From the NCBI RefSeq assembly GCF_028389875.1, contig NC_084682.1:6582001-6646000 (forward strand): a DNA stretch of 64,000 nt. Reading direction: 5' to 3'. Below the pieces are notes generated by a model that did no database searches, had not been told where the DNA came from, and saw only the letters and a list, made by a program, of their open reading frames with translations. The position numbers and the translations under genes are program-made. Numbering within the stretch: the first letter of the stretch is position 1; each line of letters begins with the position of its first letter. The stretch is from Rhea pennata (Eukaryota; Chordata; Aves; Rheiformes; Rheidae). Below, piece after piece: positions 1-64,000 of the stretch.

Positions 1-3000
1 GGCATTTAACCCAATCAGATAGCTCCGTCCTGTCTTCAGGCCAAAAAAAATTACTTTGATTTTTACAAAAGAACATGGATGATGCATTTTCTTTTTTATT
101 TTAAAACAGATAGAGCTCCACCTTGTTTATTAAGGAATGTTTATTGGCAGAGCTGGCAACAACAGAAATAATTTAAAGATAATTATACATCTTGGCTAAA
201 ATAATCAATTAGCAACACTGTTCATCTTTCCTGAAGACAAGAACTACAGGACAAAGTAAAAAAAGGTCACCTCTCAAAGACATTCTGCTTATAAGCCATT
301 AACATCACTATAAATTATTAGAGAATATGTAGAAGTTTTAGAGTCAGGACAAATTGATCTCAAGAACATTATTTCAGCAAAGAGAGTACCATTCAGAATA
401 TTTAAAATGAGAGATAATTTGCAAGTAAGTCATTAAAATGTGTTATCTGAAAAATGTCACGCCAGTTTTTGATCTGCAAAGCTCCCTACTGGAGGAATGA
501 CTACAGAACATCAGAAACGAATTAGCAGCAGGGTGCAAAAACCAAAAGCCACATAAATGACTTCTCTTCTGTCAGCTGAGGGAGCCTGAGGAGGACTGCA
601 GAGTGTTAGAAATTGTAAACACTAATTTATACTGAAAGAACAATAACCTTTAGACATGTTATTATGTATTCACAATTTAAGCAATGCAACTGAATTACAT
701 ATATAGAGCCTGAATCTGAAGACACAGAGAAACAAGCAACTATTCAGTAAATGTCATGTGAGAAGTTCTACACAGTCAATTATTTGCTGATCAATTTAAA
801 CATCACCCTGATAATTAAAATGTAAATTATTTTATTTTGGCAAAATATTTCAAGGTGTCAAAGGGATAAGTGAGGGCAAAGGAATTCACGTGAACAAACA
901 CATTGATACTAATATGGGTACACTAGATAACAGCACTGGTAGGTATTTTCCCTTCTACAGTTGAGAATAATAATATTTTACCTTATATCTTTTGTTTAGT
1001 AAATATCCTGCTGCCAAGATTAGTTAAGAAATACCAAGCATGCATGCATGCAAGATATGACATCTGCTTAGCTGGGAGGTCAATGTTAGCCACTCTCCCC
1101 GCTGCCTGCACAGAACTGAGACCTTTGCTTCAGGTACGTGATCTGAGACCAGCTCACGGGACCCTTTTGATGCTTTCGTCCAGACGCCTCTCCCTAATTA
1201 CAGTTTCTGACCTTTCTCACTCTGAATGAACGGAGAAACCAGGAGGGTTCTCTTGGCATCCCTTTGAAGTAAACACTCACAAAACACCTTGGAAGTTCAA
1301 TTTTGTGATAGCAAACTGGAATCCTCAGCCCCAACGTTGGCAGTAAGCAGCCTGTCTCTGCGGGGAATATTTTCGGCATTGCCTTTTTCTCATATTGATA
1401 TGAAAACTTCACTGCTCTCTGCACCTAGAATTTCTTGCTAGAATGTACACAAATCAGAACCCAAATACTCACAATTCCATTGGAAATCCTGCAAGTCTGA
1501 GCACGCCTCAATGCTGACTGCACTATTTTATACCGACATAGACATGATAAGTCTGGATTTTGTTCAAACTTCATTACGTCTAAAAATATATGGAACTTTT
1601 CCCAGTTTGGATGAATCCATCTTGAATCTTTCTACAGCATGCATATTTACATTCCTGCTGACTAAACAGACAGGATAACTCTCCTAGTTATCTAAGCAGA
1701 AGGCAAAGAATATTTTCAGGATAATTAACCCCCAAAAGTACATCATTTGTTATTTGTTTTTCTTCTAGACTACTTGGATTTTAGTAATACTCTTTGAAAC
1801 ACGAAAGCTGGTGGTTCTAGAGATGAATAAATATAAAAATAAGATCAGTGACAGTTGAGAGCCATTTTCTCACACACGAAAATAAGCAAGATCACACTAT
1901 CAGAGTTAGTCACCTGTAGGCAGACTCTTACAGGAGCTCCTAGGGAGAAGTCCCACGAAGGCAGTCACTGCTGCTTGGCTGAGCAGTGCCTCCCCAACTC
2001 TGGGCCACATCCAAAATTAGCTGAGACGCAGTTAGAGCCAAGATCAGCATTTCCAGCTGAGGGTGAAAGGAGGTAGAGCAGGCTTTGGGACGTATAAAGC
2101 TCAGCTTGCGGCTGCAGCAAAAATGTGTGCAGTTAAGAGATGGGGATGTAGGACCTCTCCTATTCAAAGTCACAAAAACGTTCTCCTAGAAGACAAAAAT
2201 TACTGTCTTGCATGCAAGACCACTTTCGAGTATTTAGGTAGACAAAAATAACAGGACATTGCTGCAGTGCATCTGCATATTAAACCCATGGATTCTAAAA
2301 AATAATTAAAAAATCCATGCTGTTGTGCAAACTGAGACAAAATGTACCATCTTCTATCAGCAATGAGCCTAATACATTTGCAGCATTTATATTTTAACCA
2401 AATTCTTGTATCAGACTTCTTTATATTGCCCTTTTTTTAAATTTACTGAACTCCTAGGGTGCATATGCATAAATACATATGCATATACGTTTTGTTTTTC
2501 TGGCAAAAGATCTACATGCATGGGTAAGAAGAGAAAAGTGTTAGTGCCAAGATCCAGCATATACAGCTAAGAAAATCTGTGACTGTGTAGAGGCAGATTT
2601 ATCTCCAGGAATGTATGCTTTTTAGCCACTGGGAAAATTCTAAAATAACAACAGTATATGCAACACTACATTTTATTACTAGTTGAAAACACTTAAGAGT
2701 GAAATCCTACAGTCTTGAGTCAATCAAGACAATGTGAAAACTTGGCTGAAACAAGATCACAGGCTCTGGCAGTAACGCTCTGCAGGCGGTCTGTGGAAAC
2801 ATATTGGGCAGTATTTGCAGCACGGGTTACCACTGAAGTTCAGTGTCGGTACATTTGTTCAGAATCAAGTCTGAGGGCTGATAACAGTATATGAACCCAA
2901 AAGTTGGGGAAACACTGCTATATATCAAAGGATTAATTTCAAATCCATTGATTCAGTGGGAAACGCAATGATCTTTTTTCAAGATGGTATTAAACGGGGC

Positions 3001-6000
3001 TACTGTTAAACTAACACCATACTGCCTTTGGCATAGAATATATACTTTTAAAGCTCTGGAAGAGACAAAAATCACAAACTCAGTCATTCAGTCTTTATTA
3101 TTTTAGAGGTTTACTTTTGTTGTAGTTTTTGGCAGTAATAAGGGAAAATATTTTCTAAGAGTACTATTGATTTTCAGCTCAATACTTCCTTGAACATGTT
3201 GATTTGAAGACTAAGAAGGCAAAATTTTTGTCCATATTTTAAAATTTAAATACTACGCAGTGATTAGAAACTGGATTATTCCAGAATTAGTTCTAACATA
3301 GGTTACCAGTAACAGGAAGAAATGCAAGTAGAGACAATTCACATTTAACCACAGTTAAAAAGCATGAGCTTAATAAACGTTCTTTTCATGAGATACACTA
3401 CCTTACAAAATATTAAGCCATTTCAGAGGACTAAAACTGGAAAATTAGCTGCTAGCAGAATAATGTATTTCCAAGTATAACATGGCTCGCTGTACTGAAG
3501 CTTTAGCCAAATCTTGAGGCCTCAACAAGGTAATAATAAAATTCTCTGTGATGTCAGCTCAGAGCTTTTTCATTTAAAAAAAGCTCTGTTCCATGGTTTC
3601 AATTTTACTGAAATACTGATGACAAGGATAAAAAAGATCTATGCTTGGCCATATTTTGACTGTATCAGTGAAATAAATGTTTAATGGCTTTAAAATTGCT
3701 CCATTTAGCAAGTCAGCTAGCTGATACTGAAAAATATAAGCTGTTTTTACACATTAGTATTTATGTTTTAAATTTGTCTTCTAGGAAAAAGTTGTTTTTT
3801 TTTTCTACCTGTGATACTGATTAGAAAAACCCATCACAAAGTGGAAGAACGTCAGGATAAAAGATACACTGGTCTATTAAACTGATGTTTTGAGTAGCAA
3901 ATATTAACAGTAACAGAAACAAAACAGACTTAGAAGAGATTTTACCAGAACCAGACCAGTACCATCACGCTATTAGCTATATAGCTAGCGCTTGAATGCA
4001 TTAGGACGTCACATGTAGCCATACCAGCAACGCATTCTATATGGCTCGTATTGCTATTGTAAAAGGAAGGCAGGAGAACTGAGATTTCACTTGATTAAAG
4101 CTCCATTCTTCAAATGAACTCTCTAGAGAGTATCTGGTCTTCACTATCCAGAAAGTTTTATGCACACTAGCACGACCTAGTGCTTGGGAGCTGCAATAAC
4201 ATGCTGACCAGGGAAAGGGAGCTCAATGTCCAACATTTTTTTCTTTTTTTCTTTCTTTCTTTCTTTCTTTTTTTCTTTCTACAGATAGCTGCAAATTCTC
4301 CTTATGTTAAAAGCCCTGAATTGGTGAACTACTTTCAAGGTCTTAGTATTAGAAAATAAAATGTTGAGCCTAATTAACAGCACAAACACTGCTTAATGGT
4401 TTTCTCCTTGATTAAAAGCACAGACACACTAAGGAATTTAAACTGCAAAGGAAGCAGTGTAGCTGGTGGGATTTTTAGACCAGCAATGCTTTTTAACCAG
4501 GACCTCTCTTCTGCTTGCTATGAGAAAACAGAAATTGCTGCTGTAGCAGTTCTAGGCACTCACTGATTATACAGAAGAATTTGTCTATATGATGGAATAG
4601 GATAATGGACCCCTCCATGAGTGAAATTATTCAGGGTTATTTAAACAACAAATCAAATGAGATATTTAAAAGTGCTGTTTGCTCTTAAATCATACAATTG
4701 CACAAGCTCAAGTAATCAGATACAGCACAACTGAGTTGATGCTTTCACAAACACAGCATCAATCCCCAGTAAGAGAACAGACACTAACTAAATTATATCT
4801 TTATCTTCTGCCAGTAAGCCAATACTAAATCCTCTTACGTATACCTTGCATCAAATTAGCTACCTTTAAAAAAACTGCTACCAACAGAGACAGCATGTGA
4901 GCAGCTAAGAGATTAAGGGAGAGAGTATCTCTCCAAATGCCTCACCCAGCATGGAAGTAGCAAAGAGATTCTGGAGTTCATTATTCTTCGTGGGAGGAAA
5001 GGTCATTACATTGGGAAGATCATGTAAGGAAGGTCTGGAGAGCAAATGTCACAGCTTCTTTCCTCTCAAAGAGGAAGAAAGTATTGTACCAGCTAACTAG
5101 AACAAAACCTCAGATGGAACCTTTTATACAAACGTCACCTTTACCCCACAAGATGGAAATGATTAAGACCTTCAGTTTTCCTACTTATTTAACAACACAG
5201 GAGTGTTGAAGTGGTCTTGGTTATGAATCAAAGAGTAGTTCAAGAGTTCTTTGGAGGCACTAACGTTTAACATAAAATGTATTATATGGTAATTGCACAC
5301 CACACGCTTTCTGTGTTTTGGTGAGAAGTGGCTGCCAGATGGCTCTGATACCTCCAGCTTGAAGCGGCTGAATGGAAAAGATTAGTGAAAACAAAAAGTG
5401 CCAAGATCATACCAAGTAATTCTGGTTCTTATTTTGCAAAGTACATGGCAAGCACAGGGCTGGCAAATTCTTTCCCAGATGACAAAGATACTAGCTAAGA
5501 GTAAAGTTGTAAGTTCAAGTGATGAAGGTATCGCAATCCTGTCTGAGCTCTAATAGGCCATAAATGCTGTTTATTTTTTTTTTTTAACCTAAACTAGTGG
5601 ATTGCTCTTCACTCTCATCCTCCTGCTGTTATACAGACGAAAATGACTTGGAAGTAATTCTCTTACAGACTCTTATTCAGAGAAAAAGGACAGAGGATGA
5701 TATCTAGAAACAAAAGAACTTTCTGGCATCCGTATAAAAAAAGATAGAATAGTCAAGAAGCTCATCTAAAGCTTGTAAAAATTTCACCCTTTTCAGCACT
5801 GCTATTAGAGTTCACCGAACAAACAGGACGAGGGTAAGTGAATATTTGGGAAGAAAACCTTCTCCAAGACACCTTGGCAGGGTGGGCGATTCTGCAGCTG
5901 GAATTCTCTGACTTCCTGGCACAATGTCATTTAGTGCTTCACTCTCAGAGAGACCATACTGGGCATCAGCATCTCACACACGATAGCAGAGCTCCCACGA

Positions 6001-7885
6001 CTTTCTGTAAGAGTATCAGTGTTAACCCGGAGGTCCTGGTCAAATTCTGCCTCAGTAATTCTATCAGAAGGAATTTTAGAAATGCAACTTAGAACAAAAA
6101 GTTCTTTGACTTTTAATGGGACTTTTATTCCTAACTCACTCAGCTACTTCTGAAAAATCCTACTCTGCCTTTTTAACTTCCTCCTGATTTTGCTGTGATA
6201 CAGCATTCCTCTGCTGCTTTCCTAAACTGCTGTCCTGCACGTACTGAGTAAGCTTATTTCAGTTCAAAGCTGACACATATAGTACTAGAAATCTGAAATG
6301 CTTGCTACAGATTTTAAGATACCTCTTTCATTTCCATACTATCACCTCTGTAAATATTTTCCCAATGTTTAAATACCTCCATGTCAGAAAAGAATTATGG
6401 TAGCTTACCCGCTATATAAATTAGTAGTATCTTGCTGTTTAAAATGAGCTGTAAGAGGACTAAACACTGACATACTGACCCGGCAATTTCAGTTCTACAT
6501 AAGAAAGTAGTGCAAGCAAAGTTACACTACTCATGACAAAGCTTCCAAGTACTACCACCCCAACGTCAGCAATGAGAGTAATGCTGGCATCAGAGCTGCT
6601 AATGCACTGGATGCTACGATAAATATCTGTAGAGAGCCGGCATGAAAAAGTCAATGACATAGCTGATTGAATCTGCTTTCTACTCAAATTACTATGCTTT
6701 TGGACAGGCTAAACACTTCCTTTGTAGCTCTGCACTCTCCAGATGCTCTCAACTTGCATTTCTTTTTGTGATGCAACCAAAGCAGTAAAAACCTTCTTCC
6801 CAGAGCATGAACTCCTTAAAGAATCAGCAGAGAGGAAAATGCAGCCAGTGTCTATTCGGCACAAACCATCCCTTCATGGTGAAGAGGCAGTCATTCAGTA
6901 GCAAGTAAGCCTTTGTACTTTCTGCTTTAAACACATCCTTTCACCAAAAGATGACCAATTAAAGCTATCCAAAGAACAAACACACTGATTCAATTACTTT
7001 TGCGTTTGAATGTTTATGACAGGTTTTATTCACACTCTGAAGAGAGGTTTGAGAGGATTATGCATTTCAAGCACCGTAATATGCATTCATACCACTGCCA
7101 AAGAGAAAAAAGGACCTTTGAATCTTCTAACTGCAAAAGAAAAAGTCAGATTTTCTATGCAGGACTTTCCAAAATAAGAAGAATAACCTGTAGTTCAGCT
7201 TTCCTGGAAACTATGAAAAATTTTCTGTTATCTGAATAGTGTATCAATCAAGCAGTGTACACCTCTTAGAAATCCTAGTGGACACAAATGCCAGTGGATA
7301 AAGACCACAAATAGGAAAGATGAAAACTTTAGTTTGCTGAGCACTGATTAAAGAAAGATAATGTGATGCAGCTGCCGTTCACAGATTCACAAAAAATTAG
7401 CTCGAGAAGAACACATTTTGCATACATCTGTATCATGATTTTATTTATCTCCCTGCAATACACTAATCTTTTGCCACTTTCAGGAATGAATGAATTTTTG
7501 CTTAAGAAAGTTCATAAAAATGAGAAAGCTGATAATAAATTGAGGTTGTTTTCATCACAGTTCTCTTACTGTATGCAAAACCCATTTGTATCTTATATTG
7601 TTCTTCTCACAGAATATTTTATAAATTGTACTTTGTGCTTGGACCATGTGAAACCATGCTAGAAAAGAAATACTGACAAGAATCTGTTTGAGCAAAACAC
7701 TGGAAAACACAAGTGTTAATATGAGTGCAGAAAAGGATATTTGGATGAGGATATAAATAGTGACAGAAAATAATGAGAATATGTTAATACGTTAATCAAA
7801 AACAGATTATCAGATTGTGTATATGGTGCTTTTTTAACCATTCCCATGAATTTATATTTTTATTTAAAGATACATCTCTACTTAC
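1..7885. other. AT-rich non-coding stretch, CRCP intron 4 and beyond
   Basis: No exon, RNA gene or recognisable mobile element was found here. CRCP exon 4 ends at 7886 and is followed on the minus strand by a GTAAGT donor, so this stretch begins with CRCP intron 4. I looked on the minus strand for the remaining CRCP coding sequence (the part matching LLNHRPVTAVEIQL and the acidic C-terminus in the human protein) and did not find it. Those exons probably lie left of the window. Short open frames here are not protein-like. Confidence 0.5.
4236..4280. repeat. Polypyrimidine (TTTC)n microsatellite
   Basis: A run of T and C only, mostly TTTC units and T-tracts, about 45 bp long inside presumed CRCP intron 4. 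It is a simple repeat with no sign of function. Confidence 0.85.
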
Positions 7886-10800
7886 TTGGTTAGCTTATGG
7901 CCTTTCATTGTTATGAGGAAATCTCTTACAGTTTCAGGAGTCTGGTATCTACACGGTGTTTTTGATATGTACTTCAGCGTCTGTAGGGGGTAGGAAGAAA
8001 ATATACATTATTTCACAGTTATTATTTGCCTTATGTGTTGTCTATGAAGCAAGTTATTTTTTGAGGACTCCTCAGGACTCCTCAGAAAAAATCTGGAGTC
8101 AGTTCAGGGTTTTTGTTTGTTTTTTAAACTTTTTCTGAATAGTGGAAAGAGCTATCCCAGTCAACACAAATCATTTTGATTTTTCTTTCTTCAATAAGAC
8201 TATACTGAGGGCTGATAAGGGAGTAAGAAACAGGCAGTACCTAACTATAGTTTTATGGGACAGAAATTAGATTAGTACTTGTCAAGAAAGCCCCACTGAA
8301 TTAATTCCATAGAGACATCTATCTGCACACCTGTGTTACAATTCCAGCTTTGACCATTCCCTCTGTAGCTCTGGGCAGTCATGCACCTGATCTGCTCCAA
8401 AGAGGGATTATATCAGCTCGAAATTGCATGTTGAAGAGTTCAGGAAAGGATTGAGTTTTAACTCTGTCTACTGAAACACACTTCGTTTGTGAAAGAAACT
8501 TCGTTAGTAATGTATTTTCTTTCTTGGCTGGAATGTAATAATCTCAGGTGATGCTAAGGTTGTGATCAAGGTATGTTTACTACTGTGTTGAATGGCATCA
8601 TTCAGATTTACTTCTCCTTTTAAAACCAATAAATATTTACAGATTCAAAGTTTGCTTGGAAAGGTACCAGGTCCTTTAGTTACACTTTGGAAAAGCTGAA
8701 AACCACATTATCTTCTGCCACGTTTTCATGAATTCAGTATCAGGGATACTTTCACTGCCAGCCCATAAACAGCTCGCTCAAGCTGCACAGCACTAGCAAA
8801 GACTTTCCAACCTACGGCTGTTCTCATCTTTTAGAGGCGTATCTGCCAATGCTTTCTTAAAGTTCACAGAAGCAGTTTAATTGGTTTGCATTAAAAATCT
8901 GCAAGAATATTGTCATATTTTACTCTGAAATGTTTATCTGACTTGAGACAATTTATTTCTTTGCTCCGTTTTTTACATATAACACTCATCAACCTCAGTT
9001 AACTTTTGCAGATGTTGTATTTGCTTTCTTTAAAGCATGACACCAAGTAGACAGATAACAAATATATCACATAATTTGAGCCGATTTAAAAAATGTGGTT
9101 ATAAACCTCTACTAAAAGAAAAACACAAACAAATTCCAATTTACAGCTGTTCTTTCATTGGCAGTAGTGTAAGAATCTTTCTGAATGTTGCTTAAATTAG
9201 ACATCAAAATGAAGGGTTGGAAATAATGAAAACCAAAGGAAAAGTTACGGAAATACTTGCATTGTCTGCATAGTGTGTATCAGCAACTGAAGGATATATA
9301 AGAGTACTGTCGATATTTGTTTTGAATTAAGAAAAAAAATCTTCATCTCTTGATACTGCGTAGCTATACACATGAAGATTTTAAAATATCTGTACAACTG
9401 ACTAATGATGCAGTATCTAGAGCAGAAACACAAAAAGACTTAAATGTGCAGTATGATGCCATACACATAGACTACCCTCTACATGCTATGCTTTGAGTTT
9501 TCTTCTACAAATATAATTATTTTCAGTGCTACTGAAAATACTCTTTAAAGTGAATATTTGAAAAGTCAGAAGGCAAAAAAGCTGCATCAATATTTACAGA
9601 ACAGAAAACAACAAGATACTGGGAAAAATAATCTACAAGATTCTCTTAGGCTATGGCAACTAAAAATATATGCAAATATATTTCCAGTATATTTCCATTA
9701 AAATGTATTTTCATTTTGAAAGCCTAAGTAAATTAAAACAGACTTCAACAACACAGGACAGTTCATCCTACTTAACAGATAGAGAGCTGATGAAATATGA
9801 TTCACTGGTATTCTTAATGACCAGTTTTATGCAACTATTGAGGTATATATTTAAAAGTATTAAGGTGTCAGATAACTATCCCTTCTGTAAGTCCTGACTG
9901 ACTGACCCTTTCAGATAAAAGAGAATTATTATTTACCAATAATAACTGAAAATAAACCATCATATTTTTATGTAATAAATTTTGATTACTTAATGAGAGT
10001 CATTTCTGTTCCAGGCTGGCTTCTTCTGCAATTTCAAATCAATGAAAGTGCCAGAAACGTATCAAAATACGGCTCCACCTTAGTAAGCGTCATCTAATCC
10101 TTTCAAATCCAGATATGCCTGAACAGGGCTTCTGAAGACATACTCAACATGAACAAAAAAATTCCTTATGATCAAATTCCTGTTCTCTTCCAGTAATATA
10201 AGAAATACATAGAAAATGTACCTAGATTTTATACTAGCCTCACTGCCTGTATAAAAGCAAGCACCCTATAGGCATTTAATATGCAGCAATATAACAAGAC
10301 AGTTAAAACTTTAAGGTCTATTCAGATACAAAAAAACTTACTGTGTCTTTCTCAGCTGTTTCAAAGAAGTAGGGAACAGACTGTTAGTCTCCATAAAGAT
10401 TTCAACTAGATTTTTGGTAAGCCTCTATTTTGTTGAATCTGAAGCGTAGGAATTACGACTCTATACCTTTTCAAACAAAGCCAGAACTAAAACAAAAACA
10501 AAGCCTAGGCCAAATCTTATTCACATGAGTAGTTTCCCTGCTCAATGGGATTACTCATGCAAGCAAGGCAAACTGCATTCAGCTCGCTGCCAACCATGGG
10601 GATACTCGTGCAATTCTCAGACACGGACACAAGAGGTCATATCACTATTCTGTCATAAAACTACTAATTTGAGATATTAGAAATGTTCATAGTTGTACTG
10701 TATGATTTTTAAAGTCCTTCCTAGCAACAGATACCATTTATTACAGAACTGGTCTCCAACTGATGATGTTGAAACCTGTAATTTTGTGATTCCAGTTGTA

Positions 10801-13800
10801 CATGTCTTGCTCTTTTCAGTTGGAAATTATTAGTTGAATTCTGTTAATAAGAAAATCATCTATGTGATCTATACCTCAGCTTTGAAACCATAACTAGATG
10901 GTAACATCGATTCACTGAATGATAGCACGTTCTGCCCTAAGTCTTAGCGGGATAGAACACTGGCAATCTTCAAACAAAGAAAACAAAAAGTCTCCCACAG
11001 TTAAAATAGAAGTTTTGTTTTTGTGACAGATTTTAATAAGAACAAGATTTTGTTCTCAGTTATCACTGCTCCTCTCAATCCTGTGCTTTGCAACAGTTAG
11101 CTAGTACATTCCCATTCCAGCTCTTTCAATAGGAGAGTTTTATTCTAACAGTACAATCGATGCTGTGGTAGACTGGAGGCTGGAGGCTCCAGTGAAGCAA
11201 AAAGCCTGGGTGATGCAGATGTTAGGGAACCCTGTGCAGAAACCTCCCCCCAACCACAGGACCAGCTAGTTTGGGGTCAGAATGACCAGTGCCAGACACA
11301 GGATGGCCCCACTTCATCACTTGGGACCTATGTACTGCATTGCCCAGTGTTCCCACTTGAAAGGAAACTCTGAGCAGGGAGAAGCAAGGAGATATACTGC
11401 ATGGTCAGCATGGATCCATGGGGCCTGCTAGCCCCAAATCTGTTCCGTGCAGACCAGACAGAAAATGAAACTAGAGCTGATCCTGGAAATGCTACAACTC
11501 TGACCACAGCACATTACAGCTGAGTGAATAAGCCACCGGACTCAGCAGTCTCTACAGGAAATCAGCACTGTGTCTTTGCACTTAATGGCACAGTTAGCCA
11601 TAGAGACCGGCCATGGATAACGAAAACTGACCAAAAAATAGATATTTTACTGCACTTTTCAATAGGATAAATATGATCCAAAGTGATTAATATAAACATC
11701 TCAAGATGTGAATTACTCCAGCTTGTGCTAATTTGCAAAGGAAATTCACAGTTCTACTCACTTCATACATGATAGTGTTCAGGTTCTGCTGGCCAGAGCT
11801 CTGCTTGTTCTTTCCACTCTCTTTGCGCTGCTGCTTAAGATCAGTAAGTAACTGGAAGACCTATGAGAAAAGAAAGAGTAATAAAATGGAATATTTTAGT
11901 TAAAATACTCTAAAATGTCTAAAAATATTACCACAGAAAAGTATAAATTAACAATGCCAAATCCTATCAACCATATGAAGCAGAAACTGTTGCTTCTTTG
12001 GCGACTACACCAGCAATTAAAATGAAGGATGTTTTGGCAACTGAGTGTTGAAAAAGAAGTTGTATAAGTTGGTAGCACAAAAATATGTGAATATTTTAAA
12101 ACAGATTTTCAGCACTTGTTGAATGTTATCCAAAAATCCCAAAGGAAGACGTTTCCAGGATGAAGCCATCCCCCTACCTTACACTATCTCACGTCCCAAA
12201 CAGAACTTGGTCACACTCAGCTGTCCTGGCACCCAGATCCCATTTAAATATATGCTTGAAGCATAATCTCACGCAAGTTTACAGCTCTACTGAATTTGTT
12301 ACGACAGATCCACCTACAATATTAAAATGAATATATGTCTTGTCTCACAGAGATGCTATTTCACATTATCTGCATGAAAGAAAAGTAAACTCTACAACTG
12401 TCACATAGCCAGGAACCAACTAAATTCCAGCCTGATCTACAGATGCTCTTGAGACTAGGAACACTATTGTAAATTCCATTGGAGTTATTCAAAATAGTAA
12501 ATGTTGCAGTAACCAGCAGGGTATGCTAAACTACATAGATTACATTAGCTCCCTTTTTCCTTACAATTATGTAATATCATCAGTCATATTCTTGAAAAGA
12601 TGTAATAAAGATGTCTTCACATTTATGACATGCTGAATATCAAAAACATAAGAGCTGAGATTCAGAGAGGCAGGCCTGAAGGCAAGAAAGACGTTTCAAT
12701 TTTTGCAACAGTGTTTTTGGCAAATCTGTTGCAAGTCTGCAAAATCTTTACTCATCATAACCAGGTACACAGCAAAAATGCTGAGACAACATCAAAATTA
12801 TTCTTTTATTGTCATACATAACCAAGTAATAAAGCAGGAATTTAATTTCCACCAACAGCCAGGTTCACCAATCCTTTTCAAAATCACAGATTTCTACTGC
12901 ATAAAAGGAGCACACTTCATACTTTTCCAAAGTGCACCATGTAACATAGCATTTAGACAAAAAATTTCAAAGTTGCCAGGAAAGCTAACTGTCTACTCCT
13001 CACTAAAATGGAGAACCTATATCTTAACAAATATTAACAATTTCAGGGAAGTAAAGCAGATGTGTGTGCATTTTTCAGTTACATAAATTGACCCACTCCT
13101 CTTCTGTAGTAGTTTCTCTCACAGGAAAAAAACAGAAAAATATGTACAAGAACCTGTCTTCAGCAACAGCATTTGCTCAACACCTCTCAGGATTTTCCAG
13201 CTGCAACTAAGATAAATGCAACTAGACCAACTCAGATAAGATGTCACCATCTACAGTGTTATCAAGGTTGTCAAAGTATGAGTTGCACAATTAATTCTTA
13301 AAAACCTTGGAAGGTAGGTAAATATTTGAAGAACATGTAACTAGTGACAACAGGACACTAAATCACAACTCCAAGATTACAGAAGAAATCCAGGCACAGA
13401 ACGCAGAACATGTCAGCCTGGAACTCTTCTTTTAAACATCACTTTCTGTCCAAAATGTGATCCCAGTAAGGAAAACATTAGCTATGGCAGTCAAATTGCA
13501 ACTGAAAATAATGAGCAAATAGAAAGGGGACTGTAGTTTTAGGGGTATAAGTATTCTGAAGAGCAATAAAACGCCATGCCCCAGAAGCCTACAGCCACTG
13601 ACACTGCAAATCCCTTCCTGCAAAGAATTAAAAAGCTGTATGCCTGACTGCTATGCTGCGAAAGGAAACTGGGAATAAGCAGTCTGATCAATAACTTCAC
13701 TTCCCACTTCCTTTCGCTCACTCTCAACACATGTGGGTAGATTTACCCACACAAAGACTAAGTTCAGGAACTAAGTTGAAAGTTTTGATTGAAGAGCATA

Positions 13801-16800
13801 AAAAATGGATTCTGAAATGTGGCTAACACCTTCCTGGTCTGGACTATCACTTTTAAACATCTGCAGATCGCACGTGTGGCCAACAACACTACTTGAATCT
13901 GAGCAGGCAGCAAGCAATACCTAGTTTCCCAAATATATCCCAGCAAGCAAAGAACAAAGAAGCAGAGCTGATTTTGCAATAAATAATCTCTGAAACACTT
14001 GCTGTCTTCTGTGCTACAACAGTATATTTTTTAAAAAACAGACATTTAATACTAGTTTGGCTGACATAATATCATCAATTCCTTAAGCAAGAGAGTTCTT
14101 TCCAAGTATTTCATTAGAACTCTTGTAATATCTGCCAGATGGCATGCTTTGCCATATGCACAAATGTAGCTCAAGATAAAACATTTCAAGATTTATTTTG
14201 GAATTAGGATGAAACAGCTGCCCAATTTTCAAATCTCAGCAATTAAGAAAACAAACACATTTCACTTATTAAAACTGCTGAAAAAATGACGATCATAAAC
14301 AAAACACTGAAAACTTTCCGTTATCTGGTTAAGTTACACTAACAAGAACATAACATTTCTTTCTACTTCTGCTAAAAAAGAAAATACTGTTATTCAGAAG
14401 ACAAGAAAATTAATAACTTTTCTATATTGGGAAAACAGATGTTTTGTTTTGTTTTTTTACTATTTATACACCAATATTCGTTATGGTTGTAAGACAGGCC
14501 ACCGGAGCTTCCCCATGTCAGCAGATCACGGCACATCCTCGGCTCCTAGTGCTAGTGTTTATCCTGACTAATGTATCTCAGATTTGCAAACAGCCTCACC
14601 CTTGCTACAACCTAACCTACTCTGGAAACACTCCCAAGAATTTTAAAAAACACTGACAAGCAACCAGGCGTGTACGACTGCATTTCCAGCAGCACTGGCT
14701 TTAATATAATTATGTATTAATGAGTTGTAGGCCCTTGGTAATACAGCACATCTCAAAGTTCAAGTTAAATATGAAACACTTATTCTAGTAGCAGCTGTTT
14801 GGGAAAGTGTTTGAATTCTTTTGCAAGAAATTTTATCTGCAACATTAAGGAGACTCCAACAATCACTGTATCACTCATTTGGTGATACACTGGTTTGTCA
14901 TAAGACAAAACTCAAAAAAAGTATTTTAGACATTGCTGCCTAGTTACAGAAGTGTCAACTTTCAGGATTCACAATGGGACACATCTGAAGTCAAAGCAAC
15001 AGTGAATCCACTGCACTTAGCAAATACAGAATTGCATAAAAAAGTGGAAAGTCAAATTTTAAAACCAAACTACCATACACAAGAGGATTCAGCAAACTAA
15101 ATAGTGTAAAGAAGAGAAAGCAGAAGTTACTGACATTCTAAAAATCTCCCATTTGAAAAACAAATTTTGGGACCAACCAAATAATAAAACAAGTGCCACT
15201 ACTAGTGAAAACATTTCCAGTTTTCCTTTAAAAGGGTTTTTTCTTAAAAACAATTCAAATGGGAAAAATCACATACAGATCTTGCTGATTGCCACAGGCA
15301 CCTTTCAACTTCAACAGAAGCATACAAGTGACTGCCTGTAGCATTAAACTGCTGGCTTAAAACCAGGATGCAGATAAACTTACCTCAAAGTTACTTAGCA
15401 ATGCGGCATTTGCATCTTTTCTAAAAAAGAAAAAAAAAGATAACAAAAAATTATATTTGAAATGAAATTATCTGAAATTTTTCTTTGTTGAAGTCATGCT
15501 GACTCTGAAAGAACAGACACTATTTTCATATCTAGCTTGTTTCTTCATAATATCATCAAGAAGTCTATTTTGGTAATTCTACAATTATTAAGTCATTTAT
15601 ACCTTTGGAAAATATTTATTTTTCCATATCATAATTATTACATAAATGTACAGCATGTTTTGCACCATTCACACCCCAAATCATTATACACTCACACCAC
15701 ACAATCCCTTCATACAGCCAACTGTTTTATTCACTCTACTTTACCAAATAAATAAATAACAATTTCATTGCTTCTTCCTTAAATAAAAACGCCTGAAGTT
15801 TTAACTGAATAAGACTGAGAGGAAAAGTACAAGATCACACACATTCTTTATTTACTTATTTCTCAAGAACAAGGAAAAAGAAAATACTAGTTGTAGTACA
15901 ATGCATATATGGTACATGTGTATACAGATACACATATGGCACTATATTCTCACACACTATATTGAATTTAAAAAAAAAAATCTTGCATTTACTCTTTATT
16001 GTTCTTTCAATCTTTATGTGGTTATTCCTGTATTAGCATGGCAAGGCTGCAAGTTTCCCATTTGCTACCAGTCTAACACTTCCCCACTAATTCTGTCTCA
16101 ATTAAGCAAGAATCATTGGTAGCCACCACCACTAGACTAACTGAATTGTCTTGCAGTTAAGCAGATTTCCAATTTAATCGTGGCTCTAATACTATGGGAT
16201 ATTATAATCTTGTATTTTTAAATTAAAAAAAGAAAAAAAAAAGGAGAGAAAAACTGACTCAGAACCCCATACATTGCCAGAGTAGTGCAATCTGCTGAGC
16301 AAACAGCCAGTAGCCGCAACAACAGAAAGTTACCATACAAAAGGAAAAAAAAAAGGCCTTTCTCAGGTCTGCGCAGCAGCATATGAAAAAAAGGTACAAC
16401 GTATTGTCAGGCACAGCCGCCGCTTCAATAGAACTGCCGCGTTCATCACTTTCACACAAGTTAAATGCCGTCCACAAACTTCCACAGGTTCTAGCATTGT
16501 TTTTAAATGAAAAGGACCTTCTAAAATATGCTGAGATGAACTTCAAACTCCATCCAGCTGACTGGGGTGAAACTTCAGCAAGTGAGCTCACACACGCATT
16601 AGTTCTCATTCATGTTTTACAAACCCTATAGCTGCTGCTGTTTGGTCAATGCAATTCTTCAGAATCTGTGCATTCAGGCTTTCTCTACAGAAATCCCTAT
16701 GGATCAAGTACATTCTCTGTCGGAAACAATGCTGTTACAGAAGAATTAAATGTATAGAATTATTTAATTAAATAAGTGATATGATCATACAGAGTCAATC

Positions 16801-19800
16801 GTTTCCTGGGCAGGAACAGAGTCTCTGGAATACTGATTTTAAAACTCTTTAAGACAATTGCTTCCCCTATAATTATGAAACATTTTATCGTTTAGAAAAA
16901 TGCCTTTTTTTCTTGTATCAATGGATAGCAAACAATGTGCCAATCTAAATCTCAAACCTTCAAGAATTTTTGTTGTGCTGAAATACTGGAGTTATAAATT
17001 GACGAACAAGTCTACTGTTTCAAAAACTTTTGTAACATTTATAAAGTAGAAATAATTGCTTTCTTCTCTCTTCTCATAAATGCTAAATTAAAAATACAGC
17101 AAGAGAAAGAAGTTATAAAGAATGAATTCTAGTGCATGTTTTTAAATAGCTAGCTAAACAGAATGCTTAACTTTTATGAGATTAAAGCTTAAACAAAAAA
17201 TATAGGAAAGTGTGATGTTAACACCAAATCATTATACACTGAATTGCTATTATTGCTCCAAATTTTAGTTCAAAACACTATTAAGAAGGTCTTCTCCATC
17301 TAATATCCAGAAGTATTTTAGTGTATGGTATCACATCTTTAAAAATATCATTGCACTTCATGTTTTTTGAAAAACGGGTTGTATTGAAACAAAAATATTT
17401 TGTGGAAGGTTTTTTCTTCTTGTAACAGATGCTTCCGAAATGGGAAGGCCTTAGGCAAGACAGGTTTTCCTAGCTGCGGACTGTCCTTTTCTGAAGAGGC
17501 TGCCAGGCACGAGGCACGTGCCTATGAAGTGCAATATGAAATTCCAATAGCAATTCCCAAGTGGATTGCTCTGTTCTGATAAAAGGGTCCAACCCCCACC
17601 CCGGAGGGCTCTGGGCCCCAAATGCACCTTTGGACTGGTACCAAAAGCACCATTAAAATAAGCCGGGCTACTCAAGGTAGGAAAAAACAAGCAGTTGCCT
17701 AAGTGCAACCGTTAGAATTTAACGGTATCAAAATAGGTTAAATCCTGTCTTTCAACCTGCTCAAGCAACCCCGAGCCTGGCTGCATTTTGGGGTATACAA
17801 CAGCAGCGGGGCACTTCCCGTGGACTGCTACTCACGTTAAGACCAAAGTAATGCAAACTAGTATTTCAATGAATGTTTCTCATCCGTTATTGACTTTTGA
17901 ATTTGAAGCTCGGCACATTCAATGATAATAAAGCGCTCAGGCAAGGGTAGCGGGGCTGGCGCGTGGTCGCTCTCTCCCAGAAGCTGTAGGTTTTGGTTTT
18001 GCCTTTCCTGGCAGGCAACAAAAAAAAGGCAAGCAAGCAAGGGGAGCGGGCTGCACGCAGGGCCCCCCGGGCAGGAAGGGCAGGGGGGACGCCGACTGAG
18101 AGGAGGATTAAACCTAAGCTGCGGTGTCTTTTTCCCAAACAAAGAGATGCTTCAGCAACATTTGTACAGCAAACAGAAAACCTCAGCTTCTGGGGAGCAG
18201 GCCCAAGGCGAGGGGCCGGCGCCGCGCCGGCGCTCCAGGGCCCCCCGGCAGCGCCGCGTGCCGCAGCGATGCCCGCGGGGCAGCGAGCAGCACCCCGCGC
18301 CGCGGCGGGCCCCTACACGTGTACCCACCGCGCACTGCGGGCCTGTATACGTTCACCCCCCCATGCTGTCAGCAGGCCTGTACACACATATGCCCCCCAA
18401 CACACACACACTGCGGGCAGCCCCATATACATACACCCCCCCCCTCACACACACACACACCGCAGGCAGGCCCATATACATACACCCCCCCAACACACAC
18501 ACACACCCCGCAGGCAGCCCCATATACATACACCCCCCCCACACACACACACTGCAGGCAGGCCCATATACATACACCCCCCCACACACACACACACTGC
18601 GGGCAGCCCCATATACATACACCCCCCCCCCACACACACACTGCAGGCAGGCCCATATACATACACCCCCCCCCACACACACACACTGCGGGCAGCCCCA
18701 TATACATACACCCCCCCCCCACACACACACTGCAGGCAGGCCCATATACATACACCCCCCACACACACACACACACCCCGCAGGCAGCCCCATATACATA
18801 CACCCCCCCACACACACACACTGCAGGCAGGCCCATATACATACACCCCCCCACATACATACTGCAGGCAGCCCCATATACATACACCCCCCCCACACAC
18901 ACACACTGCAGGCAGGCCCATATACATACACCCCCCCACATACATACTGCAGGCAGCCCCATATACATACACCCCCCCACACACACACACACTGCAGGCA
19001 GCCCCATATACATATACCCCCCCAACACACACACACACTGCAGGCAGCCCCATATACATACACCCCCCCAACACACACACACACTGCAGGCAGCCCCATA
19101 TACATACACCCCCCCCACACACACACACACTGCGGGTAGCCCCATATACATACACCCCCCCAACACACACACACACTGCGGGCAGCCCCATATACATACA
19201 CCCCCCCCACACACACACACTGCAGGCAGCCCCATATACATACACCCCCCCAACACACACACACACTGCAGGCAGCCCCATATACATACACCCCCCCCAC
19301 ACACACACACACTGCGGGCAGCCCCATATACATACACCCCCCAACACACACACACACACTGCGGGCAGCCCCATATACATACACCCCCCCAACACACACA
19401 CACACTGCAGGCAGCCCCATATACATACACCCCCCCCACACACACACACTGCAGGCAGCCCCATATACATACACCCCCCCAACACACACACACACTGTGG
19501 GCAGCCCCATATACATACACCCCCCCAACACACACACACACTGTGGGCAGCCCCATATACATACACCCCCCCCCCACACACACACTGCGGGCAGCCCCCA
19601 TATACATACACCCCCCCAACACACACACACACTGCAGGCAGCCCCATATACATACACCCCCCCAACACACACACACACTGTGGGCAGCCCCATATACATA
19701 CACCCCCCCAACACACACACACACTGTGGGCAGCCCCATATACATACACCCCCCCCACACACACACACTGCGGGCAGCCCCCATATACATACACCCCCCC

Positions 19801-20252
19801 AACACACACACACACTGCAGGCAGCCCCATATACATACACCCCCCCAACACACACACACCGCAGGCAGGCCCATATACATACACCCCCCCCCACATACAT
19901 ACTGCAGGCAGCCCCATATACATATACCCCCCCCACACACACACACACTGCAGGCAGGCCCATATACATACACCCCCCCAACACACACACACACTGCGGG
20001 CAGCCCCATATACATACACCCCCCCCCACACACACACACTGCGGGCAGCCCCCATATACATACACCCCCCCAACACACACACACTGCAGGCAGCCCCATA
20101 TACATACACCCCCCCAAAACACACACACTCACACACACACTCTCTGCGGACAGCCCCATATACATACAGCACCATCCCCAGCACACCCGCGGCTCCCCGC
20201 GGCCGCCCCCCGCCCGGCCCCGCTCGCTCCCGCCGCCTCCTTACACCTCCAT
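7886..20252 (-). CDS. CRCP: CRCP / RPC9 (RNA polymerase III subunit), exons 1-4, partial
   Basis: CRCP (CGRP receptor component, RPC9) is the Rpb4-like subunit of RNA polymerase III, pairs with RPC8 in the stalk, and was also described as a CGRP-receptor partner. Four minus-strand coding exons are visible. Exon 1 is 20245-20252 (ATGGAGGT then GTAAGG). Exon 2 is 15384-15420 (KDANAALLSNFE). Exon 3 is 11762-11860 (VFQLLTDLKQQRKESGKNKQ, then SSGQQNLNTIMYE). Exon 4 is 7886-7980 (TLKYISKTPCRYQTPETVRD, then FLITMKGHKLT). All junctions are GT-AG and the phases join in one frame (MEV-KDAN...). The match to the human protein as remembered is close, though exon 4 is more divergent. The C-terminal half is missing, probably beyond the left edge. 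Exon 1 codes for fewer than three residues and would be missed by ORF-based methods. Confidence 0.93.
11160..11620. other. GC-richer island inside CRCP intron 2, origin unknown
   Basis: About 460 bp between CRCP exons 4 and 3 are clearly less AT-rich than their surroundings and lack the A/T runs seen on both sides. No open frame, terminal repeat or known family was recognised. It could be an old repeat or a conserved non-coding element. Strictly it lies in the intron between exons 3 and 4. Confidence 0.25.
18300..20165. repeat. Minisatellite of about 40 units of about 46 bp, in CRCP intron 1
   Basis: Each unit has the order GCAGGCAGCCCC, ATATACATACAC, a C-tract of 6-9, a (CA)n run of 4-7 repeats, then CTG. 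By hand I count about 39 regular units and about three degenerate ones at the left edge (18310-18410). Sub-types differ as GCAGGCAGGCCC versus GCAGGCAGCCCC, and by CTGCAG, CTGCGG or CTGTGG at the join, which suggests local expansion of unit blocks. The array ends about 80 bp from CRCP exon 1, so it is transcribed in CRCP pre-mRNA, where each unit reads as a UG-run and a G-tract. Frames of 270-800 codons across it on both strands arise only because the unit lacks stop codons. Confidence 0.97.
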
Positions 20253-20460
20253 CTTGTCCCCGTGCGCAGCTGCGCGCTGAGGCGGCCGCGGCGCCGCCGG
20301 CCCGGGCGGGGACGTTGACCTTCCCCACACGCGCTCCCGGCGCTGCCGCCGCCCGCGGAGCCACGGCAAGGGGCAGCGCTGGGAAGGGCGAGGGTCGGAG
20401 TTGAGCTGAAAGAGGTTTTGAGGCCCGAGAGAGAAGGAAAAATGGAGGAAACAGGAAAAA
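20166..20460 (-). promoter_or_regulatory. CpG-rich CRCP promoter and first exon
   Basis: This very GC- and CpG-rich segment surrounds the CRCP start codon at 20250-20252. It is the expected TATA-less promoter of a housekeeping gene. No TATA box was seen. The transcription start cannot be fixed from sequence, but it should lie between the start codon and the tRNA gene at 20480. Confidence 0.6.
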
Positions 20461-20467
20461 AAGAAAG

Positions 20468-20472
20468 AAAAA
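20468..20472 (-). terminator. RNA polymerase III terminator of tRNA-Gly
   Basis: Five T residues on the minus strand lie eight bases after the tRNA 3' end, the normal Pol III stop. Further T-rich sequence follows (TTTTTCTTTCTTT) and could serve as backup. Confidence 0.8.
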
Positions 20473-20479
20473 CGTCAAC

Positions 20480-20550
20480 TGCATTGGCCGGGAATCGAAC
20501 CCGGGCCTCCCGCGTGGCAGGCGAGAATTCTACCACTGAACCACCAATGC
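20480..20550 (-). tRNA. tRNA-Gly (anticodon GCC)
   Basis: Read on the minus strand, the 71-nt gene starts GCATTGGTGG and ends CCGGCCAATGC plus discriminator A. The 7-bp acceptor stem GCATTGG/CCAATGC pairs perfectly. The A box (TGGTTCAGTGG), anticodon loop CTGCCAC with GCC anticodon, and B box (GGTTCGATTCC) are all intact, and it matches the standard vertebrate tRNA-Gly-GCC from memory. There is no intron. It has the same orientation as CRCP and ends about 230 bp before the CRCP start codon. Confidence 0.97.
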
Positions 20551-21422
20551 CGGCGCTGAGATAACTCCCGCCGACGGCGTGCCTCTGCCTGCGGGAGGGC
20601 GCCTCTACTGACACCATTTCTGCCGCACCTCTCGTCCACCTCGGTAAAGTTGTTCAAAATCTCCATGGAGCAGTAACCTCGCAGATTGTCACGAAACTTC
20701 AAAACAGATGTGCCTGCCAGTCGCTCCAGATCACAGAGTAAATTAGCATGTAGTACAGAATTACAAGCAATAGATCCTTTATACTTTCAAAGGAAAGACA
20801 GACTGCACTTCTGCAGAACAGTAACTACCGTGGACAGAAAGTTCAGTACAAAAATTGACACTTGGGGCAAAACATGTTCTGAAAATCTATTTGGTTTCTG
20901 AAAAATAGCTACCTTTAGATATGATGACAGTGAGAGGAAAATTGTATTTCAGAGGTCCTTCCAAACCAAAATTATACCTGCGTGCAAATAGAACACTGTA
21001 AGGCTGAAATAGTTGCACACTTGCTCTCCTCCAGTCTTCTTTGAAAGCATCTGTGCATTCATCTTATCAGGCTCACAAGCATTATATGTCTTTTTCTACC
21101 ATCACCCTTATTCTTTCTTTTTTTCATATATGCACTGTACATTTACTACATTATATTACAAGAGCTCTTTTCACTCTTGAGAAAACTGAACACAATTCTT
21201 TGAGTGCAAATAGCAAAAAATCCCAAAGGCTGCAGCAGGGAAAATTATGTCTGTGTCAGAAACAGAGAGACGGGAACACATTAAACCATTTATTTTGCTA
21301 TTGGCCCCTCAGGCAAAAGTTTATATACAAACATGACAGCAGTAACCCCCTAAGGAGTCACACATGCATGCTTGTTAAGAGGAATCTAGGGACTTGAATT
21401 GATTGCATACTTGTGTCCATCC

Positions 21423-21485
21423 ATAGGACATTAATTAAACCTCCCTTGGGAGGGAGGTTAATTAAAACTCCCTTGTTTGTCCTAT
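21423..21485. repeat. Interrupted palindrome (63 bp)
   Basis: Outer arms ATAGGACA (21423-21430) and TGTCCTAT (21478-21485) are exact reverse complements. The inner arms pair TTAATTAAACCTCCC with GGAGGGAGGTTAATTAA around a short centre near 21447. The unequal spacing on the right suggests a small insertion. It may be a remnant of a short hairpin element or a chance structure. Confidence 0.7.
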
Positions 21486-23389
21486 GATACTAGCAGAAAA
21501 TTCACCACCTCATTTTCCCTCCAGAATCAAGCTAAGAAGTCTACTCTCAGTCTGTGGCTTTGCTGCTTGCTGGGGTGTTCCTCACCCAGCTCTGAAAGGT
21601 GGGACCAATCTGCAGTGTTCTTCAATGCAAGGACAGTGGGAGACGCAGCACTTGGCTGTACCATCGTGACCAGATACCTAACGGGCAGGCAAAGTTTAAA
21701 AGCCTACTGCAAAGATTTTTCAACCCTTTTCAGCTGCAGGCCCCTAAGAAAGCACCCATGGATACATGGGTCCCCTTCACATAAACCAATTGTAGGACAG
21801 ATGGAAATTAATTCATACTGCAGAAACACCTTTCATGGACTCCCTAGGAAAGAGAGCCAGGAGAAAGGCCTTCAAACCGCAGACTGAAAGCCACTGATGT
21901 GAATCAGTGGATAGGATGTGATGGATGCCATCCTTTTTCATGTCAGGATTAACTGACCTTGTAATTGGGCCAAAACTGGCACAGCAAATGTTCTATAACT
22001 TCTCTGCCATGCTTCAAATCCTGTCTATGAATCTGCTTAAAGACCTGCTCCCACCTAGGCCAAAGGGAAAAAAAGAATGGAAAGGATGTTAGTTTTTTCA
22101 GGAATATACTTCCAGACTCTTTTTCAGAGTTTTATTCTGGAAATCTACTAATCCTTGCCTTCCCTTCATCATTCTCTTTAGATACGGGTTCAAAATCTTA
22201 AGCATATATATTTTATTTCTCTTTGGTACCTTCTCTTTATCTCTCTGCCACAAATCCAGTTTAACATCTACATTTTTAGTGTTCCTCCAAAAGTTTCATT
22301 CTAGGCCTTTGCTGATATACTTCCTTAGAATCCATGATGACCATGTCCCATCCCAGCCGCTAGGAAGAACAAGCATAATACACATGCCTCTCTCAATGGC
22401 TTTTGAATTATTTTTTTCCAACAGAGACATATTCTTCCTAAGTATTTTCCAATGGATACACAAGCTCCGTTGGAAATTTCACAAAAACAGACCAGCCAGA
22501 AATCCACTGACATCATGCAAAGGAGAAGGGAATCTCTAAGAGAGAGCTCATTATCTGTACCTACAACTTTTCAGGAGAGGTGGGGTGATTAGCTGAGTTA
22601 ACTTGGTTTTTAACTGTTGCACTTTAGATGTTAGACAGTTATGCTACACCATCCATAGGGAATGCAGACATAGGTTTTCTAAATGTGCTTAGCATGTCAA
22701 CATTTTAAGCATTGGCTTGTGATTGTAACCACCAAGGCTGGTGAGAGAGGGGCCTCGGTATTAACTATTGAAAGCAGGGGGCCTAGTAACTGCTATTGAA
22801 AGCAGATCTGCATGGTATTTGTATTCTTTGTCATGAAAGATGTTTACTGTATTCAGCATTTTGCTGATCACCCTATAGTGTCTTTTTTTTCTTTTACATT
22901 CAAAATTCATTAAACAAAGTTTTTTTTTTAACAAAAAATGTCAGCACTGCTTCACACCAGTCTAGCTGACAGTGCATTTGACTAGCACTTTCACTCTATA
23001 GAGCTATTTTTTTTTCTAAACCAAAATGACAGTTAAAAAAAGAATGTTTTTAAAGACAACTCAGTGCAGCAGTTTATGTCATCTTCTTTCTTTACCAGAC
23101 TCAGTTTTTACAATTAGTCCTACTATGAATAGTGCATTTCTAGCAATCAGTAAGGCACTCCTTCAGAGCTGAACTCCGCATGTATTAGTCTCTTCCAAGA
23201 AAAAGGTACGCTAAAAAAAAAGGTAAAATGTGACTTTAATTACAAAAGAAAATACAAATAATGTTCTCATCTCTGAGGACATTAAAATATATTTAATTAA
23301 AACTCTCCATGCTGCAAAATGGGCAATTTACTCACTATCTCATAGCAAATCAGCTTGGAAAAGAATATAGCTGGGAGTATTAATGTATG

Positions 23390-23870
23390 ACCTACGTGTT
23401 GCAGAGCAGCGAGGGCCGGCTGCTCCACACGGGAAGGTGAGCCAGGAACAGAGCGCGATAATAAGGCGGCACGAGCAGGGACCTCACCACCAAGGAGCTG
23501 GGATGCAGAGTGGCACCGCTGGGTCAGGGTCAGGGCCAGAGACAGCGGTGAGGGTCAGACACAGTCCACTGCTCACCCAGCAAGCCTGTAGGAAGGAGAC
23601 AGGTCCAAGGCTAGCCGAGGAAGCCCAGCCAGGGCATCTGAGTCCAGGTGAGACTTGCGGAGGTAGAAAACCAGGCGCAGACTTAGCTGCTGCACATCTG
23701 CGGTGCAGCACAGGCCCTGGCCAGCAGTAAAAACTCAGCTTCAAAGTGGTTCCCAAGGGCGAGGAGAGGCAGGCTCTCACTTAGAGCTTTCTTCAAAACA
23801 GCTTTTATCAGTGAAGGAGTTGACCTTGTACTCAGCCAGCTAAACCAGCTAAACTCTAACTTAGCCAACT
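23390..23870. other. GC-rich island of unknown origin
   Basis: A sharply bounded GC-rich stretch sits in AT-rich sequence. It has CpGs at its left end and short internal repeats, including GGGTCAGGGTCAGGG and, at its right end, repeated AGCCAGCTAAACCAGCTAAA-like words. No coding exon was recognised. It may be a mobile-element remnant of a family I cannot name, or a distal regulatory element. Confidence 0.3.
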
Positions 23871-24749
23871 AAAATCCTAGCAGCATGTGCTGCAGGCTGT
23901 GACACTGTGCCCAGAATGGAAAATAAGTGGAACACATGATACTTTTCCATCAGAACTTCCCTAGTATTTAAATGTGAGATGGGTTTGGGGGGGATAAACT
24001 TTCTATTTTACTAAGTAAATAAAAGACTGAAAGAATAAGACAGGAAATTGAAGTGGAAAAACACCAAAAACATGACAAGCAGTAGATAGTAATGATGAGA
24101 ATACATTTCAGTGTGCATTAGAAGACCTATTTTGCAGCGCTGTTTCACGTTTTTTCCAAAAAAAAAAAAAAAAAGAAAAAAAAAGTTCAGCTCTCAAATG
24201 CCAAGTCTCTTTAAAAAATCCTATTTCATCTAGAAACGAGAGAAGGGAGAATTAATAAATCTCCTAGATACAAACTAGGACAGGAGTTAAAACAACATAC
24301 TACAAGCAAACTAATCCTGACAAAATTTCTTAAATATACAGGGATACGGCTGACAGATGCCACATGAAAACATACATCCATTACTATGTATAATATCAGA
24401 TATAGTTTAATAAAAATAAGATCATCTGGTAATACCCACAAAAAGCTTTTTGCTTGCAAAACCAGATTTGGAGTTGAGGCATAGATTATGAAAGGCAACA
24501 CAGTAGAAATTCAACTAAGTTGTCTCACCTGAATGATACTCAGGTGCACATGGCTGCAGATTCACGTCCCATCCCTATTCCACAGCATCCAGCGGAACAA
24601 TTGATTTCAACAGGAGTGAGTCCAAAATCCAGGACATATCATCACAAATACTTTATATGATGTCACTGTGTTACCAATCTTGGGCTAGAGCACTTGAGAT
24701 CCCTCCCCTTTCCCCTTTTTTAGATTGGAGAAGTCCTGTTCAATATCTT

Positions 24750-25030
24750 CAGACAGAAACACACACAATCCTTACACTGGTGTGTCCCAACCTTGAACCC
24801 ATACCACAAGCATCATGAAGTAAAGATGCTTTCTGTATATGATCCATTCTGTTCATAAATTCGGTGCTTACTGTTTTCCCAACACATCAGCAACCTTCTG
24901 TTAAAGCCCAGAATAAGAATAAGGATAATCCTAAGGGATGAGCGAGCCAAGAAAAGTGGTGTAAATGAGGGGGTTCAGAGTAGGACGGAATGTGATAACA
25001 AAATGATCTAGCACTGTTTCCTAGTGTGGA
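24750..25030 (+). repeat. Diverged 5'-flank copy of the ASL duplication (left copy)
   Basis: Words in the same order recur at about 35845-36055: for example a CTTACTGTTTT.CCAACA stretch followed by AGCCCAGAATAAG-like and AAACCCAGAATAAG-like stretches, then GTAAA.ATG and TTCAGA.TAG. Similarity is clear but loose and gapped. It shows that the ASL duplication unit included at least 1.3 kb of 5' flank, which has since diverged strongly, unlike the gene bodies. Confidence 0.65.
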
Positions 25031-25979
25031 TGTTGGATGTCCTAGTGAAAATAGGAGAAAGAGGTAAGTAGCAGAACCAAGAGAAGAACAGTAGAAAATG
25101 ACAAGTCAGTTAAAGGGAAATAAAAAAAAATGGGAATAGGAAAAGTGGATTATGCTCCCTGAGCTCTCTCAAAGGTCAGGACTGCGCAGATTGAAAAATA
25201 TTATACTGTAGTAGCACACTCAGTCAAACCGGAAAGCAAGCTGGCTTCTGTGGAGTGGCTGGAGTAAAGTACTCCTTATGTCTGGGGAGTTAATGGGATT
25301 CTGGTGCTGAGGAACAACTTTGGGAGCTACTCTTCATGTGGCTGTCCTGCATTTTAAATCAGTTCTTTACATCCAGGGGTTGTAAATCTGATGTTTTTAA
25401 GATACAGGCTATTTGCCAGGGCTGTAGGGCACTAGACCCAGTGAGCTCATCTTACACTCCGTGCCCACTGCAGCATGCAGCCTGCATAACTTCAGCCCCA
25501 CAGCCACAGCCGGCCGCAGGAAGCCTGAGAGTGACCCTGTGCACCGGTGACAACGGGGAATCCCCAAAGCTGGACCTGCAGCATCCTTCAAAGCGGAGGG
25601 GAAATGCTCATCCACACAGGAACAGAAATGAGCAATTAACTCTCATCTATTTTATTCTTGTGTGTTTTCAGCAAAGGGACAGAACATCAGTGATCCACCC
25701 ATCATACCAAGTACATATACAAATACAAATTAGAGAGGGATGTTGGAATGAGATAACTCTTTCAGCGCAAGGACATGGCAAACGGTTCCCAGAAAAGGAG
25801 CTGACCTGCCAGTAAAAGCATGCAGATGCCACCTTGGCTCTGCAGAAGCAGTGCCTTAAGCTAGACCAACAGGAGCACACTCTCAGGCAAAATGATGGCA
25901 TCTCTCCCATCTGTGCACCTTGCCATAACTCTGCCTCAGATGCAACTTTTCCCTATGAGTTGCTAATTATGCCCTAGAG

Positions 25980-26346
25980 AAGCAGGAGCCTGGGGGAGAG
26001 GGGTAGGTAGGGTGGAAGGGAGCTGGGGGGACAGGCGCGGGGCTGGCCCTGGGGACACCCCGCCCCAGTGGGGCGGGACGAGCAGCCCGCCCTGGTCCGA
26101 GGTGCGTAAAAGCCGGGGCTGCAGAGCCGGGGAGCAGCGAGCGACCAGCCAGGGCTGCACTGTGGAGCCGGTGAGCGAGACCGGGCAGGCAGCGGGGCTG
26201 GGCAGGCAGCGGAGGTTTCTGTCCTGCAGCCCTCGGGCTGGGGCTCTTGGCCTCTGGAGGGAAGAGCAGCTCACGGGGGGCCAGGGCAGCAGGTGGGGAC
26301 CCCGGCGCTGTGCTGGGGCACAGAGCTGAGCCTTGCTGTTCCACAG
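25980..26346 (+). promoter_or_regulatory. ASL1 promoter, non-coding exon 1 and intron 1
   Basis: A GC-rich promoter carries paired opposite-facing GC boxes (CCCCGCCCC and GGGGCGGG, 26058-26077) and a TATA-like TAAAAG at 26107-26112. A start about 30 bp further on would put non-coding exon 1 at roughly 26135-26170, ending GAGCCG before a GTGAGC donor at 26171. Exon 2 begins after the CCACAG acceptor at 26346. A non-coding first exon is known for chicken delta-crystallin genes. Exact TSS and exon 1 limits are inferred. Confidence 0.6.
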
Positions 26347-26397
26347 GTTGAACCTACTGCGGAGATCGCTACACACGCAAGCAAAACGTCGGCTGAA

Positions 26398-29300
26398 ATG
26401 GCAACCGAGGTAAGGGTGAACTTTGTTTCTCCTACTGTACTGGTTTATAGGGTGCGCTGACAAATGCAAGCTGAACTTAGTTATAATCCCAGCAGTGCAA
26501 CTTACCATATTTATTAGAGTACTTTTTTTCCACCTGATTCATTTTCCTGGGGTTTTAAATAGAGCAGGAAGCAACAATAATTTTTGCTGCAATATTTCTG
26601 ATCACCTACCTCTGATTCTGGTGAAAACGTGCAATAGTTAAGATATTCTTAAGTGCTTGTTCCTTGCCCAAGCACTTACTCTCTAGCACTGGCTTTTAAT
26701 TTCCCATCCCCAGTGCTATTCTTCCCTGAGGACTATCTTTGCACGGAGAATCTGCAAAATATTTCCAACTCCGATTTTCAGTTAATATTGATAAAGCTGC
26801 CTTAAAAAGATCGTAAACATCCTGTGCCTACACTCTTACCTTGCAGGCTTTCATTTGTTGTCCCCTCAGGCACAATGCTTCAACAGGAATTGGCAGAGAT
26901 GTGGACACAGTATCTAGCAAAAGAGTTTCTAAAGTTATTCAACAGTGCTCTGTCTAACTGATAAAAGCCTGGCATAGACTAGCTTGTCTTGGGCAGCTTT
27001 CCGCTGTCCATGGTATCACAATGAAGGGTTTGAGAGTCCTAACGATACCTTGTTTGAAATCCTTTTTGGAAATCCTGTTCCCACCTCTTCAACTGCTTAC
27101 AAAAGGTCCAAAAGTACATCTGCCTTTCTGGTCAGTGCTACTGCACTGAAAAAACATGCATGAGCATGGCCTCTGTTTTACTTTGATAAAGATTACATTG
27201 AGCATAAGATATTTTTTAGAGAATACATAAATAAACACTTTTAACTTGCCTTTAAACTTCATTATTTTCAGGGGGAAAAACACCTGGGAGGAAGATTAAC
27301 TGGAAGTATGGATCCCATCTTGGAGATTCTGAACTCCTCCATTGCCATTGACCAGAGACTGTCTGAAGTTGATATCCAGGCAAGCGTGGCTTATGCCAAA
27401 GCCTTGGAGAAGGCTGGCATCCTCACTAAACCTGAGCTGGAGAAGATCCTGAGTGGCCTGGAAAAGGTATTTATGTCCTTGGCAAACTGTCCCATCTGCT
27501 CTGGCTTAGGTACAATTGCTGCACTAGCCCTGCAACCAATGGCAGCCTACCTGACAGCATGTCTGGGCATCTTCCCCGATTTGCTTTTCTAAAAGGCATT
27601 CTTAAGATATCCTCATGTCCTATTCCTTAAAGCAAGACATTTCCTGAAGCTGTTCCCTGAGAGGGAGGGATGCTGCCCTAACCGATGGGCCAGCCTGAGA
27701 GCCCCAGGTATATTCCTTCTCTATACTCTCAGAGATATCCTGCGAAGGGCACTGATGCTCAGATTCCCTCTCACTAATGGCACCAGAGCCAGGCACTAGC
27801 ATGTGAACCACCTGACAAGGCAGGCATGAGACCCTGAGGCCACAGAGAGCATTTCTGAAGCCCTGGTGAAGACACTATGACCTTCCCTTCTGCCCTCTTC
27901 ACACTGAACATCCCCTTGCAATTCTTTCCCTATGAATTAGGAATGTTCTTTCTGAGCTGGCGCTTGTGCTCCTTTTGTGACTGGCAGTCTGAGTTAGTTA
28001 TAGTCAATGCATAGTATTGTATAGGGGTGAAGAGCAGTCAGCAGCTAAGCACTTTTCTAAATATCCATTGTTGCTGCTCACCCACCATGGACAACTGTGA
28101 GACTATACCATGTTTGTGTAGGAAACTCTGCATGGGCAATACTAAAGCGATGCCTGACGTCTCAGCTCACTTGCTCATTGCAATGCTTATGCCCCCCTAT
28201 AGCCATAACGTTGCAGGATTACCACAGGTACAGAGAGCACAGGGGAATCCCACCAGTGGCACTAGAGCATAACTGCATAGAGCAGGCAGCCGGCTGCGGC
28301 CTGAAAGAACAGCAATGCCAGAGCCTGCGTGAGACTCGGGCTTAGGTTCCCGCTGCCATGGCAGAAGTTGCTATTTGTAACAGATACCTACAACCCCCAT
28401 GTGCAGTAGGGAAACAGCAGTGGCTGATGGGTGTTTCTGCTGCTGTTTTCTTGGCAGATCTCTGAGGAGTGGTCTAAAGGAGTCTTTGTGGTGAACAAAA
28501 GCGATGAGGATATCCACACTGCCAACGAGCGCAGACTGAAGGTTTGGGCCCTCTAACCTTTCCTTCCTGCTACGCTGTACTTAGCTCTGCCTGATGTTAA
28601 GCGCACGCCCCTCTGTCCCATGGTAAAACAGCTCAGCACCTTGTACCCCAGGGAAGCTAGAAAGCGTCTACAAGTCCCCTTCTGTGGAAGAGACGCTCTA
28701 CAAGCGTAGAACCCACCCTTGTCCTGCCCCAGAAGAGATCCCACGGCTACTTACAGGATCCCAGAGCTCAGACCTTCCAGGCAGGCTGGGTCTGCTCTCC
28801 CTGGGAGCCTCGCGCTTACTGTTCAGAGACACTGACAGCAATCCTCTTCTGGTCCTCAGGAGCTGATTGGAGATATTGCAGGAAAGCTGCACACTGGAAG
28901 AAGCAGGAACGATCAGGTAGGTATACAACCACCAGATTTCTCCACCTCTGCACCTCCTCTTCCTCAGTTTCAGGCAACCACTAATCAGAATGGGCTTTGG
29001 TCCTCTTCCCGGAGAGCAAGACATAGGGACTTCCGCTTGTCATAGTGACCAAAGACGCAGCTGATATGAGGGGAGATGTCCCCTCCCATCAGGCTCTCTG
29101 CTGAACACTTTGGTCACAAGGGATGTCACATTCCACTCTGGCTGACCTTGGCCAATCTCGTCCAGGTTGTGACCGACCTGAAGCTATTCATGAAGAACTC
29201 CATCTCTGTGCTGTCCACTCACCTGCTGCAGCTCATTAAGACGCTGGTGGAACGTGCTGCCATGTAAGCCCTTCGCCAAGGCCACAGCCTCAGCCCTTCT

Positions 29301-32300
29301 AGGGGCAGGAGACTTGCAGGCTTCCTCTTTGACTGGCGCAGATCGGGGCAGCAACAAGATCTCTCTCTCCTTTCACCTGCAGAGAAATTGATGTTATCCT
29401 CCCTGGCTACACTCATCTGCAGAAAGCTCAGCCCATCAGATGGAGCCAGTTCTTGCTCAGGTAACCGCCCCTCATTCTCGGCAGCAGCAAGCCTCCTCCA
29501 CCCCCAGGGCCCCGCTCAGCCTCAGCCTACAAGGGCATCACCCTCCGACGGGGGTGACACACCAAAGCCAGCCTTGCAAGCTGGAACTGTCACTGCCTGT
29601 GCTCAATACACCTTGGTCCTGAGCCACAGTCAGATGTTTGGGGAGGAAAGTGTGACATTTGCTGACTTCTGATGCTTCATCTCTCCTGTCCTTTCCTAGC
29701 CATGCTGTTGCACTGACCCGTGACTCTGAGCGCCTGGGAGAGCTGAAGAAGAGGATCAGTGTCTTGCCCTTGGGAAGGTAAGGTCTACATTCTGCCCAGT
29801 CCTTAGGCCTCACCTCGATCTGCAAAATGCTTAAGGGGCGGCCTCTTGCCAGCCCTGAACCTCTGGCATTTGTATGCAACATACGGTGCAGACCTCGAGG
29901 GGGCAACCCTTGCTAGTCTCTCAAGAGACAGGTGCCATCTCAAGACTGATGTACTCTCTAGGGACAGGCTGTTCTTCTCCCTTCTCCTTCAAAACACGAA
30001 CTAAAAGGTTTTCATCAAGCAAACCCACTTCTGGGAGTGAGGGACTTCTGGTTCAAAGTATAGAGTCTGCTCAACCCCTGGGCTCACAGTAGGGAGCAGT
30101 GTGATGCCACAGTGAACCATGCAAGTCTTAGGATAGGTTCTTCCCTGCTTCGTAGAGCTCAGCTTAGGTTGGACTGTGCAGGATGTCACATATGACTTCT
30201 GTTGCTTTCTTCCTTGGCAGCGGTGCTCTGGCTGGCAACCCACTGGATATTGACAGAGAGATGCTGCGCAGCGGTAAGTGTCTCCTGATGACTGAACGGC
30301 AGAGGTCTAACCCTAGTATCTCAGAGGGAGGGAGGCACGGACACCTTGTCCTGACGCTAGATGGACATGTACTGCAGCATGCCCCTTGACGCAGGGATGG
30401 AGGGTAATAAATGCAGCTCCCAGTGACTCTGCAAGGCCTTGTCTTGGAGCCAAAGCCCTTGTTTCCTACAACTCTTTGTTGCAAGGAGACAGACGATGCT
30501 TGCAAGGTGGGAGCAGAGACACAACCACTTGTGTTGCACCTCAGCAGTCTGGGGCAAGTAACAAAGGCCCCAGCTCAGCACAACATTCCAGCAGGCCTGT
30601 GTCGCTCTTACTTCTCAAGGACTTCCCTGCGTGCTAGCACAATCTGCTGCATTCAAGCTCCAGCTGCTCCAGGGCTGAGCTCCTCTGTCCATCTCTTTCC
30701 TTACAGAGCTGGACTTTGCTTCTATCAGCCTGAACAGCATGGATGCTGTCAGCGAGAGAGACTTTGTGGGTGAGCACAGCTCTATCATTTCTTCCCTTCC
30801 TCATTTCATAACGGTCCTTCCAAGACCTTCCGTCTTAGCCTGATTTAACAGGGGGACTGAAATGCCTCGCTAGGAAGAAAATATACAGTCTCTCTGCAAG
30901 CATCTAAGCTCCACTCAGAGCTCCTTGCATTGTCAGCAAACACAGGCATTTATCACCTCCTGATTTCCCTCCTTCTCTGCAGTGGAACTCCTCTTTGTTG
31001 CCACCCTGCTGATGACCCACCTGAGCAGGCTGGCTGAAGATCTCATCATCTACAGCACCAGCGAGTTTGGCTTCCTGACCCTCTCCGATGCCTTCATGTA
31101 GGTTTCTGGGTTCCCAGGCACAGAGCTTTTCCCTCTCTCTCTTCTCCTCAGTTATCCTCACCTGAAAGATAGAGATGACAGTGATGGGGCTCCCTGTTGC
31201 CTAAGGCTGACACTAGAATTAATACCCTAGGGCCTTTAAAGGTTGCCTTTACGTAAAGGTATCCTTAAAGGTCGCCATTCCTCTTCAATGACTGATTTTT
31301 ACTGATTCCAGTAACTTGCTGAAATCTCCCCCAGCAATTGCTGGAGAATCGGGCTGTACCACAGTAAGCAGAGAGAACTTCCTCCTCTGCTGGGAATTCC
31401 CGCCAAAGCCTTTTCTCGAATACCCACGATTTGCAAACGCAACACCCTTCCTGTTCTTCCGGGTGGCACAACCAAACCCTCCCGCTCTCTAAGGCCACAC
31501 CGTCCTCCTCAGAAACACTCTTAGTCTTGCCTGTTGATACCACCTATAGAGGTGTTTGAGGGGAAGCCTCCTTTTTTCTCTCTCTTTGGGACCCAAGTAA
31601 GGTCAGGACTGTATGAGAGCTCCACATAAGACTGAAAATGAAGGCTCAGCTCTGGGAAACACCTTTCTTTTCAGCGCTAGCAGCAGCCTGATGCCCCAGA
31701 AGAAGAACCCGAATAGCCTGGAACTGATCCGCAGCAAGACTGGACGAGTGTTTGGACGGGTAAGCCTACTAAAGAAAGAAGTAGAATGAGGGAAAGGCTC
31801 AGATTGAGGCTAGTACAGTTTCAATGGAGAATGAGATCAGATTCCTTCCCTCCTACCAGAATCTGAATGAGCAAGGAGATTCCTTAGGTCTGTCTTTCCA
31901 CAGAGTCTCAGCACTTAGAGTAAATCTTAGTGGCTTCTGAGCTCAAATAGTCTTACACTAGGTTCCTGAGGATTCATTGAGGTACTCGTTAAAAGTGGAT
32001 TAGAATATATTAACCACAGAAATGGCAAAATTTACACTTACCTTTATATGGCACTTTAAGATTATCATACAGGTCTTACATATACTGTGACTAGACGGTT
32101 GGGAGATTAGATGCCAGAAAAAATAGCCTGAGCCACAGGACATCTTAAGTGGTGTCTCACAAGGACCCATCACAGGCTGGTAGGGCAGTCAAACATGCAC
32201 AGATGACCAGAGCACATGCTTAAGAAACAATGTACTGCCTCAAGCAAGGCTTCAAGCTGCTTTGGCCCCTTTCTGGAGACAATCTACCCTTCAAAAAGCA

Positions 32301-34428
32301 GTCATGGAAAACTGCACTTCTCTCATCCCCTCACCTTAGCAGGATCCTGTAGGTGAGAAATTATCACCCTTCATCTTCAAGGCTCTGTGTAAAGAAATGT
32401 GTCCTGTCTTGGCTCTGAATCTCTGCTAGGGCAACATGCATCTCTTCCTACGGCTAAGTGTTTTACCTGTTCTTCCCCACAGTGTGCCTCTATTCTCATG
32501 ATTCTCAAAGGACTTCCAAGCACCTACAACAAGGATCTGCAGGTAAAACAAATATTTGCTCTTGCTCCATTTCTCTGAAATGACACAACTGTCTTCTGAT
32601 CTGCAAGCCTTAGTTCTTGCCTTAGCTTTCCATGCGCAGGGCCTGCTGGGGTGCAGGACACTAAAAAGGAGGAGCAGGTTGCACTGCATGCCCCAGTTCA
32701 CCCTGCAGCCCTCAGGGGAGCCCCTCAGATGTCAGTGCCTGCCCTGCTGGCCATGCTGCTCAGGCTGCTGGGCGTTTTGGCTGCTTCAGGTTGACTTACT
32801 GCAACTCTATCCATGTTATCGCACAGGAGGACAAGGAGGCTGTCTTTGATGTGGTGGATACCCTGACTGCTGTGCTCCAGATTGCCACTGGAGTCATTTC
32901 GACCCTCCAGGTAAGCCTTGACCTCTCATTGCTGAGCACACTCTGCTCCTGCTTGCATCCACAAGGATGCTGTTCCTGATGGACTGACACAGGAAAGTGA
33001 GCTCTAGCCTGGCCCTAAAATGAAAATTCCACCATCTTGCACTCATCTAGGGGCTCACTGCAGCCCCTTTGCCAGCTGCTCAGATCCACCATGCTCTGAG
33101 GTCACGTGGGGCAGAGGGCCTTGCAGAGCCAGGTCCCTCCTAGATGAAATGTCCTCACTGTTACAGCCAGTGTGTCCCCAAGCAGGAGCTGATAGTGATG
33201 CCTCTCTGTGACCCTCCTCTCTGCAGATCAACAAGGAGAATATGGAGAAAGCTTTGACCCCTGAAATGCTGTCCACTGACCTGGCTCTCTACTTGGTTCG
33301 TAAAGGAGTGAGTATCAGAGGGAGACTCTGAGCTGTGATTTCTGTAGACCCACAACAGTGCTCAGCGAGGGCCTGAGATGAGGCCTTCTGTTCTGTCCCC
33401 AGGTGAGGATCAGTCTGGGTGAACAAACACGAGAGCTGGAAACCCATTCTTTACATGTATCCCAAGTAGTGGAACTGCTGCCGGGTGGACTTGATAGTAA
33501 TTTACAGGTGGAGTTCTACCTCTTAATGCCTCCCCTTTTGACACCCCAGAAAACCCGGAGTCAGACTACATTGCCTTAACTCAAAAGCAACCAAACCAAC
33601 CAAGCAAAAAAAGACAGCACATCCATCTCTGCGTCTGAGTCAGCAATCCAGCTGCCTGATCATTGACTGTTGCCTTTGTTTCTTGTTGCAGTTGCCATTC
33701 AGACAAGCCCATGTTGCCTCTGGGAAGGCTATCCACCTTGCTGAGACTAAGGGCATCACCATCAATAATCTCAGCCTGGAAGACCTGAAGAGCATCAGGT
33801 CTGTATTATTTGTCTTAACTCCCTTCAAAAGGTAGGTATCAACCTGCCTCACTAAGGGCTCCCTTGTGGTGCCCTTCAGGGAACAGCTTGGGCAGGGCAG
33901 AATCCTCCATGCCTGAATATCAGGAGTTGACAAGGAGACAACACCACTACCACTCAGAGCAAGTAGGGCAGGGGCAGCAAGTAGTGGGTGTTGGGGTGGG
34001 GGGGACTGGAAGAGACTCATGCCTTAACCTGCAGCACCAGCCCTCCAGAGGAGTCCAGCTCCTTATTTCATTGCTTTGCCTGAAGCAAATCCTCTGCTCT
34101 GTCACCAGCTCCCACTGCCAGGCACTAGCAGTGCGGAACCAGGACCACACAAGGCCCTTCCCCTGGGAAGAAGGCTCAGGCTCCTCTCCCTCTCCCTCCC
34201 TGCAGGCAGTGAGCAGCTGAAGCCAGCAAACGGCACCCATCGCTCTCTACTCACTCCTCTTCTCTTTGCCTCCCCAGCCCCCTGTTTGGCAGCGACGTGT
34301 CCCAGGTCTTCAGCTTCGTCAACAGCGTGGAGCAGTACACGGCCGCGGGAGGCACTGCCAAGAGCAGCGTGACTGCCCAGATTGAGCAGCTGAGGGAGCT
34401 GCTGAAGAAGCTGAAGGAACAAGCTTAG
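26398..34428 (+). CDS. ASL1: ASL1, delta-1-crystallin type argininosuccinate lyase copy
   Basis: Member of the fumarase/argininosuccinate lyase family, recruited in birds as lens delta-crystallin; the enzyme is a cytosolic homotetramer. Coding exons 2-17: 26398-26409, 27272-27466, 28458-28541, 28860-28916, 29166-29263, 29383-29460, 29700-29777, 30221-30273, 30707-30769, 30983-31097, 31675-31759, 32483-32542, 32827-32910, 33227-33307, 33692-33798, 34278-34428. All junctions are GT-AG; the total is 1401 nt, 466 residues, uninterrupted. The start ATG in exon 2 gives MATE then [11 protein letters not shown]. Catalytic His160 ([10 protein letters not shown]) and Ser281 are kept. The normally invariant LWGGRF is HLGGRL, and the loop [13 protein letters not shown] is [13 protein letters not shown], breaking the family signature at its Gly. 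It is therefore probably a structural crystallin with poor or no lyase activity (inference). Donors of exons 4 (GTTTGG) and 16 (GTCTGT) are weak but shared with ASL2. Confidence 0.95.
28061..28092 (+). promoter_or_regulatory. DC5-like SOX2/PAX6 lens enhancer in ASL1 intron 3
   Basis: CATTGTTG (28066-28073, SOX2 site) is followed by CTGCTCACCCACCATGG, matching in order and spacing the chicken delta-1-crystallin DC5 core as I remember it (CATTGTTG then TTGCTCACCTACCATGG, bound by SOX2 and PAX6). It also lies in intron 3, as in chicken. Differences from the remembered chicken sequence are small, including CACCC for CACCT. It would drive lens expression of the gene. Confidence 0.8.
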
Positions 34429-34485
34429 AGTGTGGGGAGATATCCCGTGTATGCAGCTTTGTGCTTATCGCACTGATCTGGAGTT

Positions 34486-34491
34486 AATAAA
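34486..34491 (+). terminator. ASL1 polyadenylation signal AATAAA
   Basis: AATAAA lies 58 bp after the stop codon and is followed within about 20-30 bp by a GT-rich stretch (GTGGTGTATTGTAG). This gives a very short 3' UTR, as expected for delta-crystallin mRNA. Confidence 0.9.
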
Positions 34492-35844
34492 CACAGTGGT
34501 GTATTGTAGTTCACTGAAACTCCTGTCTTGCGTGTTCCTTCTCGGGGCAGGACTGAGCTGGGCCTCTTCAGCCCTCAGGAGGCTGCGGAAGGGTTCCCTG
34601 GTGCAAAATGCTTAGGGCCCTCTCCTCCCTGGCAGGGGAGCTCTTTTATGGGATGTCAAGCTCTACGGGGGCTGGTAGTCACAGAGCAGCAAGAGTGTCT
34701 GTCCACACCAACAGATCTGGAAATGTGTCTCCGGGGGGTGGATGCAGCACGGACCTGGACCCAGCAGTGCCAGAGCAGGCCGCACAGGGCAGCCTGAGGG
34801 ACGTTTGTGTGCGTGCACAAAGCGAGACTCCTGGGACTGCACCTGCCACACATGCCACAGCTCCAGCTGTCACTGCCCGGGTTCTGCTTCCCACGCTGCC
34901 AGTGCGCTTGCCTTCTGGGAAGAGCGATCAAGTGGCCAGAAGAAGTCTCCTCACTGAATTTGCTTAGTCTGAGGCAGGAGGCGGCCAGCAGGTGATCCCA
35001 GACCATCACAAAACCACCCATGGCTCTGGCTTACACAAAGCACAGGGGTTGTGTGGTCTCTGGCCAAGCTCCTTCCTCTGGGTGACTCAGGCTTGCTCCA
35101 CCTCCAAGCTAGCTGAGGGCAGAGCACTTGAAAAGAAGCCTGGAATGGCTGGCTGCCTCTAACAAATCATTTACCATCTTCCCTCCTCTCCTTACAAAAA
35201 ATAAAATCAGAACAAAGACCAGAGAAAGCCTTACTTGACAAATGAAGGGTCATAAACCTGCTATCTTTCTTAAGGAGAAAATAACTGATTACACAATGCT
35301 TGAAACATCACCTCTCCCTTTCTGCTCTGCTTTCATTTCTGGATGAAATGCAAGTGCTACTTGATTCAAAGGCAGAAAAGAATCTGTTGTCTATAGGGAA
35401 GATGGGGCCATTAGACCATTAGCCATTAGACCAGCTTGGCCTTAGCACCATAGCACTGTGGTGCCACTTTCCATTGTTTCTTTTTTGTCACAGTGTTATG
35501 AAGCTGGTGATTTTTTCAGCATCCTCCCCTCCATGCTGAAGCAGTAACATGCTATTGACTCTGACCACCACAAGACTGTATCACAGGTAGAGAATGGCAG
35601 TAACATAGGCATTGCCTCACTGTGTTTAGGTTAGAGGCTCTATCACAAACAGTGCAAAATGTAAATGTCCTGCCAGTAGTGAAGTGCCTCACAGACATAA
35701 AGTGCCTTTGCCCTACCTCTGTCACATTTGTGCTTTAGGTATGCAGAAGCACCAGCAACAGAAACTTCCCGTTCTTCAACAATTTGTCCTATCCTCAGCC
35801 TCCCCTCATTCTAGCTCTAAACCAGATCCATTCTTTGCCTCAGT

Positions 35845-36055
35845 TTTGTATGTTCCACACAGCCAATCTTGAGCCCATATCACAGACACCATGAAATAAA
35901 AACATTCTGAGCATAAATCTGGTACTTACTGTTTTGCCAACATCCCAGTAATGTCAAAACCCAGAATAAGGACAATGATGCTCCTAAACAGTAAACAAGA
36001 CAAGAGGAGCAGTAAAAATGTGGTACTTCAGAATAGAAAGGAACCTGGTGACAAA
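35845..36055 (+). repeat. Diverged 5'-flank copy of the ASL duplication (right copy)
   Basis: Loose, gapped match to 24750-25030 with the same word order. It lies about 1.2-1.4 kb before the ASL2 start codon, close to the position of its partner before ASL1. The extra distance is partly taken up by the CR1 that follows only here. Confidence 0.65.
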
Positions 36056-36179
36056 TGGTTCAAACCTGATGTAGGCATCCTGATGCCCTGTTGGCTTCAG
36101 ATCTGGAAGTCTAAAGGGAAATAGGGTCATCACGTTAGGAAAATGGTCATGAGGTGAACTCTTCAGACTATTCTCAGCA

Positions 36180-36475
36180 TTGTCCACTGGCAGGACAAGA
36201 GGCAATGGGCCCAAATATAAACACAGGAAATTTGGTCTGAACGTAAGAAAACACTATTTCAGTGTGAGGGTAGTTGAACACTGAACAGGTTGCCCAGAGA
36301 GGTTGTGGAGTCTCCATTCTTGGAGATACTGAAAACCCAACTAGATTTGGTCCACAGCAACTTGCTCTAGCTGACCATACTTGAGCGGGGGAGGGGGGGG
36401 GACACGGACGGGACGACCAGACAGTCTCAGGGTACCTTCCAATTTGATCTATTCTGTGATTCTATGGTAAATCTT
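36180..36475 (+). mobile_element. CR1 LINE, truncated 3' end
   Basis: The segment reads as the 3' end of a chicken-repeat-1 non-LTR retrotransposon: GACAAGAGGCAATGGGCCCA, then ACAGGTTGCCCAGAGAGG, TGGAGTCTCCATTCTTGGAG, and the ending ATTCTGTGATTCTATGG. It is 5'-truncated, as most CR1 copies are, and has no coding capacity. It is absent from the matching place before ASL1, so it probably inserted after the ASL duplication. Confidence 0.92.
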
Positions 36476-36714
36476 TTAGAGGTGCTGCATTAGGATAGCT
36501 AACTATGAAACCAGATAAAAGAATCTGAGCCTTGCTCTGGATTAATCTTGAAGGTAGCACCCTGGAAATTCAGCTGGGAAAGATACTTGCTCATTCACTC
36601 CTCCTGTGTCCACTCTGCTATAGAAACCAGCATGCTCTAATCATATAAAGATCCTACTGCACCTTAAACTTCATCCTCAACTCAGAAAGGGATGAGTAGT
36701 AGGACTGAGAGAAG

Positions 36715-36775
36715 AACATGGAAAAGACACCTGGACTAGGTCCTTCCAGTCTGAATTATCCTTCGATCCTATGAG
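36715..36775 (+). mobile_element. Short CR1 remnant
   Basis: ACTAGGTCCTTCCAG and ATCCTTCGATCCTATGA resemble the last bases of a CR1 copy (GACTAGATGATCTC..TTCCA..ATTCTATGA). Only the extreme 3' end remains. Confidence 0.5.
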
Positions 36776-36939
36776 AACAGGGCTAAGTAAGGAGAAGAAA
36801 AACCCAAATGAGAACAAAAAAAATCAGGTATGTTTCCCACACTTCCTCAAAGGCCTTGACATTGAGCAGGGAAAATACGCTATAGTTGGACAGCTCCTAA
36901 GACAAGGCAGAAAACCGGTGCCGGTGCTGCAGAATGGCA

Positions 36940-37212
36940 CGGGGGACGGAGCAGGGCTGGCCCTGGGGACACCCCGCCCCGGTGGGGCGGGACAAGCTGC
37001 CCGCCCCAGTGTGAGGCATGCAAAAGCCGGGGTGGCGGGGTCGGGAGTAGGAAGCGACCGGGGCTGGGCAGGCAGCGGAGGTTTCTGTCCTGCAGCCCTC
37101 GGGCTGGGGCTCTCGATCTCTGGAGAGAAGAGCAGCTCACGGGGGGCCGGGGTAGCAGGCGGGGACCCCGGGGCTGTGCCGGGGGACAGAGCTGAGCCTT
37201 GCTGTTCCACAG
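36940..37212 (+). promoter_or_regulatory. ASL2 promoter and presumed 5' UTR region
   Basis: Homologous to the ASL1 promoter: the paired GC boxes are at 36972-36991 and GCAAAAGCC stands where ASL1 has GTAAAAGCC, so the TATA-like element is weaker. A stretch equivalent to ASL1 26147-26193, which carries the exon 1 splice donor, is absent. The acceptor before exon 2 (CCACAG at 37207-37212) is intact. ASL2 must therefore use another donor or start. Confidence 0.6.
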
Positions 37213-37263
37213 GTTGCACGAGTTGTGGAGACTGCTACGCACGCAAGCAAAACGTCGGCTGAA

Positions 37264-44893
<7,630 letters not shown>

Positions 44894-44950
44894 AGTGTGG
44901 GGAGATATCCCATGTATGCAGCTTTGTGCTTATCGCACTGATCTGGAGTT

Positions 44951-44956
44951 AATAAA
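44951..44956 (+). terminator. ASL2 polyadenylation signal AATAAA
   Basis: AATAAA lies 58 bp after the stop codon in the same context as in ASL1, with the same GT-rich stretch downstream. Confidence 0.9.
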
Positions 44957-45696
44957 CACAGTGGTGTATTGTAGTTCACTGAAACTCCTGTCTTGCGTGT
45001 TCCTTCGCGGGGCAGGACGGAGCTGGGCCTCTTCAGCCCTCAGGAGGCTGCGGAAGGGTTCCCTGGTGCAAAATGCTTAGGGCCTTCTCCTTCCTGGCAG
45101 GGGAGCTCTTTTATGGGATGTCAAGCTCTACGGGGGCTGGTAGTCACAGAGCAACAAGAGTGTCTGTCCACACCAACAGATCTGGAAATGTGTCTCCGGG
45201 GGGTGGATGCAGCACGGACCTGGACCCAGCAGTGCCAGAGCAGGCCGCACAGGGCAGCCTGAGGGACGTTTGTGTGCGTGCACAAAGCGAGACTCCTGGG
45301 ACTGCACCTGCCACACATGCCACAGCTCCAGCTGTCACTGCCCGGGTTCTGCTTCCCACGCTGCCAGTGCGCTTGCCTTCTGGGAAGAGCGATCAAGTGG
45401 CCAGAAGAAGTCTCCTCACTGAATTTGCTTAGTCTGAGGCAGGAGGCGGCCAGCAGGTGATCCCAGACCATCACAAAACCACCCATGGCTCTGGCTTACA
45501 CAAAGCACAGGGGTTGTGTGGTCTCTGGCCAAGCTCCTTCCTCTGGGTGACTCAGGCTTGCTCCACCTCCAAGCTAGCTGAGGGCAGAGCACTTGAAAAG
45601 AAGCCTGGAATGGCTGGCTGCCTCTAACAAATCATTTACCATCTTCCCTCCTCTCCTTACAAAAAATAAAATCAGAACAAAGACCAGAGAAAGCCT

Positions 45697-46441
45697 TATC
45701 AGAAGAATGAGTTCTCTCTTGCTTACTGCAATGTTTCTCTGTTTTAGCACTTGTATCACTGTCCAGATAAGTTTAGCTATGGCAGGGAAATCACTTTTGT
45801 TTGAATAGGTGGGGGGGGCAGATGACACCATTACCGAACACCAACACGGTGGGGAGAAGGACTCTCCTCATCTGCAACTCATGACTGTTTTGCTCCCTGT
45901 CACAAACCTTCTGTTTATACCTTTAGCTGCTGCTCAGCGCCTCTGTAGGCCTCAGCGAATTAGATGTCCTCTTCCTCTCAGCAGCAAGGGTCCCGCATCT
46001 GGGAGGGAGCGCTACGTAGCGCCGCGCGCTGCCAGTGGAAGGAAGGCGGTCTCCGCTGATCATCACATCCTCATCTCCTAATTAAGGAGTAGTTCATAAT
46101 CACTGTTACTTCCCACCCATCCCTCCTACTGATATTCTGTCACGAAGTCTTTCATATTTAGTCTTCTGCAATAAATTGAGCTCTTTAACTGAGTCAGAAA
46201 CCTAAGCGGTGACGGCTGCTCATCGCATTTGTGGAGGCTGCTGGTTGTTCAGCCAGAGAAACACAGGCTGCAAGTAAACGGGCTGCAACACTAAAATCCG
46301 TCCGAGGACACTTCCTCCCTCGCCCTCGTGGGTCGCATGACACACTCCTCTGTCCCTACCCCATTCCTGACATGCCGTTTAAGTAGGAAACCGAAGTCCA
46401 CACGGTTTCGCAGCGCAGAGTCGGCCCCGCCTCCCTGCCCC
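45697..46441. other. ASL2-GUSB spacer with upstream part of GUSB promoter
   Basis: No gene was found. CpG-containing sequence appears from about 46000 (GCGCTACGTAGCGCCGCGCG near 46007) and rises towards GUSB. An open frame runs in from 46328 into the GUSB frame, but its extra residues do not resemble a protein. Confidence 0.5.
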
Positions 46442-46636
46442 GGCGCGGCTCTGCCCACAGCCAAGATGGCGGCGGGAGTGGTCGCTCCTCCCGCCGGCGC
46501 GGCTCTGCCCACAGCCAAGATGGCGGCGGGAGTGGTCGCTCCTCCCGCCGGCGCGGCTCTGCCCACAGCCAAGATGGCGGCGGGAGTGGTCGCTCCTCCC
46601 GCCGGCGCGGCTCTGCCCACAGCCAACATGGCGGCG
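46442..46636 (+). repeat. 54-bp tandem repeat with YY1-like motifs at the GUSB start
   Basis: Three near-perfect 54-bp units (46442-46495, 46496-46549, 46550-46603) and a partial fourth that runs into the GUSB start codon. Each full unit carries CCAAGATGGCGGC, the YY1 consensus; the fourth reads CCAACATGGCGGC. ATGs at 46466, 46520, 46574 and 46628 are all in one frame with no stop between them, because the unit is 18 codons. YY1 sites of this type often set transcription starts in CpG promoters. Confidence 0.93.
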
Positions 46637-49600
46637 GCGGCGGGCGGCCGGCGCTGCCCGCGGAGCCGGGGAGGCGGCGCGCCGCCGGCCCTGCTGGCGC
46701 TGGCGCTGGCGCTGGCGGCGGCGGCGGGGCGGGCGGCGGCGGGCGGCATGCTCTACCCGCGGGAGACGCCGTCCCGCGAGCTGAAGGAGCTCGGCGGCCT
46801 CTGGAGCTTCCGCGCCGACTTCTCGGCGGGGAGGGCGGCCGGCTTCGCGCAGCGCTGGTACCGCCAGCCGCTGCGGCAGGTAGGGGCGGCGGCGGCGGCG
46901 GCGGCAGGGTGGGGAGATCCGCGGCGCTGCGGCGGTCCGGGCGGGCCAGAGACCCTCAGGAGCTGCGGCGGCAGCGGCGGTCCGCGACGCTCCGCGCGGG
47001 GCCGGGAGGCAGGGAGGGAGGCCGGGCCTCGGAGAGCGCCCGTGGGTTAGACGCTGCTCGGCTCAGCCCGTTACCTGAAGGCAAGGTGCGCTGCCAGTGC
47101 GTCGCTTCTCTTCTAGCTGCTGGGCCGATTTTGCCGCGTTGTGGAAGGTGACAAGAGCGCCAAGATACAAAGCTGCTAGAAAATCTCTGGAAATAGATGT
47201 GAGAGCAGACAGAGGAGAGGGATCCTAGACCTGCCCCCGCCAAAGGGAGGGCCGAGAAGCGTAAGCTCAACCTGCTTTAGACATCGGGGAATCTCCTCAA
47301 AGGAGACCCGTGTTATGGGCATCCAGTATTAGATGCTAGAAAATCCACTCCACCATTTTTTGCTTTTAGGATTTTCTGATGCCTAATAAAGGAGCTGAAT
47401 TCTCCCCGCGCTGTCAGTACAGTTCAGTGCTGAGTCAGCCACGCGCGTGATGCTCATCCCGGGACACCCAGACTTTCCTAGTTCCACTGTTCACGGAAAG
47501 ATTTGCTTAAGAAAGGGGAAGTGTTCCAGATGCAAACTGCTGCAGTGTTCGTTTGTGGAACATCACAAGCACTGCAGGTGCTAAAAATTAACGGCTAGAT
47601 TTTGCAATAGCATGGGGTGACCAAAATGTTGTAATAAATTACAATGCTGCTGGCATATAATCCTATTAAAAAAGTAACTGAATTGACACTGTTGGAAAGC
47701 AGTGAAAAAAAAAAAAGGGGGGCAGGAAATCTATGCCGCTTTCAGGGAGTAAGGAAACCAGAGCCATCCTGTGTAAATAGATGCACGCAGCCTCCACAGA
47801 CCATATGGGGGGATCTGGCCCAGAATATCCCCAGACTCTTGCCACCATTCTCCGACAACTATGACTGACAAGCAGCACCCCATGCCAGTGAACTGACACA
47901 GCAACACGAGCATTACACTCTAAGCAGCTAGAGCTGTGCAAGAGAAACTACATTTTGTGAGTAGTTTCAGACTGAACAATGACCTGGCCACGTTTTTTTC
48001 CAGTTCTCAAGTTCTGCAGCACCAAAGCTATTAACTAAAGCATTTCCTTATTGTAAACCAGGAGAGGGAAAAAAGATATTAGCAGCTTCATCTGATAGGA
48101 GAAAGCATATTCTCAGCCCAGGCCTGGTATTATATAGGACCTGTGACAGAATATGCCAGTTTGTGACCAGGTATTTCTAGGGACTTCCAGTTTGCAAAGG
48201 ACACTTTGATTTGTAAGGCTGAGTCAAGTGGAAGGAGATATGTCCAGAAGTGTAGGTGGGGCAGCCAAGTCAGTAAAACTTCTGTCAAACTTAACATCTT
48301 AAAATTACCTGTTTCCTCCCTTTCTGTGCAATTCTCATCAGACTGGTCCTGTGATCGACATGCCAGTGCCTGCCAGCTTCAACGATATCACCCAAGACCC
48401 AAACTTGGAGAACTACATTGGCTGGGTTTGGTATGAGAAGGAGGTGCTGCTTCCTCGCCGTTGGCTTCAGGATGATCTCAACACCAGAGTGGTGCTCCGC
48501 TTTGGTAGTGCCCATTACTACTCCATTGTGGTAGGTTGCACAAGCAGTAGCGCAGGCATTTCCAGCATCATACCGCACCGAAGTCTATCCCATGGCCTGT
48601 TCAGCAAACATGGCTTTGCTCATGTTTTTGTATCAGGTTGCTGTTTTCTTAACTCTCAGCCATTTTCCTCCTGGCCACTGCCAGCTGCAGCTGCCTGGAA
48701 AGGAGGAATGGACCTTGTCCTGAAGTGAAGAGAATTTGGGACAAGAGCTTGACCATGTTTCCTGGGTCTCTCTTCTGTGATATTCCAGTATCAGGACTAG
48801 TAACTAAAACATTTTGTTGTTACAGGCCTGGAGGGAACAAGGTACTGACCTGCCCAAAACACTTAGTTTCTCACAGTGATGCTTGTGTGTGACCCAGGCA
48901 TAGCTCCCAGTAAAGGACGGGCTGCTGGATTGAGCCCTCAGAATTAAGAGTCTTGAACATGGGTGGCTCAGTGTAACTGGGAATCAAAACTGCCCTTTGC
49001 TGTGTTCCTTTGCTTCTCCCTGCTACGCTTTCTGTGGAAACCTAACCTTTGTGCGTGGACTCACAGGCCTCTTCTCTTGCAGTGGGTCAACGGAGTCCAA
49101 GTTGCAGAGCACGAAGGAGGCCACCTCCCTTTCGAAGCAGATATAAGCAGTGTTGTCCAGGGCAGCCCAGGGATTCCCTGCCGCATCACTGTTGCGATCA
49201 ACAACACTCTGACACCTCATACTCTGCCTCCGGGGTCGATTCAGTACATGAATGACATGTCAAAGTGAGTCGCTAGAATGCGGTACTGCTGATGTTATCG
49301 AAGGGATGGCAGAACAGCAATTTATTCAGCTGCTATTTCTTAAGAGCCTCTGAGTAATTTTCAAAAGCATGGGTTGTATTTATGACTATGTTCATCAGTC
49401 AAACAGGGAGGAGTTTAAGCTTCAATGTTAAGAGAAATCTACACTGAATTACAGCATGTTTTATACATGGGGAACTGAAATTAGGTGATTTACCAAGCTG
49501 AGTCAGTGGCAGATTAAGACACTTGAATTCAACAGGAACTGCAGCTATCTGCTACTCTGAAGGATCCATCAGACCTATTCAGTATGTTAGATGTTCATTA

Positions 49601-52600
49601 ACTGGTAATCACCATAGCATCAATAGCACTGCTAAAAGATAAATCCATCCTGTTATGAAGACTGTTTTAACCAGCACATTGCTAGCATCCATGTGCTGCC
49701 TTCAGTTCTTGTGTAACGGAACATAATGTCTCCTGTCTTGCTTACTCAGGTATCCCAAGAACTATTTTGTACAGAACATCAAGTTCGATTTCTTTAACTA
49801 TGCTGGAATCCATCGCCCGGTCATGCTTTACACCACTCCTTCTGTCTACATAGATGATATTACTGTGACAACTACTTCATCAGAGAGTATTGGTAGGTCC
49901 AGAACAATTACAGCAGCTACTTCAGGCTCCAAAATGGAGATGACAAGAGCAGTAGAGAAAGTTTCCTGCAGAGGACTTTTCGGTCAGATTGAATTTGTTT
50001 TGTAGCAGCATTCTCTTCAACCTTAGCTGCTGTATTGCACAGCTCAGCAGTTTTAAGAATACAGAAAGATTTTCAAAGCAGTGGGAAAAAAGTGTAAGTA
50101 TTTGAAAGACACTACAGTTACGTGAAAGGATATTCAGGTGCTTCTGGAATTAGAATTTCCCACTAGGGACAGTCTTCCTGCCACTTAAAGCAGAATTATC
50201 TCAAAGTTACAGAACAATGTGGTATACAAGTCCTCCTGGAAACTTCTGGACCTGAAGACAGGCAGATCATGCTTCATACAATCAATCTGTGCCTCTCTGC
50301 TGTTGCTGTACCTCTCCTCCCTTCTTAATGCCACTTATGTGAAGACTCGGCAAGTATTTGTTTTCCCTTCATACCAGTTTCTGACCCTCTTTTGTTGTTT
50401 TTGAACTAGCCTTGGTGCAGTATCAGGTATCAGTAGTCGGCAGCGCACTCTATTCCTTGTCCCTGAGCTTACGTGATCAAGAGGGGAAAGTGGTTGCTAC
50501 AGGTGATGGGCCAGCTGGAGAGTTAAAAGTCCTGGATCCAAATCTTTGGTGGCCTTACCTGATGCATGAAAACCCTGGATACCGCTATTCTTTAGAGGTA
50601 ACGATGACGTTTCTCCCTCTGTGTGCATTTGCTCTCATTGCCCTAACAGGATTAAGGAACTGCCATATGGCCCATCTTCCTTCCTCTCCCTCTCCCATGG
50701 ATCCTGTTCACATGACCAGAATGGCATTGCTGATCGTGCCATAATCAAATCAAGCTTCGAACTCAAAGATCAGTCAATGGGAAGAAGGAGGGGGGTCATG
50801 CATGGGGTACACGCATGCACGCATTCTAGCAGGTACTTGCCTGTCACATTTAGGGCCTGATCCGTGTCTTGCAGAAGGATTGCCTGAGACAAGAAGAGAT
50901 ATTGCAAAAGCTGAGAGTAAGGTCTCTCAGGAGCCTGCTGCTGATCTCTTTCTCAAACACTGCCATGCAGCGAGCTTTCTTCCAGCTCTGTGCAAGACAA
51001 GCGTTCAGCTTCAGTAGCACAAGCCTGGAGAATTGTTGTGCAAGCCGAGGTTGAACGGTGATGTTAGATGTGGAAATTAGGGCAGATCACCTGCTGTGGG
51101 TTTCCAAAGGCTCAGGTTCCTGTCACTTGTGAGAAGATGACTTTTTTGTTGTTGGCTGGTATCAAGGTGCAGGACAGAAGAGGAGGTTGCCAGTGGGGAT
51201 GAAAGGGCCTGGAGGAGAGAGGTGAAGAGAGGTGGGAAGCTCTTGGGACGAACGGGTCGCAGAAGGGGCGTCCACCCCTTGTTCTTCACCCTTTGCTTTC
51301 CCATCTTGGATTTCTACTTTCTGCATCCATTCTTGCTCCTTCTCTAAGGAGCTGTGTGGGGAGGAGAAGCAGCGAGGCGGCTGAAGCAGCAGGCAGTGTG
51401 CCGAGGCAGGGCCAGGGGGTGGGGGCAGCCCTTAGGTGCCAGCCCGAGGGAGGCTGGGCACCCTCCGGGCCTGCCAAGGCCAATGCCACTGTCCGCGTGT
51501 CACCCTTGGGGGATGCAGGTGAAGCTGCAGGCACACGTGAACGGGGCATTACTGGAGGACGTCTACACGCTCCCGGTTGGCATCCGCACCGTCCACGTCA
51601 CCAACACGCAGTTCCTCATCAACGGGAAGCCCTTCTACTTCCACGGGGTCAACAAGCATGAGGATGCGGATGTAAGTGCGTGGGGGGCGCTTTATGTCCC
51701 CGGCGTCAGGGGTCTCGGTGCGTAGATGGCCGCGAACGCGGCGCTTTGCAACCTCGTGTTGGGGCAATGGGGTGCCACTGCCTTCTTCCCTTCCCCAGGT
51801 CCGTGGCAAAGGACTGGACTGGCCCCTGGTCGTGAAGGACTTCAACCTGCTGCGCTGGCTGGGGGCAAATTCCTTCCGCACCAGCCACTACCCCTACGCC
51901 GAGGAGATCATGGATCTGTGCGATGCCTACGGCATCGTGGTGATCGATGAGTGCCCCGGAGTGGGGATCAAAACTGCGTAAGCACTTGCTGCCAAGGCTC
52001 TTTGCCACCTTTTGCAATTCCCGTGAGCTGCTTCAGAAGATGCTTTCTTTCCTTGTCCCCCCCAGGGCCTCCTCTCTCCCTCACTCCCATCCTGGAGCTC
52101 GCCTTGGCCTGACAGTGGAAGTACTTTGCTCTTGACTGGGCAATCAGAGGGTGCTTTGCCATGTGTTCATGGCTTCGTTTGATGAAACTCGGTTAGCGAG
52201 ACCAAACCATGGCCCTGAACTGTGTAGCAGGCTTTGGAGGAACCGGGCAGACACCTTGTTTTGTGTCACCCGCAACAAGGCTTGGCTGTTCCTACGCACC
52301 CCAGATTCTTGACTTACCACAAAGGCGGGCCGAGGGGGTGGATCTCATGTGCTGCCCTACTGACTTGGTCTCAATTCCTTTTGACTTTAAGTGAGAGCTT
52401 TGGGAACAAGTCGCTGCAACATCATCTTGTTGTGATGGAGGAGCTGGTCCGCAGGGATAAGAACAGGCCCTCAGTCGTGATGTGGTCAGTGGCCAACGAG
52501 CCAGCTTCGCAGCTGCCCCCAGCAGCTTATTACTTCAAGTAAGTGCACGTGCTTGTGCGCAGAGCTGAGATGTGAATCTTTGCAGATAATGTAGTGTCTT

Positions 52601-55600
52601 TCTTTGGGGTAGCACAAAGCAGTAGTAAAAAGAAGGCAGACATCTTTTGGGATCCCTGAAAAAGTACCCACAGGTAAAAACAAAAAGTGCAACTGCTGCA
52701 TATGCTGAACATAGTTTGAGGTTAGAACCCCACAATAGTCTCAGCTGGTTATTTCTGAACCAGTAAAGCTCTATAGAACTACCACAAGTCTGGTGTGAGC
52801 ATCTTTTGGGGTTCAGGAGCAAGAAAAAGCAGACCTCATGGGAACTGCTTGTTCTAAGGAAATTGAGTGCTAAATTCTGCTAAGTCCAAGAATTACAGTG
52901 AGGTTGTTAAAAAGCCTACCTTTTAACTCTGAAGATAAGATTTTGCAGTTAGGTGCTACTTATTTGTTCCGCAGGGTGCTAGTGACACTTAAAAGCCACT
53001 GCTTGAAGTCCCTGCAGCGCTCTTTAAAATCAAGAGATTTAAGCTTTGGATAGCCAATAATCATCTCCATCAGCTGGAGGTAGCAGACTATCCTAGGTAG
53101 CTATAGATGAATTAAGAGCTAACTCTGAATTCTCATTCTCCAGAATCATCCATCCTACTTCAGTTTTCAGGTAGAAATAGAACTTGACCCTCCTGTTGTC
53201 TCTCATCTCCCTCATTTAAGGTTTCTCAGAAGCAGCAAATTTGTGATTGCCTGGCCTGTCAGTGGATAGGGCTGGGGCCTAGTGGTTTTGCAGGAACGCT
53301 TCCTAAGAGCTGTTCAGGAGCTTCCAATTCCTTTCTCATATTGTTACCTCCAAAATTTCAGCCCATTCCCCAACTTTCAAACACTGGCTCTAGCAAATAA
53401 ATTAAGCTGCTTTGGTTATATTTCTGCTTTTGTCTTTTTTCAGTTTGGATAGCGATCAACTTTGTGATGGATAAAGCTCTTATTGTCATATTTTTACTCC
53501 TACGGGGATGGCTAGAATTGCAGACATTTTAAAGGCGTTGAGCACCCAGTGACCTGCAATACTTGCTTTAAAAACGTTGTCTGTTAAATCACAAGCAGCT
53601 CCAAGAGCCTGAGGACGTGGAAGGACAGGGAGCTTGAGGAAAGGGGGTAGTGTTCAGCCAAGTTTTTTTCTCCTTGCTGTTGTTGAACTCTTGTTTTACT
53701 GTTTGCAAACAGGACAGTGATAGCTCACACTAAAGCTCTTGATCCCTCCAGACCAGTAACCTTTGTGACAGATGCCAATTACGCTCTTGATCGTGGTGTA
53801 AGTTTAACTTATTTTCTAGCTTTTTTAATTCATGTATGAAACTTGTTGTCAATTGTTTTAAGTTCCTTTCTCCCACTTCCCCAAATTTACAGCAGATGTA
53901 AGAGGGAGAGGCAGAAGAAAAAAAATTATATTTCAAGTACAAAGTACCTTATCATAGAGTTGTAGCCTGGCAAAAAAACTGTAAAAGAACAGTTGCCTGT
54001 CTTGAGTGAAGTAAGCAGAATCAACCCTACTAGATTCTAGTAATATTGTGATGCTTTCCTATTTTATTGTTTGTGTCCATTAATGCTTAGGCCTTTCACT
54101 TGCTATTAAGCTAAAGATTAAACCTCTTTAAAATGCCAGACATACATAGCATTTTATGTTCCACAGAAATCTAAAGGAGGAAGCTTTGCCTTAATTCCTG
54201 TTTTAAACTGTTCTAGAGCTTCTTTGGTAGAGGTCTGTTACAATCAGTAATCTTAAAACCTCTTCTAGACTGAGTTCAGCTTCATAATTAAAGTTCTGGA
54301 GCTGTTTTATTAGCTCAACAGCAATTTTCTTGGCTGGCTGTGCTTTAAAACTGTCCAGAGCAGGAACCAAGATCTTTAACACACCTCAGAAGTTGTCTTC
54401 TGGTTAGCTGCTATGTAATCTTGTTTCTGTAACATTTTGTTATCACTGTGCAACAAAGTATTCTTTTAGCAGGTGAGTTTGTAGGTTACATGTACATGAT
54501 ACTACCACATGTATAAGGATACACTTTGTGTTTCTCTCAAGCTGTCCTAGAGGAGTGGCCTGTTTAGTAACTCTGGGAGGCCCCTGTTCAATTAGGAGAA
54601 AAGCTGATGGCCTTAATTTTGAAGGTATCATCTGTAGGGATATGCTCCTGGATATTACTGTGCTTCATGCTTGCATACAGACTGACATCCCATTGCCACT
54701 ACCATGCAACTAGCCCAAGGAGACACAGAGGAGAAAAATAATTAAAAAAACCCACAAAGAATAGATCTTATACACTGATGTGATATTAGAACCTTTTCTG
54801 TTTTATTACAAAACATGTTAAGAGAACATTGAACAAGTTACATATAACATCACTTCGTCCTCAGTGGGCTTCATGCCCTTTTAGCACACTGTCCATGTGG
54901 TAGAAATGGCATACAGCTTGCAGAGTGCTTACTCTTGTATTGCACCACTGATGCACAAATTTAGTGCTCAAATATTTTGACTAGCAATTAACTTGGTCAT
55001 CATGTTCCAATGCTCAGAAAGTACATCTAAATGTACCAGCAAGCCAGAGACATCTTGGAAACTCTAACAAACCTGAGGCTGAACTAGGTTGATCTTGTTT
55101 AATTCTTTGCTGTGACTTCTAAGTCTGTAAGAAAATGCCAAATTGGCATGCTTTTACCTTGTTCATTTTATCCTGCTGCTTTTCCTGGAATAAAACTGTG
55201 TTCTTTGAAATTAACCAAAAGGAGGATTTAGCTTTATGAATGGAGGTTGCCTACTTTGAACTCCCTGACAAAGCACTCCCACCTCGTTTTTTGTAGGCTC
55301 CTTATGTGGATGTAATCTGTGTAAACAGTTACTTATCCTGGTATCACGACTCAGGCCATCTGGAGGTTATTCCACTACAACTCATGGCACAGTTTGAGAA
55401 CTGGTATAAAACCTACCAAAAACCTATTATCCAGAGTGAATATGGAGCAGACTCAATTTCTGGACTTCACAGTGTAAGTGTTAGACTACTTAAGAACAGT
55501 GCTTTTTAATCTAGTGCATCTCTAACTCATTTGTACCTCTCTTCTAATTAAGTTTTGCTGACCCTTTAATTCTGAGTTGCATTTGATACTAGTGTCCAAA

Positions 55601-57881
55601 AGACTCCAGGACTGATATCTTGCACCACTGAAATCAATAAGCTTTGCCACTGCCTGTAACAAAGGTAAGATTCTACCTAAGACAGGCGGTTCTGGCTTTG
55701 AGTAAGAAGCTGAAACTACCCTAAATCTTGTCCTAGCCCTTTGGTTTTTGACACTCGCTGGTACTAGCTTCAGTCATACTGTTTAAAACATACAACACTA
55801 TGTTTAAAACAATAACACTTCTGCACTTGGGTCCTAAACTGCAATGCACTTTTAAACAATTATGTTGACAACCAGGCTACAGCTACTTGTTAATTTATAC
55901 TTAATGTGGTTAAACCTCTAGAAGACATTCCAAATTCTTCCGCGCTTTGGCATTTGTAGAAAATGCCTACTAGAAAGATACGACACTGGAAACAGGATAT
56001 TCTTTACATGATACAATCCCAAATAGCAGACTATAACCTTATCATGAGAAAGCACCTGTACCAATCAGAGCTGGATTTCTGCCCAAAAAGTATAGCGAGC
56101 ACAATGTTTGTATTTTGCATATGTTTCCCCCTGCACTTTTATTAGATGCTAATTGTCACTAAGTGACCGCTGTTAACGTAGTTGCAATGAAGAGATCAAG
56201 CGGTTGTAAAGCTTTTTTCCAGGTAACAGGTCTGCTGTAAATGGAAAGTTAACAAATGGGGCCTTTACTGAGATACACTGTCACATCCCTTCAAGCTCAT
56301 CTTTTTTCCTGGCTATAGGATCCACCTCTTATGTTCACTGAGGAGTATCAGAAAGCTATGCTAAGAGAGTACCATTCAGTATTTGACAAAAAAAGGAAGG
56401 AGTATGTGATTGGAGAGCTCATCTGGAATTTTGCCGATTTCATGACTAATCAAGGTAAGCTTGTATTTATATTTCAAACAACTCTCCATCTTCCCTGTGA
56501 CTTATAATGGCTTATTAGGTAAAGAATATTTATGCTGCAGGGCAGGGCAAAGGGACCCTCTGCTTACAGAGATGAAACGTAGGCAGTTTCTGTGGCAAAG
56601 TCCAATATGACCAGAGCCAAGAGGAAAGGTTCTGCCTGTACTTAATGCATCCTCTTTCTCCAGCTAGAGCTCTCAGATGTCCCTTCTGCAAAGATGCTAC
56701 CCCAGAACACAAAACAACGCGTTAAGGCAGAAAGCAAGGGAAGCTTGTAATCAGACCCAGACCACTTCTCTTGGCAATCCAGAGCTTCAGTTAGCTTTTA
56801 GGAGATTATCTCACTTGCTCAGTATTTCACCTACAACTGCCCTTAACAACAGAGCATCTTAATGCATTGTTAACTTGGCATATAGCTTCAGCAATACAGG
56901 ACTAGATGCAGAAGGGTAGAAAACCGTCTTAGAAAAGACACTCGATCTCGCTGGTAATGAGTAAGTGCATTCACAAAGCATGGGGCGTTACTCAATTTCT
57001 AGGTGACTGTCTGCACTGTAGATTATTACAACTCAGGAGGAGACCTCGTAAGGAACACGGTACGCACATGCCATCTACAGTGAGTTAGGGCAGTAAACAG
57101 TCAGTGTTAATTTCAGGCAGGCAAACACCATTAAAAATAACCTGTAGAGCACCAATATAGGTATTAGAAAGGTAAGTCATCATAGAGAAGCAGTCAGACT
57201 AGTAGTATTAATTTCAAATAGTAGGATGGGGAAAAAAATGTAGACAAGTTTACATATATAAGTGCAGTTCCAGTCTCTCAAAATGTTGCAGTTATCTTTT
57301 CTGATTTCCTATAAAGACTAAAATAGGCAAAAAGGGTATGGACACCACTAAAAGGATAATACAGCCAAATAGAGAGGAGTTAATAATTGACATTTTCACC
57401 ATCAAATTTTACAACGTGAACTAATAGCAGAGGGAACTTCCACTGTAAAGATACTATGCTTTGGTTTATGGGTATACTTGAATTAACTGTCTTTGACTTA
57501 TTGGTTGTAAATGCAATGAATTGCATTTAGATTGCTCAGTTATACCAGTTGTAACTTGCATCATTCTAGTAAGATTTGCCAAGTTCCCTGTTGTACCTGA
57601 CTTTCTGCAGAAGGTGCATAGGTCTTTTCAGCCTAACCCAGTTTAGTTCATATGTTGTAACAGTTTATAGTAGGGAATAGAAAAGCATTCTGCATATACT
57701 TGCTTTATTTTATAACTTCTCTACAGGGACCACACGTGTTTTGGGGAACAAGAAAGGAATATTTACCCGCCAACGACAGCCAAAATCAGCTGCCTTTGTT
57801 CTTAGAGAGAGATACTGGAAGATTGCAAACGAATCAAGCTGTCTTCCTCCTATAGTAAAATCACACATCCACTTTCTGTAA
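46628..57881 (+). CDS. GUSB: GUSB, lysosomal beta-glucuronidase
   Basis: Glycoside hydrolase family 2 enzyme that removes terminal glucuronic acid from glycosaminoglycans in lysosomes. Twelve exons: 46628-46879, 48342-48530, 49083-49264, 49750-49892, 50410-50597, 51519-51671, 51799-51977, 52392-52538, 53713-53797, 55297-55473, 56319-56454, 57727-57881. The total is 1986 nt, 661 residues (human 651); all junctions are GT-AG with matching phases. An Ala/Leu-rich signal peptide precedes [17 protein letters not shown], then a jelly-roll domain, an Ig-like domain and a TIM barrel. Acid/base Glu465 (WSVANEP) and nucleophile Glu554 (QSEYGADS) have the human spacing of 89 residues; [13 protein letters not shown] is the family motif. 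N-glycan sites at Asn187, Asn434 and Asn645 match human ones; the human NGT site is absent. The C-terminal tail is diverged. Start chosen at 46628 because it puts the signal peptide at the N-terminus; upstream in-frame ATGs exist. Confidence 0.96.
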
Positions 57882-57926
57882 TGAAATCTAAAAGTACAAT
57901 GGTTGGATTCTATGCTGAACTTGTTC

Positions 57927-57932
57927 ATTAAA
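57927..57932 (+). terminator. GUSB polyadenylation signal ATTAAA
   Basis: ATTAAA, the commonest variant signal, lies 46 bp after the stop codon and is followed by TTTGTTTAATATTT. This implies a very short 3' UTR. No closer AATAAA was seen. Confidence 0.7.
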
Positions 57933-60796
57933 TTTGTTTAATATTTACGCTTGACTCAAGTCTTGCAAGTCTAATGCAATCTGTAGTCCACCTGAAGCAG
58001 TTAACTATGAAACACAAAGCTAGTATTCCTGACTTGTTTTCTATGCCTAGCCATCTCTGTAGGCTTCCTGTTTTTCAGGTAGTAAAATGAATATTCCACA
58101 TTCCAGGGAGCTGAAGCTAGATATCCTGAGATACCCATTTATGACCCCCCTCTCCCCTCCCCCACCATGATACAAATGAATGCTGATGATTTCAAAAAAT
58201 CAATATTACTCTAAATGAGCATTGTAACCCTCCAATGCTAAAGAGATTTAAGTTATACTCCTGTAACTGTTAAACTACTCAGATCACAGCAAATTGTCCA
58301 CAGGATCACTGAAGAGCAAGATGTACATAGCTTCTCTTCTTAAAGCTGGGTAGAACATATGTGGCTGGCTGAGAAATTCTGAGAGTCAACAGCAGTCAGG
58401 AAGCCTGTGAACCACTGCTTTGGTAAGGATATCCGATATACTCCGATATGACACGGAATTCATACTAGAGCAACAAGGTAGAATATGTCAGATAAGTAAG
58501 TACCTATATCAACTGAAACTTATTTAAAACTATTTTATCACAGTACCAGAACTACCACTATACGATGCAGTTTTACCTTCCAGCATGGAAGAGCACTTCC
58601 TTCATATTAAATTGTCACTATGGAACTACAGTAATAGCATTCTAAAGGGTAAATTTGTCTGACTTAAGTCCTTCTGATATTGACCTGAAGCACTGTAGGG
58701 TAGAAGGATTTGTAAATTAGTGTGCGCACAGCACTTTAGACAGTAGCGTACTAACTTTCCCTTGCAGGCAGTACACCAGTTTTAGAGGTTCCTAAAGGCT
58801 ACGCTTCAGACTGCAACAGACTGTGTCAGTACCCACAGAAGAGCTCGGAATACGTCATCCGCAAACATCCCGTTGCAAGCTCTCAAGGTTGTCCCAACAA
58901 CAGCGTCACCCTTATCAGAACCACAAAATTGGAGGCTGCCTACTGAATTTTGAAAATTAGCACAATTAACTAGTTTCATTACTCTGATTCACTGATTCTG
59001 CATAAAACAGTATCGCTATGACTATTTTTTCCCACAACTGGCTCTTCTGTTAGTATCTCAAGAAAGTGACCAAGACATCTGTCAGTGTAAAGAAACTATT
59101 TGTTACTCTGTTGCATGATGGCCAAATCCTTTCTTTCAGAGGTGATATATTAGAAGCCAAGAAAAGTTTCCATTGCCACATGCAGAATAAGGACACATAC
59201 CCTTATTGCGGATTTCAGAACAATTTTTCCTTACATTTTTTCCCCTTTTCTAAGGGAAAAGAGAAAAAAATATACTACTAAGATTCCTCACAGTTACACT
59301 GTTTTAGGTTTACAGATTTCCTAGTTAACTAAAAACCGAGAATATAAATATGTACCCATATTAAAAAGTCACTCAAATGTTACCTTGTACAAGTCTGGAT
59401 ACCATATGTAAGTCCACTAACAATGTTTGAAAATTGTTGCAACTTCTGTCGATCTCTAGACTTCAGTCTTTAAGCTATTTCATTCCCCATTTCAACACTG
59501 ACAACATGACATATCAACAGCAGACACATAAAAACACAGATAAAGATTTGACATGGTTAGCACAACATTACAAACCAGGGCTCAGGTCCCTATGATATAC
59601 AGAGGACTTGCAGTTACAGAAGAGAAAGCTATACTTTCATTCAGTCCAACAAGACAGATGCAAAGTTTAATATCCACATTTATGATAAGCACGCATTTCA
59701 GAGAGTCTCATTTGCTGCTTACGTTCCTAACAGCTCAGTGCAATTGTAAGCCCAACCCGCCTATCTAACCCTTTCCCAAAATACTCCCCACCCCCTTCCC
59801 CAAATCCAGGAAAATACACAGCAGTTTTCAAATACTCCGTGATCTTGTCAGAGCGGAGCTAAAGCATACCTATAGAACAAAGGAAAGCAGGAAGTGATTA
59901 AAATGACACACAACGTTTTTTGTATGTTCCTTAAAGAACTGTAAACAGTAAAGCCTCCAGTCAATGCTGCTCGACCTTTATACCTCCATGTGCACACAAC
60001 ATCCAGCAATACACAACAGAACTGCAGAAATTCTATAAACCAGTAACTCTGGGGATCCAAGTGCTTTAACCCTTCTACTGCCAACACACAACTTCTTTGA
60101 AAGAGATCACAACTTAATACATTTCTAGAAACAGGAATACAGTACTGACTTTAAAAACAGTTTCTAAGGCTCAGACTGAGTCCAAAAAGGCCTCTGATTG
60201 GGTTCATTCAAGCTCTTATGTTTGGACTGCATGAATGCAGCATAAGAATGATTGCAGCAAGACATCCACAGATAATTTCTACATTTATTTTTATACCAAA
60301 AAGTTATGTGCAACAAATAAAATTCATACATATTTACATTGTTTTACCTGTTAGCAAAATTGTATCCTAAACCTCCAATAGAGAATCTCTCAACCTAGAT
60401 TGATAAAAGGAACATCTGCCCAGTGACTCCACTTAAATGGATGTTTAATCTGGAGTTTAAAGCGCTAGTAATAAATAGTTGATGGAACATACTATACAGA
60501 ACACACACCTAATATTTAGGCCATGCTTAATACAGTGTTATGGTAACAGAACACTTCATCTTTTCTGGACCAGTTTTGTCTAGATCATGTTTAAACACCG
60601 GCAAAACCAAAGTTACCAGATCTCTCTAACTTTAGCCCGCGTAAATTCGGAGCCACAATTGCTGCCTGAAGCACCTCGGTAATCTTTTTGAACGGTCAAG
60701 AGACTCTGTACAGCAGAAGACGAATACATACTACAGTACGCAGAAATCTCCTCATTGGAGAGAGCTGTTCTCATCTTGGATATCAACGGTGGTAGG

Positions 60797-60951
60797 GAAT
60801 GTTTCATTGGCCTTAGAGTTGCAAATACTTTACAGTAAGAAACTTTCAGGAACATTCGTTTTCTAAATGAGACTTGAATGCTTTGTTGGCCTTAAGAGTA
60901 GTAAGTACCTTACAGTAAGAGGATTTCAGGAATGTTTACTTCCTAAACAGG
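60797..60951. repeat. Diverged tandem duplication, period about 79 bp
   Basis: Unit 1 (from 60797) and unit 2 (from 60876) share GAATG.TT, TTGGCCTTA, ACAGTAAGA, TTTCAGGAA and CCTAAA/TCTAAA words in the same order. They differ at many positions, so the duplication is old. Confidence 0.8.
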
Positions 60952-61279
60952 TTTTGGGATTTCATTCTTTTGCCTCTTCAACCAGCCCCTCCCTGCAGAA
61001 CTTTTGAGAGCAAGGGAGGAGGAAAGTGTCCCAAATTCAGAAGCACTGTTTGTATCTTTTTTCCTGACTCTTCCCCCCCACCCAATTTCTCACAAGTGTT
61101 GAAACCACAACCAGAATCTGTGTAGTGATACTGCCCCCTCGTCCCTCTTCCAAACCAGGTATTACTTCTTAGCAGTGAGCCATACTATTGTATCCTCAAA
61201 GTTTCCCCAGGAATCTTACCAAACATTACATCCTGTTTTCTAAAGGTCAAATTAGTATCAAACATACGTTTGCCATGAC

Positions 61280-61297
61280 TTTTTTTTTTTTTTTTTT
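61280..61297. repeat. Poly-T tract (T18)
   Basis: Eighteen consecutive T residues. It may be the reverse-strand A-tail of an old retroposed sequence, but no such element was recognised beside it. Confidence 0.7.
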
Positions 61298-64000
61298 GGC
61301 TAGAGTAGGCAGGGGGCAGTTGCATGAAGCACTTGTCTGATTTCTGTCACATTCCTAGTTGTAACCTGAGCCATTTTACTGGAAGAAATATGCTGTTTCT
61401 GTCATTGGCAGCAATGAGGAAAGAGTCAAAGAACTGGAAGCGGAGAGGTCCAAATTTCTACTGCTGATATTATTTTGCCCTTTATTCACGCCAACTGCAT
61501 TTCTAAAGCACAAAAGAGAAAAAGAAATTAGGGCCACTTCTAGCAAATCACTTCCAGTAAAAAGTAACTGTAAGAAAAGCACACAAGACAAAAAGTTCAC
61601 AATTAAGGATCAGATTTGCAAGACTGTGCACAAAGTATAGCTGCAAATTCTTCCAGAGACCAAGCTAATTTTTCATTTGATCTCCATGTGCACACAAACA
61701 AGGACTGCAGACACAAACTCTGAAAATCTGGCCCTAAACAATTTTACTCAACAATGTGAATTAACTATGCCCACACAGACAAGCACAAGACACAGTGAAG
61801 TTAGCCAACATCTATGCTTTCAGTTGATGGGGCTTTTCTCCTTTTTTAGTGTGCATTAAACCAGAAATTGGACCAATAATCATTGATTATATTTGTCTCC
61901 ATTGCTGTTTGTTCTGAGGTATTAGCACTGTGACTAACCATTTCAGGCAGCACGTATTCACCTCTTCCTTGGATGAAAAGATGCCTTAGTGTAGATCACA
62001 GGAATGCATCCAAACAAATCTATACAACACATTAAACAGCGGTATTGCCTCAAGGCTTATAAAAGGACAGAGCAAAGCCTTGAGGGACCAATTTAACACT
62101 GTCCACTCCCCTCACATCGAAATTCAAGGCATTTTACAGACAGAACTAAACATCAAGACAAGCTTTAACTATACTCTGATCAATACAAAATGAATTGTCA
62201 TCTAAAACTGTTAGACAAGAGGGACAAGTAATTTAGTGTTACATGCAACAGATGTTACTCATACCACAGAACTTTATACATAAAGCAGTTTCCAACTGCA
62301 TCCTGGATACAAACCAGAAAATTACCTCAGGAGTAATTTAAATACTATGTTGTGAGTTCAGTCTAAAAATCCTATCTTCTCTACTGAACACTGCATGTTT
62401 CAGTCAAGTTTATCCTCAGCAACTTAGTGTTTATAATCCACTTAGCAATACAACGTGTCTCTTAGACATTCATGTTTAAGGAAAAAACTAAAATAGTTAA
62501 ACTAACTCTTTAAATAAATGGGTATGCAGTTGGAACTTGTCATATTTAGAGGCTGACAAGGGCACAAAGCAGCACAGCACCAATTACAGAAAGTAGCCAA
62601 ACCTATTTGTTTTGGTGTCAGAGTCTGAAACACAAGTATTTTACTTTTCTGGATCATGTTATCAGCCTTCCGTCACATTGATTTAAGTTAACTGAAATAA
62701 TATTGCTACCACTTCTCAGTCTAAAAACTAAAATAGATATCTGAACACCTTCTATTCCCAGCAATTTTGTTGCTGTTTTTTTTTCCTTTTTGTTTGTTCA
62801 TTTTTCAAGCAAGGACACTTCTGCCTGCCAAGTTCAACACAAAGTATTTGGTTTAAGATTTCAAGACAGAAGGCACTTTTAACATTCACCCTTAGAATAC
62901 TGAGTGCAGAAACAACATTTACAATTTTGTTCAGGTGCTTAAATCTGTAGTTTAATTTTTTTTTAATTAGTTATTAGAAAGAGCAATGATAGCACTATCA
63001 CATTTCATTTTCAGGAGCACATTTACTTATTTATCTCACTAAACAGACTGCCCTTCCAAGGGACCTTGTGTGCATCTGTCCTAAAGTTCATTTCCCAATA
63101 TAGCACAGGCCAAAGATCCTGACCAAGATCAATTAAGTATCTGCTTATTCAGTGCACTGCTTGGTTATTCCACTCAGTCAGTGGTTTCCACTGCAAATTG
63201 CAATCCTATACTGCAGCATTCACATAACATCAAACATCAGTAACACTGGCTGTCTGACAGCAGTTTAAAATGAAAACATAGCTCTGCATGGAAATTAAGC
63301 CATTTCAAAGAGATCTTTGACACACCAACCCCCAATCTGTATATAATATCCCAATGGTAGCTTTCTGTTGACCACATTTAGCTATTTTCATTCTGTACAG
63401 AAGTTAATGAAATTGTGGTTTAATAGGTATACTTCAAGTTTCAGCTTTAATTCCATTTTCATTAGTGGAGAGAAAAAAAAAGGAACAAATCCAACTACCA
63501 TTTTTGTGAAAGCACTAGCAGCGAGTGCAGCAACGTTTTCTCTACAGAAGTCACTCTTTCCATCGTCTCAGTCACCTCTTAGCGGAACACTCTGAAACCT
63601 CCTAGGCTAACAAAACTGATTGTACAGTGAGTTCTCCAGGGATGAAACCAGTATTTCTAATTTTATTTACAGTATAAGTCCCAGTCAAATCTAAGTCCAT
63701 CAGCTTAAAAAAAAAAGTAATACATATACTGTAAACATGGCAACATTAAATATGGTAATGCTATTCTAGAATATTTAATGTCATGATCACATCTCATTAT
63801 ACCTGAAATTGAATTTATATACAGGATATCTTGTAGCAAGTGTTACCACTTCACAAGCGGAGGGGAAGGAGGGAGAGTCTAGTTTTGCTGTGGCTAAGAC
63901 TCCTTTAAAGTAAAGTTAAAGCTTGTCTTTGATTGTATTAGAGCTTTCTTTCATAACCACATTTAAATTGAATATTAGCACAAAAAATTATCTAGGGCCC

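Follow-up and report, generated by a model that had tools for sequence, protein, structure and literature searches.

Delta-crystallin is a textbook case of gene sharing. The delta1-delta2 pair of chicken and duck reportedly shows extreme intron similarity together with gene conversion, an observation said to go back to Nickerson in 1986 and to Wistow and Piatigorsky in 1990. In chicken, as described in the part of PMC9012887 available to us, the two genes stand in tandem, an inactive crystallin and an active enzyme that are 91% identical, and an enhancer lies in the third intron (PMC9012887 and PMC4330359, available portions). A further source, PMC3375281, names crystallin in its reference list only.

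Exon 5 of the opsin genes and exon 7 of RHCE/RHD carry divergence peaks that are kept by selection against conversion, according to the accessible portions of PMC3924837 and PMC3966226, and those same portions describe, for the primate red/green opsins and for RHCE/RHD, within-species homogenisation with segments that cluster by paralogue, as at the locus described here. Islands of divergence likewise persist under gene conversion between the Tigriopus GOT1 paralogues (abstract of PMC3728101).

The pair reported here lies in a stretch of 64,000 nucleotides of Rhea pennata DNA, here called the window. It has the tandem order of the chicken and duck delta1-delta2 (ASL1/ASL2) genes, but it is a palaeognath pair, it is more homogenised than theirs (19 residue differences), and its delta1 has an altered 280s loop (SSS for GSS, N293) together with H91 as in the enzyme.

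Results

The window holds two intact genes of the ASL family in tandem on the + strand, the arrangement of a delta-crystallin/ASL pair. The upstream gene, copy A, runs from coding start to stop at 26398-34428, and the downstream gene, copy B, at 37264-44893; each has 16 coding exons and an open frame, with AG just before each of exons 3-17 and GT just after each of exons 2-16 in both copies. Copy B matches the duck delta2-crystallin structures across all 468 residues, so that its numbering is that of duck delta2. The closest proteins among the matches listed are bird ASL and delta1-crystallin, with an ostrich ASL2 nearest to B (95% identity) and an emu 'ASL-like isoform X1', a delta1, nearest to A (88% identity). 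The enzyme signature KLWGGRF is retained in B, whereas A has KHLGGRL. From their residues we infer that A is the gene of delta1-crystallin type and B that of enzyme type (ASL2/delta2).

The coding start of A in exon 2 (26398..26409, + strand, MATE) presumably ends at a donor of its own, GAG/GTAAGG; a donor at the position used in B would extend this exon by two codons, to 26415. The exon-2 donors differ between the copies (26398-26415 versus 37264-37281), GAG/GTAAGG being present in A and lost in B, which must splice two codons further on, and duck delta2 likewise has two extra residues. A DC5-like SOX2/PAX6 enhancer core, recognised by a pattern that we take to describe it, was found in intron 3 of A (28066-28090, + strand), with an identical match in B (39177-39201). 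The third intron is also the position of the DC5 enhancer in the available part of PMC4330359. Because the core is identical in the two copies, it cannot by itself account for unequal lens levels. Elsewhere in the window, a CA-rich minisatellite of 38.5 copies of a 46-base unit occupies 18393-20129, and a tRNA on the - strand (20480-20550) is the sole Rfam match above the gathering score within the 64,000 nt. A 54-base tandem unit (3.7 copies, 46440-46637) lies near the start of a downstream + strand gene, which, read by eye, we take to be beta-glucuronidase (GUSB).

In four long tracts, which take in introns as well as exons, A and B share 99.4-99.9% of their positions. In copy A (+ strand), tract 1 covers the rest of exon 3 and the start of intron 3 (27323..27728; 2 of 408 positions differ over 27321-27729), tract 2 covers introns 3 to 11 with exons 4 to 11 (27978..31327; 22 of 3,353 differ, counted from 27975), tract 3 lies at 32375..33423 (1 of 1,050 differs from 32374), and tract 4 covers the rest of exon 16, exon 17 and the 3' flank (33732..35232; 8 of 1,498 differ); their counterparts in B, also on the + strand, are 38657-39073, 39088-42438, 42988-44036 and 44194-45697, the tract limits being those of a mismatch-only HMM, which splits short stretches within blocks, and the block limits having been set by hand from the lists of differences. 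The deserts between the tracts show 40-58% mismatch, a figure obtained by aligning globally what is mostly unalignable sequence. Three larger gaps in the gene bodies (235, about 520 and 151 bases present only in A) all lie at unhomogenised stretches; the first of them is in intron 3 (27740..27974, + strand, absent from B). The differences between the copies are clustered non-randomly: the longest identical run spans 838 columns, and the longest that arose in 2,000 permutations reached 399. A preliminary description of this DNA had given about 20 differences over some 3.3 kb at a constant offset of 11,111 bp (28040-31320). The count was sound, with 21 differences within 28059-31320; the offset holds from 28059 on and is 11,110 just before that point, owing to a one-base indel.

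The coding sequences differ at 38 positions, two of them within the two exon-2 codons at the likely donor shift. The differences number 14 in exon 3, 11 in exon 12, five in exon 11, four in exon 16, two in exon 2 and one each in exons 6 and 10; exons 4, 5, 7, 8, 9, 13, 14, 15 and 17 have none. At the protein level there are 19 residue differences if A uses its own exon-2 donor and 20 with the donor at the position of B, and on the former assumption 16 of the 19 fall, as had been described, in three patches: the head of exon 3 (8), exon 12 (5) and exon 11 (3). At synonymous sites the copies differ by 0.386 in the exon-3 head, against 0.275 for exon 12, 0.074 for exon 11 and 0.004 for the remaining coding sequence, and the high values mark the exon-3 head and exon 12 as old DNA, not merely as fast-changing residues. 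Nonsynonymous difference (pN) is below synonymous difference (pS) in every patch, so that accelerated residue change is not supported.

Exon 3 lies at 27272-27466 in A and at 38618-38812 in B (+ strand). Its first 51 nt, codons 7-23 (27272..27322 in A; 38618..38668 in B, where the KLWGGRF motif is present), differ at 14 nt and at 8 of 17 residues, exactly as counted before, and upstream of codon 24 the copies are diverged back into the 5' flank. Intron 2 is mostly unalignable between A and B, with one similar stretch near 27085-27175. The exon-3 head had been pictured as a patch embedded in homogenised DNA; it is instead the 3' edge of the unhomogenised 5' region. In the protein, the first 25 residues form an N-terminal arm that protrudes into the adjacent subunit and is needed for double-dimer assembly, and deletion of this arm destabilises the assembly (PMC4701392, available part). 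Codons 7-23 fall within the arm as it is delimited in that part of PMC4701392, which rules out the exon-3 head as a substrate-binding patch.

A further unhomogenised block comprises the end of intron 11, exon 12 and most of intron 12 (31328..32374 in A, 42439-42987 in B, + strand; 1,047 versus 549 bases). Exon 12 itself (31675..31759 in A, codons 281-308 with the 280s loop; 42805..42889 in B, + strand) differs at 11 of 85 nt and at five residues, again as first counted; A has SSS for GSS in the signature and N for D293, the signature of B is intact, and the GSS-containing motif is presumably the one named for the fumarase superfamily. Introns 11 and 12 are mostly unalignable between the copies, and in the one piece around exon 12 that can be aligned, differences fall in 30 of the 177 ungapped columns, namely in 19 of the 92 that are intronic and 11 of the 85 that belong to the exon. 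The introns of the block are more diverged than the exon, which rules out exon 12 as an exon-limited divergence peak and undoes the picture of it as a spared island.

In the superfamily, the active-site region c3 corresponds to goose residues 280-294 and includes the active-site residue E294, according to the accessible part of PMC2779060. This region is residues 282-296 in A and B, which differ from each other at 282 and 293, and, with c3 so delimited in that part of PMC2779060, exon 12 is the only spared segment that overlaps it. Exon 7, which holds T161 and the catalytic H162, and exon 4, which holds H91, are homogenised, with no differences; the role of residue 91 has been studied in duck, to judge from a paper title in a reference list. 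The spared patches had been said to be exactly those forming the substrate site, a statement that does not survive the finding of an assembly arm in the exon-3 head and of homogenised exons around H162 and H91.

Nor are the spared places limited to two, as had been supposed; others are an island in exon 11, the 235-base gap in intron 3, and intron 15 with the head of exon 16. At the exon-11 island (30983..31100 in A, + strand), 6 of 118 positions differ and codons 244, 279 and 280 change residue, with 0 of 144 positions differing before it, 0 of 227 after it and no indel near; the binomial P of 8.7e-5 is post hoc, the island having been chosen after inspection.

The intron-15 block of copy A (33424..33731, + strand) takes in a cassette exon from its 22nd base, the rest of intron 15 and the exon-16 head, and has four coding differences, with codons 393 and 397 changed. 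The exon, 15b (33403..33507, + strand), is a predicted delta1-type cassette exon, missed by the preliminary description, of 105 nt and 35 residues, with AG/GT borders and its first 21 nt inside tract 3. Its remnant in B (44016..44072, + strand) has an in-frame stop at the tenth codon, and the remainder is lost in the 151-base gap. In proteins of emu, duck, chicken, penguin, sandgrouse and frogmouth, 35 additional residues stand at the junction of exons 15 and 16, and the cassette of A is identical to them at 28 to 34 of 35; all six have L or M at residue 11, and three (emu, duck and chicken) are called isoform X1 by their source. A search with the cassette region alone gave eight candidates, among which were five of the six cassette proteins (that of frogmouth was not returned) and no protein of W type, that is, with W at residue 11. 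The cassette motif was likewise found in 0 of 65 W-type rows among the matches listed. A partial search of the open-access literature found no report of the cassette exon, and we do not claim that it is unpublished; the exon and the reading of the arm are the parts of this case that may be new.

Every coding patch but exon 11 touches an intron desert or a gap, and lost homology might therefore explain the pattern by itself: strand exchange would be blocked by indels and by the old divergence of introns 2, 11-12 and 15, and the adjoining exon parts would escape, while ordinary purifying selection held the enzyme residues of B and A drifted, with no selection against conversion. The exon-3 head, exon 12 and the exon-16 head adjoin low-homology introns, so that conversion would be blocked there without selection. 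That exon 12 has diverged less than those parts of its flanking introns that can be aligned, that the exon-16 head, which is no active-site patch, is likewise spared, and that pN is below pS in every patch all agree with such a cause. The exon-11 island, with its undiverged neighbours and no gap nearby, does not, and gaps need not keep their surroundings diverged, the tract edges lying 11 and 3 bases from the intron-3 gap. Moreover, codons 7-23 of A are identical to those of emu delta1, and this, like the near-identity of the cassette across birds, looks like constraint on delta1 and not drift. We regard lost homology as the whole explanation as possible but doubtful.

For comparison with relatives, two protein searches (best 120 rows each) gave a union of 123 rows. 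At codons 10, 11, 15, 16, 19, 244, 300 and 302, A has the residue found in the delta1 of emu and of three tinamous, and B has that of the ASL2 of ostrich and three tinamous. Codon 293 is I in the emu and tinamou delta1s, N in A and D in the ASL2s; at codons 279-282 the residues of A are common to emu only, at codon 23 all eight relatives have the L of A, and at codons 8 and 18 sharing is mixed. When the 16 patch differences are set against three turtles and a crocodile, the residue of B is ancestral in 4 of 4 at 12 of them and in 3 of 4 at two more; at codon 300 the outgroup residue is in A, and codon 18 has no clear ancestral state.

Quartets and trees of these proteins show the pair to be, by comparison of sequences, a mosaic of species-wise and paralogue-wise history. 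With the Nothoprocta pair, 8 sites group by paralogue (the eight codons first listed above), 27 by species and none in the third pattern; the ratio of paralogue-grouping to species-grouping sites is 8:3 inside codons 7-23 and 244-308 and 0:24 outside (p = 7e-6), the three exceptions inside being 272, 273 and 306. With Crypturellus, the identical 8 sites stand against 32 that group by species. A control without the window rows, emu delta1 and ostrich ASL2 with Nothoprocta, groups by paralogue at the same eight codons and at 293, and by lineage at 18 other sites; with Crypturellus, these sites and 240 group by paralogue against 22 by lineage, and one site is of the third kind. In trees of 23 of 125 rows, chosen by us, codons 7-23 and 244-308 place A with emu and two tinamou delta1s (98/96) and reject A+B (p-AU 0.0005), and the rest places A with B (99/98) and rejects the paralogue clade (p-AU 6.6e-6); the groups and patch columns were set after the A/B differences were known, and the p-AU values apply to post hoc groups. 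In palaeognath proteins, the clustering is the one foreseen in the preliminary description, the patches going by paralogue and the rest joining A with B.

Against ten neognath pairs the window pair never shows more than 2 paralogue-grouping sites, and with 6 of the 10 it shows 0; species-grouping sites number 22 to 61, and there is at most one of the third kind. Paralogue clustering of the spared segments thus holds among palaeognaths but is weak against neognaths, because neognath delta1 has residues of its own in the exon-3 head. A bird-wide map was made from 10 pairs in 45 quartets; of the pairs in the preceding comparisons, those of Crypturellus, Corvus, Orthonyx and Chaetops were dropped, while a parrot pair was brought in and duck ASL2 swapped for the 1hy1 chain; the penguin, parrot and Crypturellus pairs combine two species each. 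The ratio of paralogue-grouping to species-grouping sites in this map is 50:41 in the exon-3 head, 49:59 in exon 15 (residues 370 and 373), 5:18 in exon 12, 3:14 in exon 5 and 0.09 or less in all remaining segments. The delta1 and ASL2 labels come largely from residue 11, so that grouping at that residue is circular, and a potoo 'delta1' with W11 was assigned arbitrarily. In the potoo pair the exon-3 heads, with W11 in both rows, differ at 1 of 17 residues, so the sparing is not universal. In neognaths, paralogue grouping accounts for 49 of the 108 two-way sites of exon 15 (codons 370 and 373), which adjoins the cassette exon; this exon is fully homogenised in the window, and the neognath pattern there differs from that of the window.

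Outside the spared segments, proteins cluster by species in the quartets, the trees and the bird-wide map. This bears on whether the near-identity of A and B could be an artefact of assembly or consensus, produced by mixed short reads of two copies, since short reads poorly resolve copies that share more than 99% of their sequence across 1-3 kb. Such mixing presupposes near-identity, however, both copies have open frames, and pairs of tinamou, pigeon, owl and others, from independent genomes, also group species-wise outside the patches. We consider an artefact very improbable.

Split by residue 11, 118 bird rows comprise 53 with L or M (delta1-type) and 65 with W, one row without residue 11 and six reptiles being excluded. 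Among the matches listed, 14 of the 53 delta1-type rows have Q91 whereas 0 of the 65 W-type rows do, and D293 is retained in 43 of 53 and 65 of 65. These counts are non-independent, since a species may be present with several isoforms and some gene models are broken. At codon 240 the delta1s of emu and of three tinamous read S, but A and B both read F, and here, near codon 244 with its retained delta1 residue, B probably overwrote A; codon 240, the sole informative site outside the patches, is the one codon from which the direction of conversion is read, and back-mutation there is possible.

The preliminary description had ascribed the patches to selection alone, which would remove conversions that restore or destroy the difference between enzyme and crystallin, the patches being its targets. 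The patch residues are indeed old and, in emu, tinamous and ostrich alike, specific to the paralogue, the exon-11 island and the lack of the delta1-type Q91 from W-type rows point the same way, and comparable divergence peaks have been accepted for the opsins and RHCE/RHD in the available parts of PMC3924837 and PMC3966226. In the opsin case, however, flanking introns have low divergence, whereas in the window the introns that flank exon 12, and the one upstream of exon 3, are diverged as much as the patches or more. A peak of the opsin kind, confined to an exon between introns of low divergence, is seen only at the exon-11 island, and not at the exon-3 head or exon 12. With the exon-3 head an assembly arm, and the active-site exons 4 and 7 homogenised in A, we think selection unlikely to be the sole cause.

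Discussion

Gene conversion between the two copies, with spared segments that keep paralogue identity, is supported by the tracts, the quartets and the conflicting trees, and so this part of the first reading stands. Its claim of selection fares unevenly, being favoured at the exon-11 island and by the residues absent from the enzyme copy and unneeded for most of the pattern. We lean, a little beyond even chances, towards a mixture in which conversion is limited by lost intron homology and selection is added on top.

On this mixed account, the tandem pair of delta1-crystallin (A) and argininosuccinate lyase/delta2 (B) would undergo concerted evolution through recurrent ectopic conversion along the gene bodies. 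Since conversion depends on homology, the deserts of introns 2, 11-12 and 15 would shield the adjacent coding stretches: conversion would halt where intron homology is gone, in the 5' region and intron 2, in introns 11-12 and in intron 15, and the adjoining coding stretches would thereby escape it. Selection would then purge conversions that bring inactivating delta1 residues into B, and in A would preserve the arm of delta1, the residues of exon 11 and the cassette exon. Selection is the better account of the exon-11 island and of the way arm and cassette are constrained in delta1; the freedom of the enzyme copy from inactivating residues could reflect selection against conversion from A to B or simply purifying selection. 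Which of lost homology and lost conversion is cause and which effect cannot be separated from one genome.

The spared stretches might also be read as a paralogue-specific assembly code and not as an active site, the arm, the 280s loop and the cassette sorting subunits into tetramers. Conversion might then be free to overwrite everything else in delta1, even residues of the active site, because the arm would sort dead from live subunits. We hold this to be improbable.

A map of the coding segments that escape conversion indicates where the difference between enzyme and crystallin may lie, and the present map points, besides the active site, to the assembly arm and to a little-noticed cassette exon. 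Palaeognath genomes offer replicate lineages for telling lost homology from selection.
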